NCBI GenBank assembly: GCA_015056545.1
Contig: SVGE01000002.1
Span: forward strand, 124,575-184,888
Direction of reading: 5' to 3'
DNA: 60,314 nt
Origin: Clostridiales bacterium
GTDB lineage: Bacteria > Bacillota > Clostridia > TANB77 > SIG350
Position numbers and translations under genes: made by a program. Below the pieces are notes generated by a model. The model saw nothing but the letters and a program-made list of their open reading frames with translations. It made no database searches and was not told the DNA's origin. Positions 1-60,314 of this stretch are shown here, in pieces. Within the stretch, counting starts at the first letter, position 1; every line of letters starts with the position of its first letter.

Positions 1-96
1 GGAAACAAAGAATTTTTAGTTCAAGATCCTGATGGATATTTATTAAGATTTTGCGAAGATTTAGGAGAAAAAGAAATTAAGGAGATGACAGATTAA
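1..96 (+). CDS. VOC (glyoxalase/bleomycin-resistance) family protein, C-terminal end only
   Basis: The first 31 codons visible belong to a gene that begins before the window. They read DPDGYLLRFCEDLG near the end, which is the usual last beta-strand of vicinal-oxygen-chelate proteins; the glutamate after LLRFC sits where VOC enzymes often carry a metal ligand. The stop codon TAA shares its last A with the ATG of the following deformylase gene (TAATG), so the two are translationally coupled. Substrate cannot be inferred from this fragment. Confidence 0.7.
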   Translation, partial: GNKEFLVQDPDGYLLRFCEDLGEKEIKEMTD

Positions 97-536
97 TGGC
101 AATTAGAAATATTAGACTTGAAAAAGATGAAATACTAAGAAAGAAATCTAGAGTAGTAGAAAAATATGATGAAAGAATTAAAGAATTAATTGAAGATATG
201 TTTGAGACAATGAAAGTAAATGATGGGGCTGGACTTGCTGCAGTACAAGTTGGAATACTTAAAAGAATTATAGTTGTAGAAATACCTGATCATAAATTTG
301 CTTTAATTAATCCAAAAATAATTGAAACTGAAGGGGAGCAAGAGTGTGAAGAAGGTTGCTTAAGTCTTCCAAATCAGTTTTATAAAACTAAAAGACCTAT
401 GAAAGTTAAAGTTGAAGGGTTAGATGAAGATTTTAATCCAGTAACAATTGAAGCTGAAGGATTACTTGCTGTTGTCTTAAGTCATGAAATAGATCATTTA
501 GATGGAATATTATTTATAGACAGATTAGAAAGATAA
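96..536 (+). CDS. def: Peptide deformylase
   Basis: Removes the formyl group from the N-terminal methionine of new proteins, acting at the ribosome exit. All three deformylase motifs are present: GAGLAAVQVG near residue 45, EGCLSLP near residue 87 with the metal-binding cysteine, and SHEIDHLDG near residue 129 with the two metal-binding histidines and catalytic glutamate. At 146 residues it is a compact type-1 enzyme. The start overlaps the stop of the VOC gene, and fmt follows 12 bases later with an AAAGGAGG ribosome site, so the enzymes adding and removing the formyl group are co-expressed. Confidence 0.97.
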   Translation: MAIRNIRLEKDEILRKKSRVVEKYDERIKELIEDMFETMKVNDGAGLAAVQVGILKRIIVVEIPDHKFALINPKIIETEGEQECEEGCLSLPNQFYKTKRPMKVKVEGLDEDFNPVTIEAEGLLAVVLSHEIDHLDGILFIDRLER

Positions 537-548
537 AGGAGGAACTTT

Positions 549-1478
549 ATGTATAATATAGTTTTTATGGGAACACCAGATTTTGCTGTTGAATGTTTAG
601 ATAAATTACATAAATCTGAGCATAATGTTGTTTTAGCAGTATCTCAAATGGATAAGCCAAAGGGAAGAGATATGAAAGTAGTTTATACACCTGTTAAAGA
701 ATATTGTGTAAATAATAATATAGGAATTTTGCAACCTGAAAAAATTAGAAATAATACTGAATTTATTGAAAAAATTAAATCAATAAATCCAGATATAATC
801 GTTGTTGTTGCATATGGAAAAATACTTCCTAAAGAAATACTTGAAATTCCTAGGCTAGGATGTATTAATGTACATGGTTCACTTCTTCCAAATTATAGAG
901 GTGCTGCACCTATACAATGGTCTATTATTAATGGTGATGAAGTAACAGGAATTACTACTATGTATATGGATGAAGGAATGGATACAGGAGACATGCTTTT
1001 AAAAAGAGAAGTTAAAATTGAACCTAATGATACATATGGAACTCTTTATGAAAAATTAAAAGTAGTTGGTGGAGAAGTACTTATTAAAACAATAGATAAT
1101 ATTGAAAATATTAAACCAGAAAAACAAGGAGAAGAATTTACTGTTGCTCCAATGATTGAAAAATCTTTGGGTAAAATTGATTGGAATAAATCTGCTATAG
1201 AAATACATAATTTAGTTAGAGGTTTAAATCCAATGCCTGGATGTTTCTTTAATATTGAAGATAAAATGTATAAAGTATGGGAAACAGAAGTTATTAATGA
1301 AAATTCAAATAAAGAAATTGGAACAATAATTAAATCTAATTCAAAAGAAGGATTATTTATACAAACAGGTAATGGTGTATTAAGTGTAAAAATTATTCAA
1401 GCACCAAATTCAAAAAGAATGAATATTTTAGATTATTTAAGAGGCAAAACAATAGAAGAAAATATTATTTTAAAATAG
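549..1478 (+). CDS. fmt: Methionyl-tRNA formyltransferase
   Basis: Transfers a formyl group from 10-formyl-tetrahydrofolate to Met-tRNA(fMet) for initiation. The N-terminal Rossmann part begins with VFMGTPDFAVECL; the catalytic segment HGSLLPNYRGAAPIQWSI near residue 110 holds the histidine and the SLLP signature, followed by TGITTMYMDEGMDTGDM. The C-terminal domain that binds tRNA (from about residue 205) is complete. Length 309 residues is typical. It is the last gene of the unit: a hairpin terminator follows within 15 bases. Confidence 0.97.
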   Translation: MYNIVFMGTPDFAVECLDKLHKSEHNVVLAVSQMDKPKGRDMKVVYTPVKEYCVNNNIGILQPEKIRNNTEFIEKIKSINPDIIVVVAYGKILPKEILEIPRLGCINVHGSLLPNYRGAAPIQWSIINGDEVTGITTMYMDEGMDTGDMLLKREVKIEPNDTYGTLYEKLKVVGGEVLIKTIDNIENIKPEKQGEEFTVAPMIEKSLGKIDWNKSAIEIHNLVRGLNPMPGCFFNIEDKMYKVWETEVINENSNKEIGTIIKSNSKEGLFIQTGNGVLSVKIIQAPNSKRMNILDYLRGKTIEENIILK

Positions 1479-1492
1479 TATACATAAACTTT

Positions 1493-1539
1493 AAAAGCAA
1501 TTTTAATGATAATTAGTAATATCATTAGATTGCTTTTGT
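1493..1539 (+). terminator. Intrinsic terminator after def-fmt
   Basis: AAAAGCAAT at 1493 pairs with ATTGCTTTT ending at 1537, and the stem continues inward through TTAATGAT/ATCATTA with one mismatch. A short T tract follows. It closes the def-fmt unit. Confidence 0.75.
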
Positions 1540-1598
1540 TATATACTCTTTTTATACCTAGTATAAAAAAATATTATAGAAAAAGTTTACATAATCCC

Positions 1599-1627
1599 TT
1601 GAAAAATATTTTTGTCTATGGTATAAT
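1599..1627 (+). promoter_or_regulatory. SigA-type promoter for the 1683 gene
   Basis: TTGAAA (1599-1604) and TATAAT (1622-1627) are separated by exactly 17 bases. The start codon of the next gene is about 55 bases downstream. Confidence 0.7.
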
Positions 1628-1682
1628 TTAATTGTGGTGAGAGATAAGACTTAAATAACTTAAATTGAAAGGAGATTTTATT

Positions 1683-2255
1683 ATGGGATATGAAGAATTT
1701 ATAAAAACTCAAAATAAAATTAATAAAACACAAGTTATATGGTCACAAGTAAATGATTATCCAGATAAATTTAAAACTAGTGTTGAAAGAAAGGCTAGAA
1801 TAATTTTTTATGAAGATTTGTATAATCAATTACCTAGTGATGTTAAGCAAGAAATTGAATCACCAGAAGAATTAAAAGAAACATTAAAAATGTATTTTAA
1901 ATGTGAAAACATTTCATATAATTTTATAAAATCATATAAAGATTTTGTAATAAAAAAATTTGAAAACGGATATCTTTGGAATAAAATAACTTCTGAAAAA
2001 AAGTATAATGAATTATTTAAAGAAGTTGAAATTATAGATAAAGATATTGAACATAAAAGTATAGGGATTAATTACCCAAAAATGTTTGAAGCAGTAAAAG
2101 ATGCTTATCCAAAATATATTACAACTAAAAAAGAAATGAAAACTATTTTAAATACATATTTTGAAAAAAATAATATGAATGTTGAATATATAAAAGATGA
2201 AGATGAATATTTAAATTATACTGAAAATGTAGTAAAAAGAGTATTAAATAAATAA
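1683..2255 (+). CDS. Hypothetical protein with two related halves
   Basis: 190 residues, charged, no signal peptide or membrane segment, so probably cytoplasmic. I chose ATG 1683 because AAAGGAG (1668-1674) lies 8 bases upstream; an upstream TTG would lie before this site. The protein appears to be an internal duplication: ELKETLKMYFKCENISYNFI in the first half aligns with EMKTILNTYFEKNNMNVEYI in the second, each preceded by a YP-containing helix. It has its own promoter and terminator, so it is a monocistronic unit. I do not recognise the family and assign no function. Confidence 0.75.
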   Translation: MGYEEFIKTQNKINKTQVIWSQVNDYPDKFKTSVERKARIIFYEDLYNQLPSDVKQEIESPEELKETLKMYFKCENISYNFIKSYKDFVIKKFENGYLWNKITSEKKYNELFKEVEIIDKDIEHKSIGINYPKMFEAVKDAYPKYITTKKEMKTILNTYFEKNNMNVEYIKDEDEYLNYTENVVKRVLNK

Positions 2256-2317
2256 GATACAATCTATATCATTATATTAAGGTATGGCTATATGGTAATA
2301 TGGTCGTATCTTTTTTT
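2254..2317 (+). terminator. Likely terminator after the 1683 gene
   Basis: AAGATAC (2254-2260) pairs with GTATCTT (2306-2312), with an inner ATATTA/TAATAT pairing, followed by seven Ts. The loop is long, so the call is moderate. Confidence 0.55.
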
Positions 2318-2433
2318 GTTACAAAAATATTACAGAATGTTTAAGAATATATTAAATACTTAATAAATATTGAATTTTTATGTTATTTTTCTTAAAATTA
2401 ATTCAGATAAATAATTTATAAGGAGGAAAAATA

Positions 2434-3384
2434 ATGAATAAAAAATTAATTTTAGTAGTTTTATCATTAATATGTATTATGTCTGTAGTTGTAATTGCTA
2501 CAAATTCAAATACTTCTGATATTAATACACTTACTACCCAAAATATAGAAGTGATTAATGATACAGATTATAGGGTAAATGAATTAAGAAATAATGGAAT
2601 ATTAATTGGTGATGAAAATGGAAATTTAGGACTTGCTCAAACTTTAAAAAGACAAGAAATGGTTGTATTAATTTCAAGATTAATGGGAAAAGAAGATGAA
2701 GCAAAAAATTGGAATACAAACAATCTAACTTTTCTTGATGTAGAAAAAGATAATTGGGCAGCAGGATATATAGCTTGGGCAAAAGATAACAATATAACAA
2801 AAGGATATAGTAATGAATGGTTTGGATATAATGATAGTTTAACATTAACACAAACACAAATTTTCTTATTAAGAATTTTAGGTGAAAATGATGTAGATAT
2901 GGATACAGCAGAAATTTTATCTTATAGAATTGGAATAATGGATGGTGTTAAAAATAGCGAAAATTCTGAAATAATTAGAAGTGATGTTGCTATTATGTTA
3001 TATAATACTTTATATGCTGAAAAAGATAATGGAGAGACATTAGCGGAAAACTTAGGTATAGTTGCTAGTTTAACAGAAGAAGAAAAAGGGTTAAAACAAA
3101 ATATGGAATACTTTAATGTTGAATTTTTAAAAATTATAGATATTGAAGGTTGGAAATTCATATATATAAATTCAAGTGAAAGTAATTTATCTAAGAAAAA
3201 TGAAGATGAATATAAAGCTTTTATACACTCAATAATCTCTGTTATAGGATACAATAATATGAAAATTATTGATATAACAAATGAATTAGAAATAATAGCA
3301 TATTGTGATGCAGAAAACAGACAAGTATTAGCTTTAGAAGTTGATGGAATATATAATTATTTTAATATGAAAGAATCATTTTAA
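2434..3384 (+). CDS. Secreted S-layer-homology (SLH) domain protein
   Basis: 316 residues with an N-terminal signal peptide (about residues 1-23, basic then hydrophobic). Residues about 48-195 form SLH-like units: LRNNGILIGDENGNLG followed by a helix, then FLDVEKDNWAAGYIAWAKDN, which is the classical DV..W....I..A pattern, and YRIGIMDGVKNSENSEIIRS. SLH domains bind pyruvylated secondary cell-wall polymer. The C-terminal ~110 residues (from EEEKGLKQNM) match nothing I recognise and may be the functional part. AAGGAGG precedes the ATG. The 3D-domain gene starts only 18 bases after its stop, so both are probably one operon exporting two surface proteins. Confidence 0.85.
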   Translation: MNKKLILVVLSLICIMSVVVIATNSNTSDINTLTTQNIEVINDTDYRVNELRNNGILIGDENGNLGLAQTLKRQEMVVLISRLMGKEDEAKNWNTNNLTFLDVEKDNWAAGYIAWAKDNNITKGYSNEWFGYNDSLTLTQTQIFLLRILGENDVDMDTAEILSYRIGIMDGVKNSENSEIIRSDVAIMLYNTLYAEKDNGETLAENLGIVASLTEEEKGLKQNMEYFNVEFLKIIDIEGWKFIYINSSESNLSKKNEDEYKAFIHSIISVIGYNNMKIIDITNELEIIAYCDAENRQVLALEVDGIYNYFNMKESF

Positions 3385-3402
3385 TTCAAGGAGGGGGAAA
3401 AC

Positions 3403-5826
3403 ATGAGTAAAATAAAAAATATATTAATTTTAACAATAATTGTTTTTACAATTATACTTCCTATAACAGTAAATGCTCAGACATTTACTTATTCACATTA
3501 TTGTATATGTAAATTATGTTGTGGCAAGGATCCAAGCAATAAAAATTATGGTAGAACTGCTTCTGAGGTTATAATAAATGAAAATAATAGTTTATGTGTA
3601 ATGGCAGTTCCAGATTGGATCCCTTTTGGAACAATTATACATGATAAAACTAATAACAGATATTATCTTGCTTGTGATACTGGAGGGAAATTGGTTAAGG
3701 CTGGAAGACTAGATTTAGCTGTTGCCGGACCTAATGCACATTCTGTTGCTAAAGATTTAGGTGTACGTACTTTTGAAGGTGTTTTATATGAAAATAAAAT
3801 TTTACCTAATGGATATAAGAGAAATGATGAAAATATTGCGTTATTACAAAAATATTCAGAAAGTCAAGCTTTATTAGCACAAGCTATTGGACATACAGTT
3901 GTTGTGCCAGATGAGTCTCAAGTAGAACAACCACCAGAAGTAAATGTAATACCTAATTTTGAAGTTAAACTAAATGGACAAGAAATTAATGCAGATACAT
4001 ATGGAAGCGGTAGTCAACTAGGTATTGGAATGACAGATATAAAAACAATAGAATTAATTGATGAATCAAGTATAAAAGGATATGTTACTGCATGGGTTAT
4101 TTATGATAAAAATGGTAATCCACAATATATATCTGATGTAAATGGGAAAGCTACAATTAATTTTGGAGAAGAAGGATATGAAAAATATATTAATCCTAAA
4201 AATAATTTAATAACTTTAGAACAAAAAGTAGTTGGAAACAATCTAGAAAATACAAAGCAAATTAAATTAAGTATAGAACATATTTTACAAGATGTTAATT
4301 TCGAAACAAAAGTTAATGGTAAAAATATTAATACACAAAATATAGCTAATAATGGAATAACAATAATAGAAGAAAATATAATTAGTAATATTGAACTTAG
4401 AGATACTACTAATATATCTGGTAGAGTAAAAGCATGGAGATTATGGAATGTAAAGAATCAAAGTTGGGATGAAAAAGCATATAGTGAAAGTGCTATAATA
4501 ACATGGGATAGTTCATTTAATGAAAAATATATATCAACAGATGGAATAGTTGAAATTAGTTTAATAACATATGGTGGAGCAAAAGAAGATGTAGGATATA
4601 AAATAATAAAGATAAAACTAAATACTGAAGCTACAGATAAAGGAATGTTATTAAAAGTAATAAACGGAACACAAGAAAGTGCTTATGCAGTACAAGAAGG
4701 ACAAGAAAATGTAATATTAATAAAAGCAAATAGTAGAATTGAAATGTCAGGTTCAAATATAGCAAAATATAGAATATGGGATGTAAATAATTTAGTAGAA
4801 GGAATAATTCCAAATGGTAAAATAAATAATGTGGCAGAATATTTCTATCAATTTGAAAAAGTAGATATTGATACATATAAAGCAAGACTAGGTATAACAA
4901 GAGAAAATGGAACAAAAGAAGGTTATGATATAAGATTTGAATTAGTATCAAATGATATAAATGTAATATTAAGTGGAAAAGCATTTGAAGGGTCAAAAGC
5001 AAATCCATTACATGAAGGAAGTAAATTATCAGAGTTTATTGCAGATTGTAAAGCTGAAAAATCAATAAGAAGCTGGGAAGTTAAAAATCAAATAACAGGT
5101 ACATATGAATTAATTGCAGGAAATGAAAAGACAAAAGCTATACCAGTAAATGAAAGAAACTATAAATTAATTGATGCTAATAAATATTTAATAGAATTAA
5201 GAGTAGTATTAGAAGATAATCAAGTAATTAATAAGGAAATATATTTTAATTTAGTACAAATAGAAAATATATATAATACTCAAAAAATAGATTCAAATAA
5301 AGATTTAGAAATAAAATGGAATGCTGAAGCAGGAAGAAAATATTTTATTAGAATGGTTAAACTATCAGAACAAGGAAATAATATAGAAATTGAACCAGGA
5401 AAAGTAGTAGAGGGTAATAGTTATACAATACCATCTAACAAATTGGATAAAGATAGTAATTATAGAATAGCTTTAAAAGACAATGATGGACAATATTATC
5501 ATATTATAATAATATCAACAATGGAGGTAAATGGTATAACTATAGTAAATTATGATGAAATAAGACAACATAATGCAGGAAAAGAGCTAAAAATAAAAAT
5601 AGCGGGAAAAAATCCAGGAGATAAATACCAAATTACTTTGTTTAATGAGCAAGGTAGAGTAATGTGGGTATATAATACAGATCAAGATGAGATAGTATTA
5701 ATGAAAGCTGATGAAGCTGTTAAAGGAAAATATAAAATTGGAATAAGTGTAATAAGACTAGGAATAGCATCAGATAGAGAAATGTTTGATATAGAAATTA
5801 AGAATAATCATGATTTAGGAATATAA
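3403..5826 (+). CDS. Secreted multidomain protein with N-terminal 3D-type (double-psi barrel) domain
   Basis: 807 residues; signal peptide about 1-25 (cleavage after VNAQ). Residues ~27-125 resemble the 3D domain of Firmicute cell-wall proteins, with IPFGTIIHD and LACDTGGKLVKAGRLDLAV, the last containing the conserved aspartates (D-TGG...R-D). Such domains occur in lytic transglycosylase-like proteins of the spore/cell-wall hydrolase group. Four cysteines cluster in YCICKLCCG. The remaining ~650 residues look like beta-sandwich repeats: FEVKLNGQEINADT and FETKVNGKNINTQN begin two similar units, each with a later AW..W/Y segment. No SLH domain is seen here, but the preceding gene supplies one. 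Cell-wall remodelling is inferred, not shown. Confidence 0.75.
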   Translation: MSKIKNILILTIIVFTIILPITVNAQTFTYSHYCICKLCCGKDPSNKNYGRTASEVIINENNSLCVMAVPDWIPFGTIIHDKTNNRYYLACDTGGKLVKAGRLDLAVAGPNAHSVAKDLGVRTFEGVLYENKILPNGYKRNDENIALLQKYSESQALLAQAIGHTVVVPDESQVEQPPEVNVIPNFEVKLNGQEINADTYGSGSQLGIGMTDIKTIELIDESSIKGYVTAWVIYDKNGNPQYISDVNGKATINFGEEGYEKYINPKNNLITLEQKVVGNNLENTKQIKLSIEHILQDVNFETKVNGKNINTQNIANNGITIIEENIISNIELRDTTNISGRVKAWRLWNVKNQSWDEKAYSESAIITWDSSFNEKYISTDGIVEISLITYGGAKEDVGYKIIKIKLNTEATDKGMLLKVINGTQESAYAVQEGQENVILIKANSRIEMSGSNIAKYRIWDVNNLVEGIIPNGKINNVAEYFYQFEKVDIDTYKARLGITRENGTKEGYDIRFELVSNDINVILSGKAFEGSKANPLHEGSKLSEFIADCKAEKSIRSWEVKNQITGTYELIAGNEKTKAIPVNERNYKLIDANKYLIELRVVLEDNQVINKEIYFNLVQIENIYNTQKIDSNKDLEIKWNAEAGRKYFIRMVKLSEQGNNIEIEPGKVVEGNSYTIPSNKLDKDSNYRIALKDNDGQYYHIIIISTMEVNGITIVNYDEIRQHNAGKELKIKIAGKNPGDKYQITLFNEQGRVMWVYNTDQDEIVLMKADEAVKGKYKIGISVIRLGIASDREMFDIEIKNNHDLGI

Positions 5827-5840
5827 GATAGTAAAATTAA

Positions 5841-5880
5841 TAATAAACCTCAATTATTATAATAGTTGAGGTTTATTTTA
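5841..5880 (+). terminator. Intrinsic terminator after the 3D-domain gene
   Basis: AATAAACCTCAA (5842-5853) pairs with TTGAGGTTTATT (5866-5877), a 12-base perfect stem; the T-rich tail is on the plus strand. It closes the SLH/3D unit. Confidence 0.85.
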
Positions 5881-6026
5881 AAATATTGTTTGTTTTTTCT
5901 ACAAAAAATTTATAAATTGCATATAATTAATATTAAAGAAAGAGCAAAATCTTTTTTAAATATTGACTTTTTATGGTTTTAGATATAATATTTTATTGTA
6001 AAAACATACTTTTAGAGGTGAATTTT

Positions 6027-6428
6027 ATGGAAAATAATGAATTAATTGAATTAGCAATTAAAGCAAAGAAAAATGCATGTGGTTTAACAAATTATAAGGT
6101 AGGAGTAGCTTTAAGAACTAAAACAGGTAAAATATATACAGGATGTAATTTAGGTTCTCAAAATGGGTTATATAATATATGTGCAGAAAGAACAGCAATT
6201 ATTAAAATGTTATCTGAAGGTGAAAAAGAAATTGAAACTATTGCTTTGGTTGGAGGTCCAGAAGATGAATTAGTATTTACTTCACCATGTGGGATATGTA
6301 GGCAATTAATTTTTGATTTAGGCAAAGATATAGTAGTTGTATGTGCATATATGGAAAATGGTGAATTAAAACAAGATATATTTTTATCAAAAGACTTATT
6401 ACCAGGTGGTTATATAATGCAAGAATAA
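6027..6428 (+). CDS. cdd: Cytidine deaminase
   Basis: Hydrolytic deamination of cytidine and deoxycytidine to uridine and deoxyuridine in pyrimidine salvage. The zinc site is visible: CAERTAI (cysteine ligand plus catalytic glutamate) and PCGICRQ (two cysteines). I start at ATG 6027, giving 133 residues, the normal tetrameric form; GAGGTG lies 6 bases upstream, while an upstream in-frame ATG at 5973 would add 18 unrelated residues. era follows after 10 bases, giving the Firmicute order cdd-era-yqzL-recO. Confidence 0.96.
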   Translation: MENNELIELAIKAKKNACGLTNYKVGVALRTKTGKIYTGCNLGSQNGLYNICAERTAIIKMLSEGEKEIETIALVGGPEDELVFTSPCGICRQLIFDLGKDIVVVCAYMENGELKQDIFLSKDLLPGGYIMQE

Positions 6429-6438
6429 GGAGGAAAAA

Positions 6439-7341
6439 ATGGAGCAGTTTAAATCAGGTTTTGTTAGTATAATTGGTAGACCTAATGTAGGAAAATCTAC
6501 ATTACTTAATGCATTAATTGGTGAGAAAATATCAATTATGACTAGTAAGCCACAAACAACAAGAACTAAAATAACAGGTATATTAAATGATGAAAATTCA
6601 CAAATTATATTTATTGATACACCAGGTATTCATAAACCAAAACATAAACTTGGAATAGTTATGAATGAAACTGTTAATGAATCAATAGAGGAAGTAGATT
6701 TATTAGTATTTATAGTAGAAGCAGATAGTGAGGAAATTGGAAAAGGTGATGAATATATAATTAATAAAATTAAAGAAAGGAATTTACCTTGTATTTTAGT
6801 AATTAATAAAATAGATAAAATAAAAAGAGATAAGTTATTAGCTTTGATAGATAGCTATATGAAAATGTACAGTTTTGATGCTGTTGTGCCTCTATCTGCA
6901 TTAAAAAATGATGGTGTAAAAGCATTACTAGATGAAATAAAAAAATTTATACCATATGGTCCTAAATATTATGCTGCTGATGAATTTACAGATCAAACAG
7001 AAAGACAGATAATAGAAGAAATAGTTAGAGAAAAAGCATTAAAATTATTAGATGAAGAGGTTCCACATGGTATAGTCGTAGAACTTGATACATTTAAAGT
7101 AAAGAAAAAAAGAGATGGTGAAAAATATTATAATATAGAAGTTACAATTTATTGTGAAAGAAATTCACATAAAGGTATAATTATTGGTGCAAAGGGAACA
7201 ATGTTAAAGAGAATATCTACGTATGCAAGACAAGATATTGAAAAACTTTTAGGTATGAAAGTTAATTTAAAAACATGGGTTAAGGTTAAAGATGATTGGA
7301 GAGATAATGAAAAATTAATAAATAAATTTTTCAATGCATAG
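6439..7341 (+). CDS. era: GTPase Era, 16S rRNA maturation factor
   Basis: GTP-binding protein that helps assemble the 30S subunit by binding the 3' end of 16S rRNA. G1 is GRPNVGKST (residues ~12-20), G3 is DTPGIHKP, G4 is NKIDK. The C-terminal KH domain contains IIIGAKGTMLKRI (GxxG loop). Length 300 is standard. A clean AGGAGG precedes the ATG. It lies 10 bases after cdd and is followed by yqzL. Confidence 0.97.
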   Translation: MEQFKSGFVSIIGRPNVGKSTLLNALIGEKISIMTSKPQTTRTKITGILNDENSQIIFIDTPGIHKPKHKLGIVMNETVNESIEEVDLLVFIVEADSEEIGKGDEYIINKIKERNLPCILVINKIDKIKRDKLLALIDSYMKMYSFDAVVPLSALKNDGVKALLDEIKKFIPYGPKYYAADEFTDQTERQIIEEIVREKALKLLDEEVPHGIVVELDTFKVKKKRDGEKYYNIEVTIYCERNSHKGIIIGAKGTMLKRISTYARQDIEKLLGMKVNLKTWVKVKDDWRDNEKLINKFFNA

Positions 7342-7365
7342 TTTTTATTTGAAAGGATGATTAAT

Positions 7366-7560
7366 ATGCTTAAAGATATGGCTTGGAATGTTTTTAAAAA
7401 AACAGGAAATATTAATTCATATTTAGAATTAAAAGATATAGAGCAAATTAACACTAATAATATATCTAGTAATTTAAAAAATATAAATATAGAGCAAAAT
7501 GTAGATGGTATAGGTGGTTTTTTTGGGAATAATAAAAACAAAGGGAATAGTAATAAATGA
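7366..7560 (+). CDS. YqzL-like small protein
   Basis: 64 residues from ATG 7366; AAAGGATG (7352-7359) supplies the ribosome site, so the earlier ATG at 7357 lies within it and is unlikely. The N-terminus (MAWNVFKKTGNINSYLELK) matches the pattern of Bacillus YqzL, a small conserved protein encoded between era and recO, and the location is the same. The C-terminal half is low-complexity (N/K/G rich). Its last ~38 bases overlap the start of recO in another frame, suggesting translational coupling. Function of YqzL is not established. Confidence 0.75.
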   Translation: MLKDMAWNVFKKTGNINSYLELKDIEQINTNNISSNLKNINIEQNVDGIGGFFGNNKNKGNSNK

Positions 7561-8266
7561 AGCTAATTCAAAAGATAATGACAAAGTATTGACAATACTT
7601 ACCCCAGATTTAGGTAAAATTTCTGTAATTGCAAAAGGTGTTAGAAGAGAAAAAAATATAAATAAATCTGCAAGTCAACTATTTGTTTTTTCAGAGTTGG
7701 TATTATATAAAAATACTGGTGATATGTATATACTTAATTCAGCAGATACTATAGAGCAGTTTTATAATATAAGAATAGATATTGAAAAATTCTATTATGT
7801 AACATATATGTGCAAATTGATTTGTGATGTATCAACTTCAGATGAAGAAAATGCTGAATTAATGCAACTATTATTAAATACTATATATTTATTAGAACAA
7901 AATAAAAAAGATAATATGTTTTTGATAACTGTTTTTCAAATAAGACTACTTAGAATTTTAGGTTTTATGCCAATACTTAATAAATGTGTTAACTGCCAAA
8001 GTGATGAATTACATCATTTCAGTATAAAATATAATGGTCTTTTATGTAATAGTTGTGCAAAACAAGATACAGGAAGTATAGAATTTTCACTTAGTATGAT
8101 AAATGCGTTAAAATACATACTACTTTCTGATGCAAAAAAGATTTATTCATTTGAAATATCTAATATGGTTTTATCTGAACTTAAGTTATTTATTAAAATA
8201 TATTTGAGAGAAAAACTTGAAAGAGAATATGATATAGATAAATATTTAAAGGATATATTAATGTAG
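7523..8266 (+). CDS. recO: DNA repair protein RecO
   Basis: Loads RecA onto SSB-coated single-stranded DNA together with RecR. The OB-fold start reads KTKGIVINEANSKDNDKVLT followed by LGKISVIAKGVRR, the usual RecO opening, and a four-cysteine zinc site is present (CVNCQ ... LCNSC). No ATG is available at the start. I favour TTG 7523, five bases after AGGTGG (7512-7517), which gives 247 residues and places the conserved KGIV at the expected distance; GTG 7514 would add three residues. The start lies inside yqzL. Confidence 0.93.
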   Translation: MGIIKTKGIVINEANSKDNDKVLTILTPDLGKISVIAKGVRREKNINKSASQLFVFSELVLYKNTGDMYILNSADTIEQFYNIRIDIEKFYYVTYMCKLICDVSTSDEENAELMQLLLNTIYLLEQNKKDNMFLITVFQIRLLRILGFMPILNKCVNCQSDELHHFSIKYNGLLCNSCAKQDTGSIEFSLSMINALKYILLSDAKKIYSFEISNMVLSELKLFIKIYLREKLEREYDIDKYLKDILM

Positions 8267-8300
8267 GTAAATATTATGAAGCTATTTACCTACATTTTTG
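8263..8300 (+). terminator. Intrinsic terminator after recO
   Basis: GTAGGTAAATA (8263-8273) pairs with TATTTACCTAC (8283-8293), followed by a T run. The stem includes the recO stop codon. Confidence 0.88.
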
Positions 8301-8329
8301 TTTACATAAACATAAAAAAGTGGTATAAT
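8301..8329 (+). promoter_or_regulatory. SigA-type promoter for the tandem paralog genes
   Basis: TTTACA (8301-8306), 17-base spacer, TATAAT (8324-8329); the gene starts 40 bases downstream. Confidence 0.7.
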
Positions 8330-8369
8330 TAAAAAGTAAATTTAAATAAAATTAAGAGAGGTTTTCTAT

Positions 8370-9137
8370 ATGAAAAAGCGGAATAAAAAAATTGATTATT
8401 CAATTTTGACAGATATTGATATATGGAAATTAGTTAAAGCAAACAGAATAAGTAGATTTCCAGCAAACTTTTGGAATAAAGATAGTTTTAAAAATATATT
8501 TAGATATATTTGTTTAGAACTATATAAATTCTCAAAAGAAGACATTTGTAACATTAGATTAAAGTTTTTTTTAAAAGAAGAATGTTTAATAACAGGAATT
8601 GATATTTTTAATAAATCATCATTTGAATTATTGTCTTATTGTTTTCCAGAGTTAGAAATTAAAGAATGGGAATTAATATTAGTTCCTAAAGATTTTTGGA
8701 ATGAAGATACAATAAAAAGAGCAATTAATTGGCTAAGTGAAAAAGAAGGATTATGTAAGAGAGAAGATTTAATAAATAATTTTTCTACCAATTTATTAAA
8801 GAAGAATAAACTTGCTACTTTAACGAGTAGGTATTCTCTGCAATATTTATTAAATTTGTGTTTTCCTGAGTATGATATTAAAAAATGGGAATTAAGAAAA
8901 ATAGACAAATGGTCTGATGAGTTATGTCATGAAGCTATAAACTGGTTTTTAAAAAAGGAAAATCTAAATACACGGAAAGATATTTGTGAAAGATTTTCAG
9001 GCAATCTTCTTGAAAAAAACGGTTTATCTGGAATGCTATCTATAAAGTTTGGATATAGTAGTATAAAAGTTTTGGAATTTGAATTCCCAGGAGAATATAA
9101 AAAAGAAGATTTAAAAGCATATAGAAATTATGTATAA
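8370..9137 (+). CDS. Hypothetical repeat protein (first of two tandem paralogs)
   Basis: 255 residues, no signal peptide. It is built of about three ~70-residue units, each with an FP..FW or W-rich opening, a helical middle with a GL/KL motif, and a closing FPE..I..WEL segment: CFPELEIKEWEL, CFPEYDIKKWEL, and FEFPGEYKKEDLKAY at the end. I recall similar units in uncharacterised Firmicute proteins (possibly the family called DUF4046) but cannot confirm that. Codon use is less extreme than in neighbouring housekeeping genes (CGG, ACG codons occur), hinting at separate origin. The paralog follows with start and stop nearly touching, so they are one transcript. Confidence 0.75.
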   Translation: MKKRNKKIDYSILTDIDIWKLVKANRISRFPANFWNKDSFKNIFRYICLELYKFSKEDICNIRLKFFLKEECLITGIDIFNKSSFELLSYCFPELEIKEWELILVPKDFWNEDTIKRAINWLSEKEGLCKREDLINNFSTNLLKKNKLATLTSRYSLQYLLNLCFPEYDIKKWELRKIDKWSDELCHEAINWFLKKENLNTRKDICERFSGNLLEKNGLSGMLSIKFGYSSIKVLEFEFPGEYKKEDLKAYRNYV

Positions 9138-9153
9138 ATTGGAGGATTTATAT

Positions 9154-9945
9154 ATGGAGAATTGGAAAGAAAAGGATGCTTTAATGGAAAAATCTATTAT
9201 CGAGATATATGAAATGGTTTTGAAAGGGATAATAAAATGTTTTCCATCAGGTTTTTGGGATGAAAAAGTTGCAAAGACTATTATAAAATATGTATATAAA
9301 GATTATTCTCGAAAACAGCTTTTGCAAATTGATTTTAAAACCGAACTTAAAGAGAGAAGGCTTTCATCAGCATTTAAAGTTTTTAATTATTCAACATTTA
9401 AATTATTAACATTTTGTTTTCCTGAACTTCAAATAAAACCATGGGAGTTAAAAGTTGTTCCTAATGGTTGTTGGAAAAACAAAGACAATGTTAAGGATGC
9501 TGTAAAAAATGCCTTTAAAAAAGCACGGATAAAAGAAAAAGATAAAATATGTCTTGCTTTTTCAGCAGATTTTTTAAGAAAATATGGCTTAAAGTCTCTT
9601 TTAGAAGAGTATACATTATATGAAATATTAGAAATAGCTTTTCCTGAATATGATTTTGTTGAAAGTGATTTAAACAAACAGTATAAATGGGAAAAAGAAA
9701 CTGCTATTAAAAACATAAAACATCTGATAGAAAATGTGTTAAATTGGGATTATAAAGCTGTGTGTGATAATATTTCAACAAATGTATTTTATGAAAATGG
9801 CTTAAGTGGTCTTTTAACTAAAGTATGTCATAATAGTGTATATGAGGCTTTGGAACTTGCTTATCCGGGAAAATATCAAAAAAAAGATTTAAAATCATAT
9901 AGTATAAAATATAATTTTGGAAGAGATGAAGCACCTATATCTTAG
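9154..9945 (+). CDS. Hypothetical repeat protein (second tandem paralog)
   Basis: 263 residues from ATG 9154, chosen because TTGGAGG lies 8 bases upstream; an in-frame ATG at 9130 overlaps the previous gene and precedes this site. It shares the architecture of its neighbour: FPSGFWDEKV at the start, CFPELQIKPWEL, VPNGCWKNKD, AFPEYDFVESDL and the closing AYPGKYQKKDLKSY, which mirrors the end of the first paralog. The pair looks like a gene duplication retained as an operon, with its own promoter and terminator. Function unknown; a protein- or nucleic-acid-binding helical scaffold is one guess. Confidence 0.75.
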   Translation: MENWKEKDALMEKSIIEIYEMVLKGIIKCFPSGFWDEKVAKTIIKYVYKDYSRKQLLQIDFKTELKERRLSSAFKVFNYSTFKLLTFCFPELQIKPWELKVVPNGCWKNKDNVKDAVKNAFKKARIKEKDKICLAFSADFLRKYGLKSLLEEYTLYEILEIAFPEYDFVESDLNKQYKWEKETAIKNIKHLIENVLNWDYKAVCDNISTNVFYENGLSGLLTKVCHNSVYEALELAYPGKYQKKDLKSYSIKYNFGRDEAPIS

Positions 9946-9959
9946 GTGCTTTATCTTTT
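9929..9959 (+). terminator. Intrinsic terminator after the tandem paralogs
   Basis: AAGCACCTA (9929-9937) pairs with TAGGTGCTT (9943-9951), overlapping the stop codon, followed by a T-rich tail. Confidence 0.8.
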
Positions 9960-10057
9960 GTTCTTGACAATATAAATTATATAAAATAAAATGTAATAAA
10001 GTAATATTTCACAAACTTAACACAATATTAATTTAAAATATACATGAGGTGATTATA

Positions 10058-10732
10058 ATTAAAATTTTAATAGTTGATGATGAAGAAAAGATTAGATATG
10101 TTATTAAACAATATGCAATGTTTAATGATTATGAGGTTATGGAAGCAAAAGATGGAATAGATGCAATTGATATATGTTCTAAAAATAGATTTGATATAAT
10201 TATTATGGATATAATGATGCCTAAATTAGATGGATTTTCAACAGTGAAAGAATTAAGAAAGAGAACTAATACTCCAATTATAATGCTTTCTGCTAGAGGA
10301 GAGGAATATGATAAATTAACAGCATTTGAATTAGGTATAGATGATTATGTTGTAAAGCCTTTTAGTCCAAAAGAATTAATGGCAAGAATAAAGGCTGTTT
10401 TGGCAAGAACTAATAAAAAAGTATCTACACATGAAAAAGAAACAAAATTTGAATATAAGGATTTATTAATTGACTTATTAGGCAGAGAAGTATATATAAA
10501 AGAGAAAAAATTAGAACTTACGCCAAAAGAATATGAATTACTTGTATATTTAATAGAAAATAAAAATATTGCACTTTCAAGAGATAAGATATTAAATGAT
10601 GTGTGGAGTTATGATTTTTATGGAGATAATAGAACAGTTGATACACATATTAAGATGTTAAGAAATAGTTTAGAGGAATATAGAGAAAATATAGTTACAG
10701 TAAGAGGAATGGGGTATAAATTTGAAGAATAA
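10058..10732 (+). CDS. OmpR/PhoB-family response regulator, likely AUU start
   Basis: Receiver domain (residues 1-120) with the acidic pair DDEE at 7-10, phospho-acceptor Asp51 in IIIMDIMMPKLDG, conserved Thr/Ser in IIMLSARG and Lys in VVKPFSPKEL; then a winged-helix DNA-binding domain ending VRGMGYKFEE. There is no ATG. The Shine-Dalgarno GAGGTG occupies 10046-10051; the only in-frame codon at normal spacing that gives the usual MKILIVDDE start is ATT at 10058 (spacing 6). An alternative GTG at 10049 lies inside the Shine-Dalgarno itself. The histidine kinase gene overlaps its end, so this is a two-component operon. Signal unknown. Confidence 0.93.
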   Translation: MKILIVDDEEKIRYVIKQYAMFNDYEVMEAKDGIDAIDICSKNRFDIIIMDIMMPKLDGFSTVKELRKRTNTPIIMLSARGEEYDKLTAFELGIDDYVVKPFSPKELMARIKAVLARTNKKVSTHEKETKFEYKDLLIDLLGREVYIKEKKLELTPKEYELLVYLIENKNIALSRDKILNDVWSYDFYGDNRTVDTHIKMLRNSLEEYRENIVTVRGMGYKFEE

Positions 10733-12146
10733 TATAAAAAACGGAAAAATAAAAAATAGTTCTTTGGTTACTAAATTATTATTGTCATTTATTTTATTTG
10801 CTATAGGTATTTTCGTTATATTATGGATTATGCAAGTTGTTTTTCTGCAAACATATTATAGTATAATGAAAAAAGGTGAGATAATAAAAATATCTAATAA
10901 TATTGTGAGGGAAAAAGTAGATAAAGATTTTTTATATGAATTAACAAGTTATGCATATAAAAATAATGTTACTATATATATGGCAGATAAAAATGGCAAA
11001 TTAATTTATGATTCAACAATTATTGAGGAAACAGATTTATATAATCAAACAATGAAAATACCATTACTATTATCTTGGGATAAATTAATTGATGAATTAA
11101 ATGATAGTGATGAAGAAATACTAAAATATACTTATAAAATTGATAGATTTAAAACTGAAATGTTTGTTTGTGCAAGAAAATTTAATGATAATGTACTTAT
11201 ATTAATCTCATCTATTGATCCAATAGATGCAACAACAAATGTATTAAGCAACCAATTGATGTATTGTACAGTTATTTCTTTAATAATATCTGTTATACTA
11301 TCTATTGTTATATCAAGAAGAATAGCAAAACCTATTGTAGTAATAGATAATCAAGCAAAAGAGTTAGCAAAAGGTAATTATGATATTAAATTTAAAAGAG
11401 CAGGATATTTAGAATTAGATAATTTGGTAGATACTCTTAATTATGCTACACAAGAACTTAGAAAAACAGATAATTTAAGAAAAGAACTTATTGCAAATGT
11501 TTCACATGATTTACGTACACCACTTACTATGATTAAAGCATATTCTGAGATGATAAGAGACATGTATATAGAGGATAAAGATAAGACAATAGAAAGTTTA
11601 AATACAATAATTGATGAAACAGATAGAATGACTAATTTAGTATCAGATATGTTAGATTTATCTAAGATAGAAAATAATAATATGGTTTTAAATATTAAAT
11701 CTATTAATATATATGAAATAACTAAAAGTATTATAGATAATTTTAAATTAGTTGATGAAAATAAGGATTTAATTATTAATATTAATTCAGAAACAGAAGT
11801 TTTTGTTAATTGTGATAAATCCAAAATTACGCAAGTTATATATAATTTGATTAGTAATGCTATCAATTATTCAGGTGATAATAAAGAAATAAAAATAGAT
11901 ATTAATCAAAACAAAGCTAAAGTAAAGTTTATGGTAAAAGATAATGGTCAGGGAATTAGTAAAGATGATTTACCATATATATGGGATAGATATTATAAAG
12001 CAAATAAAAAATATTCAAGAACTAGTCAGGGGTCTGGACTTGGATTAGCAATAGTTAAAAATATACTTGAACTTCATAAAGCTAAATATGGTGTTGAAAG
12101 TCAAGAAGGAATTGGCACAACTTTTTGGTTTGAACTTGATAAATAG
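10722..12146 (+). CDS. Membrane sensor histidine kinase
   Basis: 474 residues. Two transmembrane helices (about 19-43 and 180-198) flank a ~135-residue extracellular sensor, followed by HAMP (~198-250), HisKA with phospho-acceptor His262 in VSHDLRTPLTMIKAY, and an HATPase domain with N-box NLISNAINYS, DNGQGIS and GSGLGLAIV. The start is TTG 10722, seven bases after GGGG and overlapping the regulator stop by 11 bases; no ATG lies nearby. It should phosphorylate the partner regulator. The sensor region resembles the PhoR/WalK-type extracellular fold only in size. Confidence 0.93.
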   Translation: MKNNIKNGKIKNSSLVTKLLLSFILFAIGIFVILWIMQVVFLQTYYSIMKKGEIIKISNNIVREKVDKDFLYELTSYAYKNNVTIYMADKNGKLIYDSTIIEETDLYNQTMKIPLLLSWDKLIDELNDSDEEILKYTYKIDRFKTEMFVCARKFNDNVLILISSIDPIDATTNVLSNQLMYCTVISLIISVILSIVISRRIAKPIVVIDNQAKELAKGNYDIKFKRAGYLELDNLVDTLNYATQELRKTDNLRKELIANVSHDLRTPLTMIKAYSEMIRDMYIEDKDKTIESLNTIIDETDRMTNLVSDMLDLSKIENNNMVLNIKSINIYEITKSIIDNFKLVDENKDLIININSETEVFVNCDKSKITQVIYNLISNAINYSGDNKEIKIDINQNKAKVKFMVKDNGQGISKDDLPYIWDRYYKANKKYSRTSQGSGLGLAIVKNILELHKAKYGVESQEGIGTTFWFELDK

Positions 12147-12164
12147 TAAGAATTAGTATATAAT
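12136..12164 (+). promoter_or_regulatory. SigA-type promoter for the small-ORF cluster
   Basis: TTGATA (12136-12141), 17-base spacer, TATAAT (12159-12164). The -35 lies inside the end of the kinase gene. It serves the peptide at 12204 and the two small genes after it. Confidence 0.7.
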
Positions 12165-12203
12165 ATATAAACTGTAATTTATATCTATTAGGAGGGAATC
12201 TCT

Positions 12204-12236
12204 ATGATTACTGCGGATGAAAGACAGGATGGTTAA
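12204..12236 (+). CDS. Possible 10-residue leader peptide
   Basis: A very strong ribosome site (AGGAGGG, 12190-12196) with good spacing precedes an ATG that encodes only MITADERQDG before TAA. It lies about 35 bases downstream of the promoter start and 37 bases before a second AGGGAGGG site serving the next gene. It may be a leader peptide, or the remnant of a truncated gene. GCG and CAG codons differ from the local habit. Evidence is limited to the ribosome site. Confidence 0.3.
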   Translation: MITADERQDG

Positions 12237-12272
12237 AAAACAATTTTAATAAAATATTAGGGAGGGATTTTG

Positions 12273-12500
12273 ATGCTTGTTGAAAAAGTATTAGAATACA
12301 ATGTTTATTTGGTTGTTAATTTCTTTTTTGTATATCTTATACTTAATTGTTTTGGAATACCTAAAAGTAAGAAAAGAATTAAGGAAAAATCACTGTTGTA
12401 TTATCCAACAATAACGGAAAATGGAATTAAAGCAAGAGATGTTTTTCAATCATTGGCTCAAAATAATATTAAACCCAATTATTTAGGAATGGAGGATTAA
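12273..12500 (+). CDS. Small membrane-anchored hypothetical protein
   Basis: 75 residues from ATG 12273, with GGGAGGG 6 bases upstream. Residues ~8-28 are hydrophobic (VYLVVNFFFVYLILNCFGI), followed by a basic stretch (PKSKKRIKEK) and a polar tail, the layout of a single-pass protein with the tail inside. The next small gene starts 2 bases after the stop and its ribosome site lies inside this gene's last codons, so the two are tightly coupled. I do not recognise it. Confidence 0.6.
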   Translation: MLVEKVLEYNVYLVVNFFFVYLILNCFGIPKSKKRIKEKSLLYYPTITENGIKARDVFQSLAQNNIKPNYLGMED

Positions 12501-12502
12501 TT

Positions 12503-12781
12503 ATGCTAATTATGCTTCAGGATTTTACAGGTTCGTATTTGACACCAGAAGAAAGAAAACGGGAAGAACTTATGAAAAAGTGGAAAATTTCTGATTCGTT
12601 ACAATGGGGATGGATATTCTTTAAGAAACATTTTGCTTCATATAAAGAGGGAAATAGTCGTAAGTTTGTAATAATTAATAACTTAAGGCCAAATGTTCAT
12701 GAATTATTAAAATTTGAAGGACATAAGGTAAAAAGGTATACAAATCCTTCAACTGGACATTACTATTATATTTATTTATAA
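12503..12781 (+). CDS. Small hypothetical protein
   Basis: 92 residues, soluble, basic and aromatic-rich (DSLQWGWIFFKKHF, STGHYYYIYL). GGAGG lies 8 bases upstream of ATG 12503, within the end of the previous gene. It is the last member of the promoter-driven cluster and is followed at once by a strong terminator. Codons such as CGG and CGT set it apart from uvrC next door. No family recognised; a partner function with the preceding small membrane protein is inference from coupling only. Confidence 0.6.
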   Translation: MLIMLQDFTGSYLTPEERKREELMKKWKISDSLQWGWIFFKKHFASYKEGNSRKFVIINNLRPNVHELLKFEGHKVKRYTNPSTGHYYYIYL

Positions 12782-12785
12782 AACT

Positions 12786-12824
12786 AAAAACAATACTGAT
12801 ATTATTTATTAGTATTGTTTTTTT
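12786..12824 (+). terminator. Intrinsic terminator of the small-ORF cluster
   Basis: AAAACAATACT pairs with AGTATTGTTTT around a short A/T loop, followed by more Ts. Confidence 0.85.
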
Positions 12825-12863
12825 GTATAAAAATATGTTAAAGTATATATGGTGATAATAAAA

Positions 12864-14669
12864 ATGTTTGATATAAAACAAGAATTAAAAAATCTACCAG
12901 AAAAACCTGGTGTATATTTAATGAAAAATGGTAATCAAATAATTTATGTTGGAAAAGCAGTTATTTTAAAAAATAGAGTTAGACAATATTTCCAAAAGAA
13001 TAATAAAACAGCTAGAATTGAAAAAATGGTTAGTCTAATTACTAGTTTTGAATATATAGTTACAGATTCAGAAGTTGAAGCATTAATGCTAGAGTGTAAT
13101 TTAATTAAGTTATATAGACCTAAGTTTAATGTTATGCTTAAAGATGATAAAATGTATCCATATATTAAAATAACAAATGAGGATTTTCCAGTTGTATACA
13201 TGACTAGAAGGTTAGTTAATGATGGTGGAAAATATTTTGGTCCATATACAGATATTATGCAAGTCAAAGAGGCTCTTTCATATATAAAAAATGAATATAA
13301 AATTAGACAATGTAGAACTAGTAGTAAGCAGTTATTTAGAAAAGATAGAGCTTGCATTAATTATCAAATGGGTAAATGTTTAGCACCTTGCAGAGATTAT
13401 ATTTCAAAAGAAGAGTATTCTAAAATGATAGATGAAATTTCACATATATTGTCTGGAAATATTTCAGATATAGTAAAAAAATTAGAAAAGGAAATGCAAG
13501 AATATAGTGAAAAGTTCGAATTCGAAAAAGCAGCACAGATAAGAGATAGAATTAATAATATTAAATCATTAATACAAACACAAAAAGTTTCTAATTTTAA
13601 TGAAAATGATATTGATGTTATTGGAACATATAGAAGCGGAGATAAAGTATGTTTGCAAATATTTTTTGTTAGAAAGCAAAAACTTATTGGTAGAGAAAAT
13701 TATTTTTTTGAAGATACAATAGATATTGATGAAGCGGAAATAATTAATTCATTTATGAAACAATATTATACAAAAGCTATTGAAATACCTAGTAAAATAA
13801 TGGTTAAATATGATATAGAAGATGAGAGTTTAATTGAATTTTTAAATAATAAAAAGGGAACAAAAGTAGAGATTAAGACGCCTAAAAAGGGACAGAAATT
13901 AAAGTTTGTAGAAATGGCTGAAAATAACGCAAAAATAGCCCTTGAAAATCTAAATAAAAATATTAATCTGAATAAAGAATATCTTGAAAAATTGACTAAA
14001 CTATTAGATATATCACTTGTTTCTAAAAAAGTAGAGTGTTATGATATTTCAAATATATCTGGAACTAATATTGTAGGTGGTATGATAGTATTAGAAAATG
14101 GAGATTTTAAGAAAAGTAAGTATAAGAAATTTAAGATAAGAGATATGGAAGACCAAGATGATCCAAGATGTATGGCACAAGTTATAGATAGAAGACTTAA
14201 TAAAAGTATTAATGAAAATAATGAAGCTTTTAATCCATTACCAGATTTAATTTTATTAGATGGAGGAATAACACAAATAAATGCGGTAAAATCAATACTT
14301 GAAAAATATAATGTAAAAATAGATATATTTGGTATGGTTAAAGATGATAAACATAGAACAAGAGCATTAATGGATATAGATGGCAATATTATAGAATTTA
14401 ATGATGATGATATAAAAAGATATGTTACAAATATTCAAGATGAAATTCATAATTATACAATAACATATCATAGAAAATTAAGAGATAGTGAAATAAGTAA
14501 ATCAAAGTTAGATGAAATAAGTGGAATAGGGGATAAAAAGAAAATAGAATTATTAAAAAAATTTGGTAGTATTGAAGAAATAAAAAATGCTACAATTGAA
14601 GACTTGGTTAAAGTTAAAGGAATTACACATAAACTTGCTAATGATATTTTAGATAAATTAAATAAATAA
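12864..14669 (+). CDS. uvrC: Excinuclease ABC subunit C
   Basis: Makes the two incisions in nucleotide excision repair after UvrAB damage recognition. The GIY-YIG domain begins PEKPGVYLMKNGNQIIYVGK (residues ~8-27); a central UVR motif (FEFEKAAQIRDRI) contacts UvrB; the RNase H-like nuclease has CYDISNISGTNIVGGMIV and LPDLILLDGG; tandem helix-hairpin-helix motifs close the protein (ISGIGDKKKIELLKKFG, VKGITHKLANDIL). Four cysteines (CRTSS, CINYQ, CLAPC) match the FeS/zinc segment common in UvrC. I start at ATG 12864 (601 residues) because GGTGAT lies upstream; ATG 12849 lies before it. Confidence 0.97.
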   Translation: MFDIKQELKNLPEKPGVYLMKNGNQIIYVGKAVILKNRVRQYFQKNNKTARIEKMVSLITSFEYIVTDSEVEALMLECNLIKLYRPKFNVMLKDDKMYPYIKITNEDFPVVYMTRRLVNDGGKYFGPYTDIMQVKEALSYIKNEYKIRQCRTSSKQLFRKDRACINYQMGKCLAPCRDYISKEEYSKMIDEISHILSGNISDIVKKLEKEMQEYSEKFEFEKAAQIRDRINNIKSLIQTQKVSNFNENDIDVIGTYRSGDKVCLQIFFVRKQKLIGRENYFFEDTIDIDEAEIINSFMKQYYTKAIEIPSKIMVKYDIEDESLIEFLNNKKGTKVEIKTPKKGQKLKFVEMAENNAKIALENLNKNINLNKEYLEKLTKLLDISLVSKKVECYDISNISGTNIVGGMIVLENGDFKKSKYKKFKIRDMEDQDDPRCMAQVIDRRLNKSINENNEAFNPLPDLILLDGGITQINAVKSILEKYNVKIDIFGMVKDDKHRTRALMDIDGNIIEFNDDDIKRYVTNIQDEIHNYTITYHRKLRDSEISKSKLDEISGIGDKKKIELLKKFGSIEEIKNATIEDLVKVKGITHKLANDILDKLNK

Positions 14670-14671
14670 TA

Positions 14672-14700
14672 TTGACATTACTAAAATATGGTAATATAAT
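14672..14700 (+). promoter_or_regulatory. Consensus SigA promoter for a small RNA
   Basis: TTGACA (14672-14677) and TATAAT (14695-14700), both perfect, with the ideal 17-base spacer. It starts immediately after the uvrC stop and no plausible coding sequence follows; the transcript should begin near 14706. Confidence 0.85.
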
Positions 14701-14706
14701 AAAGAT

Positions 14707-14809
14707 AGAAATCGAATTAATACAAAAAGTATTAATGTTGATAGATTTCTACTAAAGTCATATTCAATAGAATTATTTAAAAAAGAGTGGTTATGGCCCA
14801 CTCTTTTTT
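14707..14809 (+). ncRNA. Candidate small RNA with its own promoter and terminator
   Basis: About 100 bases starting seven bases after a perfect -10 box. The 5' half folds as a bulged stem: AGAAATC (14707-14713) with GATTTCT (14744-14750), and inside it ATTAATAC (14716-14723) with GTATTAAT (14729-14736), loop AAAAA. A ~30-base linker (14751-14780) is predicted single stranded and could be the base-pairing region. The 3' end is an intrinsic terminator: AAAAGAGTGG (14781-14790), loop, CCACTCTTTT (14798-14807). There is no ribosome site with an ORF inside it. It does not match 6S, SRP RNA, tmRNA or RNase P in size or motifs known to me. Confidence 0.7.
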
Positions 14810-14873
14810 CTATTATGTACTTCATATTTTTGAAGCTAAAATTATTAGAAATATCATAAACATGAAATACACT

Positions 14874-14907
14874 AAAAAGGAAAATTCAATTTTGAATTTT
14901 CCTTTTT
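14874..14907 (-). terminator. Terminator of the rqcH transcript
   Basis: AAAAAGGAAAATTCAA (14874-14889) and TTGAATTTTCCTTTTT (14892-14907) form a perfect 16-base stem. On the minus strand it ends the rqcH unit; being symmetric, it could also stop leftover plus-strand transcription. Confidence 0.88.
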
Positions 14908-14923
14908 ACAATATTTTTAAATC

Positions 14924-16648
14924 TTATTTAATAATATATTCTTCATGTTTATCTGGAGTAGTATATATAGATTTATAATCTGTATATATAACCATTCCAG
15001 GTTTATTAAATGGATGTTTTTTTACATATTTAATTAAGCAATAATCAACCATAACTTTACTAGAAGTTTGACCTTTTGAGTAATATGCAGATAAATTACT
15101 TGCAAATTCAATAATTTTATCTGGAATATTATTGTTATTGCTATTTTTAATAATAACATGACTTCCATGAATCCCTTGTGTATGTAACCACATATCATTA
15201 TTATTAGCAAATTTATGTGTTAAATAATCATTTTGAATATTATTTTTACCTACATATATATCATAACCTTCATATGTATATTTTATAGGTTCAGATTTAA
15301 TATTATTTTTACTAGTTTCTTTTTTCTTTTGAATTTTGATATATTTTTGATTAATTAATTCTTGTTTAATAATACTAAGTTCATCAATATTATTACTTGC
15401 TTCGGTATTAAAAAGTACTGATTCAAGATAATTAAGCTCATTTTCTATTAATTCTTTTTGAGAAATAGAGTACGTATATGTAGTTTTTAATTTATTATAT
15501 TTTTTAAAATATTTTTGTGCATTTAAACTTAATGAACAAGTATTATCTATTGGGATTGTTATTAAATTATTATTATTATAATAGTTTTCTACAGATATAT
15601 TTTCATATCTTTCATTATTAGAAAATCTATACAAATTTGAGTTAATTAATTCACCATATATTCTATAATCTTCAAGTTTTTCACATTCTTTAAGATTTTT
15701 ATTTACTATTTTTAAATTTTTATTTAATTTAGAAATATATGTAGATACATTTCTAGTTAAATTTTGTTTTAATTCATTAATTTGTTTATTTTGCTCAAAA
15801 GAAATGTAATATTCATCTATATATTTATTTATACTAAAATCATTAGTATAAGATACTGTAAAATCTAGATACATATTTTTATTATCTTCATTTTTTATAT
15901 CTATTTTATTACTGTCTATTTTCTGAATTATATTATTAATTTCATTATATATTATTTTAATATTATCTTTTGATAAATCTTTAATTTGAACATCTTTTGA
16001 TATATTACATATTTTTAATAATTCAAAACAAAAAAAATTACTAAAACCATTAAATGTAGATATTAAAAACCTAGAGATATTATCTTCTTTTTCTATATAA
16101 TTTTGTATAAGTTTATCAAATTCATCTAAACTAGTATTTTCAATACTTACTTTAGTTTTAGGATAATCATATTCAAGACCAGGCAAGACAGTTCTTACAC
16201 TACTTACACTATCATCAACATGTTTTAAACTATCTATAATTTTCATATTATTATTAACTAAAATACAATTACTGTGTTTTCCCATAAGTTCAATAATTAG
16301 GTATTTAGTTTCTTTATCATTCATTTCATTATATCCTTCGAACTCAATAAAAATTATTCTATCAAATAAATATTGTTTGATAGAATTAATTCTATAATTT
16401 TGTAAATGTTTTCTAATAACCATACAAAACATTGAAGGAGAAAGGGGAAGTGTTTTAACTTTACTAGTTAAATTTATTCTAGCTTCATTTGCATTTAAAT
16501 TAATATTTAGTATATATTTCTGATTATTATATATATGAATATATATTTCATTTTTACTTGGCATAGATAATTTTTCAACTTTTCCACCAATAAGCACACT
16601 ATTTAATTCATTAATAACACTTCTTGTTATTATACCATCATATATCAT
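14924..16648 (-). CDS. rqcH: Ribosome quality-control protein RqcH (NFACT family)
   Basis: Binds stalled 50S-peptidyl-tRNA complexes and recruits tRNA-Ala to add C-terminal alanine tails that mark the peptide for degradation. Residues 1-~135 form NFACT-N (MIYDGIITRSVINEL at the start); the diagnostic Asp96-Arg97 pair (YLFDRIIF) and Glu120 in IIELMGKHSNCIL agree with the residues essential in Bacillus RqcH. A long coiled-coil middle follows, then NFACT-R (YEGYDIYVGKNN, WLHTQGIHGSHVII). I start at 16648 because GGAGGG lies 5 bases upstream; 574 residues is normal. It sits 11 bases after the Fic gene, in the same unit. Confidence 0.95.
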   Translation of the reverse strand: MIYDGIITRSVINELNSVLIGGKVEKLSMPSKNEIYIHIYNNQKYILNINLNANEARINLTSKVKTLPLSPSMFCMVIRKHLQNYRINSIKQYLFDRIIFIEFEGYNEMNDKETKYLIIELMGKHSNCILVNNNMKIIDSLKHVDDSVSSVRTVLPGLEYDYPKTKVSIENTSLDEFDKLIQNYIEKEDNISRFLISTFNGFSNFFCFELLKICNISKDVQIKDLSKDNIKIIYNEINNIIQKIDSNKIDIKNEDNKNMYLDFTVSYTNDFSINKYIDEYYISFEQNKQINELKQNLTRNVSTYISKLNKNLKIVNKNLKECEKLEDYRIYGELINSNLYRFSNNERYENISVENYYNNNNLITIPIDNTCSLSLNAQKYFKKYNKLKTTYTYSISQKELIENELNYLESVLFNTEASNNIDELSIIKQELINQKYIKIQKKKETSKNNIKSEPIKYTYEGYDIYVGKNNIQNDYLTHKFANNNDMWLHTQGIHGSHVIIKNSNNNNIPDKIIEFASNLSAYYSKGQTSSKVMVDYCLIKYVKKHPFNKPGMVIYTDYKSIYTTPDKHEEYIIK

Positions 16649-16659
16649 TTTTCCCTCCG

Positions 16660-17253
16660 CTATTTTAAAGATAAGCAATTAAGCAATATATTTTCTAAAT
16701 CAGTTGGATCAACAACAGATTTAATACAAGCATTTAAAATTTCAGTTGCATTAATATTTTGTGTATCTAAAATATATCCTGCATTAAAAGCTATTTGTCT
16801 TGTAAATTCTCTTATTGTTCTACCATTACCTTCACGGAAGGGATGTAAAACATTTAATTCAGCCATATAATATGCTAATCTTTTTGCCATATCTTTAATG
16901 TTTAAACCTTTTAAGTAATTTTCTTCTTTTAACTCATTTAATAATTTTATTAATTCTTTATCTATAAATTGCCATTGAGCAAAACTAAAATTCCCTTTTG
17001 CAATATTTTCAGTTCTAAATAAACCAGCAAAAGGGTATATATCTTCAAATAAAAACTCATGAATTCCAACAAAATGATGTATATCAAAATTAAAAATTTG
17101 ATTATTTTGTCTTAGTTCATATAATTTAGCTAAAACTATTTTTCTTTCAATTTCAAATAGTTTATCATTATCTTGTATATCAAATTTGTTTTTCAATACA
17201 TTGCTATTAGGGTAACAATATATTGAATTTCTAGATTCATAAAGTTCGTACAT
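16660..17253 (-). CDS. Fic-family AMP-transferase (probable toxin component)
   Basis: 197 residues with the complete Fic core HPFREGNGRTIREF (catalytic His137, anion-hole loop, Arg residues), preceded by the flap region FAGLFRTENIAKGNF. Fic enzymes transfer AMP from ATP to Ser/Thr/Tyr of target proteins. No inhibitory (S/T)xxxE(G/N) helix is seen at either end of this protein, so it is class I, controlled by a separate antitoxin, and a short VbhA-like gene lies directly upstream. GAGGTG precedes ATG 17253. Being co-transcribed with rqcH is unusual. Target unknown. Confidence 0.93.
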   Translation of the reverse strand: MYELYESRNSIYCYPNSNVLKNKFDIQDNDKLFEIERKIVLAKLYELRQNNQIFNFDIHHFVGIHEFLFEDIYPFAGLFRTENIAKGNFSFAQWQFIDKELIKLLNELKEENYLKGLNIKDMAKRLAYYMAELNVLHPFREGNGRTIREFTRQIAFNAGYILDTQNINATEILNACIKSVVDPTDLENILLNCLSLK

Positions 17254-17263
17254 ATTATCACCT

Positions 17264-17431
17264 CTATAACGTATCTTTTGTAATTATATTTATCATTTCA
17301 TTCATAGTAATTTCATTATTTGAATATCTTTTTAAAAGTGCTACATCTGCATCAGTAACAACCATATTTTCAATAGCAAATTCTTTTCTTAGGTTTGCTA
17401 TATCAAATTCAAATTTTTCTTCATTAGACAT
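17264..17431 (-). CDS. VbhA-like antitoxin of the Fic protein
   Basis: A 55-residue protein, ATG at 17431 and TAG at 17264, with AAGGAG upstream of the ATG. Its stop lies 10 bases before the Fic start codon, and the Fic ribosome site begins at the stop, so translation is coupled. The sequence has the short two-helix layout of VbhA/FicA antitoxins: an N-terminal helix with EFAIEN, where the EN pair fits the inhibitory glutamate motif (Ser/Thr position replaced by Glu), and RYSNNEITMNEMI near the end, like the usual G-E-I-T..E-L-I segment. The glutamate would block ATP gamma-phosphate binding in the Fic pocket. Confidence 0.8.
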   Translation of the reverse strand: MSNEEKFEFDIANLRKEFAIENMVVTDADVALLKRYSNNEITMNEMINIITKDTL

Positions 17432-17469
17432 AATATTACTCCTTTTTTCTTAATTTTACCCACATATAT

Positions 17470-17500
17470 ATTATACCATAAAATATATAAAAATACAAAT
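17470..17500 (-). promoter_or_regulatory. Probable promoter for the antitoxin-fic-rqcH unit
   Basis: On the minus strand TATAAT (17470-17475) follows a TTGTAT-like -35 at 17-base spacing. The -10 lies about 40 bases upstream of the antitoxin start. Confidence 0.5.
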
Positions 17501-17541
17501 GTATATTATAATAAAGAAATAAATAAAATTTTCCAAAACTA

Positions 17542-17570
17542 TTGACATAGGGGATATATTTATGTTAATA
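17542..17570 (+). promoter_or_regulatory. Promoter of the infC-rpmI-rplT operon
   Basis: TTGACA (17542-17547) with a TTAATA -10 (17565-17570) at 17 bases. Transcription would start about 140 bases before infC, leaving room for the leader. Confidence 0.6.
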
Positions 17571-17576
17571 TATTTA

Positions 17577-17701
17577 TGCTTGAAGTAGAAGTAATCCACT
17601 TCTCACCTTAACATGAATGTCTAAGGTAATAAATTTATCAAATACATTGAAGATATTTTTTATGTGGATTGGTCTGCTTTTAAGTAGATCAAATTTTTTT
17701 T
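17577..17701 (+). promoter_or_regulatory. L20-type autoregulatory leader (attenuator) of infC-rpmI-rplT
   Basis: The leader carries two mutually exclusive structures. The hairpin AGAAGT/ACTTCT (within 17586-17603) holds AATCCAC (17593-17599), which is perfectly complementary to GTGGATT (17664-17670). That second segment abuts an intrinsic terminator: TGGTCTGCTT (17670-17679) with AAGTAGATCA (17682-17691), two G-U pairs, then eight Ts. In Firmicutes free ribosomal protein L20 binds such a leader and favours early termination. Position and architecture fit that mechanism; the L20 binding itself is inferred. Confidence 0.8.
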
Positions 17702-17718
17702 ATGAAAGGATGATTTAT

Positions 17719-18225
17719 ATAAAAGAGTTAATTATTAATGACCAAATTACTGCAAAGGAAGTACAAGTAATTGACCAAAACGCTCAAAGTTTAGGTACAA
17801 AATCTATTAATGAAGCATTAGAATTAGCATATGAAAATGACTTAGACTTAGTTATGGTATCTCCAAATGCAGTTCCACCAGTTTGTAAGATTATGGACTA
17901 TGGAAAATATCGTTTTGATCAAATGAAAAAAGAGAAAGAATCTAAAAAGAATCAAAAGGCCATGGAAACAAAAGAAATTAGAGTAACACCTAATATCGAA
18001 ACACATGATTTTGAATTCAAATCTAAAAACATTAAAAAGTTTTTAGCAAATGGTGATAAAGTTAAAATCACTGTAAGATTCAGAGGTAGAGAAGTAAACA
18101 ATTCAGCAATGGGTGAGAAAGTTCTTAATAAATTTGTTGAAGAATTATCTGATGTAGCAAATTTAGATAAGAAACCAGTTTTGGAAGGTAGAAATATGTC
18201 TATCATATTATCACCTAAAAAATAA
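17719..18225 (+). CDS. infC: Translation initiation factor IF-3
   Basis: Binds 30S subunits and checks start-codon choice. Typical segments are [21 protein letters not shown] at the N-terminal domain (seen at residues ~7-26), [16 protein letters not shown], and [13 protein letters not shown]-like [17 protein letters not shown], with the C-terminal [10 protein letters not shown]. The start is non-canonical: AAAGGA (17705-17710) is followed at 8 bases by ATA (17719), giving 168 residues. ATG 17710 overlaps the Shine-Dalgarno and ATT 17713 is only two bases from it. Rare starts in infC are known and make the gene self-limiting. rpmI follows 19 bases later. Confidence 0.95.
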
Positions 18226-18244
18226 TTTGAAGGGGGAATATATT

Positions 18245-18442
18245 ATGCCAAAAATGAAAACACATAGTGGTGCAGCAAAAAGATTTGGATTTACTGCAAA
18301 AGGAAAAGTAAAAAGAAACACAGCAAACAGAAGACATTTGTTAAATTGCAAACCTCATAAAAGAAAAGTTGCTTTAAGAAAAAGAGCTTATGCTGATAAA
18401 ACAAATGTTGAACAAGTTAAAAAATTATTACCATATGGTTAA
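18245..18442 (+). CDS. rpmI: 50S ribosomal protein L35
   Basis: 65 residues, starting [14 protein letters not shown] and ending [11 protein letters not shown], exactly the L35 pattern; strongly basic. AGGGGG precedes ATG 18245. It lies between infC and rplT in the canonical order. Confidence 0.98.
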
Positions 18443-18473
18443 TTAAAAAATAGTAAAGGAAGGGTGAATATAA

Positions 18474-18824
18474 ATGGCAAGAGTAAAATCAGGAATGACT
18501 ACAAGAGCAAGACATAATAAAATTTTAAAAATGGCTAAAGGTTATTATGGTGCAAAAAGTATAAGATATAGAATGGCTAATCAAGCTGTTATGAAATCAT
18601 TAACATATGCATATGTTGGAAGAAAATTAAGAAAAAGAGATTTTAGAAGATTATGGATAGCAAGAATAAATGCTGCAGCTAGAATCAATGGAACAACATA
18701 CAGCAGATTAATAAGTGGCTTAAAAAAAGCTGGTGTTACAATTAACAGAAAAATGTTAGCTGATTTAGCAGTAACTGATGCAGCTGCATTTGCACAAATT
18801 GCTGAAATTGCAAAAAAAGCTTAA
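18474..18824 (+). CDS. rplT: 50S ribosomal protein L20
   Basis: 116 residues. The start [19 protein letters not shown] and the internal [20 protein letters not shown] are diagnostic for L20, which is needed early in 50S assembly. In this operon type L20 also represses its own mRNA through the leader described upstream. AAGGAAGGG precedes the ATG; a terminator follows. Confidence 0.98.
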
Positions 18825-18842
18825 TTTAAAATGTATAAAATT

Positions 18843-18876
18843 AGATTTGTAAATATCATTTACAAGTCTTTTTTTT
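18843..18876 (+). terminator. Intrinsic terminator of infC-rpmI-rplT
   Basis: AGATTTGTAAAT pairs with ATTTACAAGTCT (one G-U), followed by eight or more Ts. Confidence 0.88.
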
Positions 18877-18877
18877 A

Positions 18878-18913
18878 TAAAAAAAGAAGAAGCTACAATT
18901 AAGTAACTTCTTC
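18878..18913 (-). terminator. Intrinsic terminator of the LtaS-like gene
   Basis: On the minus strand GAAGAAGTTAC (18913-18903) pairs with GTAGCTTCTTC (18896-18886) with one mismatch, followed by seven Ts. The stem overlaps the stop codon. It is back-to-back with the rplT terminator. Confidence 0.8.
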
Positions 18914-20839
18914 ATCTTGAATAAAGTAGTATTGAAGTGTTTTCCAATTTGAAATTACATCTTCAATTATACTGTCAACATCTTCTAATATAACATTATC
19001 TTTCATTCGAATATTACCATAATATACATTAATCAATTCAAATAAATCTTTTGAATAATCAAAATATGGTGAAATATTTTCAAAACCAATTACTTCAAAT
19101 AATATCATTGGTAAATAATTAGATGATATTGGAATATCTTTAACTTTGTTTTGTGTAACAAATGTTGTGTCCATATTTTGTTTAGCTAAATTATTAGCCC
19201 AAATAAAATATGAAGTTGTATGAAGTTTTAAAACAGTTTCTGGAGTGTTCATATCACTTAAATCCCAACCAGCTTGTTTGTATACTAAATATTCAGGTCC
19301 AAGATAAGGCAGATGGTCTCCATAATATACAATAACAAAAGGTTCATTAACACTATTTAGATAATCTGTAAGTTTTTTTAGTTCTGTGTCAACATCTTTT
19401 AAGTTTATCAAGTAATTTTTAGTAATATCTTTACCTAAATCATTCATTTTAGTACTTGTATTAAAATCATATGTTTGACCATTGTATTTTCCATCATATG
19501 GTCCATGATTTTGTATAGTAACCAAGTTATAGAAATCTGGCTGATTATTATTTAAATTACTTGATATTTCTTCAATTAATTTATCATATGTTGCTTTTTC
19601 ACTCATATATTCAGTTTTATAATCTTCTTCATTAAATACATCATTAAAAATTTTTTTATCAAAGTCTAATATGTCATATGCATCAGTTCTTTTATAAAAC
19701 CAAGCATCACCAGGATGAACTGATGTATTTTTATATCCTTGAGTTTTTAAAAGCTGTGGAACACTTGACATCTTAGGTGTTACAGATTCAAATGGATTTG
19801 TTTTATAATTTAATGAAGTTGTATTAATACCTGTTAAAACTTCAAATTCTGTATATGCAGTACCACCACCAAAAGAAGGAACAACTAAATCACCTGATAC
19901 AATACTTTCATTAAGTATTTTTTTGTAATTTGTTAATGGATAATTATTATTATCAAATGATAAATTTTCTAATTCATCTATATCCATAAAAGCTTCACTT
20001 AATATATATATTATATTAGGTTTGAATGAATATTCTTTTTTGGTATTATTTTTATCTGTTAAGATATTAGTAGCTACATCTTGTGAATAAAATTCTGGGA
20101 TAGTAAATACACTATTATTACATGAATAAACAAAAGAATATACAAAACCTTTGCTATTGAATTCATCTGTTTCATGATATGTTGTTCTACCCTCTATAAT
20201 ATTATTATATATATTTGAATTACTATAAACTGTACTATTTAATGTAAAACAAGCTATTAATAATATTGATGCAAAAACTATTCTACTTTTAACATATTTG
20301 TGTCTAACTCTATAGATAAAACTACATACTAGAAAAATTAAACATGTAATTATTAAAGTAAAAATTAATGGTTTATTGACAGCATAATTCATATTTAATA
20401 CTGCACTGGAACCTTCTTTAGCCATAGATAAATCACTTAATTTAAAAGGTTCATCTCTATAAGCAATTTTATATTTATTGGCTAATGAAGCAGTAAATAA
20501 CAATATACTTGATATAGTGCAACTTAAAAATGGATTATTAAATATTGTTCCTAATAAAGATATAACTAAAAATATTGGAATAAAATTTAACATAAAAATT
20601 AATGCATTATTTCCTTCAAATATATTATTTATTGTAACTAAACTGCTTGGTTGCAAATAAAAAGCGAAAATAGTTAAACAAAAACTTATAAGTATATATA
20701 TGTATATACTTGATAGAAACGTAAGTCCAAAGTTTTTATCTATTTTTTCATTTAATCCTAAAAAACGAGAATTTTCTATTATCGTAGGATACTTATAGGT
20801 TAGCTCTTTGTATCTTTTTTTGTTATATTTCTTTTTCAT
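18899..20839 (-). CDS. LTA synthase-family phosphoglycerol transferase (alkaline phosphatase superfamily)
   Basis: 646 residues from ATG 20839 (AGAGGTG 6 bases upstream). About five transmembrane helices lie in residues ~35-235, followed by an extracellular sulfatase-fold domain. Visible active-site segments: YILSEAFMD (metal Asp/Glu), GGGTAYTEFEVLTG with the candidate nucleophile threonine, VHPGDAWFYKR, QNHGPYDGKY and VYYGDHLPYLG (metal Asp-His). LtaS-type enzymes add glycerol-phosphate units from phosphatidylglycerol to surface glycolipid. Whether this one makes lipoteichoic acid or modifies another polymer (for example the SLH-binding polysaccharide) is unclear. It is divergent from the gene at 21160. 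Confidence 0.88.
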   Translation of the reverse strand: MKKKYNKKRYKELTYKYPTIIENSRFLGLNEKIDKNFGLTFLSSIYIYILISFCLTIFAFYLQPSSLVTINNIFEGNNALIFMLNFIPIFLVISLLGTIFNNPFLSCTISSILLFTASLANKYKIAYRDEPFKLSDLSMAKEGSSAVLNMNYAVNKPLIFTLIITCLIFLVCSFIYRVRHKYVKSRIVFASILLIACFTLNSTVYSNSNIYNNIIEGRTTYHETDEFNSKGFVYSFVYSCNNSVFTIPEFYSQDVATNILTDKNNTKKEYSFKPNIIYILSEAFMDIDELENLSFDNNNYPLTNYKKILNESIVSGDLVVPSFGGGTAYTEFEVLTGINTTSLNYKTNPFESVTPKMSSVPQLLKTQGYKNTSVHPGDAWFYKRTDAYDILDFDKKIFNDVFNEEDYKTEYMSEKATYDKLIEEISSNLNNNQPDFYNLVTIQNHGPYDGKYNGQTYDFNTSTKMNDLGKDITKNYLINLKDVDTELKKLTDYLNSVNEPFVIVYYGDHLPYLGPEYLVYKQAGWDLSDMNTPETVLKLHTTSYFIWANNLAKQNMDTTFVTQNKVKDIPISSNYLPMILFEVIGFENISPYFDYSKDLFELINVYYGNIRMKDNVILEDVDSIIEDVISNWKTLQYYFIQDEEVT

Positions 20840-21159
20840 GTTTTCACCTCTAACGTAAAATATCGCACACATTATATTAAAAAAATATGCAAAATACAAT
20901 ATATATGTGAAAAAAAGTATAAAAAATTGAATTAATATACTTTTTATATTATTTTTTTATATAATGTGTGATTACGTTTTATCCTTTCTTAAAAAAATTT
21001 TAAATAAAGTAATAACAAAAATAATTTGTAACATTAATAATTATATCACTAATATGAAGATATAACAATACTTATGTTAACTAACTTTTAAATATATTTG
21101 AACTATTGATTATTATATAAATTTATGTTAGAATATCTAATGTTATAGGAGGTGACATT
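20840..21159. promoter_or_regulatory. Divergent intergenic region with inverted promoter-like elements
   Basis: This 320-base region separates two divergent genes. ACACATTATAT (20867-20877) is repeated inverted as ATATAATGTGT (20959-20969), and both arms are flanked by ACGT-containing extensions (ACGTAA near 20853, TTACGT near 20973). The left copy, read on the minus strand, contains TATAAT (20876-20871) with TTGTAT 17 bases upstream, the likely promoter of the LtaS-like gene. The right copy carries the same TATAATGTGTG on the plus strand without a clear -35. Beyond 20985 it is plain AT-rich DNA until TTGATT (21106-21111), 17 bases, TAGAAT (21129-21134), the promoter of the 21160 gene. Confidence 0.5.
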
Positions 21160-21579
21160 ATGAAAAAAAGAAACATAGTAATAGGGATAATAGTAGTTTT
21201 AATTATAACTGTAATAATAGCAATAGTTGTATATAATAATACTCAAAACAATAATATAAATAATAATAATGAGACAAATAATATTGAAACAAATAATACT
21301 ATACAAACTTTTGATGAAGGAAATATATTTTTATCAACTGTAATTGGTAATGATGAAAACAAAATAATTATTGTACCAAATGAAGATGAATTAATATATA
21401 AATCATTTAAAGTAATAAATGTATTAATAGATAACAATACTGTTATTAGTAAAAAAGATGGAACAACTATAACAGTTGCGGATATTCAAGAAAAACAAAG
21501 TGCAAAAATTGAATTTGATGGAAAAATATTATCTACAAATCCAACAAATATTGTTGCTAAAAGTATAGAGATTCAATAA
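21160..21579 (+). CDS. Membrane-anchored hypothetical protein with Asn-rich linker
   Basis: 139 residues. One N-terminal transmembrane segment (residues ~5-25) is followed by a low-complexity Asn/Glu/Thr linker (~29-50) and a ~85-residue beta-rich extracellular domain (FLSTVIGNDENKIIIVPNED ... TTITVADIQEKQSAKI ... TNIVAKSIEI). The domain reads like small OB-type extracytoplasmic domains such as the DUF3221/YobA group (expression, IVP, then a default value and an end strand), but the match is weak. AGGAGGTG precedes the ATG. Own promoter and terminator, monocistronic. Confidence 0.75.
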   Translation: MKKRNIVIGIIVVLIITVIIAIVVYNNTQNNNINNNNETNNIETNNTIQTFDEGNIFLSTVIGNDENKIIIVPNEDELIYKSFKVINVLIDNNTVISKKDGTTITVADIQEKQSAKIEFDGKILSTNPTNIVAKSIEIQ

Positions 21580-21585
21580 TTGTTT

Positions 21586-21620
21586 AAGAGGTTAAATTTC
21601 ATAAGATTTAACCTCTTTTA
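21586..21620 (+). terminator. Intrinsic terminator after the 21160 gene
   Basis: AAGAGGTTAAAT (21586-21597) pairs perfectly with ATTTAACCTCTT (21606-21617), then Ts. Confidence 0.88.
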
Positions 21621-21749
21621 TTATGTAAATATAATTGTAAATATATGAAAAATATGGTATAATATATATGTATTATACTAGTTATAATATGAAGATTACT
21701 ATTTTAGTAGCTTCAAAATATCTTATTAAATTTTTTGGAGGTAAGAAAA

Positions 21750-22223
21750 ATGTTGTTCGAAACAAAAAAAGCAAAAAAGAAAAGAGAAGAGGCAGAGGCA
21801 GCAGCAGCAGCGATGCGGGAAGTGCAGATAATGGCGATAAAAGATATTGCTGAGTATTATATCCCGATATTTAAGAAATATATCAATTCTGATCCGGAAA
21901 CTGTAAACTGGACGGAAGCTTATCAATTAGCTAGGCGTATTAAAAATGCAATTTTTCAGCAGGCGGTTGGTTGCGAGGCGTTAGGTATTGAAACATATGA
22001 TATATCAAATGATGAGGATATTTATATTCGTAATTCAGAAATGTCAGTTTACAAAAAACAAGTGTCTGACTGGGATAGTATTCCTGAAAGCAATAAGCAG
22101 TATGCATATGCGAATTTCCAAAATATAAGCGAGTGGGATACATTTGCAGTTTCTCTTTTCTATGCCATGAGGACGTCTATTTATGGCATGAATACGTTTT
22201 TACAACGTATTCTCGAAAACTGA
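21750..22223 (+). CDS. Hypothetical protein with atypical codon use
   Basis: 157 residues from ATG 21750 (GGAGG 9 bases upstream). It opens with a charged alanine-rich helix (KKAKKKREEAEAAAAAMRE) and continues as a helical soluble domain rich in aromatic residues (DWDSIPESNKQYAYANF, LFYAMRTSIYGMNTFL). Codon use is clearly different from the surrounding genes: GCG, CGG, GGC and CGT are frequent in a genome that otherwise almost always uses AGA and A/T-ending codons. It has its own TATAAT box near 21657 and a GC-rich terminator. No family recognised; recent acquisition is likely. Confidence 0.7.
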   Translation: MLFETKKAKKKREEAEAAAAAMREVQIMAIKDIAEYYIPIFKKYINSDPETVNWTEAYQLARRIKNAIFQQAVGCEALGIETYDISNDEDIYIRNSEMSVYKKQVSDWDSIPESNKQYAYANFQNISEWDTFAVSLFYAMRTSIYGMNTFLQRILEN

Positions 22224-22227
22224 TTTG

Positions 22228-22276
22228 GAAAGAGGACTCTAGCAAGCTTTAATAAGCTTGCTGGGGTCTTTTCTTT
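22228..22276 (+). terminator. Strong GC-richer terminator after the 21750 gene
   Basis: A long stem from AAAGAGGACTCTAGCAAGCTT (its first 20 bases start at 22229) with AAGCTTGCTGGGGTCTTTT, loop TAAT, minor mismatches, T-rich tail. It shares the foreign composition of its gene. Confidence 0.88.
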
Positions 22277-22374
22277 GTAATATATATTTAATATTATCTT
22301 AACAAAAATACCATTGAATTTTTAAATATAATATGATAAATATATTATATAAAAAAATATATGAAGGTGATAAA

Positions 22375-22788
22375 ATGGAAGAAACAAATACTAGAATTCA
22401 GTTAGTAAGTAGTAAATTTGTTAAAGGAAGAATAATTGATAGCACTAAAGATGAATTAACTAAAAAAGCAATTAAAATTGCTGAAAAGCTTAGAATAGAA
22501 AATAATATAATATATTCATCAGCAATTGAAATAATAAAAATAATAATTAATATATTAGAAGATAATTTTGAAGAAGATAATATTACATATTTTGAATTCA
22601 AACAAATAATTAATTTATTAATGATGAATGAAGAAAAAGCTTTTTTAGGCAAGGTAAGAAACTTAAGTGAGGAAACTAAAAAATTACTAAGTAAATATTA
22701 TGATATGCAAGATGAAACACAAACAGCTGTTATGACAGCAATATTGTTTGGTCTTAGAAAAGTTAAAGAAACTGAAAAAATATTTTAA
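22375..22788 (+). CDS. Hypothetical soluble helical protein
   Basis: 137 residues from ATG 22375 with AAGGTG 6 bases upstream. No signal peptide or membrane segment; mostly helical and Ile/Glu/Lys rich. It contains RIENNIIYSSAIEIIKIIIN and MQDETQTAVMTAILFGLRKV. Codon use is native (AT-rich). Monocistronic, ended by a strong terminator. No family recognised. Confidence 0.65.
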   Translation: MEETNTRIQLVSSKFVKGRIIDSTKDELTKKAIKIAEKLRIENNIIYSSAIEIIKIIINILEDNFEEDNITYFEFKQIINLLMMNEEKAFLGKVRNLSEETKKLLSKYYDMQDETQTAVMTAILFGLRKVKETEKIF

Positions 22789-22793
22789 TATTT

Positions 22794-22830
22794 AAACAAA
22801 TATGACAAATTACTGTCATATTTGTTTTTT
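22794..22830 (+). terminator. Intrinsic terminator after the 22375 gene
   Basis: AAACAAATATGACA pairs perfectly with TGTCATATTTGTTT, followed by Ts. Confidence 0.9.
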
Positions 22831-22909
22831 ATATGATATAATTATTATGTAAACAATCTATTTTTGTTTATAGAACCGAATGCTTACTAAATTATGAGGG
22901 AGTGATTAA

Positions 22910-24661
22910 ATGAAGTTATTTCACGGTTCAGACGTAAAAAATAATATTAAGAAAAAGGAGGCAAAAAAATCTGTTCCCAAAATCAAGGATGTCATATGTA
23001 TATTAAGAGATATTCATCCTTTAGGGAAAATACCGGAAAGTATAAAAGGTCTTTTAATATTATCCATTATTATTACAGTTCTTTACAATTTTGTAAGTAG
23101 TATGTTTGTATACTTTTTAGAAGGTGCGAAGAGTTGTGTAATTGATGGCAAATATTTTATTGGCCTAATATGTTTTATACTGTATGTATCAAGATATGTA
23201 TTTTCAGGTATTTTAAGGGTATGGCAGTCTGTAAAAAGTCGTTTGCTTTCAATGAAGGTTGATTTGTATAATCAGGAACTCGCAACAAAACTTCTTGGAA
23301 AAACTGCTGGAAAAGTAGAGTATTCTACAAGAGTAATAAAAAATACTGTATCGGGTTATTTTTCAGCTGTCTATGAACTTCGTAGAAGATGTATAACCGC
23401 AATAATAACAATAGGCACATCATTATTATCTATGTTAACTACTATATATATAATTATTAATGATGATAATAGTATTTATTCTATTTTAACAGTAGTAATT
23501 CTCATTATATCGTATATGTTTTTTTTAGTAATAGATAATAAGATACAAAAAAGCTGGGATGGAAGAAAAGAAATAAGAAAAGAAATAAGAGATAAAAGTA
23601 TTAACTATGAGAATGATTTAATTAATCGGGAATATATTTCATTTAAACATTTTTCTTTTTTAGCTAAAAGGTATTTAAAAAGTGAAGAAGAAAGCAGATT
23701 AGAAGGCTATAACATGTTTAAAGAAATAGACAAAATGGAATTAGTAAGAGAGTGTGTTTCAATTTTTTCTCTTATAGGGATATTGTTTTTACAATATGTA
23801 AAACTTGGTAGCACATTTTCTTTAGAAGTATTTCTTGAACTTATTTCTCTTTATACTATTATTTCAACACTAATGTCAACAGCAGGCCAAATTGTATCTA
23901 ATTTATCTGGTCTAAAACAGCAAGTAACAAGTATTCGTGAAGAAGAACAAGCCTTTAAGAAAATTGTTTCTGTATACGAAAAAGAGAATAATAAAGAATT
24001 AAAGAATATTTGTGGTGAAAAAATTGAAATTGAACCATATAATTATGAAACAACTAATTTCAGTTTAAAAATTAAAAATGATATTATTCTTAAAAAAGGA
24101 AAAATGGTTCTTTTAAATGGTGAAAGCGGCACAGGGAAAACTACACTTATTGATATTATTACAGGTGATAAAGGAAACCATGGGTATAATGTAGAGGCTA
24201 TTAAGTACCATAATGGTGCATGTCTTGGTTCTGGAACTGTACTTGAAGAAGTTACGTGGGGTGAAGAGCTTGATTATAATAAATTTGTTGAAGTTCTTAA
24301 AGGTACACAAATTTATGATAGCTTAAAGAGTAAAGCTGAAAATAATTCTTTAACACTTATCGAGTATCTTTCATCAATTAAGAAAGATGAGTTAAGTGAT
24401 GGTATGGAACAAAGATTGGTACTTGCAAGTATTTTGTATCATCTTGATGATACAACAGACCTTCTGCTGTTTGATGAACCAATAAGTGCAATAGACGAGG
24501 GAAAAGCCATTCGTATTGTAGAATTTCTAAAAAACTATTGCAATAAGGATAGGAAGAGATTTGTTTTAATTGCTACACATCAATATAAATGGATTTTAGA
24601 ATATGTTGATGATGAAGTAAAATTTAATAAAATTTCTGAACTTCAAACAGTAATTAATTAA
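22910..24661 (+). CDS. Atypical ABC-type membrane ATPase
   Basis: 583 residues. Residues ~45-330 contain four to six hydrophobic segments in the layout of an ABC exporter membrane domain; residues ~395-583 form the nucleotide-binding domain with Walker A GESGTGKTT (404-412), signature LSDGMEQR (495-502, LSGGQ in most), Walker B LLLFDEP (518-524) and H-loop His557 (IATHQ). The region where a Q-loop is expected (ACLGSGTVLEEV) lacks the glutamine and the domain is short, so it is a divergent member. Only one half-transporter is encoded; a homodimer is possible. It begins with GAGGGAGTG upstream and ends at a perfect terminator. Codons CGG, CGT and CTG suggest acquisition. Substrate unknown. Confidence 0.82.
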   Translation: MKLFHGSDVKNNIKKKEAKKSVPKIKDVICILRDIHPLGKIPESIKGLLILSIIITVLYNFVSSMFVYFLEGAKSCVIDGKYFIGLICFILYVSRYVFSGILRVWQSVKSRLLSMKVDLYNQELATKLLGKTAGKVEYSTRVIKNTVSGYFSAVYELRRRCITAIITIGTSLLSMLTTIYIIINDDNSIYSILTVVILIISYMFFLVIDNKIQKSWDGRKEIRKEIRDKSINYENDLINREYISFKHFSFLAKRYLKSEEESRLEGYNMFKEIDKMELVRECVSIFSLIGILFLQYVKLGSTFSLEVFLELISLYTIISTLMSTAGQIVSNLSGLKQQVTSIREEEQAFKKIVSVYEKENNKELKNICGEKIEIEPYNYETTNFSLKIKNDIILKKGKMVLLNGESGTGKTTLIDIITGDKGNHGYNVEAIKYHNGACLGSGTVLEEVTWGEELDYNKFVEVLKGTQIYDSLKSKAENNSLTLIEYLSSIKKDELSDGMEQRLVLASILYHLDDTTDLLLFDEPISAIDEGKAIRIVEFLKNYCNKDRKRFVLIATHQYKWILEYVDDEVKFNKISELQTVIN

Positions 24662-24666
24662 GTTTT

Positions 24667-24701
24667 AAAAGTGGATTACTCAAAATGAGTAATCCACTTT
24701 T
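24667..24701 (+). terminator. Intrinsic terminator after the ABC gene
   Basis: AAAAGTGGATTACTCA (24667-24682) and TGAGTAATCCACTTTT (24686-24701) form a perfect 16-base stem. Confidence 0.92.
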
Positions 24702-24794
24702 ACTTTAGTATTGATTATTATGTAAAATTTGTGTATAATAAATGAAATTTAATTTGTACTACCTAAAAAATTTTTTTGAAAAGGAGAAAATATT

Positions 24795-26006
24795 ATGCAA
24801 GATGGAGTAAGAAAACTATATCAAAATGAAGGTGAATTTGATAAACTGTTTTTCGATGTTCATGAGTTAATCGAAGAAGTTTTCCCAGATATCAAGTGTT
24901 ATATAATTGATGTAACAACTGTAAAGAATCTTATAAGGAGTTTTGTAGGAAAAGAAGATTTAGTAAAATTAGAAACTATTTTATCAAAAAGATATCCATT
25001 AGAGGGTAAGCCTATGAAAATATCCGATATATCAAGTACTTATTATTATTCTGAGGAAAAAATAAAACAAATACTTCAAAAAGTTGAAGATGAACTTGAA
25101 AAAGAAGAAAATAGAGTAAAACTTTTTAGAGCAGTAAATTTTGATATTCCTGAAAGATTTATAGATGGATGTATACCTGAGATATATGAATATATTATTC
25201 AAGATGTAGATGATTTTAAAAAGCATCTTAATAGATATCAATTTAAAGTATTGCAAAGATTAATTCTATATCCTAAAATAAAGAAATCTTTGGCTGTATA
25301 TCTATTTGAATATTTGGAAGATAGAAATGGTTATGCACTTAGAAAGTGTCCTATGTATCGGGATATATTGCAGGAGTTAAAAGTTGCAACACAGGGCGAA
25401 ATGCTGTTAAAGAAAAATGGAATATCCAATATTCTTGAGTTGATTTTAAAAGATAATATTTCAAATGATGTAAAAAAGTATTTCTTTGATGAATATAGTG
25501 AATATATAATTGCTTTACTTGCAAATTCAAAAGAAATTGTACAAATTCTTTTAAATTGTTATTATGATGATAATCAATTTAAAAAGTTTTGTACTCAAAA
25601 AGAAGAAAGAGATATATCACTAGCACCTATTGAAGAATTGGATATTTCAAAAAGTGCGTATAAACTTTTAAAATATTGGAATTTCAATTTTATTACTTCT
25701 ATTCCTAAATCCGAAAATGCAATACGGGCATCAATATATTGTAATCGCAGTATTGCAAGTGAAATTAAGGAAGCATTAATAAACTGGTATGAAAGAAATA
25801 AAATACCTTTTAAAGACAAAGATATTCTTATAAAAGATATTGATTTTTCTGTAAGAACATTTAATATTTTAAATAGAGCAGGATATGAAAGAATAACTGA
25901 TATACCTACAGATGTAAGTAAACTGCAATGTATATGGAATTGTGGACCGGTTGTTATTAATGAAATCGTAGAAAAATTAAAATCTTTTAATATAATTGTT
26001 AAATAA
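24795..26006 (+). CDS. Sigma-region-4-like HTH protein with two RNA polymerase alpha-CTD-like domains
   Basis: 403 residues, soluble. Residues ~60-103 read like sigma-70 region 4: LSKRYPLEGKPMKISDI then YYSEEKIKQILQKVEDEL, where sigma factors have V(S/T)RERIRQIE..AL..L. The C-terminus holds two helix-hairpin-helix units of the RpoA C-terminal type: ELDISKSAYKLLKYWNF (from ~280) and DIDFSVRTFNILNRAGY (from ~347), which follow the RpoA pattern (I)EELDLSVR..N.LKRAGI, the second ending WNCGPVVINEIVEKLKS like LG.KSLEEI..KL. Residues 110-270 are an unfamiliar helical middle. AAAGGAG lies upstream; own terminator. A transcription-related DNA or polymerase binder is inferred. Confidence 0.75.
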   Translation: MQDGVRKLYQNEGEFDKLFFDVHELIEEVFPDIKCYIIDVTTVKNLIRSFVGKEDLVKLETILSKRYPLEGKPMKISDISSTYYYSEEKIKQILQKVEDELEKEENRVKLFRAVNFDIPERFIDGCIPEIYEYIIQDVDDFKKHLNRYQFKVLQRLILYPKIKKSLAVYLFEYLEDRNGYALRKCPMYRDILQELKVATQGEMLLKKNGISNILELILKDNISNDVKKYFFDEYSEYIIALLANSKEIVQILLNCYYDDNQFKKFCTQKEERDISLAPIEELDISKSAYKLLKYWNFNFITSIPKSENAIRASIYCNRSIASEIKEALINWYERNKIPFKDKDILIKDIDFSVRTFNILNRAGYERITDIPTDVSKLQCIWNCGPVVINEIVEKLKSFNIIVK

Positions 26007-26012
26007 TATTTT

Positions 26013-26049
26013 ATGGTAGAAAAACAAAATTGTTTTTCTACCATATTTT
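26013..26049 (+). terminator. Intrinsic terminator after the 24795 gene
   Basis: ATGGTAGAAAAACAA (26013-26027) and TTGTTTTTCTACCAT (26030-26044), perfect stem, then a T-rich tail. Confidence 0.9.
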
Positions 26050-26163
26050 ATATTGAAAATAATTGAAAAAATAACAAAAAAATATGAAAAAATGTCTTTT
26101 TTTGTTTTAATATATGTGATATAATTTCTAAGTGATAAATTTTACAGTTAGGAGTTGAGGCAT

Positions 26164-26364
26164 ATGAAAATACAATATATTTTTCTAATATTAGGATGTT
26201 TAACACTATTATTAGGAACAAATATGGTATTTGGTGCGAGAAAGTTTATAAAAAAAGCTTTCCCAAAAGGCGATATTAATAATGCTACAAAAGGCATGAA
26301 AATAATAGGGGTACTCGTCTGCGTCGTCGGCCTTTTAGTAACTTATTTTAATATTAATATTTAA
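26164..26364 (+). CDS. Small two-helix membrane protein upstream of valS
   Basis: 66 residues from ATG 26164 (AGGAGTTGAGG upstream). Two hydrophobic segments (IFLILGCLTLLLGTNMVFG and MKIIGVLVCVVGLLVTYF) flank a basic loop, giving a small helical-hairpin membrane protein. A TGaTATAAT extended -10 at 26117-26125 lies upstream. valS begins 18 bases after its stop with no terminator between, so it probably leads the valS transcript. An odd GC-rich run (CTCGTCTGCGTCGTCGGCC, near 26312) encodes the second helix. Function unknown. Confidence 0.6.
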   Translation: MKIQYIFLILGCLTLLLGTNMVFGARKFIKKAFPKGDINNATKGMKIIGVLVCVVGLLVTYFNINI

Positions 26365-26382
26365 TTTTAGGGGGAATAAATT

Positions 26383-29010
26383 ATGAATAAAACATATAAT
26401 CCAAAGGATTTTGAACAAGAATTATATAATAAATGGAATAGCAGAGGCTATTTTGGTGCAAAGGTAGATAAAAGTAAAACACCTTATACAATTGTTATAC
26501 CACCACCAAACATTACAGCAAAATTACATATAGGACATGCATTAGTTAATACATTGCAAGATATTTTAATACGTACAAAAAGAATGCAAGGATATAATGC
26601 ATTATGGATTCCTGGAACTGACCATGCTAGTATTGCTACAGAAGTAAAAATAGTTGAAGCAATGGCTAAAGAAGGAATAACAAAAGAAGATTTAGGAAGA
26701 GAAGGTTTCTTAAAAAGAGCATGGGATTGGACAGATGAATATGGTGGAGCAATAATTGGACAATTAAAACAATTAGGATGTTCATGTGACTGGACAAGAG
26801 AAAGATTTACAATGGATGAAGGTTTATCTAATGCAGTTGAACATGTATTTATAAAATTATATGAAAAAGGTTTAATATATAGAGGAGAAAGAATGATAAA
26901 CTGGTGTCCTTGTTGTCAAACATCTTTATCTGATGCAGAAGTTGAATATGTTGACCAACCAGGTCATTTTTGGCATATAAAATACAAAGCAAAAGACAGT
27001 GATGATGAAATAATAATTGCTACAACAAGACCAGAAACAATGCTTGGAGACACAGCAATTGCTGTTAATCCAACTGATGATAGATATAAACACTTAATTG
27101 GAAAAATGGTAGTACTTCCACTTGTAAATAAAGAAATTCCAATTATAGGTGATGAGTATGTTGAAAAAGATTTTGGAACAGGTGCTTTAAAAATTACGCC
27201 AGCACATGACCCAAATGACTTTGAAATAGGACAAAGACATGGTTTAGAAATAATAAATATATTTACTGAAGATGGAAGAATTAATTCTAATGGTGGTAAA
27301 TATGAAGGATTAGATAGATTTGAAGCAAGAGAAGCAATAGTTAATGATTTAAAAGACCAAGGATATTTAATTAAAATCGAAGATTATAGTCATAATGTTG
27401 GTACATGTTATAGATGCCACCAAAATGTTGAACCAGCAATTTCAAAACAATGGTTTGTAAAAATGGATGATTTAGCTAAACCAGCTATTGATGTAGTTAG
27501 AAATGGTGAAATTAAGTTCTATCCAGAAAGACATGAAAAAACATATTTTAATTGGATGGAAAATATTCGTGATTGGTGTATTTCTAGACAATTATGGTGG
27601 GGACATAGAATTCCTGCATATTACTGTCAAAATTGTGGAGAAACAGTTGTTTCTAAAAACATGCCAGATGTTTGTCCAAATTGTGCAAACACTGAATTTA
27701 AGCAAGATGAAGACGTATTAGATACATGGTTTAGTTCTGCTTTATGGCCATTTTCTACATTGGGCTGGCCAGATAAAACAGAAGATTTAGAATATTTCTA
27801 TCCAACGAATGTATTAGTTACAGCATATGATATTATTTTCTTCTGGGTTGCAAGAATGATATTTTCTGGTTTAGAACATATGGGAGAAAAACCATTTAGT
27901 GATGTATTAATGCATGGTTTAGTTAGAGATGCATTAGGAAGAAAAATGTCTAAATCATTAGGAAATGGTATTGATCCATTAGAAGTAATTGATGAATATG
28001 GTGCTGACGCATTAAGATTATCTTTAGTATTAAATATGTCATTAAATACAGATATTAAATATTCTAATGAAAAATTAGAAATGAGTAAAAACTTTGCTAA
28101 TAAAATATGGAATGCATCTAAATTTGTTATATCAAATCTTGATTTAAAAGATGATTTTGATAAATTTGATGAAAATAAATTATGCATTGAAGATAAATGG
28201 ATATTAAGTAGAGTTAATACTTTAACTAAAGAAGTTACAGCATTAATAGATAAATATGAATTAGGTGTAGCAGTTCAAAAAGTTTATGATTTTATGTGGT
28301 TTGAATTCTGTGATTGGTATATCGAAATGGTAAAATCAAGACTTTATGATAAAGAATGCAATACTCGATTAGAAGCAGAGTATACTTTGAATAAAGTATT
28401 AAGTGATTCATTAAAACTATTACATCCATTTGCGCCATTTATTACAGAAGAAATATACTTAAATCTAGTAAATGATGATGAAAGTATAATGATTTCTAAA
28501 TGGCCAGAATATACAGAAAAATATAATTTTGAAAAAGAAGTTACACAAATTGAATTATTACAAGAAATAATTAAAAATGTAAGAAATATTAAAGCAAATA
28601 TGAATGTTCCACCTTCAAAGAAAATATCTGCAATATTTGTTACAACAGATAAAAAAGATATTATTGAAAAAGGAAATCATATTTTAAGTAAGCTTATAAA
28701 TATTGAAGAATATGAGGTAAGAGATAATAAAGAAAATATAGATGATTCTGCAGTTTCAATTGCTACAGACGGTATAGAAGTATTTATTCCATTAGGTGAT
28801 TTAGTAGATATAAGCCAAGAAATTGAAAGATTAAAAGAAGAAGAAAAAAGATTAATTTCTGAAGTTGAAAGAGTAGAAAAAATGCTTTCAAATCCAGGTT
28901 TTGTATCTAAAGCACCTGAAAAGAAAATTAATGAAGAAAAAGAGAAAAAAGATAAATATACACAAATGCTTGAAAATGTTAGAGAAAGAATAAGTAGTTT
29001 ATCTAAATAG
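26383..29010 (+). CDS. valS: Valyl-tRNA synthetase
   Basis: Charges tRNA-Val. HIGH motif in PPPNITAKLHIGHAL (~residues 41-55), KMSKS motif in GRKMSKSLGNG (~525), class-I editing domain with TTRPETMLGDTAIAV, two zinc-knuckle cysteine pairs (CPCC and CQNC/CPNC), anticodon-binding domain and the C-terminal coiled coil. 875 residues is normal. AGGGGGA precedes the ATG. It has no T-box leader, unlike many Firmicute valS genes; the short gap to the preceding small gene suggests they share a transcript. A terminator follows. Confidence 0.97.
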   Translation: MNKTYNPKDFEQELYNKWNSRGYFGAKVDKSKTPYTIVIPPPNITAKLHIGHALVNTLQDILIRTKRMQGYNALWIPGTDHASIATEVKIVEAMAKEGITKEDLGREGFLKRAWDWTDEYGGAIIGQLKQLGCSCDWTRERFTMDEGLSNAVEHVFIKLYEKGLIYRGERMINWCPCCQTSLSDAEVEYVDQPGHFWHIKYKAKDSDDEIIIATTRPETMLGDTAIAVNPTDDRYKHLIGKMVVLPLVNKEIPIIGDEYVEKDFGTGALKITPAHDPNDFEIGQRHGLEIINIFTEDGRINSNGGKYEGLDRFEAREAIVNDLKDQGYLIKIEDYSHNVGTCYRCHQNVEPAISKQWFVKMDDLAKPAIDVVRNGEIKFYPERHEKTYFNWMENIRDWCISRQLWWGHRIPAYYCQNCGETVVSKNMPDVCPNCANTEFKQDEDVLDTWFSSALWPFSTLGWPDKTEDLEYFYPTNVLVTAYDIIFFWVARMIFSGLEHMGEKPFSDVLMHGLVRDALGRKMSKSLGNGIDPLEVIDEYGADALRLSLVLNMSLNTDIKYSNEKLEMSKNFANKIWNASKFVISNLDLKDDFDKFDENKLCIEDKWILSRVNTLTKEVTALIDKYELGVAVQKVYDFMWFEFCDWYIEMVKSRLYDKECNTRLEAEYTLNKVLSDSLKLLHPFAPFITEEIYLNLVNDDESIMISKWPEYTEKYNFEKEVTQIELLQEIIKNVRNIKANMNVPPSKKISAIFVTTDKKDIIEKGNHILSKLINIEEYEVRDNKENIDDSAVSIATDGIEVFIPLGDLVDISQEIERLKEEEKRLISEVERVEKMLSNPGFVSKAPEKKINEEKEKKDKYTQMLENVRERISSLSK

Positions 29011-29018
29011 AATTAACT

Positions 29019-29057
29019 AAATACAGCCAGATTTTATTTGGCTGTATTTAAGAATTT
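29019..29057 (+). terminator. Intrinsic terminator after valS
   Basis: AAATACAGCCA (29019-29029) pairs with TGGCTGTATTT (29039-29049), then a short T run after AAGAA. Confidence 0.75.
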
Positions 29058-29079
29058 TTGATAATAAGGAGGTTAATAT

Positions 29080-31569
29080 ATGTATTATACAAGTGATTTA
29101 CAATATATGAGAAAAGAACTTAAATTTAGTTTATCACTTATAGACTATATTCAAAAAAAATATGGTGATGAATTAAGTGAAACACAAAAATCTAGAATAA
29201 TGTATTTATTACAAACATTAAAAGAATTAAAATTAGATGTAAAATATTTGAACCAAAATCCAGAAATATTAAATTGTATAGATGTATATACAGATGAAGA
29301 ATTTTTAAGTTTAATTGAATATATAAAAAAAATTGCAAAGAAAAAATCACCTAATACAATATTAGCTCTTTTTATAGCTAGTGAGCAGATAATAAAAAAT
29401 AATAGACAAAATGAAGTTGAGCAAATTATTAGATTATTAGAAAAAGAAGGATTAGCTGATATATTAGATAATAGGAGTGTTAATTATATTATATTAAAAG
29501 AAGCGAGCTATTTAACCATTTCTAAAAATATTAATTCTTTAAGTAAAGTAAAAACGTATAAAACAATTATAAGGAAAAATCCTGAAATATTATTTAAAGG
29601 AACAACTTATGATATACAGAAAATTGTAGAACAAATTAGATTAATTGATGAAAATGAAAAACAAGATAATACTCAAAATGATACTTTATTTAGTGATATT
29701 GTATTAGATGAACAAAATAGCTATATGGAAGATAATGAACAATATGAAGATGATGCAATAGGATATGAAGATACAGATGAAGGAAAAGTATTATTAGGTA
29801 ATGAAGATAATGTAATAAAAGTAATAGAAGCATTTAAAAAATTTAATATGCCATATAATATTATTTTTATTAATCCTGAAATTTGCAGAAGAAAAAAAAT
29901 ATATGAAGTAGAAAACATTTTGAAGATTTTATATGATAATAATATTCCTTTCAATATATTAGATTATTCTAATGAAATACTTGAAATTGGAAAATCAAAA
30001 AATATTTTAGAAATTATTAGATTTTTGAAAGCACAGAATATAAACCTAGATATATTATGTGTTTGTCCAGATATATTAATTAAATCTAATATAAAAAAAA
30101 TAGAGAATGTTTTAAATATGTTAGATAAAGAAAACATAAATAGAAGTATTATTTATTCATGTCCACAGGTTTTAATATCTGGTAATGTAAAAATATTTAT
30201 AGATATAAAAAATGAATTTGAAACAAGTTATCCAGATATTGATGTTGTTTTAGATATGGCTCCATATGTTTTTGTAGAAAAAATTTCTAATATGGCTAAT
30301 ATTTTAGATAATAGTAATTCAGATACTGTTAATAGAAGTTATTTAAGTAATTCTAATAAAATTACTATTGTTAAAAACATTGATGAAGCACAAAAAGTAA
30401 TAGATGTTTTAAAAGAAGAAAATATTGATTTGAATACTATAAAGAAAGAACCAAAGTTATTAACTAGAACTACTGCTAAACAAACTAAGGATATATTAAA
30501 TTCTATTGATGCTGTAGAATTAAATAAAACTGTAGTTTCTAAAGTACCTGAATTATTAATATATTCAAGTGCAATAGCTATAAAAGAAACAACTAGTAAA
30601 TTAAAAGAATATAGACCACTAAAATATAAAGATATTATTGAAGAAGTACCAGAGGTATATATAAAAACAGATAATTATAAAATTGAAAGAATAATGGATA
30701 CATTTGAAAAAGAGAGAATAAATTATACGTTTATAGATAAAAATCCTTCAATTTTACTAAGAGAAAATGAAGAAGAGATAGGAAAAGTATCTAAGAAATT
30801 AAAAAGTATAGGTTTTTCTAATGATGAAATTGAAAAAGAACCTAAAATATTAATTGAAGGAAGAGAAAAATATATTGATAGAAATATTAATATTTTAAAA
30901 AAGAACAAATTAGATTTACCATTATGTTCTGCATTTACAATGAAGACAAGAAAATTAGAAAAAAACATTGATTTATTTATAGAAAATGATTTACATCAAT
31001 ATATAGAGAAACAACCTGAAGTCTTAGATATAGATAGTAATAATTTAGCTATCAATATTGCATTAGCCAAATTATATAATATTTCTTTAGTTTGTGAACA
31101 AAATAAAGATAATAAAAAACAAAAGGTTATTGATAGTACTTATTTAAATAGTAGTCAAGCAGAGTTAGTAAATCAATATGGGATGAATGAGGATATAATA
31201 AAAAAAGTTCAAGCAAAGATTGAAAGAAAAAGAGATAGAAAGATTAAGAATGTTGAATTATATACTAAAATTTATCCAATAATTGAAGTGCAAGCAGATA
31301 TTTGTCTAGGAAAATATCAAAAAGATGAAGTATCATATACCAAAAATAATAAAATTGTTTCTAAACAAAAATTAATTAGAGAAACATATTTAGATTTAGA
31401 AGAAGCATATGATAAAAAAGGTAAATTAGCAATTAAAGAATTTAAACCAGAAGAAAAATTGGATAAAAAATTAGATAATCTTACTAAAAAGAAAAAAGGA
31501 GAATTTAATAAAACAGTTGAAATTAAAATAGAAGATAGTTTTGAAGAAAATAATGAAGTGAATTTATAA
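29080..31569 (+). CDS. Large mTERF-like helical-repeat protein
   Basis: 829 residues, soluble, no signal peptide. It is made of many ~33-37-residue helical units, each with a proline-initiated core such as NPEILFKGT, CPDILIKSN, CPQVLISGN, EPKLLTRTT, VPELLIYSS, VPEVYIKTD, NPSILLREN, EPKILIEGR and QPEVLDIDS. The pattern (x)P-x-(I/V/L)-(L/Y) followed by a helix, a loop and 'I' anchor is that of mitochondrial transcription termination factor repeats, which bind nucleic acid in a superhelix. The ends (1-100 and 690-829) differ, the C-terminus being very lysine-rich. AGGAGG precedes the ATG. argS starts 14 bases after the stop, so this protein is co-transcribed with argS and may act on RNA. Confidence 0.65.
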   Translation: MYYTSDLQYMRKELKFSLSLIDYIQKKYGDELSETQKSRIMYLLQTLKELKLDVKYLNQNPEILNCIDVYTDEEFLSLIEYIKKIAKKKSPNTILALFIASEQIIKNNRQNEVEQIIRLLEKEGLADILDNRSVNYIILKEASYLTISKNINSLSKVKTYKTIIRKNPEILFKGTTYDIQKIVEQIRLIDENEKQDNTQNDTLFSDIVLDEQNSYMEDNEQYEDDAIGYEDTDEGKVLLGNEDNVIKVIEAFKKFNMPYNIIFINPEICRRKKIYEVENILKILYDNNIPFNILDYSNEILEIGKSKNILEIIRFLKAQNINLDILCVCPDILIKSNIKKIENVLNMLDKENINRSIIYSCPQVLISGNVKIFIDIKNEFETSYPDIDVVLDMAPYVFVEKISNMANILDNSNSDTVNRSYLSNSNKITIVKNIDEAQKVIDVLKEENIDLNTIKKEPKLLTRTTAKQTKDILNSIDAVELNKTVVSKVPELLIYSSAIAIKETTSKLKEYRPLKYKDIIEEVPEVYIKTDNYKIERIMDTFEKERINYTFIDKNPSILLRENEEEIGKVSKKLKSIGFSNDEIEKEPKILIEGREKYIDRNINILKKNKLDLPLCSAFTMKTRKLEKNIDLFIENDLHQYIEKQPEVLDIDSNNLAINIALAKLYNISLVCEQNKDNKKQKVIDSTYLNSSQAELVNQYGMNEDIIKKVQAKIERKRDRKIKNVELYTKIYPIIEVQADICLGKYQKDEVSYTKNNKIVSKQKLIRETYLDLEEAYDKKGKLAIKEFKPEEKLDKKLDNLTKKKKGEFNKTVEIKIEDSFEENNEVNL

Positions 31570-31583
31570 AGGAGATAAAAGTT

Positions 31584-33308
31584 ATGATAAATTTTAAAGA
31601 AGTAATATCTAAGAATATAGCTGAAATAACTAATATTGATAAAAAAGAATTAATTACATATATAGAAATACCACCAAATTCAGAAATGGGGGATTATGCT
31701 TTTCCATGTTTTAAACTTGCTAAAACATTAAAAAAAGCACCACCAATGATAGCTAATGAAATAAAAGAACAATATAAAGAAAATGAATATATTGATAAAA
31801 TAGAAGTTGTAGGTGGATATCTTAATTTTTATATAAATAAAAATATATTTGTTAAAGATGTAATGACAGAAATATTTAATAAAAAAGAAGAATATGGAAG
31901 TAGTGAAATAGGAAAAGGAAAAACAGCAGTAATAGAATATTCTTCACCTAATATTGCAAAACCTTTTCATATAGGACATCTGCGTACAACAGTTATAGGT
32001 GGAGCATTATATAAAATATATAAATTTACAGGATATAATGTAATAGGAATAAATCATTTAGGAGATTGGGGAATTCAATTTGGTAAAGTTATGGCAGGTA
32101 TTTCTTTATGGAAAGATGAATATAACTTATCTGATGATAATGAAGAATTAATAAATGAAATATTAAAAATATATGTAAGATTTAGTAAACAAGAAAAAGA
32201 AGATGAAACAGGTGAAATGAATAATTTAGCTAGAAAGTGGTTTATTAAATTAGAAGCAGGTGATGAAGAAGCGGTTAAATTATGGAAATGGATTAGTGAA
32301 ATTAGTTTAAAAGAATATGAAAAAACATATAATTTATTGAATTCTAAATTTGATTCTTATAATGGTGAAGCATTTTATAATGATAAAATGCAAGCTGTTG
32401 TTGAAGAATTAAAAGAAAAAGCTTTACTTGAAGAATCACAAGGTGCTCAAGTTGTTAATCTTGAGAAATATGATATGCCACCATGTATAGTAATTACTTC
32501 AACAGGAACTACTATTTATGCAACAAGAGATTTAGCAGCATTTATGTACAGAATGAAAGAATATGATTTCGATAAATTAGTTTATGTTGTTGGTGGTGAA
32601 CAACAACTTCATTTTAAACAAATTTTTAAAGTATTAGAATTAATGGGATATGAAGAGTATGTATCAAAAACACAGCATGTTTCATTTGGATTAGTTGTAG
32701 ACAAAGATGGTGAAAAAATTGGTTCAAGAAAAGGAAATTCAGTATCTTTAGAAGATATTCTTAAGCAATCAATAAATAAAGTAAAAGATATAATGAATTC
32801 AAAAAATCCAGATATAGAAAATAAAGAAGAAATAGCAAGAAAAATTGGTGTAGGTGCTATAATATTTAATGATTTATCTGCATCTAGAATTAAAGATGAA
32901 ATATTTGATTGGGATACTATTCTTAACTTTAATGGAGAAACTGGGCCATATGTTCAATTTATGTATGTTAGAACAAGAAGTATATTAGAAAAAGCAAATA
33001 CAGATATTAGCAATATAGATAATATTAATTTAGATTTAATAAAAGAAGAAGAAGCAATTGAAATAGTAAAATTAATGGCTAATTTTGAACAAGTTATTAT
33101 AAATGCTATGGAAAAAAATGAACCATCAATTTTAACTAGATATATAATTAATTTAGCTCAAGCATTTAGTTCTTATTATGCAAAATATACTATTATTTGT
33201 GAAGATAAAGAAGTAGAAAAAGGTCGTTTATTACTTACTAAACAAGTAGGGGATGTAATAAAAAAAGGAATGGAATTATTAGGTATTGATTGCCCAGAAA
33301 AAATGTAA
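31584..33308 (+). CDS. argS: Arginyl-tRNA synthetase
   Basis: Charges tRNA-Arg. HIGH motif in SPNIAKPFHIGHLRTT (~residues 122-137); N-terminal Add1 domain (PPNSEMGDYAFPCFKLAK); catalytic loop GSRKGNSVSLEDIL in place of KMSKS, as usual for ArgRS; C-terminal DALR domain. 574 residues. AAGGAG precedes the ATG. Linked upstream to the mTERF-like gene. No T-box is seen. Confidence 0.97.
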   Translation: MINFKEVISKNIAEITNIDKKELITYIEIPPNSEMGDYAFPCFKLAKTLKKAPPMIANEIKEQYKENEYIDKIEVVGGYLNFYINKNIFVKDVMTEIFNKKEEYGSSEIGKGKTAVIEYSSPNIAKPFHIGHLRTTVIGGALYKIYKFTGYNVIGINHLGDWGIQFGKVMAGISLWKDEYNLSDDNEELINEILKIYVRFSKQEKEDETGEMNNLARKWFIKLEAGDEEAVKLWKWISEISLKEYEKTYNLLNSKFDSYNGEAFYNDKMQAVVEELKEKALLEESQGAQVVNLEKYDMPPCIVITSTGTTIYATRDLAAFMYRMKEYDFDKLVYVVGGEQQLHFKQIFKVLELMGYEEYVSKTQHVSFGLVVDKDGEKIGSRKGNSVSLEDILKQSINKVKDIMNSKNPDIENKEEIARKIGVGAIIFNDLSASRIKDEIFDWDTILNFNGETGPYVQFMYVRTRSILEKANTDISNIDNINLDLIKEEEAIEIVKLMANFEQVIINAMEKNEPSILTRYIINLAQAFSSYYAKYTIICEDKEVEKGRLLLTKQVGDVIKKGMELLGIDCPEKM

Positions 33309-33311
33309 GCA

Positions 33312-33341
33312 TTGACAAAGTTTACATAAATATATTATACT
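33312..33341 (+). promoter_or_regulatory. Promoter of the MBL/DUF3006 unit
   Basis: TTGACA (33312-33317), 18-base spacer, TATACT (33336-33341); just after the argS stop. Confidence 0.65.
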
Positions 33342-33420
33342 ATTATAGTAAATTAATATTATTAATGTATATATTATTGTATATATATAGTATAAGTTTT
33401 TATTACTAAAGAGAAGGAAG

Positions 33421-34377
33421 GTGAGTAATGTGGGGAGAAGAAAAGCAAAAGTAAAAATTAAGAAAAAGCTTATTTCAATAGTATTGTTTTTACTAATAAC
33501 TTTTCTAACAGTAGCATATAATAATATTCAGAGTAAAATTGATGTATTCCAAATTTACGAAGAATTATCACAGCAAGATCTAATTGTTGAAACAGATAAA
33601 TCAAAGGAGATGTTAATTAATACAAACGAAACACTAGAAATACATTTCCTTGATGTAGGGCAAGCAGAAAGTATATTACTTATTCAAGGTAATTATTCTA
33701 TGTTAATTGATGGTGGTAATGATGAAAATGGTAAGGAGATTATTAAATACATTGAAAAACAAGGAATATCTAAGCTTGATTATATTATTGCTACACATGC
33801 ACATGCTGACCATATTGGAGGATTAGATAAAATTATTAAACATTTCCCTGTGGAAAAAATATATTTTCCTAAGCATACTACAACAACCAAAAACTTTGAA
33901 GAATTTATTTTAGCAGTTAGAGATAAAAATATGAAATTAACATTACCTGATGTTGGAAGTGAATTTTATTTAGGAAGTGCAAGATGTATAGTTTTATCTC
34001 CAGAACTGAAAGAATATGAAGAACCAAATAATTATTCAATTGTTCTAAAAGTTATATATGGTAACACCAGTTATTTACTAATGTCAGATGCTGAAACTGA
34101 AATTGAAAATACATTATTAGAAAATAATGTTGATATAACAGCTAATGTATTAAAAGTAGGACATCATGGAAGTGAAACTAGTACAAGTGAAAAATTCCTA
34201 AAAGCTGTTAATCCTAAATATGCTGTTATATCTGTTGGAAAAGATAATGACTATAATTTACCTGCTAATAAGATAATTAATAGATTAGAAAAATATAATC
34301 TTAATATATATAGAACTGATTTAATGGGAACAATTGTATTAAAAAGTGATGGTAATAATATAGTTTTTGAAAATTAA
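33421..34377 (+). CDS. ComEC/Rec2-type metallo-beta-lactamase-fold protein, membrane anchored
   Basis: 318 residues. A single transmembrane helix near residues 18-35 precedes an extracytoplasmic metallo-hydrolase domain starting LEIHFLDVGQAESILLIQ. Metal motif THAHADHIGGLD (HxHxDH), then YLLMSDAETEIE, and KVGHHGSETSTSE, the pattern of the MBL domain of ComEC-like competence proteins and secreted hydrolases. The ComEC channel is absent, so it is a stand-alone hydrolase. Starts at GTG 33421 or GTG 33430 (AAGGAAGG just upstream); I list the first. DUF3006 follows after 14 bases, a common pairing in Clostridia. Nucleotide or phosphodiester substrate is inferred. Confidence 0.9.
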   Translation: MSNVGRRKAKVKIKKKLISIVLFLLITFLTVAYNNIQSKIDVFQIYEELSQQDLIVETDKSKEMLINTNETLEIHFLDVGQAESILLIQGNYSMLIDGGNDENGKEIIKYIEKQGISKLDYIIATHAHADHIGGLDKIIKHFPVEKIYFPKHTTTTKNFEEFILAVRDKNMKLTLPDVGSEFYLGSARCIVLSPELKEYEEPNNYSIVLKVIYGNTSYLLMSDAETEIENTLLENNVDITANVLKVGHHGSETSTSEKFLKAVNPKYAVISVGKDNDYNLPANKIINRLEKYNLNIYRTDLMGTIVLKSDGNNIVFEN

Positions 34378-34391
34378 TTGGAGGAAATTTG

Positions 34392-34607
34392 ATGAAATAT
34401 ATAATTGATAGAATAGAAGGGGAGTATGCAATATGCGAAAAAATAGCTAACAAAGATATTGTCAATATACATGTTAGTAAGTTGCCTTCAAGTGTAAAAA
34501 TTGGTGATGTTATATCTATAGATAATGATGAGATAATTGTTGATAAAACATCAACTGAAAAAAGAAAAGAACATATAGAAGAGCTTACAAGAGACATTTG
34601 GCAATAA
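34392..34607 (+). CDS. DUF3006-family small protein
   Basis: 71 residues from ATG 34392 (GGAGG 8 bases upstream). Compact beta-rich domain: YIIDRIEGEYAICEKIANK, then HVSKLPSSVKIGDVISI, the DUF3006 layout. Such genes very often follow ComEC-like MBL genes, as here. Role unknown; it may assist the hydrolase. Confidence 0.82.
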   Translation: MKYIIDRIEGEYAICEKIANKDIVNIHVSKLPSSVKIGDVISIDNDEIIVDKTSTEKRKEHIEELTRDIWQ

Positions 34608-34652
34608 TTCGACAAACTTCTTAAGAGAAAAAATTAAAAAACTTGTTTTCAA

Positions 34653-34681
34653 TTGACAAAACGAAAATAAACCCGTATACT
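34653..34681 (+). promoter_or_regulatory. Promoter of the 34714 gene
   Basis: TTGACA (34653-34658), 17 bases, TATACT (34676-34681). The following gene is monocistronic. Confidence 0.72.
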
Positions 34682-34713
34682 ATAGTAGTTAAAAATTTTA
34701 AGGAGGAATCTAT

Positions 34714-35505
34714 ATGAAATTTTCAGTAGGTAGAAATGTAAGAATTGATAGCAGACAGATTAATTTAGGTGTAGCTTCTGGGCGGTTTGATGCTAAACAG
34801 GTAGTTTTAACAGCATTGGTTATAATGTTATATGCGACAAAAAACAAATTCGTTCATGTTGTAAGAACAATTGAAAGAAACCAGCTTGAAAAATGTGACT
34901 TTTTTGTTACAGACGGTTTTGCAAGTAAATTTCCTACTATTCCATCTTTTAATAATATTCCAAAAGTATGGGAAAAGTATGGAGAAGAGATTTCAAATTT
35001 TCTTATACCATCAGCAGATTCAAGTTCAATAGCGGCATGTGCAGCAAAAAAAGTAAGTGAAATTGAAAAATTTGATATTTTACTTGAATATAATACAACA
35101 ATGGGGTTTAGCAATGAAGAAGGAGATTTGTTTGAAAAAGCAGTTAATGTTGCTATAACTCTTATTAAGCAGATTATTAAGTCAGCAGCTAAGCATGCAA
35201 TGGCATTATATACAATAAAACGTTATATTGAAGAATGCGACGGAAGAGTATTATATTTACCTTTAAATGTTGATGCAAGAGATATTGTACAGGAAATTGC
35301 CCCACATATTAAGTGGGTAATAACAAAAGAGGATGAAGATGTTTTTCTTGTTGAAGCAATTAATAAAGAAATAGATATTCGTCAAGTTGTAAAAGACAGG
35401 AAAGAAGCAATATATGCTGGACGATTTTTCTGTAAAGTTACTTCATATGAAGTAGCAAGAAAAATTGTTGAGGTTATTGAAGAAAAAACACATAATATTG
35501 CATAA
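34714..35505 (+). CDS. Degenerate MYG1-like (UPF0160) protein, tentative
   Basis: 263 residues, soluble. The order of segments resembles MYG1/UPF0160 proteins: SGRFDAKQVVLTALVIML near the start, VVRTIERNQLEKCDFFVTDG (VRTRD..L...DIVVDVG in the family), WEKYGEEISNFL, a long helix with FEKAVNVAITLIKQIIKSA, then GRVLYLPLNVDARDIV and HIKWVITKEDED. The family's metal-binding segments (H-x-G-x-F-H-x-D-E and DHHQ) are absent, so if related it is a pseudo-enzyme. Codons CGG, GCG and CAG differ from the neighbours. It has its own promoter and terminator. Alternative: an unrelated ORFan. Confidence 0.5.
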   Translation: MKFSVGRNVRIDSRQINLGVASGRFDAKQVVLTALVIMLYATKNKFVHVVRTIERNQLEKCDFFVTDGFASKFPTIPSFNNIPKVWEKYGEEISNFLIPSADSSSIAACAAKKVSEIEKFDILLEYNTTMGFSNEEGDLFEKAVNVAITLIKQIIKSAAKHAMALYTIKRYIEECDGRVLYLPLNVDARDIVQEIAPHIKWVITKEDEDVFLVEAINKEIDIRQVVKDRKEAIYAGRFFCKVTSYEVARKIVEVIEEKTHNIA

Positions 35506-35512
35506 AATATAT

Positions 35513-35550
35513 AAAAAAGAAAATCAATTTTTTTTGATTTTCTTTTTTGT
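35513..35550 (+). terminator. Intrinsic terminator after the 34714 gene
   Basis: AAAAAAGAAAATCAA (35513-35527) and TTGATTTTCTTTTTT (35534-35548), perfect stem. Confidence 0.9.
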
Positions 35551-35675
35551 TTAAAAAATGAAAAAATTTCTAGTTTAAAATTTTAAAAAATGTAAAATAT
35601 ATATAATGTAAATGAATTAAAATTATATTTAATTTTTTACTAAATAATAAATAAGCAATATGGAGGTGACTTAAT

Positions 35676-35867
35676 ATGTCAAGTAATAACAGTAAAAGTT
35701 CAAGAAACCCAGCATTAGATAAATTCAAATATGAAGTAGCTAATGAAGTTGGTGTAAATTTAAAAGAAGGATATAATGGTGATTTAACTTCAAGACAAGC
35801 TGGACAAATCGGTGGTAACATGGTTAAAAAATTAGTTAAACAAGCTGAAGATAATTTATCTAAATAA
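35676..35867 (+). CDS. Alpha/beta-type small acid-soluble spore protein
   Basis: 63 residues with the conserved SASP core: EVANEVGV around the GPR protease cleavage site and GYNGDLTSRQAGQIGGNM, the DNA-contact region. These proteins coat spore DNA and protect it from UV and heat. GGAGGTG precedes the ATG. Presence indicates a sporulating lineage; I could not identify a convincing SigG promoter in the AT-rich upstream DNA. Monocistronic. Confidence 0.96.
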   Translation: MSSNNSKSSRNPALDKFKYEVANEVGVNLKEGYNGDLTSRQAGQIGGNMVKKLVKQAEDNLSK

Positions 35868-35872
35868 GCTAT

Positions 35873-35908
35873 AAATGGAGATAGAGTAATCTATCTCTAT
35901 TTAATTTT
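35873..35908 (+). terminator. Intrinsic terminator after the spore-protein gene
   Basis: AAATGGAGATAGA pairs with TCTATCTCTATTT (one mismatch), loop GTAA, followed by T-rich sequence. Confidence 0.78.
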
Positions 35909-35949
35909 ATATAAAAAAACAAAAGTTTACATAATTTATAAAAATTGTA

Positions 35950-35978
35950 TTGCATTTCCATAATTTTTATTGTATAAT
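35950..35978 (+). promoter_or_regulatory. Promoter of the first SLH repeat-protein gene
   Basis: TTGCAT (35950-35955), 17 bases, TATAAT (35973-35978). Confidence 0.65.
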
Positions 35979-36023
35979 AAAAGAGGTGAAAAATCTAAAA
36001 AAGAAATTTTAGGAGGTAATTTT

Positions 36024-38501
36024 ATGAATAAAAAAATAGTTTCAATATTTTTGGTAGTAATAATGTTATTAACATATATTGCACCATTTAGTATTGCTTA
36101 TACTAGTGAGGCTGATGTAGAAATTTTACTTAATGGTAAAACTACTAATTCATCAAGAACTTACGTAATTGAACAAGGAGATGTAATAAGTATTGAAGCA
36201 AGTCATTCAAGTGGTATAGAAAAAGTAGTATATGCATATGACAGAGATTACAGAGAATATACTTTTGCATCTTATGGTGATAGAACAGTTGAGTTTGTTC
36301 CTGTAATACCAGCAGAATACAAAGATGGTGATGAACATACTTTATTAGTATATGCATTAAATAGTGATGGAACATATAGTTCTCAATGGTATGAATTTGA
36401 ATTTAGATATGAAACATCAGAATATGATGTATTTGTTCCAAATGTTAGATTAGAAGTTAACGGAATATATATGAATGAATTTAATGTTACAGAAATTGAA
36501 GATGATATAATTGAATTAGATGCATATGGTATGTATGATATTGATAGAACAGTATATGCATTTGATAATGATTCAAGAGAATACTATATTAATTCTGGTA
36601 GAGGAGATATTGAAATACCATCTCAATATTTAGATGGAGATGTACACACATTATTAGTACAATTTGAAACAGAAGAAGATACTAAATCAATATGGTATGA
36701 ATATCCTTTTGTTTATGGTAGATATTATGGCACAACAAATGCACCAAAATTAAGTGCTACGTCAAATGGTGCAACATTAAATCAAGATACTACATATGTA
36801 ATTGCAAATGATCAAACTATAACATTATCTGCTACTCATTCAAGTGGTATAGATAGAATTATATATGCATTTGATAATGATTCAAAAGAATATTATATAA
36901 ATGGTAGAACTGGAACAGTTGAAATACCAAGTAAATATTTAGATGGAAATGCTCATTGTTTATTAGTATTAGTATTAAGTAATGATGGTACATATTCTAA
37001 TTGGTATTCATATTGGTTTAAAACAAACAGTGACCTTCCAGTAGTAAAAGCAAGTTATAATGATAGTGTTATGAATTCAAATACAACATATTTAATAGAT
37101 AATGATGAAGAAATAACATTAAAAGCAACTTATGCAGATGGTATTAATAAAATAATATACGTATTTGATAATGATTCAACAGAATATACAATAAACAGTA
37201 ATTCAGGTGTTGTTGAAATACCAGCTAAATATAAAGATGGAGAAGTTCATTATTTATTAGCTATAGCACAAGGTGTTGATGGAAAATGGTCAGCTGAATA
37301 TGTAAAATATAAATTCAGAGTTCAAGCTGAAGGTAGTGAAAAATATCCATTAATAGTTTTAGATGATGAAAAAGTTAATGAAGATATAAACGGATTATCT
37401 ATAGCTATAAGAACTGTACCAAGTGCGACAAAAACTGGTAATAAAAATGTATTTGGATTAAAAGAAGAAATTGAGTATAATATAGATTTTGCTAATGGTA
37501 ATAAAGCAATTGATGGAGAAGTAACAATTGATTTATATATTCCATCAGGATATACAGTTACATTTGTAGATAAAAATGGTGGAAAATTAATTAATAGTAG
37601 ACAATTAAGATGGACTTTTGAAGATGGCTTACAAGCTAATGAAAAAGGAACTATTCCTGTAGTATTAAAATATACTGCAATTCCTGGTTCAGCTAATACA
37701 GTAAAACCATACGCAACAATTAAATCAAGTTCAGATAGTGATAGTTCAGCAACTATAAACTATATATATAAAAATACTACTACAGTAGTTTCAACTTCAC
37801 ATTCTCCATATATGTATGGTGACGCAGAAGTTAATACATTTAGACCAAATGATGGTTTAAACAGAGCTGAAATGGCTGCATTATTAGTAAGAATATTTAA
37901 TTTACCAAAAGTAAATAACACAAATGTAACATATAAAGATGCAGATGTAATTGCACAAGGACAATATAGATGGGCAACTCAAGATATTATGACAGTAACT
38001 CAATATGGTTTAATGGAAGGTTATGAAGACGGAACATTTAGACCAGGAGAAAAAGTTACAAAAGCTCAATTAATAACTGTGTTAGCAAGAAAACTTGCTG
38101 TAGATGGTGGAGATAATGTAGCAGCTAATGCTTTTGCAATAAAAGAAGAACCAATTAAAGTATTCAATAATTTAAGTTTAGTATATTCAAATTATGGATA
38201 TGATACACATTGGTGTTCAAAATATTTAGCACAAATGATTAGATTAAATATGTTACCAGATTTCACAAATACAATAGATGGTAATTTAGATGTTGTAATT
38301 ACAAGATCACAAACAGCTAAATTATTAAATACAGTATTATTTAGAGGACCATCAACAGATGGAACTGCTGGAAAAACTTTAACTAATACATTTGTAGATG
38401 TAAATTCATATACTAAAGATTATGAACATATTTTAGAAGCAACAGCTGATTCACATAATTCTAAATTTACATCAAATGGTAAAGAAATTATGGTTAAATA
38501 A
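36024..38501 (+). CDS. Secreted SLH protein with four-fold repeat (paralog A)
   Basis: 825 residues from ATG 36024 (AGGAGG 7 bases upstream). Signal peptide ~1-25. Residues ~30-450 hold four ~100-residue repeats with the signature [VI]YAFDNDSxEYxI then IPxKYxDGxxHxLLV and a terminal W-rich strand; the first is HSSGIEKVVYAYDRD, others HSSGIDRIIYAFDNDS and YADGINKIIYVFDNDS. The FDNDS segment could hold metal ions. Residues ~460-600 are an Ig-like domain (SGYTVTFVDKNGGKLI). Three SLH units follow (YGDAEVNTFRPNDGLNRAEM, GLMEGYEDGTFRPGEKVTKA, then a divergent third). Attached to cell-wall polymer through SLH. A paralog follows after a terminator. Confidence 0.88.
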   Translation: MNKKIVSIFLVVIMLLTYIAPFSIAYTSEADVEILLNGKTTNSSRTYVIEQGDVISIEASHSSGIEKVVYAYDRDYREYTFASYGDRTVEFVPVIPAEYKDGDEHTLLVYALNSDGTYSSQWYEFEFRYETSEYDVFVPNVRLEVNGIYMNEFNVTEIEDDIIELDAYGMYDIDRTVYAFDNDSREYYINSGRGDIEIPSQYLDGDVHTLLVQFETEEDTKSIWYEYPFVYGRYYGTTNAPKLSATSNGATLNQDTTYVIANDQTITLSATHSSGIDRIIYAFDNDSKEYYINGRTGTVEIPSKYLDGNAHCLLVLVLSNDGTYSNWYSYWFKTNSDLPVVKASYNDSVMNSNTTYLIDNDEEITLKATYADGINKIIYVFDNDSTEYTINSNSGVVEIPAKYKDGEVHYLLAIAQGVDGKWSAEYVKYKFRVQAEGSEKYPLIVLDDEKVNEDINGLSIAIRTVPSATKTGNKNVFGLKEEIEYNIDFANGNKAIDGEVTIDLYIPSGYTVTFVDKNGGKLINSRQLRWTFEDGLQANEKGTIPVVLKYTAIPGSANTVKPYATIKSSSDSDSSATINYIYKNTTTVVSTSHSPYMYGDAEVNTFRPNDGLNRAEMAALLVRIFNLPKVNNTNVTYKDADVIAQGQYRWATQDIMTVTQYGLMEGYEDGTFRPGEKVTKAQLITVLARKLAVDGGDNVAANAFAIKEEPIKVFNNLSLVYSNYGYDTHWCSKYLAQMIRLNMLPDFTNTIDGNLDVVITRSQTAKLLNTVLFRGPSTDGTAGKTLTNTFVDVNSYTKDYEHILEATADSHNSKFTSNGKEIMVK
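38004..38066 (+). repeat. 63-base near-identical direct repeat, copy 1
   Basis: Within the SLH region of paralog A; differs from the second copy (40669-40731) at a single synonymous base (GAC/GAT) while surrounding sequence is much less similar. It encodes YGLMEGYEDGTFRPGEKVTKA. Confidence 0.85.
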
Positions 38502-38518
38502 TAAAATTACCTGGAGGA

Positions 38519-38548
38519 GAGAATATCGAAAGATATTCTCTTTTTTTG
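38519..38548 (+). terminator. Intrinsic terminator after SLH paralog A
   Basis: GAGAATATC (38519-38527) and GATATTCTC (38532-38540), tetraloop GAAA, seven Ts. Confidence 0.92.
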
Positions 38549-38599
38549 TTTTGATTTTATGGAAAATGTTATTAAATAAAGCAAATTTTGCTAAAACTA

Positions 38600-38628
38600 T
38601 TGAAAAAATGCTAAATATAGACTATAAT
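38600..38628 (+). promoter_or_regulatory. Promoter of SLH paralog B
   Basis: TTGAAA (38600-38605), 17 bases, TATAAT (38623-38628). Confidence 0.7.
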
Positions 38629-38670
38629 TATAACATGGAGATTTATAACCTTTAAAAGGAGGTAAAAATA

Positions 38671-41106
38671 ATGAAAAAAATTAGTTTAGTATTAAGTATA
38701 GTAATGATTTTAAATATTGTTTTTAGTTCAATAGTTTTGGGAGCTACAGAAGCTACAATAACTGCAGAAATAGATGGGACAAGAATGAGTAGTAATAAAT
38801 GTTATACAATGAGTAAATATGAGACTATTACAATTATTGCGAAACATTCAAGTGGTATAGAAAAGGTAGTATATGCATTTGATAATGACTCAAGAGAATA
38901 TACTTTTGTATCTGATGGTGATAACACAGTTGAATTTGTACCTGTTGTACCAGCAAAATATAAAGATGGATATGAACATACTTTATTAGTATATGCTCTT
39001 ACTAGTGAAGGAAAATATAATGAAGAATGGGCACAATTTCATTTTAAAGTAAAAAATAATGAAAATACAGTTTTAGTACCTAATATTCAAATAGAAACAA
39101 ATGGGAAATATATGAATGAATTCACAACTATTGAAATGAATTCAGATGATAAAATATATTTTAATATAACTTCTTCAAATGGAATAGATAAAATTATATA
39201 TGCCTTTGATAATGATTCAACAGAATATACTAAATCAACAGGAATATTTAGTATCGATGTTCCAAGTAAATATAAAGACGGAAATGAGCATACATTGTTA
39301 GTTCAAGTACAAGATGAAGAAGGTTCATATTCAATTTGGTATACATATAAATTTATTGTAATTGATGAATATGAAGAACCAACAGTTATTTTGAAAAATA
39401 ATAATGTAGAACTAACTAAAGGTAAATTGTATACATTAAAAGATAGTGATGTTTTAAATGTTACAGCAAAACATCCAAAGGGTATTAATGTTATAGTATA
39501 TGCATTTGACAATGATGCAAAAGAATATAATATATATAATCAAACAGGAAGAATAGATATACCTGAAAAATATAAAGATGGAAATCAGCATTCATTATTA
39601 ATCTTAGCAGAAAGTAATAATGGAACATATATAGGATGGTTAGAATATAAATTCAAGTTTGAAGTTGAAACTGAAGAATTTGCGAAACCTATAATAACAG
39701 GAAAAACTAATACTACAACTATGAAGCAAGATACTACATATATTGTAAATTTAAACCAAGTAATTAAAATTCAAGCAAGTTGTATAGATGGAATAAAAAA
39801 TATAACATACAAAATAGATAATGGAAATAGTAATACATTTTCAGGAGATGTATTAGAAATAATTGCAGAAAATATGTACAATGATAATGAAGAACATGAA
39901 ATTATTATTACAGCTACAAGTAATAATGGTATAGTTTCTGATACATACAAATATTATTTTAAAATTAAACAACAACAAGAACAACAAAAACCAGATGAAC
40001 CACAAAAACCAACTAATACAAAATATGAAGTAATTATGCAACCAGATGAGAATATTAATAATAATGTATCAAAACTAGCAGTTTCATTAAGAAATATATC
40101 TAATTTAAATGGTAACAAAAATAGATATGCTGTATCTGAATATGCATATTATAATATAGATTTTGTGAATGCTGGTTCTGCAATTACAGGAAATGTTACT
40201 TTAACATTTAATATACCAGAAAATGCTACAGTTAAGTTTATTGATACAAAAGGTGGACAAATAAATGGAAAAACTGTTACATGGACTTTCTATGGCATGC
40301 AAAGTGGAGAATGTGGAACAATACCAGTAATATTACAATATACATCAATTACGGGGGATTATATGACAGTAAAACCAATTGCAACTATATTTTCAGGAAG
40401 TCTAAAAGATGTATCAGCAGTTCAAAATATTGTATATAAAACAAATACAAGTTTAGATGTAAATCATGAACCATATATGTATGGTGATGCTAAAGTAGAT
40501 ACATTTAGACCAAATGATGGAATAAATAGAGCTGAGATGGCTGCAGTTATTACAAGGGTATTTAAATTAAACAAAGTACAAAGTTATACTGTAACATATA
40601 AAGATGCAGATGTAATTGCACATGATTTATATAGATGGTCAACACAAGATATTATGACAGTTACTAAGTATGGTTTAATGGAAGGTTATGAAGATGGAAC
40701 ATTTAGACCAGGAGAAAAAGTTACAAAAGCTGAATTTATAACTGTACTTGCTAGAATATTTGAAAATAATAATTCAACAGGATTTGAAATTAAAAATGCA
40801 CCAATAAAATTATTTGGTAATAAAGCTAGTCATTGGGCAGCACCATATATGGCACAACTTATGAGATTAAATATGATAGGTGATGCTTTAGGAACTAATG
40901 AAAATCCAGATAATATAATTACAAGAGCAGAAGTTGCGCATTTAATGAATGGAGTAATGTTTAGGGGACCTGCTAATACTAATATAACTGAAAACTTTAG
41001 TGATGTTAATTCAAGTACACCATATTATACAGATATTTTAGAAGCTACAACTGATATACATGATGCAAAATTTAATACAAATGGTATGGAAACAGTAATT
41101 AAATAA
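38671..41106 (+). CDS. Secreted SLH protein with four-fold repeat (paralog B)
   Basis: 811 residues, signal peptide ~1-24, AAAGGAGG before the ATG. The same architecture as its neighbour: repeats HSSGIEKVVYAFDNDS, SSNGIDKIIYAFDNDS, HPKGINVIVYAFDNDA, and a fourth decayed one (CIDGIKNITYKIDN). A PQ/K-rich linker (QQQEQQKPDEPQKP) separates them from the Ig-like domain and the SLH units (YGDAKVDTFRPNDGINRAEM, GLMEGYEDGTFRPGEKVTKA). It is a tandem duplicate of the preceding gene. Separate promoter and terminator allow the two to be regulated or varied independently. Confidence 0.88.
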   Translation: MKKISLVLSIVMILNIVFSSIVLGATEATITAEIDGTRMSSNKCYTMSKYETITIIAKHSSGIEKVVYAFDNDSREYTFVSDGDNTVEFVPVVPAKYKDGYEHTLLVYALTSEGKYNEEWAQFHFKVKNNENTVLVPNIQIETNGKYMNEFTTIEMNSDDKIYFNITSSNGIDKIIYAFDNDSTEYTKSTGIFSIDVPSKYKDGNEHTLLVQVQDEEGSYSIWYTYKFIVIDEYEEPTVILKNNNVELTKGKLYTLKDSDVLNVTAKHPKGINVIVYAFDNDAKEYNIYNQTGRIDIPEKYKDGNQHSLLILAESNNGTYIGWLEYKFKFEVETEEFAKPIITGKTNTTTMKQDTTYIVNLNQVIKIQASCIDGIKNITYKIDNGNSNTFSGDVLEIIAENMYNDNEEHEIIITATSNNGIVSDTYKYYFKIKQQQEQQKPDEPQKPTNTKYEVIMQPDENINNNVSKLAVSLRNISNLNGNKNRYAVSEYAYYNIDFVNAGSAITGNVTLTFNIPENATVKFIDTKGGQINGKTVTWTFYGMQSGECGTIPVILQYTSITGDYMTVKPIATIFSGSLKDVSAVQNIVYKTNTSLDVNHEPYMYGDAKVDTFRPNDGINRAEMAAVITRVFKLNKVQSYTVTYKDADVIAHDLYRWSTQDIMTVTKYGLMEGYEDGTFRPGEKVTKAEFITVLARIFENNNSTGFEIKNAPIKLFGNKASHWAAPYMAQLMRLNMIGDALGTNENPDNIITRAEVAHLMNGVMFRGPANTNITENFSDVNSSTPYYTDILEATTDIHDAKFNTNGMETVIK
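40669..40731 (+). repeat. 63-base near-identical direct repeat, copy 2
   Basis: Within the SLH region of paralog B. Separated from copy 1 by 2.6 kb; recombination between the copies would delete one gene and fuse the two SLH proteins. Confidence 0.85.
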
Positions 41107-41116
41107 TATAAACTTT

Positions 41117-41146
41117 AAATGGCTATTTTAAAAATAGCCATTTTTC
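41117..41146 (+). terminator. Intrinsic terminator after SLH paralog B
   Basis: AAATGGCTATTTT pairs with AAAATAGCCATTT, then Ts. Confidence 0.9.
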
Positions 41147-41285
41147 TGTGCTTTAAAGTCAATATATACATATAAATACTAGAAAAACTTAAAAAAATAT
41201 GATATAATTAATATGAGATTAATTTATTATAATATTTAAGAAATACTCTGCTATGTTGTAGGGATTTCGGAAGGAGTTATGCATA

Positions 41286-41984
41286 ATGTCTAGACGCAAA
41301 AAAAGAAACTTAATGGTGGTATCGGTTATACTGGTACTTACCCTGGGAATTGGTATGATTTTGTTATCTTATCAGCCCACAAAAAAATCTGCTAAGAAAG
41401 ATAATTCTGATGTGGCAGAAACTGAGTTAGTAGAAATAGAGTCTATTGAATCAGAAGATGATTTAGTGGATATCGAATCTGTTGATTCAGAGGAAGAGAC
41501 TTCTAAGGATGAAGAGAAATCTGATTCTGAAGAAGAGGAAAAGTCAGAAGATGAAGTTGAGGATAAAACCGAAACTAAGTCAGAAGACAAAGTAGCAACG
41601 GTTGTTGAGACTGTTACTGTAACTGAAACAGTTGTGGATGATACAGCAGTCAAAGCAGCACAGGAGGAGGCAAATTCGGCGAAAGCTGAAAATGCTAAGC
41701 TTAGAGAGGAAAATGATAGGCTTAAAGAAGAAAATGCTACTCTCAAAGCACAGCCTGAAGTAAAGGTAGAACCTGAAGTAAAGGCAGAGCCTGAAGTAAA
41801 GGTAGAACCTGAAGTGAAGGTAGAACCTGAAGTGAAGGCAGAACCTGAAGTGAAGGCAGAACCTCAAGAAGAGGTTAGCAGGCCTCCGGTAAGACCTAGA
41901 GTTAACAATAACTCTTCAACATCAAGTAATCGTTATTATGACGATGATGGTGAATATACCTCTAGTGGAATTCGTATTCGCTAA
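41286..41984 (+). CDS. Membrane-anchored acidic protein with EVK-P repeats
   Basis: 232 residues. A basic N-terminus (MSRRKKRN) and one transmembrane helix (~9-27) are followed by a highly acidic Ser/Glu/Asp stalk (~45-105), a short coiled coil (AKLREENDRLKEENATL) and six consecutive six-residue repeats PEVKVE/PEVKAE, ending in a polar Asn/Ser/Tyr tail. The layout suggests a stalk protein that spans the wall or links membrane and wall. Codon use (GCC, GTG, CTG, GGC) is unlike the neighbours. GGAAGGAG precedes the ATG and a terminator follows. Confidence 0.78.
   Translation: MSRRKKRNLMVVSVILVLTLGIGMILLSYQPTKKSAKKDNSDVAETELVEIESIESEDDLVDIESVDSEEETSKDEEKSDSEEEEKSEDEVEDKTETKSEDKVATVVETVTVTETVVDDTAVKAAQEEANSAKAENAKLREENDRLKEENATLKAQPEVKVEPEVKAEPEVKVEPEVKVEPEVKAEPEVKAEPQEEVSRPPVRPRVNNNSSTSSNRYYDDDGEYTSSGIRIR
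41754..41861 (+). repeat. Six tandem 18-base repeats
   Basis: Six copies of CCTGAAGTRAAGGYAGAR encode PEVKVE/PEVKAE inside the 41286 gene. Copies differ by 1-3 bases, mainly GTA/GCA. Copy number is likely variable by slippage. Confidence 0.92.
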
Positions 41985-41996
41985 GGTATGAGAATT

Positions 41997-42023
41997 AGTT
42001 CCCTTTTTTGGGAACTTTTTCTT
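41997..42023 (+). terminator. Intrinsic terminator after the 41286 gene
   Basis: AGTTCCC (41997-42003) pairs with GGGAACT (42010-42016), loop TTTTTT, then Ts. Confidence 0.88.
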
Positions 42024-42082
42024 TTTATAAAAATACTATTGAAAAATAGAACTAAGTAGAGTAGAATAAATTTGGTGATTAT

Positions 42083-43576
42083 ATGAAAAGAAAAATAATA
42101 AGTATATTATCAATAGTAATGATTATATTTTCGATGATAAATTATGTATATGGAGTAAGTGCTTCATATACTATTACTGATATATATAGATTTAAGGAGC
42201 CTACAAATTATTCAAGTGTAGAGTTATTTATTGGAACTACGGATAACTCAATTTATTCTAAAGGTAATTGTGTAATCAAACCTAAATATTCTTCTATGAA
42301 GAGAGATGATTATGGGAATACAATTGTTATTTTTGATAATGATACATTAAAAAGTAATAATTACATTATAGAAGTAGAAAGAAACATAATATGTAGTGAT
42401 GTAAAAACTAATTTAACTAATGCAAGTGCAGATTATTCTATATCAAAGCTTTATCTTAAACCAAGTCCAAAAGTTGAAAGTGATAATAGATTAATTATAG
42501 ATAAAGCAAATGAATTAATTCAAAACTGTGAAGATGATTATTCTAAAATAAGAAACATATTTGAATTTGTAAATATGAATATAACTTATGATTTGTCAGA
42601 TAATTACAGAAATAAAGGTGCATTATCTGCATTAAAAACAGGTAGAGGTGTATGTGAAGAATATGCAAGTTTATTTGTTGCATTATGTAGAGCAAGTAAT
42701 ATTCCGGCCAGAGTTATTACAGGCTTTAGTGTTGGAGATATGTATGAAGGAGAAACAAAAGATACAGAAGCATTAGCACATGCATGGGCTGAAGTATATC
42801 TAAAAGAATATGGATGGTTACCTGTAGAAGCTACAACTTCTGCAATGTCAATGTATGATAAAGTAGTATATTGGGATGGGTTATTTAATATAGAAAAACC
42901 TACATATATTTATAATGGTATTAATAATCCAGATATTCCTCAAGCTAGATATTCTGGTTTAGTCTTTGATACTAGAGAATGTAGAGTAACATTAAATAGT
43001 AAAATGTATTTTTCAGATATTTCTACTCATTGGGCAAAGAAAAATATAGAGAATTTATATGATAAGAAAGTTGTAAATGGTTATGAAGATGATAGTTTTA
43101 AACCAGAAAATAATGTTACAAGAATAGAATTTATGGTAATGCTATGTAGAAGTTTAAAACGTAATGGAAACTATTATTATAGTAATTTAGATAAAATATA
43201 TTATCCAAGTGATTTCATTAGTAACTGGTCTAAAGCGGAATATGATAGACTAATGGAATATTATGCTTATGCTGCAGAAGATCATGGAAATAAAGGAGCA
43301 GGATATGAAAGTATATCTTATGTATTTGGAAATAAGTTAAAAATGAATGAATATATAACAAGGGAAGAAGTAGTAGCATTAATGTCACCATTTTTAAAAA
43401 GTACTTATACAAATAATGTTCCTTTAACAGATATAAATAATTCAAAATTTAAAAAAGATATAATTAAATCATATATGAATAATATTATTAAAGGTTATGA
43501 AGATGGAACATTTAACCCAAAAGGAAATATAACAAGAGCAGAAATGGCAACTGTTTTAGATAGATATACAAAATAG
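42083..43576 (+). CDS. Secreted transglutaminase-like SLH protein
   Basis: 497 residues, signal peptide ~1-25. Residues ~135-265 form a transglutaminase-like fold with catalytic Cys in GVCEEYASLFVALCR, His in AHAWAEVYL, and a third position at LPVEATTS, where most family members have Asp; here it reads Glu-Ala. The C-terminus contains SLH units: YFSDISTHWAKKNIENL, VNGYEDDSFKPENNVTR, and IKGYEDGTFNPKGNITRAEM. Weak ribosome site (GGTGAT). Such proteins may crosslink or cleave surface proteins. The HAD gene starts 13 bases after its stop, so they may share a transcript. Confidence 0.85.
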   Translation: MKRKIISILSIVMIIFSMINYVYGVSASYTITDIYRFKEPTNYSSVELFIGTTDNSIYSKGNCVIKPKYSSMKRDDYGNTIVIFDNDTLKSNNYIIEVERNIICSDVKTNLTNASADYSISKLYLKPSPKVESDNRLIIDKANELIQNCEDDYSKIRNIFEFVNMNITYDLSDNYRNKGALSALKTGRGVCEEYASLFVALCRASNIPARVITGFSVGDMYEGETKDTEALAHAWAEVYLKEYGWLPVEATTSAMSMYDKVVYWDGLFNIEKPTYIYNGINNPDIPQARYSGLVFDTRECRVTLNSKMYFSDISTHWAKKNIENLYDKKVVNGYEDDSFKPENNVTRIEFMVMLCRSLKRNGNYYYSNLDKIYYPSDFISNWSKAEYDRLMEYYAYAAEDHGNKGAGYESISYVFGNKLKMNEYITREEVVALMSPFLKSTYTNNVPLTDINNSKFKKDIIKSYMNNIIKGYEDGTFNPKGNITRAEMATVLDRYTK

Positions 43577-43589
43577 AGGAGAGAATATT

Positions 43590-44471
43590 ATGTACAAAAT
43601 GATAGCAACTGACCTTGATGGAACATTATTAAATTCATATGGTCAAATTACAGAAAAAACAAAAGACGCATTACTTAAAGCACAAGATAAAGGTGTATAT
43701 ATTGTTTTTGCATCAGGTAGAGTTTCTAGTTCAATTAAAAGTTTTGCAGAATTAATAGGAATCAAAGGATATATAATTTCAGGGAATGGTGCATTAGTTA
43801 CTGATTTAGAAACTAATGAAAATATTTATACTAATGTAATGGATAAAAATACAGTTTTGAAGATAATTTCAATATGTGAACAGAATTCAATATCATATAA
43901 TTTATATACCTTAAAAGATGTATATACAAAGAAGATAGAGTATAGTACTTTGTTTTATCATATGGAAAATAAAAAGCTACCAGAAGAAAAAAAAATAAAA
44001 ATTAATCTATGTGAAAATATCGAGAAATTGATAAAAGAAAGTAATGATTTAAAAATTAGCAAAATAACAATTTGTGATAAAGACAGAATGGTATTTAATA
44101 GTATAATACGTAAATTAAGAGAAGTAGATGGTGTTAATGTATTAGATGTATCACATTCTTCAAGAAAAGTTATAACTGTTGGAACAGAAGCTATTGAAAT
44201 TAAATATAATTATACTGAGGTTTCAAAAAGTGGAGTAGATAAGTGGAGTGCAATTGAATTTTTAGCAAACAAATTGAATATAGATACTAATGATATAATT
44301 TGTATTGGAGATAATGCAAATGATATTATTATGGTTGAAAATGCAGGCTTAGGTGTAATAATGGGAAATGCTGCACCTGAGTATAAAGAAAGAGCAGATT
44401 TTGTTACCAACTCAAATGATGAAGAAGGAGTAACTAATATTATTAATAAATATATATTAAATAAGGAGTAA
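43590..44471 (+). CDS. Cof-type HAD-superfamily phosphatase
   Basis: 293 residues. Motif I ATDLDGTLLNSYGQIT (nucleophile Asp), motif II FASGRV, motif III at a Lys (KWSAIEFLANKL), motif IV GDNANDIIMVENAG. The Cof cap domain lies in the middle. Family members dephosphorylate sugar phosphates, PLP or nucleotides; the substrate here is unknown. AGGAG precedes the ATG. A terminator overlaps its stop. Confidence 0.93.
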   Translation: MYKMIATDLDGTLLNSYGQITEKTKDALLKAQDKGVYIVFASGRVSSSIKSFAELIGIKGYIISGNGALVTDLETNENIYTNVMDKNTVLKIISICEQNSISYNLYTLKDVYTKKIEYSTLFYHMENKKLPEEKKIKINLCENIEKLIKESNDLKISKITICDKDRMVFNSIIRKLREVDGVNVLDVSHSSRKVITVGTEAIEIKYNYTEVSKSGVDKWSAIEFLANKLNIDTNDIICIGDNANDIIMVENAGLGVIMGNAAPEYKERADFVTNSNDEEGVTNIINKYILNKE

Positions 44472-44484
44472 TCCTTATTTTTTC
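44460..44484 (+). terminator. Intrinsic terminator after the Cof gene
   Basis: AATAAGGA (44460-44467) pairs with TCCTTATT (44472-44479), loop GTAA, then Ts; it spans the stop codon. Confidence 0.85.
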
Positions 44485-44506
44485 TTTATAAGAATAAACA
44501 TATTCA

Positions 44507-44535
44507 TTGACTTTATAAATTATTAAATATATAAT
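44507..44535 (+). promoter_or_regulatory. Promoter of the trmB-MFS-radical SAM unit
   Basis: TTGACT (44507-44512), 17 bases, TATAAT (44530-44535). Confidence 0.72.
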
Positions 44536-44570
44536 ATTAACGAAAAAAGTAATAATAAGGAGAATTTTAA

Positions 44571-45215
44571 ATGAGAGTTAGATTTGATAAAAATGCAGCA
44601 AATTTTTTAAATGAAGAAAATATTCATATTAATAATTCAATTGAATTTAAAGGAAAATGGAAAACAGTATTTAAAAACGATAATAAAATATATCTGGAAA
44701 TAGGAATGGGAAAAGGTGATTTTTTAGTTGGAATGGCTAAAAAATATCCAGATGTTAATTTTATTGGAATAGAAAGAAATGTTACAATTTTGGCAAAAGC
44801 GTGTAAAAAGATTTTAAATGAGAATTTAACTAATGTTAGGATTATATCTGATGATGCTAATATTTTAAATGAAATATTTGAAAAAAACGAGATAGATAAG
44901 ATATTCCTTAATTTTAGTGACCCATGGCCAAAAAGTAAACATGCTAAAAGAAGATTAACATATAGTTCTTTTTTAAATATATATGATGAAATTTTAAAAA
45001 ATGATGGTTTGATAGAATTTAAGACAGATAACCAATTATTATTTGAATTTACAATTCAAGAAGTAAATAATACAGGAAGAAAGATTGAATATATATCATT
45101 AGATTTGCATAGTACTGATTGTAAAGATAATATTATGACAGAATATGAGGAGAAATTTTCTAAAAAAGGTAATAGAATTTATAAATTGATATGGAACAAT
45201 ATTAATAATAAATAG
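44571..45215 (+). CDS. trmB: tRNA (guanine-N7-)-methyltransferase
   Basis: Methylates G46 of tRNA using SAM. 214 residues with the SAM motif EIGMGKGDFL, IGIERN, and the signature NFSDPWPKSKHAKRRLT; FKTDNQLLF near the end also fits TrmB. AAGGAG precedes the ATG. First gene of its unit; the MFS gene follows 10 bases later. Confidence 0.96.
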   Translation: MRVRFDKNAANFLNEENIHINNSIEFKGKWKTVFKNDNKIYLEIGMGKGDFLVGMAKKYPDVNFIGIERNVTILAKACKKILNENLTNVRIISDDANILNEIFEKNEIDKIFLNFSDPWPKSKHAKRRLTYSSFLNIYDEILKNDGLIEFKTDNQLLFEFTIQEVNNTGRKIEYISLDLHSTDCKDNIMTEYEEKFSKKGNRIYKLIWNNINNK

Positions 45216-45225
45216 AGAGGTTTTT

Positions 45226-46494
45226 ATGGAAAATAATATACAAAAGCTAGAAAAGAATGTAAGTATATATAAAAATTATAAAATGGTAGGATATGACTGG
45301 CTTTTTTACTATGCTATATCTGTACTATTTTTTATACAGGTTAAAGGGTTTTCAATGTCACAAGTTATGTATCTAAGTTCAATATTTACATTAGCAAATT
45401 TTATAGGGCAAATACCTGTTAATATGTTAATAGAAAAGATAGGACTAAGAAAAAGTATAATAATTGGAAATCTTTTAAATACAATAGCAGCGGCAGGTTT
45501 TATATTATTTAATTCTTTTTGGTCTATTGGTGTTTTTCAAGCTATTTGTTCTATAGGGTTTGCATTAAAATCTGTTGCTGAATCAAGTTTAATATATTCA
45601 AGTATGAAAAAATTAGGAAAAAGAAGTCTATTTTCAAAAGTTGAAGGAGCATCCAATTCTAAATATTATTATTTAGATGCTATTGCATCAATACTAGCAG
45701 GATATATGTTTTTGCTTAATGGATATTTACCAATGTTATGGTGCTTTGCAGGATGTTTAATAGCATTGTTAATATCATTTGAGTTTAATGATGTAAAAAA
45801 TGATGAAAAAGAAGAATTTAAATTAAAAGAATTTTTTTCGGGTTTTAGAACAATATTAAAAAGTGGTAGATTTTGTTCATTATTAATATTTTCGTTTGTT
45901 TTTACAGGAATTATTAATATGTCTACTAATTTATATAAAGCTATATTAATAGATTTTAATTTTGATTCTAGTAAACTTGCGTTAGTTGTATGTGTTATGA
46001 CAGCTCTTGCAGGATTAGGTGCCAAATCTGTATATTATATTGAGAAAAAAACTAAAAATAAAACTTTGACAATTTTTAGTATTATATATGTATTATTATT
46101 AATTGTTATAGGTATGCAAGGTATAGATAAATTTACATCATCATATAGTACAATAATAATATGCACCAGTCTTGTATTTATGGGAATAATACAAGGAGCA
46201 TATAGGGTTATTAATAAAAAATATATAGTTAGTTTTACACATACTAATTTTAGGAGTAAAGTAGTAACTTTATATTATATTTTTGAAAATTTAGGTGCAA
46301 CAATAATTTGTTTTATTTCTGGTTTGTTATTAGAAGAATATACAAATTCTGTTTCAACAGTAATAATGGGATTTATTTCACTAGTATTAGTTATTTTAGT
46401 CTTAGCATTTATGAATAAAAGGGTTGGTTTAAAACCAGAAGATTATTCTAAGAAAGATTTATATGGTAGTGAATTAGAATATGATAAAAAGTAG
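45226..46494 (+). CDS. Major facilitator superfamily transporter
   Basis: 422 residues with about 12 hydrophobic segments, MFS-type first loop (EKIGLRKSIIIGN) between helices 2 and 3 and a central charged loop (~residues 190-200). Both ends are cytoplasmic. Substrate cannot be read; the position between trmB and a radical SAM gene gives no strong clue. GAGAGG precedes the ATG. Confidence 0.9.
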   Translation: MENNIQKLEKNVSIYKNYKMVGYDWLFYYAISVLFFIQVKGFSMSQVMYLSSIFTLANFIGQIPVNMLIEKIGLRKSIIIGNLLNTIAAAGFILFNSFWSIGVFQAICSIGFALKSVAESSLIYSSMKKLGKRSLFSKVEGASNSKYYYLDAIASILAGYMFLLNGYLPMLWCFAGCLIALLISFEFNDVKNDEKEEFKLKEFFSGFRTILKSGRFCSLLIFSFVFTGIINMSTNLYKAILIDFNFDSSKLALVVCVMTALAGLGAKSVYYIEKKTKNKTLTIFSIIYVLLLIVIGMQGIDKFTSSYSTIIICTSLVFMGIIQGAYRVINKKYIVSFTHTNFRSKVVTLYYIFENLGATIICFISGLLLEEYTNSVSTVIMGFISLVLVILVLAFMNKRVGLKPEDYSKKDLYGSELEYDKK

Positions 46495-46509
46495 TAGAGG
46501 AATATAAGT

Positions 46510-47382
46510 ATGGAAATAAAAAATTGTAAAATATGTCCAAGAGAATGTAATTGTATAAGAGATAATGAAAAAGGGATGGGTTTTTGTAAAATGCCATCCC
46601 TTCCTAAAATATCTAGATATAGCATTCATATGTGGGAAGAACCGTGTATAAGTGGGACAAATGGGTCAGGCACTATATTTTTTTCAGGATGCACATTAAA
46701 ATGTGTTTATTGTCAAAATTATGATATTAGTCATGATAATATAGGAAAAATTATTAGTAAACAAGAATTGGTAAATGTTTTTTATGAATTAATTGAAAAA
46801 GGAGCACATAATATAAATTTAGTTAATCCAACTCATTATGTACATATTATAAAAGAAATATTAACTGAAAATAAGTTTAATGTTCCAATTATATATAATA
46901 GTAGTGGATATGAAAAAGTAGAAACTTTAAAAGAATTAGAAGGATTAATAGATGTTTATCTTCCAGATTTAAAATATTATTTTGAAGATATTTCTATTAA
47001 ATATTCTAATGCGCCAAACTATTTTAAAATAGCTACAAAAGCTATATTAGAAATGTGCAGGCAAGTAAAAAATAATATTTATGATGAAAATGGACTTATA
47101 CAAAAAGGTGTTATTGTAAGGCATTTAATTTTACCTAATAATACTAAAAATTCAATTGAAGTTCTTCAGTGGTGCAAGGATAATTTGCCTAAATGGGCTG
47201 AAATTAGTGTTATGTCTCAATATGTTCCAGTAGGAAAAACAAATGAGTTTAATGAAATAAATAGGAAAATAAATAAAATTGAATATAATAAAATTGAAAA
47301 ATATGTTTTAGAAAATATTGAAAATGGTTATGTTCAAGATATAAGTTCAGCAAGTAATACATTTATTCCAAATTTTAAATAA
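46510..47382 (+). CDS. PflX-like radical SAM protein
   Basis: 290 residues. N-terminal cysteine cluster CKICPRECNCIRD with a further Cys in GMGFCKMP, then the radical-SAM motif FFSGCTLKCVYCQNYDIS (CxxxCxxC). This arrangement (C-x2-C-P-R-x-C ... G-x-x-G-x-C before the SAM motif) fits the PflX/COG1313 group, related to pyruvate formate-lyase activases but without a known substrate. AGAGGAA precedes the ATG. No glycyl radical enzyme is encoded nearby. Confidence 0.9.
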   Translation: MEIKNCKICPRECNCIRDNEKGMGFCKMPSLPKISRYSIHMWEEPCISGTNGSGTIFFSGCTLKCVYCQNYDISHDNIGKIISKQELVNVFYELIEKGAHNINLVNPTHYVHIIKEILTENKFNVPIIYNSSGYEKVETLKELEGLIDVYLPDLKYYFEDISIKYSNAPNYFKIATKAILEMCRQVKNNIYDENGLIQKGVIVRHLILPNNTKNSIEVLQWCKDNLPKWAEISVMSQYVPVGKTNEFNEINRKINKIEYNKIEKYVLENIENGYVQDISSASNTFIPNFK

Positions 47383-47402
47383 GCTTAATTATATGCTTAT
47401 TT
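47377..47402 (+). terminator. Weak terminator after the radical SAM gene
   Basis: AAATAAGC (47377-47384) pairs with GCTTATTT (47395-47402); T-tail is short. Confidence 0.4.
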
Positions 47403-47476
47403 TGCATATATACTGAGACTAAATTAAATATATATCGTCTAATAAGTGTTAAAGCTTTAATGAAAGGAAGATTAGA

Positions 47477-48022
47477 ATGGACAAACAAATCTTTTTTGAA
47501 TTTAATAATGGAGATAAAGAGGCTCTAGGAAAACTAGTTGAATTATATAGTGATGGATTAATGCTATATATAAATAACTTTGTTAAAGATATTAATATTG
47601 CAGAGGATTTAATGGAAGATACATTTGCAAAATTATTGTTTAAAAAGTGTAATTTTAAAGGAGATTCATCTTTTAAAACATATTTATATAAAATGGGAAG
47701 AAATTGTGCATTAGATTATATAAAGAAAAATAAGAAAAGAATAACTGAAAATATAGATGATAAAGATATTGCTGACACAATACAAATCGAAAATATTGTA
47801 ATAAAAAGTGATTATCAAAAACAAGTACATACCTGTTTAAAAAAACTTAATAATGAATATACAGAAGTACTTCATTTAATATATTTTGAGGATTTAAAAT
47901 ATGAAGAAATACAAAAAGTAATGAAAAAAACGAATAAGCAGATAAAAAATCTTGCATATAGAGCTAGACAAGCTTTAAAAGTGGAATTAGAAAGGGAGGG
48001 ATTTGTATATGAAGAAATATAA
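47477..48022 (+). CDS. ECF-type RNA polymerase sigma factor
   Basis: 181 residues. Region 2 reads INIAEDLMEDTFAKLLF with TYLYKMGRNCALDYIKK; region 4 reads LNNEYTEVLHLIYFEDL then YEEIQKVMKKTNKQIKNL, an ordinary ECF helix-turn-helix. Regions 1.1 and 3 are absent, as expected. GAAAGGA precedes the ATG. The next gene overlaps its end by 14 bases (start at 48009), so the two are translationally coupled, the usual arrangement for a sigma factor and its membrane regulator. Confidence 0.93.
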   Translation: MDKQIFFEFNNGDKEALGKLVELYSDGLMLYINNFVKDINIAEDLMEDTFAKLLFKKCNFKGDSSFKTYLYKMGRNCALDYIKKNKKRITENIDDKDIADTIQIENIVIKSDYQKQVHTCLKKLNNEYTEVLHLIYFEDLKYEEIQKVMKKTNKQIKNLAYRARQALKVELEREGFVYEEI

Positions 48023-49979
48023 TCAAAGAGTTGAAAATATAATTCAAAAAAATGAAGAAATAAAAAAGCAGCATAAACAGAAAATGAAATCATATGGACT
48101 TTTAGGAATTACAGTTTTTATGTTTGTGATTATAGTTAGTCATCAATTTATTTTAAATTTTGGATTAAAACAAAATAATAATAATATTGTTATTCTGCAG
48201 GAGGAACAAGCAAATCAACCATTAAAATTTAAATCAAAAGAAGAACTTATTTCAAAAATAAAGAAAAGTAACAATAATAGAGTTATTCTTTTTGAAGAAA
48301 GTTTAACTAATGATTTTTCAGGTGCAATAGGTAGTATGAATTCTGCTGATAATATGATAAGTATGCCACAAGATACTCAAATAAAGGCTGAAAGTACAGA
48401 GAAAACACATACAGATACAAATATACAAGTGCAAGGTGTTGATGAAGCGGATATTGTAAAAACTAATGGTAGTTATATATATTACATTGCTAATAGAAAA
48501 TTAAATGTGTTTGATATAACTACAAATGAAATTATTTTAAAAGAAAAAATTGAATTTGATAAGCAAGATAATATAATTGAAATGTATATTGATGAAAATA
48601 ATATTATTGTTTTATCTAATTGCTCTAAAAAGGATACTAAAGCTAAAAACGGATATACATATAATAATTTTGTTAAAATATATGTATATGATATTAATAC
48701 ATTTAATTTAATTAGAGAAATTGAAACAGAAGGTAATTATTTATCATCTAGAAAAATAGGGAATGATATATATGTTATTTCAAATAAAAATGCCTATAGT
48801 TATATTTTAAAAGAGAATGTAGATGAATATGTATTGCCACAATATAAAGATAGTATTATTTCAAATGAATATGTTGAAATTCAGGCAACAGATATTGCAT
48901 ATTTTGATGATACAGAAAATTCAACATATATGATGATTACGTCATTTAGTTTAGATAAAATAAACGAAAAAGCAAATATTGAAACATATTTAGGTGCTGG
49001 TAATGAAATTTATGTTTCAAAAAATTCATTATATGTTGCTAATGTTGAATATACAAGAAATTCTGTTAAAGATATGCTTGGAGTATATTATACAATACCA
49101 CAAACTACATCTATTCATAAGTTTAAAATTGATGATGGAAAAATAAATTATGTTGCAACTGGAAAAGTTGATGGAGCTTTATTAAATCAATTTTCAATGG
49201 ATGAATATGAAAATAACTTTAGAATAACAACTACTACAAATGGTGAAAATAGTGAAAATAACCTATATGTATTAGATAGTAATATGAATACTATTGGAAA
49301 ATTAACAGGCTTAGCAAAAGGTGAGAGAATTTATTCAACAAGATTTATGGGAGATAAAGCTTATGTTGTAACATATAAAACAGTTGATCCATTATTTGTA
49401 ATAGATTTATCTAATCCAGCTAATCCATATGTACTTGGTGAATTAAAAATACCTGGCTATAGTAGTTATTTACATCCAATAGGAGAAAATTATTTATTAG
49501 GATTTGGTGAAGACACAGTTGAAAGGACATATACTAATTGGGATGGAAATGAGTCTGTTACAGCATATGCAAATGGACTAAAAATGGCTATATTTGATGT
49601 AACAGATTATAATAATCCAAAAGAATTATATTCAGTAAAAATAGGTGGAAGAGGAAGCTATTCAGAGCTTTTATATAATCATAAAGCATTATTATTTGAT
49701 TTAAATGAAGGAATAATTGCATTTCCAGTAAGTTTATATACTGAAAACAATGGTTATGATTTATCTGGAATACCAAAATACGGTACACAAGAATTTGCAG
49801 GTGCATTAGTTTATGATATTAGTATAGAAAAAGGTATTAATTTAAGAGGAAAAATTCAGCATGAATACGCACAAAGAATAATAAGAGTAGAAGATAAGTT
49901 ATATACGTTATCTCAACAATTAATAAAAACTAGTGATTTAAAAACTATTGAAGAGTTAAATAAATTAAATATTAAATAA
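48009..49979 (+). CDS. Membrane-anchored beta-propeller protein coupled to the ECF sigma factor
   Basis: 656 residues from ATG 48009 (GGGAGGG upstream, inside the sigma gene). A short charged cytoplasmic tail (~1-27, KKYNQRVENIIQKNEEIKKQ), one transmembrane helix (~28-48), a linker, and a large extracytoplasmic domain with repeated blade-type motifs such as VDEADIVKTNGSYIYYIANR, THKGERIYSTRFMGDKAYV-like KGERIYSTRFMGDKAYVV and FVIDLSNPANPYVLGELKIPG. These match secreted Firmicute beta-propeller proteins (C-terminal beta-propeller, 'Beta_propel' group). The arrangement suggests a sigma regulator that senses an extracellular ligand; it has no recognisable zinc anti-sigma motif. Confidence 0.85.
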   Translation: MKKYNQRVENIIQKNEEIKKQHKQKMKSYGLLGITVFMFVIIVSHQFILNFGLKQNNNNIVILQEEQANQPLKFKSKEELISKIKKSNNNRVILFEESLTNDFSGAIGSMNSADNMISMPQDTQIKAESTEKTHTDTNIQVQGVDEADIVKTNGSYIYYIANRKLNVFDITTNEIILKEKIEFDKQDNIIEMYIDENNIIVLSNCSKKDTKAKNGYTYNNFVKIYVYDINTFNLIREIETEGNYLSSRKIGNDIYVISNKNAYSYILKENVDEYVLPQYKDSIISNEYVEIQATDIAYFDDTENSTYMMITSFSLDKINEKANIETYLGAGNEIYVSKNSLYVANVEYTRNSVKDMLGVYYTIPQTTSIHKFKIDDGKINYVATGKVDGALLNQFSMDEYENNFRITTTTNGENSENNLYVLDSNMNTIGKLTGLAKGERIYSTRFMGDKAYVVTYKTVDPLFVIDLSNPANPYVLGELKIPGYSSYLHPIGENYLLGFGEDTVERTYTNWDGNESVTAYANGLKMAIFDVTDYNNPKELYSVKIGGRGSYSELLYNHKALLFDLNEGIIAFPVSLYTENNGYDLSGIPKYGTQEFAGALVYDISIEKGINLRGKIQHEYAQRIIRVEDKLYTLSQQLIKTSDLKTIEELNKLNIK

Positions 49980-50023
49980 AAAAAGTACACTCATAGCTTA
50001 ATAAAACTATGAGTGTACTTTTT
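49979..50023. terminator. Bidirectional terminator between the propeller gene and the 50022 gene
   Basis: AAAAAGTACACTCATAG pairs with CTATGAGTGTACTTTTT around a ten-base loop; A and T tails on both sides serve both strands. Confidence 0.92.
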
Positions 50024-50294
50024 ATAATTCAACTATTTTGTCACCTCTATTATATGCATCAATAAGTTTTTGCTTTAATTTGATATAACGCTCTTTAGCA
50101 TTTGTATCAGTCCAATAAATACAGTTATATTCATATATATCATCTTGATACATTAACCGACAAGTTCCTAAATAGTAATTTATCCATACAGATTTTAAAT
50201 TTACAATTTCTATTGTTCCATAACTTGTTTGAACAATAATAGAAGGTTTTGAATTCTGTATAACATTATTTTTCTTTTTTATCCGTTTAAACAT
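50022..50294 (-). CDS. Small hypothetical protein
   Basis: 90 residues, minus strand; AAGGTGG lies upstream of the ATG on that strand. Basic start (FKRIKKKNNVIQ) then a beta-rich middle (IIVQTSYGTIEIVNLKSVWI) and helical end (KERYIKLKQKLIDAYNRG). It reads like a small cytoplasmic fold, perhaps PH-like, but no family is recognised. It converges with the beta-propeller gene and shares its terminator. Confidence 0.65.
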   Translation of the reverse strand: MFKRIKKKNNVIQNSKPSIIVQTSYGTIEIVNLKSVWINYYLGTCRLMYQDDIYEYNCIYWTDTNAKERYIKLKQKLIDAYNRGDKIVEL

Positions 50295-50413
50295 AAAATT
50301 TATTCCACCTTTTTAAAAATTATTTTACATAATTATATCATGCATAATACTTAAAAGCAAATAATATATGTATTATTGTAAAAATATCACATATATTTTA
50401 AAGAGGTGATTTT

Positions 50414-51097
50414 ATGGATTACGAAATATTAATGAATAATAATTTAAAGATAGGAATGCAAGCACCTGATTTTGAAGCTATTACAACAAATGGTAATATA
50501 CGTTTTAGTGATTATATAGGAAAATGGGTAGTATTATTTAGTCATCCAGGAGCTTTTACACCAGTTTGTACAACTGAATTTTTAGCTTTTCAAAAAATGA
50601 TTACATATTTTAATGATAGGAACACATGTCTTTTAGGTTTAAGTGTTGATTCAAATGCTTCGCATATTGCATGGCTTAATAATATAAAACAAACTACTAA
50701 TGTAGAAATTACTTTTCCAATAATTGCAGATAAAGATAGTTCTATTGCAAGAAAATATGGAATGATAGCACCAGAAGTAAGTAATGTAGAAACTGTTAGA
50801 AATGTATATATTATAGATGACAAACAAATAATAAGAAGTATCTTAATTTATCCATTAACAAATGGAAGGTATATACCTGAAATTGTTAGATTAATAGATT
50901 GTTTGCAATTGACCGATAAAGAAAATGTATATACACCAGCAAACTGGGTACCAGGTAATGCAGTTATTGCCAAACCACCAAAAACATTTTTAAATAGTAA
51001 AAAAAATATTAACAATACTGATTATGAGTGTGTAGATTGGTATTTATGTATGAAAAAAATTAATAATAAAGATGAAAGGCAAGAAAATAAAAAATAA
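50414..51097 (+). CDS. Peroxiredoxin (Prx6-type)
   Basis: 227 residues. Peroxidatic Cys in HPGAFTPVCTTEF, the Prx6/archaeal PH1217-like signature; VDSNASHIAWL and PIIADKDSSIARKYGM follow. The C-terminal extension contains DYECVDWYLCMK, where a second cysteine may resolve the sulfenate. Reduces H2O2 and alkyl hydroperoxides in the cytoplasm. AGAGGTG precedes the ATG. Confidence 0.94.
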   Translation: MDYEILMNNNLKIGMQAPDFEAITTNGNIRFSDYIGKWVVLFSHPGAFTPVCTTEFLAFQKMITYFNDRNTCLLGLSVDSNASHIAWLNNIKQTTNVEITFPIIADKDSSIARKYGMIAPEVSNVETVRNVYIIDDKQIIRSILIYPLTNGRYIPEIVRLIDCLQLTDKENVYTPANWVPGNAVIAKPPKTFLNSKKNINNTDYECVDWYLCMKKINNKDERQENKK

Positions 51098-51122
51098 AGG
51101 GTTCTAATGGACTCTTTTTTTG
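51096..51122 (+). terminator. Terminator after the peroxiredoxin gene
   Basis: AAAGGGTTC pairs with GGACTCTTT using two G-U pairs, then Ts. Confidence 0.65.
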
Positions 51123-51171
51123 TTGTAATATTGAATTTTTTGTGGTATTATCGTTTTAAAGGAGGGATTAT

Positions 51172-51732
51172 ATGAAATATTTTAAAAAATTAATAGGTGA
51201 AAGAATATATTTATCTCCAAGAAATGTTGAAGATGCAGAAATATTTACTGAATGGTTTAATGATTTTGAAACAACAGACTATGTAGGGATGAGTAATAGA
51301 GTTATTTCATTAGAAAATGAAAAAGAATATTTAGAAAAATCTTTGAAAGAAAAAGCTTGTTTTTTTATTGTAACTTTAGATGAAGATAAAGTTATTGGGA
51401 GTATTTCAATTGAAAATATTAGTAATATGAACAGAACAGGAACAATAGGGATATTAATTGGAGAAAAAGATTATAGAAGTAAAGGATATGGAACAGAAGC
51501 TATACAGTTATTATTAGATTATGGTTTCAATTATTTAAATTTAAATAATATTAATTTAGATGTTTTAGAAGTTAATGAAAGAGCAATAAATTGTTATATT
51601 AAGTGTGGTTTTAAAGAATATGGAAGAAGAAGAAAGTGTAGATATATAAATGGAAAATATTTAGATGTTATATCAATGGATATTCTAGCTGAAGAATTTA
51701 CTAATTCGTTTATAAAAAATAAAAACATATAG
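51172..51732 (+). CDS. GNAT-family N-acetyltransferase
   Basis: 186 residues; the fold is RimJ/RimL-like, starting YLSPRNVEDAEIFTEWFND, with an acetyl-CoA loop GEKDYRSKGYGTEAIQLLL (Q/RxxGxG/A) and NERAINCYIKCGFKEYGRRR. Substrate unknown: ribosomal-protein or antibiotic/polyamine acetylation are all possible. AAGGAGGG precedes the ATG. Confidence 0.92.
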   Translation: MKYFKKLIGERIYLSPRNVEDAEIFTEWFNDFETTDYVGMSNRVISLENEKEYLEKSLKEKACFFIVTLDEDKVIGSISIENISNMNRTGTIGILIGEKDYRSKGYGTEAIQLLLDYGFNYLNLNNINLDVLEVNERAINCYIKCGFKEYGRRRKCRYINGKYLDVISMDILAEEFTNSFIKNKNI

Positions 51733-51749
51733 AGTTATGTAAACCAAAT

Positions 51750-51778
51750 TTGCTTATTATGTCGAAAAGTGGTATAAT
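51750..51778 (+). promoter_or_regulatory. Promoter of the 51809 gene
   Basis: TTGCTT (51750-51755), 17 bases, TATAAT (51773-51778). Confidence 0.65.
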
Positions 51779-51808
51779 AAAGATAGATTTTACTAAGGAG
51801 GGATTTTT

Positions 51809-53410
51809 ATGGAAAACACAACAGATAACAAAAAGAAAATTATTTTTTTAGGTAGTATGATAACTGCCATAGTGGTATTAGTAGTTATACTTTTAGTAAT
51901 GGTGATAGGTGGCAGTAAAAATATATATGTAAAATATTTTGATGAAGCTACTAAACTTATAGATAAAGCATTTGATGAAGCAAGTGCAGTAACAGATAAA
52001 GATGCTTCAAAAATTGGTTTATCTGGAAAAGCTTCAATTGAATTAGATTTAAATGATGAATTATTAGATGAGGAAACTAAGAAACTTCATGATGTAGCAA
52101 ATGGTTTAGAATTTAATTATGAAATTAAAATGGACCAAGAAGAAAAATTTATCGGAATATTATTATCAGCATTAAAAGATAGTGAAGAATTAATAAATGC
52201 AGAATTAGTAGCAATAGATGATACTGGTTATGTAAAAGTAAAAGATATATTAGATAAATATTATGAAGTTGAATTAGATGAAGCTGTAGAATTTGAAACA
52301 GATACTGAACAATTAGAAATAATTGATGATATTGAGATAATATATGAAATTGGAAAAAAAGAAATTCGTAAACAATTAAATAGTGATATTATTACAAAAG
52401 AAAATGATGAAATTAGAATAAATGGTGAAAAAGTTAAAGTTAAAAAACATACTTTAACAATTACAGAAGAAGTTGCATATGAAACTGCATTAGCAATATT
52501 AGATAAAATTGTTAATAAAGAGGAAGCTCTTCAAGCTATGACAAACATAATGAATATGGAATCATATTATGAAATGGAAATTGAAGAAGTTGAAGAAGAA
52601 TTAACTTCTACTATGGATATGTTAAAAGAAGAGTTAGATGCATTAAAAGAAAAAGACGAAGATGATGAGGATGAATATGATTATTATTCTTCAGAATTTG
52701 TAATTAATGTATATACAAAAGGTAAAAATATTGTAAAAGCTGAAATGGGTTCTGTATATGATGATGAATTTGAAGCAGAAATTACTTTAAAAATTACTGA
52801 AAAAGAAGATAAAAAAGTTGAATATGTTTTAATAGATTCATATGATGATGAAGTATTAAAAGTTACTGTTCAAGACAATGGTAAAGATTCATATAATGTT
52901 GAAATGGAAATGCCAGAAGAAGATATTGTACTTACATTTGCAGGTGTAATTACTGATGAAAAAATTGATGGTACATATGAAGTTAAAGTAACTGATTATT
53001 ATTCTGATGAAACAGAAGAAGTTAAAGGTAATATATTTATTGAATCTAAGAAAAATAGTGCTACTATTAAATTCTCAGTAGAAGCTGATGAATTAGGTAA
53101 AGTTGGTATTAATCTTGAAATGAATGAAATTGATAAATTTGATATACCAGATGTAAGTGATTCAACAACAACTATTGATGAAGATGAAGTTATGGAAAAA
53201 GCAATGAATAAATTAGAAAGTGTTTCTAATAAATTAGGTATTGATTTAGAAGAATTAATGGGAACATCAGTGCAAGAACCTAGTTATGATTGGGAAGAAG
53301 ATTATTACTATGAGGATAGCTATGACTGGGATACAGATACTAATTTAGATACAGAATTCAATTTTGATGAATTAGATACAGCTCCAAGTGATGAGATTTA
53401 TAATTATTAA
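51809..53410 (+). CDS. Membrane-anchored acidic surface protein
   Basis: 533 residues. One N-terminal transmembrane segment (~11-32) and a ~500-residue extracytoplasmic part with long beta-rich stretches, very acidic (EEVEEELTST, EKDEDDEDEYDYY), and a Tyr/Asp/Glu-rich end (DWEEDYYYEDSYDW). It resembles DUF6583-type secreted proteins by feel, without confirmation. The acidic tail could bind cations or wall polymer. AAGGAGGG precedes the ATG. Own promoter and terminator. Confidence 0.78.
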   Translation: MENTTDNKKKIIFLGSMITAIVVLVVILLVMVIGGSKNIYVKYFDEATKLIDKAFDEASAVTDKDASKIGLSGKASIELDLNDELLDEETKKLHDVANGLEFNYEIKMDQEEKFIGILLSALKDSEELINAELVAIDDTGYVKVKDILDKYYEVELDEAVEFETDTEQLEIIDDIEIIYEIGKKEIRKQLNSDIITKENDEIRINGEKVKVKKHTLTITEEVAYETALAILDKIVNKEEALQAMTNIMNMESYYEMEIEEVEEELTSTMDMLKEELDALKEKDEDDEDEYDYYSSEFVINVYTKGKNIVKAEMGSVYDDEFEAEITLKITEKEDKKVEYVLIDSYDDEVLKVTVQDNGKDSYNVEMEMPEEDIVLTFAGVITDEKIDGTYEVKVTDYYSDETEEVKGNIFIESKKNSATIKFSVEADELGKVGINLEMNEIDKFDIPDVSDSTTTIDEDEVMEKAMNKLESVSNKLGIDLEELMGTSVQEPSYDWEEDYYYEDSYDWDTDTNLDTEFNFDELDTAPSDEIYNY

Positions 53411-53436
53411 AAATTTTATATAATAAAGATATATAG

Positions 53437-53466
53437 GCAAGGATTAAATCCTTGCTTATTTTTTGC
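53437..53466 (+). terminator. Intrinsic terminator after the 51809 gene
   Basis: GCAAGGATT (53437-53445) pairs with AATCCTTGC (53447-53455), then Ts. Confidence 0.85.
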
Positions 53467-53485
53467 ATAAATTTTGCTTAATGTG

Positions 53486-53514
53486 TTGACAACAGGGAAA
53501 AAATAGTGTAAACT
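53486..53514 (+). promoter_or_regulatory. Promoter of the ylxM-ffh-rplS operon
   Basis: TTGACA (53486-53491), 17 bases, TAAACT (53509-53514). It drives the seven-gene translation/secretion unit. Confidence 0.7.
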
Positions 53515-53538
53515 ATTATAGGTTTACAGAGGTGAGAT

Positions 53539-53874
53539 ATGGATAAGAATATTCAAATAGGATTATTATATGAGTTTTATGGTAATCTACTTACTGAAAA
53601 ACAAGCGTATGTTATAAATTCATATTACAATGATGATTTATCATTATCTGAAATAGCTGATGAATTAGAAATAACTAGACAAGGAGTTAGGAAACATTTA
53701 ATTGAAGCTGAAAAGTTATTAAATAATTACGAAGAAAAATTAGGATTAATGAATAAATTTTTAGAAAATAAAAATGAATTAAAATACATATATGAAGAAT
53801 TAAATAAATTAAAAAATAAATATAATGATGAAAATATAAATATATTATCAGCTAGAATTAGCAAATTGATATAG
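53539..53874 (+). CDS. ylxM: YlxM-type putative HTH protein
   Basis: 111 residues. Sigma-region-4-like HTH: LLYEFYGNLLTEKQAYVINS then LSEIADELEITRQGVRKHL, the YlxM pattern; the C-terminus is lysine-rich. In Firmicutes ylxM is directly upstream of ffh, as here, and has a role in the SRP pathway. GAGGTG precedes the ATG; ffh follows 12 bases later. Confidence 0.92.
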   Translation: MDKNIQIGLLYEFYGNLLTEKQAYVINSYYNDDLSLSEIADELEITRQGVRKHLIEAEKLLNNYEEKLGLMNKFLENKNELKYIYEELNKLKNKYNDENINILSARISKLI

Positions 53875-53886
53875 GAGTGTGTTAAT

Positions 53887-55251
53887 ATGGCTTTTGAAGG
53901 ATTATCAGATAAACTTCAAAATTTAATGAGTAAATTAAAAGGTAAAGCAAGAATATCTGAATCAGATGTTAAAGAAATATCTAGAGAAGTTAAACTTGCA
54001 TTATTAGAAGCAGATGTAAATTATAAAGTAGTAAAAGAATTTACTGACAATATAGCTGAAAAAGCAATGGGGCAAGATGTTTTAAAATCATTAACACCTG
54101 GGCAACAAGTTATTAAAATTGTTAAAGATGAATTAGTTGAATTATTAGGATCAACTGAAAGTCAAATAACATTTTCTCCAAATGGTCCAACTGTTATTAT
54201 GATGGTTGGTTTGCAAGGTAGTGGTAAAACTACTACTTCTGGTAAATTAGCTAATTTGCTTAGAAAAAAAGGAAAAAATCCAATGCTTGTAGCATGTGAC
54301 GTATATAGACCAGCGGCTATAAAACAATTGCAAGTTGTGGGAAAACAATTAAATGTACCAGTATTTGCAATCGAGGATAGTAAAAATGTTGTAGATATAG
54401 CAATGAAAGCTGTTAGAGAAGCTATTATAAAAATGAATGATGTTGTAATCTTAGATACTGCAGGTAGATTACATATAGATACAGAATTAATGCAAGAGTT
54501 AAAAAACATAAAAACAAATGTTAAACCACATGAAATATTATTAGTTGTAGACTCTATGACAGGTCAAGATGCGGTTAATGTAGCAGATGAATTTAATAAT
54601 GCATTAGGTATAGATGGTTTAGTTTTAACTAAATTAGATGGTGATACTCGTGGTGGTGCTGCATTATCTGTTAAAAAAGTTACAGGAAAACCAATTAAAT
54701 TTTCAGCAACTGGTGAAAAATTAAGTGATATTGAAGTATTTGTTCCAGAAAGAATGGCTTCTAGAATTTTAGGAATGGGAGATATATTATCTATTATTGA
54801 AAAAGCTGAAGAAGCTATAAATGAAGAAGATGTAATAGCAATGGAGAAAAAACTTAAGAAAAAAGATTTTACACTTCAAGATTATTTAGAACAAATGCAA
54901 CAAATAAAAAAGATGGGTTCATTTTCATCAATATTAAAAATGTTACCTGGATTTGGAGATAAATTAAAAGGTATTGATATAGATGATAAAGAATTAGTTA
55001 AAGTTGAAGCAATAATTCAATCTATGACTATGGAAGAAAGAGAAAATCCAAGAATAATAGATGGTAGAAGAAGAAAAAGAATTGCACAAGGTAGTGGTAG
55101 ACAAGTTTCTGAAATTAATAGATTATTAGATGGATTTGAACAAGCTAGTAAAATGATGAAAAAAATGATGAAACCTGGTAAAAAAGGCAAAATGAATTTT
55201 AATGATATTAAATCTATGGATGATTTAAAAAATTTCAAAATGCCATTTTAA
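53887..55251 (+). CDS. ffh: Signal recognition particle protein Ffh
   Basis: 454 residues. NG-domain GTPase: G1 GLQGSGKTTTSGKLA, G3 DTAGRLHID, G4 TKLDGDTRGGAA; helical N-domain before it; methionine-rich M-domain at the end (MMKKMMKPGKKGKMNF) for signal peptides and 4.5S RNA (here a degenerate end). Targets ribosomes making membrane proteins to FtsY. AGGAGTG precedes the ATG. Confidence 0.98.
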   Translation: MAFEGLSDKLQNLMSKLKGKARISESDVKEISREVKLALLEADVNYKVVKEFTDNIAEKAMGQDVLKSLTPGQQVIKIVKDELVELLGSTESQITFSPNGPTVIMMVGLQGSGKTTTSGKLANLLRKKGKNPMLVACDVYRPAAIKQLQVVGKQLNVPVFAIEDSKNVVDIAMKAVREAIIKMNDVVILDTAGRLHIDTELMQELKNIKTNVKPHEILLVVDSMTGQDAVNVADEFNNALGIDGLVLTKLDGDTRGGAALSVKKVTGKPIKFSATGEKLSDIEVFVPERMASRILGMGDILSIIEKAEEAINEEDVIAMEKKLKKKDFTLQDYLEQMQQIKKMGSFSSILKMLPGFGDKLKGIDIDDKELVKVEAIIQSMTMEERENPRIIDGRRRKRIAQGSGRQVSEINRLLDGFEQASKMMKKMMKPGKKGKMNFNDIKSMDDLKNFKMPF

Positions 55252-55285
55252 TAAATAAAAATAATCATTTTAAGGAGGTGATTAC

Positions 55286-55528
55286 ATGGTAAAAATAAGA
55301 TTAAAAAGAGCTGGTGCTAAAAAAGCTCCTTTCTACAAAGTAGTAGTTGCTGATTCAAGATATCCAAGAGATGGTAGATTTATAGAAGAAATTGGCACAT
55401 ATAATCCAATGACTGATCCATCTGAAATCAACATAAAAGCAGACAGAGTTGAAGAATGGATAAAAAAAGGTGCACAACCTACTGATACAGTTAAATCATT
55501 ATTAAAAAGAGCAGGTATTGCTAAATAA
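55286..55528 (+). CDS. rpsP: 30S ribosomal protein S16
   Basis: 80 residues, beginning [20 protein letters not shown], with [18 protein letters not shown], canonical S16. AGGAGG precedes the ATG. Follows ffh by 34 bases. Confidence 0.98.
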
Positions 55529-55542
55529 CAGGAGGTAATTTT

Positions 55543-55779
55543 ATGAAAGAAGTTTTAGAATTAATCGTTAAAAGCATTATTTCAGATGAAAGTGCCTTAG
55601 TTGAAGTTGCTGAAAGCACTAATGATGGTTTTTCTGTTTTTGAAGTTAAAGTACAAAAAGATAAAATAGGTGATTTAATAGGAAAAAATGGAAGAACTGC
55701 TAAAGCAATTAGAAGTGTTATGAAAGCTACTGCAAATAAGCAAGGTATGAAATGTTCAATAGATTTTGTTGAAGCATAG
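55543..55779 (+). CDS. khpA: KhpA, KH-domain RNA-binding protein
   Basis: 78 residues, a single KH domain with the GxxG loop in IGDLIGKNGRTAKAIRSV. KhpA, with KhpB, binds small RNAs and mRNAs in Firmicutes. The gene is between rpsP and rimM in the usual place. AGGAGG precedes the ATG. Confidence 0.93.
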   Translation: MKEVLELIVKSIISDESALVEVAESTNDGFSVFEVKVQKDKIGDLIGKNGRTAKAIRSVMKATANKQGMKCSIDFVEA

Positions 55780-55788
55780 GGAGTATAT

Positions 55789-56295
55789 ATGGAATATATT
55801 GAAATAGGACAAATTGTTAATACACAAGGGCTAAAAGGTGAAGTTAAAGTTATGCCTTTTACAGATGATATTAATAGATTTGATGATTTAAAAAAGATAT
55901 ATGTTGAAATTAATAGTAATAAAGAATTACTTAATATTGAAAAAGTTAGATATGTAAAAAATATGGTAATACTAAAATTCAAAGGTAAAGATAGAATTGA
56001 AGATATTGAAAAATATAAAGGAAAATATATTTTTATTGATGAAACAGATAAATTAGATTTGCCAGAAGATACATTTTATATATCAGATTTAATTGGTTTA
56101 GATGTTATAGATAACTCAAATAATAATTCAATTGGTAAAATAGTAGACATTTTTTCAACTGGTAGTAATGATGTATATGTTGTTAAATCAGAAGACGGAA
56201 AAGAAATACTTCTGCCAGCCATAAAACAAGTAATTAATAATATTGATTTAATAAATAAAAAAGTTATTGTTAATTTAATTGAGGGATTATTATGA
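55789..56295 (+). CDS. rimM: 16S rRNA processing protein RimM
   Basis: 168 residues; N-terminal RimM domain (IGQIVNTQGLKGEVKVMPF) and C-terminal PRC-barrel (DLIGLDVIDNSNNNSIGKIV, LPAIKQVI). Assists 30S 3' domain maturation and binds S19. Its last bases overlap the trmD start (ATGA-type junction at 56292-56295). Confidence 0.95.
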   Translation: MEYIEIGQIVNTQGLKGEVKVMPFTDDINRFDDLKKIYVEINSNKELLNIEKVRYVKNMVILKFKGKDRIEDIEKYKGKYIFIDETDKLDLPEDTFYISDLIGLDVIDNSNNNSIGKIVDIFSTGSNDVYVVKSEDGKEILLPAIKQVINNIDLINKKVIVNLIEGLL

Positions 56296-56978
56296 GAATA
56301 GATATTTTAACACTATTTCCAGAAATGTTTAATATATTAGATGAAAGCATTATTGGAAGAGCTAAAAAAAATGAATTAATTGAAATTAATACTATTAATT
56401 TTAGAGATTATGCTAATAACAAGCATAATCAAGTAGATGACTATCCATATGGTGGAGGAAATGGCATGGTTATCAAACCAGAACCAGTTTATAGAGCATA
56501 TATGGATATAGTAAAAGATTTAGAATATAAACCTAAGACAATATATTTATCTCCAAAAGGAAAAACTTTAACAAATAAAATTGCAAAAGACATTTCAAAA
56601 GAAGACCATTTAATACTTTTATGTGGTCATTATGAAGGTATAGACCAAAGGGTATTAGATGAAATAATAGATGATGAAATTTCTATTGGTGATTATGTTT
56701 TAACTGGTGGTGAACTACCTGCAATGGTATTAATTGATACAGTATCAAGATATATTCCAGGTGTTTTATCACAAGGATCATATGAAGATGAGTCTTTTGA
56801 AAATGATTTATTGGAATATCCACAATATACAAGACCTGAAATATTTAATGATATTAAAGTACCAGAAGTACTATTATCAGGAAACCATAAAGAAATTGCC
56901 AAATGGAGATTAGAAAAATCTATTGAAATTACAAAGAAAAATCGTAAAGATTTATTTAATAAGCTATTTAAAAATTAA
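56292..56978 (+). CDS. trmD: tRNA (guanine-N1-)-methyltransferase
   Basis: Methylates G37 of tRNAs with GNN-type contexts, preventing frameshifting. 228 residues with trefoil-knot SPOUT motifs: [13 protein letters not shown], and [18 protein letters not shown], and [10 protein letters not shown] at the end. Starts inside the rimM stop, overlapping by 4 bases. rplS follows after 20 bases. Confidence 0.97.
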
Positions 56979-56998
56979 AATGGAAGGAGGAAAAATTA

Positions 56999-57463
56999 AT
57001 GGACTTATTAAAATCAGTTGAATTAGAACAACAAAAAGAAGTTAAACCTTCAGTAAAAGTTGGTGATACAGTTAGAGTACACGTTAAAATTAAAGAAGGA
57101 AACAAAGAAAGAATACAAGTATTCGAAGGAACAGTTATAAAAATTCAAGGTGGAGGTGTTAATCAAACATTTACTGTAAGAAGAATTTCTTATGGTGTTG
57201 GTGTTGAAAAAACATTCTTAGTAAACTCACCATTAGTTGAAAAAGTTGAAACTGTAAGACAAGGTATTGTTAGAAGAGCTAAATTATTCTATTTAAGAGA
57301 TAGAGTAGGTAAAGCTACTAAAGTTAAAGAAAAAATCTTTGTTAAAGAAGAAAACAAAAAAGTAGCTCCAGCTAAAGTTGAAGAAGCTAAAGCTGAAGAA
57401 GTTAAAGAAGAAGTAGTAGAAGCTCCAGCAGTAGAAGAAACAGCTGCAGAAGAAAACAACTAA
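56999..57463 (+). CDS. rplS: 50S ribosomal protein L19 with a C-terminal tail
   Basis: 154 residues. The L19 core (residues 1-~115) contains [20 protein letters not shown] and [18 protein letters not shown]19 proteins normally end near residue 115. About 40 extra residues follow, rich in Lys, Glu, Ala and Val ([20 protein letters not shown]), a low-complexity acidic tail. AGGAGG precedes the ATG. Last gene of the operon, closed by a terminator. Confidence 0.96.
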
Positions 57464-57471
57464 TTAATCTG

Positions 57472-57505
57472 TTAGAGAATATCTTTTGATATTCTCTAAT
57501 TGTTT
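57472..57505 (+). terminator. Intrinsic terminator of the ffh-rplS operon
   Basis: TTAGAGAATATC (57472-57483) pairs with GATATTCTCTAA (57488-57499), tetraloop TTTT, T-rich tail. Confidence 0.9.
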
Positions 57506-57529
57506 AATAAGATATATAACTTAATTGTT

Positions 57530-57574
57530 ATATATTCTAGATAAAATTTAATATAGATTATATCTAGAATATAT
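57530..57574. repeat. 14-base inverted repeat upstream of a decayed gene
   Basis: ATATATTCTAGATA (57530-57543) is repeated inverted as TATCTAGAATATAT (57561-57574), 17-base spacer. A second inverted pair ATATAAC/GTTATAT (57513-57532) lies beside it. Possible operator or hairpin; function not established. Confidence 0.55.
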
Positions 57575-57601
57575 AATAATATTTTATTGGGAAGTGATAA
57601 A

Positions 57602-58272
57602 ATGAATAATGATAAAGAAAATAAAAATATTAAAAATTTTTAAATTTGGTTCGGGATTAGCTTTATTTTAGTAAATTTATCAATAATACTACAAAATATA
57701 GATATGATGTTAATTATGGTTGGACAATATTTTTTAGTGTTTGGAATTTATGGTTATAAAAAAACAAAAAATATTGTAACTATTGCAGGAATAGTAGCTG
57801 GAACATATTTTATTATATCAAGAATATTAAATGCAATATTTTATATTAGTATTTATTATTTGTTATTTTTATTTATTTTTGTTTTAATGTTTACAGTTGG
57901 TGTAATTTATATTATTAATTACAAAACAAGATTAAAAGAAGTATTAAATAATTATATTATAAATAGCAAATTAATAATCAAAGACATATATAAAGAAAAG
58001 AATGGCATGTTAAAGCAGAATATGTAAGTAATAATAAAATAATTAGTTATGAAGAAAGTTTTGAATGTAAAAAATATATTCCATTTAAAATTGGTGATGA
58101 AATAGATATATTAGTTAATAAAAATGATTATAATGATTTTATATATTTAAAGGAAAAAAACAATATTCAAAAAATAAACAGAAGTATTATAATCTTGTAT
58201 TTATTTACTTTTATAGGATTAATTGGAATAATCGTAACACTTTTAATTGGATTAAATATTATAAAAATATAG
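57602..58272 (+). pseudogene. Decayed membrane-protein gene (DUF3592-like), stop plus frameshift
   Basis: From ATG 57602 (GGGAAGTG upstream) the frame reads 13 codons (NNDKENKNIKNF) to an in-frame TAA at 57641, then continues in the same frame as membrane-type sequence (IWFGISFILVNLSIILQ ... MVGQYFLVFGIYGY, FIFVLMFTVGVIYII) to a stop at 58025. Starting at about 57994-58003, the +1/-1 frame carries on: WHVKAEYVSNNKIISYEESF, FKIGDEIDILVN, then a C-terminal transmembrane helix (FTFIGLIGIIVTLLIGLN) to TAG 58270. Together they make one ~220-residue protein broken by one nonsense and one frameshift change in A-rich runs. The N-to-C order (two helices, a DUF3592-like loop with xVKAEY.., helix) fits. 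Sequencing error is possible. Confidence 0.7.
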
Positions 58273-58289
58273 ACTAAGGAGGCAATTTT

Positions 58290-58787
58290 ATGATTAAATT
58301 AGAACAATATAGGGATTTATGGTTGTCTGAAAAAATGAGTGAAGTTATTGGTTTTTATCCGAGAGAATTTTATCCATTAGATAATTTTAGTTCTTTTAAA
58401 GTTGAATGGAATGGTTATTTATATTCAACACTAGAAGAAGCATATCAAGCAGCTTCTTTTATGGGAAGTTCAGAAGAGTTAGTTGAAAAAATTAAAAATT
58501 CTCATTCAGCTGATGAAGCACAAAGAATAGCTTATGCTAATAGAGATAAACAAAGAACTGATTGGAATGAAGTTAAAGTAGGTATAATGGAAGAATTATT
58601 AAGATTAAAGATAGAACAAAATCCATATGTAAAAAAGAAGCTTCTTGAAACAAAAGATTATATTATTGTTGAAGATTCTCCTAAAGACTCATTTTGGGGC
58701 TGGGGGCCAAATAGAGATGGTAATAATCAACTAGGCAAATTATGGATGAAATTAAGAGCTGAATTAATAGATAAAGAAAATATTTAA
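58290..58787 (+). CDS. NADAR-family protein (YbiA-like N-glycosidase)
   Basis: 165 residues: FYPREFYPLDNFSSF, YSTLEEAYQAASF, VGIMEELLRLKIEQNPYV and FWGWGPNRDGNNQLG are the NADAR signature segments. NADAR proteins cleave N-glycosidic bonds in ADP-ribose or riboflavin-pathway intermediates; some remove ADP-ribose from guanine. The NUDIX gene follows after 13 bases, so the two may act on linked nucleotide-sugar products. AAGGAGG precedes the ATG. Confidence 0.93.
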   Translation: MIKLEQYRDLWLSEKMSEVIGFYPREFYPLDNFSSFKVEWNGYLYSTLEEAYQAASFMGSSEELVEKIKNSHSADEAQRIAYANRDKQRTDWNEVKVGIMEELLRLKIEQNPYVKKKLLETKDYIIVEDSPKDSFWGWGPNRDGNNQLGKLWMKLRAELIDKENI

Positions 58788-58800
58788 TGGAGGTAAAAAT

Positions 58801-59352
58801 ATGAATTTAAAAGAACAAATAGAAAAATTCATTCCATTTAATGAACAAGAAATTAATGATAAGGAACAATTTTTAAAATTTATTGATACTTTTGATGATG
58901 TTTTAACTAGAGATAATATTTTTGGACATTTTTCAGCATCAGCATTTGTTGTAAATAAAGAAAGAACAAAAATGTTAGTTGTATATCACATAATAAATGA
59001 TGGATGGATTCATCCAGGTGGACATGCTGATGGAGAAGAAGACTTATTGGCAGTAACAGTTCGTGAAGTAGAAGAAGAAACAGGGTTAAAAGCTAAAGTT
59101 TTAGATGAAAATATTTATTCTATTCAATCTGAACCTGTAAAAGGTCATATTAAAAGAGGTAAATATGTATCAGCACACCTTCATTTAGATATTATATATT
59201 TAATGGAAGCAGATGATAATATTCCATTAATATATAGAGAAGAAGAATCAAAAGGTGTAAAATGGGTAGATTTTGCTGAAGCAACTGATGAAACTATGTG
59301 TGATTTTGTTAGACCAACACATGCAAAGTTAATAGATAAACTAATTAAATAA
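58801..59352 (+). CDS. NUDIX hydrolase
   Basis: 183 residues. Nudix box in GGHADGEEDLLAVTVREVEE followed by ETGL, preserving G-x5-E-x7-REVxEExG. A preceding FVVNKERTKMLVVYHIINDG forms the first strand. Hydrolyses nucleoside diphosphate-X bonds (e.g. ADP-ribose, dinucleotides); specificity unknown. GGAGGT precedes the ATG. Coupled with NADAR. Confidence 0.94.
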   Translation: MNLKEQIEKFIPFNEQEINDKEQFLKFIDTFDDVLTRDNIFGHFSASAFVVNKERTKMLVVYHIINDGWIHPGGHADGEEDLLAVTVREVEEETGLKAKVLDENIYSIQSEPVKGHIKRGKYVSAHLHLDIIYLMEADDNIPLIYREEESKGVKWVDFAEATDETMCDFVRPTHAKLIDKLIK

Positions 59353-59386
59353 TAATATAAAGTGATATTAGAAAAGGAGAACAACT

Positions 59387-60145
59387 ATGAAAAGAATTAA
59401 GTTTGTTATAGCAATTAATATAATAATTATGTTTTTTAATGTTTTTTTTATAAATAATAATTATGCAAAGCCATCCGATGTAATTTTATTACTACAAGAT
59501 GAAGATTTTAATGATGTGGAGTATTATATAGTCGATGCAGAAGAAAATGAAATACCAAAAGGATTTCATAAAGATGGACTTATAGGATTGGAAAAATATG
59601 TTGAAGCCTATAAAAATGGTCCATTAACAATAGTAAAAATTTCAGATGAAAACTATAATTATAAGTTCGTAGCTGTTAATGAAAATTTTAATTGTAAACT
59701 ATACACTTTTCATGTGCAAGAAATTGATAATATAAATTATTATGTTATTCCATACATGTTTGAAGGACTTCAAGAACAATGTCCATACGAATTACATGTA
59801 TATAATACAATGTTAGGTAGCGATGTTGTAAAAGCTTATACAAGGGATTGGGCTTCATCAGATTATGATAAAAAAATAGTATTTAGTATTAATGAAAATG
59901 GTGATTTTGCATTACTAAGCTACCAGAATGGAAAATTTGTAATGTTTGATTCATTTACAGAAAAAAATGAGGATGTTATAGAAAAAAATGAGGATATTAT
60001 AGAAAATAATATTATAAAAAATGAACAAGAAGATTTTTCAGCTAAAACATATTATTCAAATAAAATCATATTGTCTCTTGTAATTATGTTATTAGTTTTA
60101 TGTTTTATAAATATAATTGTAATGAGAAAAATTATAAAAAAATAA
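59387..60145 (+). CDS. Hypothetical type-I membrane protein
   Basis: 252 residues. Signal peptide (~1-26), a ~170-residue extracytoplasmic domain (DVILLLQDEDFNDVEYYIVD near the start), a short direct repeat EKNEDVIEKNEDIIE, then a C-terminal transmembrane helix (~227-247) and basic tail (RKIIKK). The topology is a surface domain held by a C-terminal anchor. AAAGGAG precedes the ATG. No family recognised. Confidence 0.75.
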   Translation: MKRIKFVIAINIIIMFFNVFFINNNYAKPSDVILLLQDEDFNDVEYYIVDAEENEIPKGFHKDGLIGLEKYVEAYKNGPLTIVKISDENYNYKFVAVNENFNCKLYTFHVQEIDNINYYVIPYMFEGLQEQCPYELHVYNTMLGSDVVKAYTRDWASSDYDKKIVFSINENGDFALLSYQNGKFVMFDSFTEKNEDVIEKNEDIIENNIIKNEQEDFSAKTYYSNKIILSLVIMLLVLCFINIIVMRKIIKK

Positions 60146-60178
60146 TTGTAATAAAAGTATTAAAAAGGAAGTGATAAA

Positions 60179-60208
60179 ATGAATATAAACTGGGTAATGG
60201 AAGTATAA
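60179..60208 (+). CDS. Very short open reading frame (possibly broken gene) at right edge
   Basis: AAAGGAAGTG precedes ATG 60179, which encodes only MNINWVMEV before TAA. In the next frame the same DNA reads LGNGSIRK, like the start of some phage-type integrases, but it ends after 15 codons. Likely a remnant, too short for a function. Confidence 0.25.
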   Translation: MNINWVMEV

Positions 60209-60314
60209 GAAAAAACACTCACAAACCCTTATAAAATGGGACAAAAATTATCATTTCTTTTTACATTATTTTGATTATTTTAACTTGAAAAAATGATAAA
60301 AATGGGGTAATGGA
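60192..60314 (+). repeat. Ten-base direct repeat at the right edge
   Basis: GGGTAATGGA occurs at 60192-60201 and again as the last ten bases of the window (60305-60314). In such AT-rich DNA this is unlikely by chance. It may be part of a longer repeat continuing beyond the window. Confidence 0.5.

Follow-up and report, generated by a model that had tools for sequence, protein, structure and literature searches.

Sigma region 4 (sigma4) and the C-terminal domain of the alpha subunit (alpha-CTD) are the promoter-touching pieces of bacterial RNA polymerase. Modules of both kinds have been described in BREX phage defence, in which PglW carries an alpha-CTD-like domain and BrxL a sigma-HTH-like domain (PMC12839542). 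Within the open-access literature, whose coverage is incomplete, we found no description of sigma4-alphaCTD fusions. The 60,314-nucleotide stretch of a Clostridiales contig analysed here (SVGE01000002.1; hereafter the window) encodes a protein which we regard as a real sigma4-alphaCTD hybrid, and proteins of this kind exist.

The gene and its domains

The source genome, a small one of a gut-type member of the Clostridia (1.45 Mb in 17 contigs, 99% complete, approximately 25% GC), encodes a normal RpoA separately (L002). The hybrid gene ( Table 1 ) is, judging from its flanking signals, a single-gene unit: the terminator of the upstream gene, a promoter-like site, a ribosome-binding site and a terminator of its own are all present, which fits the original prediction that it is monocistronic. 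Seven terminator-like sites were found in the window, where 0.4 were expected. The further proposal that the codons of the gene differ from the core is weakly supported: the deviation is modest (seventh most deviant of 52 window genes) and the GC content of 25.4% is ordinary, like that of the window. In two same-family genomes, valS and the small membrane ORF preceding it are conserved, and the hybrid gene does not lie beside them, upstream of valS, in those genomes.

Three other window genes may be mentioned here. A 162-aa ORF (21735-22223) with no Pfam match has a GC content of 36%, relative to approximately 25% in the window, and the most deviant codons of all window genes; it is possibly a recent arrival. 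The second most deviant is a 232-aa ORF (41286-41984, 39.5% GC), whose sole match is a weak, below-cut-off one to P5-ATPases. A YlxM/UPF0122-like protein (53539-53874) likewise carries a sigma4-type HTH.

Table 1. Positions of the hybrid gene, its domains and flanking signals in the window, and of partner genes at related loci.
Feature	Position	Strand	Basis
Terminator of upstream ABC-type gene	24666..24702	+	terminator-like hairpin scan
Promoter-like site TTGATT-17-TATAAT	24711..24739	+	10/12 consensus match; consensus match only
Ribosome-binding site AAAGGAG (putative)	24780..24786	+	sequence
Sigma4-alphaCTD1-alphaCTD2 hybrid gene	24795..26006	+	ORF, 403 aa, ATG start
Sigma-70 region-4-like HTH, residues 43-107	24921..25115	+	family profile, AF2 model
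Helical linker between sigma4 and CTD1, residues 116-270	25140..25604	+	low model confidence, pLDDT ~35-64
Alpha-CTD-like domain 1 (CTD1), degenerate, residues 271-330	25605..25784	+	family profile p 4.6e-7
Alpha-CTD domain 2 (CTD2), residues 341-402	25815..26000	+	Pfam PF03118, structure match
Bidirectional terminator-like hairpin 3' of hybrid gene	26012..26045	.	sequence
Partner genes (examples)	L046:7904-8263, L048:4674-5027, L086:3626-3979, L087:3315-3704, L095:6746-7126 and others		downstream of sigma4-alphaCTD genes

The protein was compared with Pfam and with family profiles built from 35 sigma4 domains and 47 CTD examples of its relatives. Against the Pfam sigma4 model it scores 13.9 bits (E 0.04), under the cut-off of 24.1. 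Despite this, the family profile reaches 20.6 bits (p 2.1e-8) over residues 43-107, a score exceeding those of all 20,000 shuffles of the protein (best shuffle 11.9 bits), and a divergent region 4 is therefore likely. In the alignment this stretch is in register with the relatives. The original prediction had read residues 78-101 as a sigma4 helix-turn-helix; the identity is upheld by the profiles, the domain order of the relatives and the structural model, while the proposed span covers the second half of the domain only. For both domain types the E. coli sequences, residue numbering and contact residues serve as the reference. By this numbering, sigma4 retains E585 and Q589, its recognition helix has E in place of R584 and K in place of R588, equivalents of K593 and L598 are present, and region 4.1 has a sigma4-like R-Y-P-L (the R-Y-x-L motif) at positions 562-565. 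Searches for Sigma70_r2/r3 returned no Pfam match in the protein up to E 10. With regions 2 and 3 not found and region 4 under the Pfam cut-off, classification as a sigma-70 family sigma factor was rejected.

CTD2 is the sole above-cut-off Pfam alpha-CTD in the protein (residues 342-396, E 2.7e-8, with 33.8 bits where the cut-off is 23.8) and matches the family CTD profile with a p of 2.4e-16. CTD1 is weak in Pfam alone (0.08) and was recovered with the family profile ( Table 1 ). The residues R265, N268, N294, G296 and E302 are kept in CTD2, where R354 is the equivalent of R265, as are acidic residues at 259 and 261, and valines at 298 and 299 mark the loss of K298/S299. CTD1 has lost the DNA-contact triad, with S, K and N at the R265, N268 and G296 positions. 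Among 54 CTD copies in the family, R265 is kept in 44, N268 in 40 and G296 in 46; L088 likewise combines a worn first CTD with an intact last one, a pattern that L087 and L104 show less cleanly. The original prediction of two alpha-CTD-type units is supported by profiles, relatives' domain order and model, with the first unit degenerate. NCBIfam RpoA models match the C-terminal end only, far below their cut-offs. The protein was rejected as an RpoA, having no alpha N-terminal dimerisation domain and matching RpoA models in its CTD stretches alone. No enzymatic domain is significant in Pfam or NCBIfam, and below-cut-off matches to GMP_PDE_delta and RWD were set aside.

An AlphaFold2 (AF2) model based on a 26-row family alignment has pLDDT values of ~84-98 over both CTDs and ~67-90 over sigma4, and residues ~116-270 are poorly predicted; the single-sequence model has a pLDDT of 39. 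Domain order was the criterion for picking the other alignment rows, so model and profile evidence are not wholly independent of each other. The domain order is sigma4-CTD1-CTD2, and the CTD fold is a predicted one. CTD2 matches the B. subtilis alpha-CTD (1z3e_B) in VIA-align with a Z of 11.6 and an rmsd of 1.5 across 65 residues, whereas the best matches of CTD1 there come from HhH domains of the RAD51 family, with Z values reaching 9.8. The VIA-align list is filled by CTD matches, and the absence of the sigma4 part from it says nothing against sigma4. Foldseek lists sigma-A region 4 structures among its best matches (6onu_H, TM by target 0.76, and 8cwr_B), without giving the aligned residues, and none of its matches to the model reaches E 0.001. 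The outcomes that would have refuted the original prediction, no structural match to sigma4 or alpha-CTD folds or a match to an unrelated HhH nuclease family, did not occur.

Relatives within and beyond the order

Searches of same-order genomes, GTDB contigs, IMG/VR, phages and plasmids yielded no full-length relative of the protein. Matches to its N-terminal part had E values of 0.0006-0.035, and the ones inspected were mostly unrelated ORFs; one, on G058:C17, is a sigma4-alphaCTD protein (L102). Relatives by architecture were found through alpha-CTDs outside RpoA, followed by an order-wide search with the middle and sigma4 region. Sigma4 followed by one to three alpha-CTDs in one ORF occurs at 27 other loci, in 24 of the 385 same-order genomes sampled (~6%), and the window protein has the sigma4-then-alphaCTD order that defines this family. 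Split-frame cases (L049 and L094) come in addition to the 27 loci.

An SF2 helicase profile matches nine sigma4-bearing loci (L046, L048, L086, L091, L094, L095, L096, L098 and L101), and the Pfam families ResIII, DEAD and Helicase_C were named in L046, L048 and L101. Helicase, sigma4 and alpha-CTD tails lie within one protein at L046:4717-7908, L048:5172-8150, L096:3689-6874 and L101:2964-6779; in profile scans the helicase parts of L046 and L048 resemble helicases of the RadD, type IV restriction and PbeA kinds. L049 opens with the same N-terminal residues as the helicase forms (MSIRLK..NVET) and has no helicase. Plasmid helicase relatives from Ruminococcus albus and Aneurinibacillus carry C-terminal HA repeats instead, and gave no sigma4, CTD or middle-domain match. 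Directly downstream of the sigma4-bearing gene at 21 of 31 loci, and hence not universally, lies a small partner gene. Its product usually has 115-130 aa and combines a basic, FFKKIF-like stretch with a C-terminal part that is charged; neither Pfam nor PHROG gave a family match for two examples. The sigma4-alphaCTD gene and this partner form an undescribed two-gene cassette. A separate 252-aa protein (L054:4018-4773) has three alpha-CTD-like units and no sigma4.

When window ORFs were compared with the profiles, no signal of helicase, middle domain or partner appeared in or near the hybrid gene. Of the middle and sigma4 profile, only the part from position 147 onwards, which is sigma4, aligns with the protein, and the best shuffle scores at least as well. 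A GGVFG-type middle domain was accordingly rejected, as the middle profile does not extend into the protein.

At E 1e-22, the middle and sigma4 family was confined to two same-order genomes among 391 genomes of the class. Extra alpha-CTDs were found in six other Clostridia genomes, where five proteins combine sigma4 and alpha-CTD in either order. Together with the 27 loci in the order, this recurrence makes an accidental pairing unlikely. L137 (231 aa) has sigma4 followed by a CTD, and at L141 the two lie in adjacent ORFs. In the large Clostridia proteins L139, L140, L142 and L143 the order is reversed, one or more alpha-CTDs preceding sigma4. Phages and plasmids yielded no copy of the hybrid gene. 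A viral origin was set aside, as IMG/VR yielded no relatives of the hybrid gene, L048, L096 or L137 in searches with peptide patterns that detect close relatives only. The protein matches no PADLOC model and was likewise not retained as a known anti-phage defence protein.

Possible roles

We infer, tentatively and with a probability of roughly 45%, that the protein is a stand-alone DNA-binding factor which employs promoter-reading modules to modulate promoter use. The original prediction proposed a transcription regulator, decoy or polymerase remodeller, and these are candidate roles. The factor would be non-enzymatic and composed of the two modules with which RNA polymerase reads promoters, with the sigma4-like HTH and CTD2 jointly binding an extended AT-rich promoter-like element in a -35/UP arrangement and the degenerate CTD1 serving as a spacer or protein-contact domain. 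By occupying a subset of promoters or element ends, or by bringing polymerase to them, it may modulate their use. The DNA target, the effect on polymerase and the regulatory role are those we infer for such a protein. In favour of the stand-alone factor we counted the profiles and shuffles, the AF2 model, the structure matches, R265/N268/G296 in CTD2, the recurrent pairing and the lack of an enzymatic domain. Canonical -35/UP binding is not assured, given the R584 to E and R588 to K changes in sigma4 and a CTD2 without K298/S299. Counted against it were the lack of any orthologue found and the fusion of the module to an SF2 helicase in relatives, an unusual feature for a promoter regulator. 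As relatives carry the module behind this helicase, a general DNA-docking role is a serious alternative, and the module may instead be a general DNA-docking tail.

The main rival develops this docking role, and derives the hybrid gene by reduction, possibly with decay or domestication, from a helicase-HA-middle-sigma4-alphaCTD accessory cassette of the order. The tail would dock the helicase on DNA for genome conflict, for defence or for the upkeep of mobile elements, and the hybrid gene would have lost its helicase, its middle domain and its partner. The domain order that the helicase-bearing forms share with the hybrid gene and the patchy distribution (24/385 genomes) agree with such a history, and PglW and BrxL offer precedents in phage defence (PMC12839542). 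L049 shows that helicase loss happens. The HA repeats which replace the sigma4/CTD tail in plasmid helicase relatives make the tail look like a swap zone for DNA-binding modules, and this swapping suggests a docking role. We nevertheless consider this derivation somewhat unlikely, as the hybrid gene and its surroundings bear no trace of the middle domain, helicase or partner, and its ORF is intact with its own promoter-like site and terminator. Also unlikely is a broader proposal that sigma4/alpha-CTD is a portable promoter-reading cassette detached from polymerase, reading a whole -35/UP arrangement. It would act alone, as in the hybrid gene, or direct helicases to promoters or to polymerase at initiation, within a genome-conflict system that is specific to the lineage and includes the small conserved partner.

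A role as an RNA-polymerase-binding decoy or co-factor is improbable. In it, sigma4 would occupy the beta-flap and the CTDs would mimic RpoA-CTD contacts, diverting or blocking holoenzyme with an effect like that of phage T4 gp33 or AsiA. The R-Y-P-L and L598 of sigma4 and the acidic residues of CTD2 at 259 and 261 would suit such contacts, but the R-Y-P-L motif is also structural, and the search for phage or plasmid copies was negative. A last reading has no promoter link: the protein would be an orphan with HTH and HhH parts that binds nucleic acids generically, in repair or in the nucleoid, or its gene would do nothing important. The RAD51-family matches of CTD1 and the lack of full-length relatives speak for it. 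This is also improbable, as CTD2 is specifically an alpha-CTD by profile and structure and the pairing with sigma4 recurs in the order.

If the stand-alone factor is the correct reading, one protein can carry both sigma4 and alpha-CTD promoter recognition, normally two halves of the holoenzyme, and would be a natural minimal tool for learning what these two contacts do without the rest of polymerase. It would also draw attention to a helicase-sigma4-alphaCTD cassette of gut Clostridia that is so far undescribed.

Comparison with known systems

The likeness to the RNA polymerase alpha-CTD (PF03118) lies in the CTD2 fold and in the R265/N268/G296/E302 equivalents. Unlike RpoA, the window protein is without an alpha N-terminal domain and has two CTD copies, of which the first is degenerate and the second has lost K298/S299. 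With sigma-70 region 4 (PF04545) it shares the HTH at residues 43-107, the R-Y-x-L motif and the K593/L598 equivalents; it differs from sigma-70 factors in being without region 2 or 3, in its changed R584 and R588, and in scoring below the Pfam cut-off. The BREX protein PglW resembles it in an alpha-CTD-like domain (PMC12839542), and MZA MzaA in a match of its models to the sigma4 portion of one relative, but both are large defence proteins with other domains. L137, a minimal protein from another Clostridia family, is similar in placing sigma4 before an alpha-CTD with no enzyme, and differs in its single CTD and its strong matches in both domains, the two regions at which the comparison was made. 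The uncharacterised same-order proteins L046, L048 and L096 also have sigma4 followed by alpha-CTDs; in them this arrangement, which the hybrid gene carries by itself, comes with an SF2 helicase and a GGVFG-type middle domain, and in most cases a small partner gene follows downstream.
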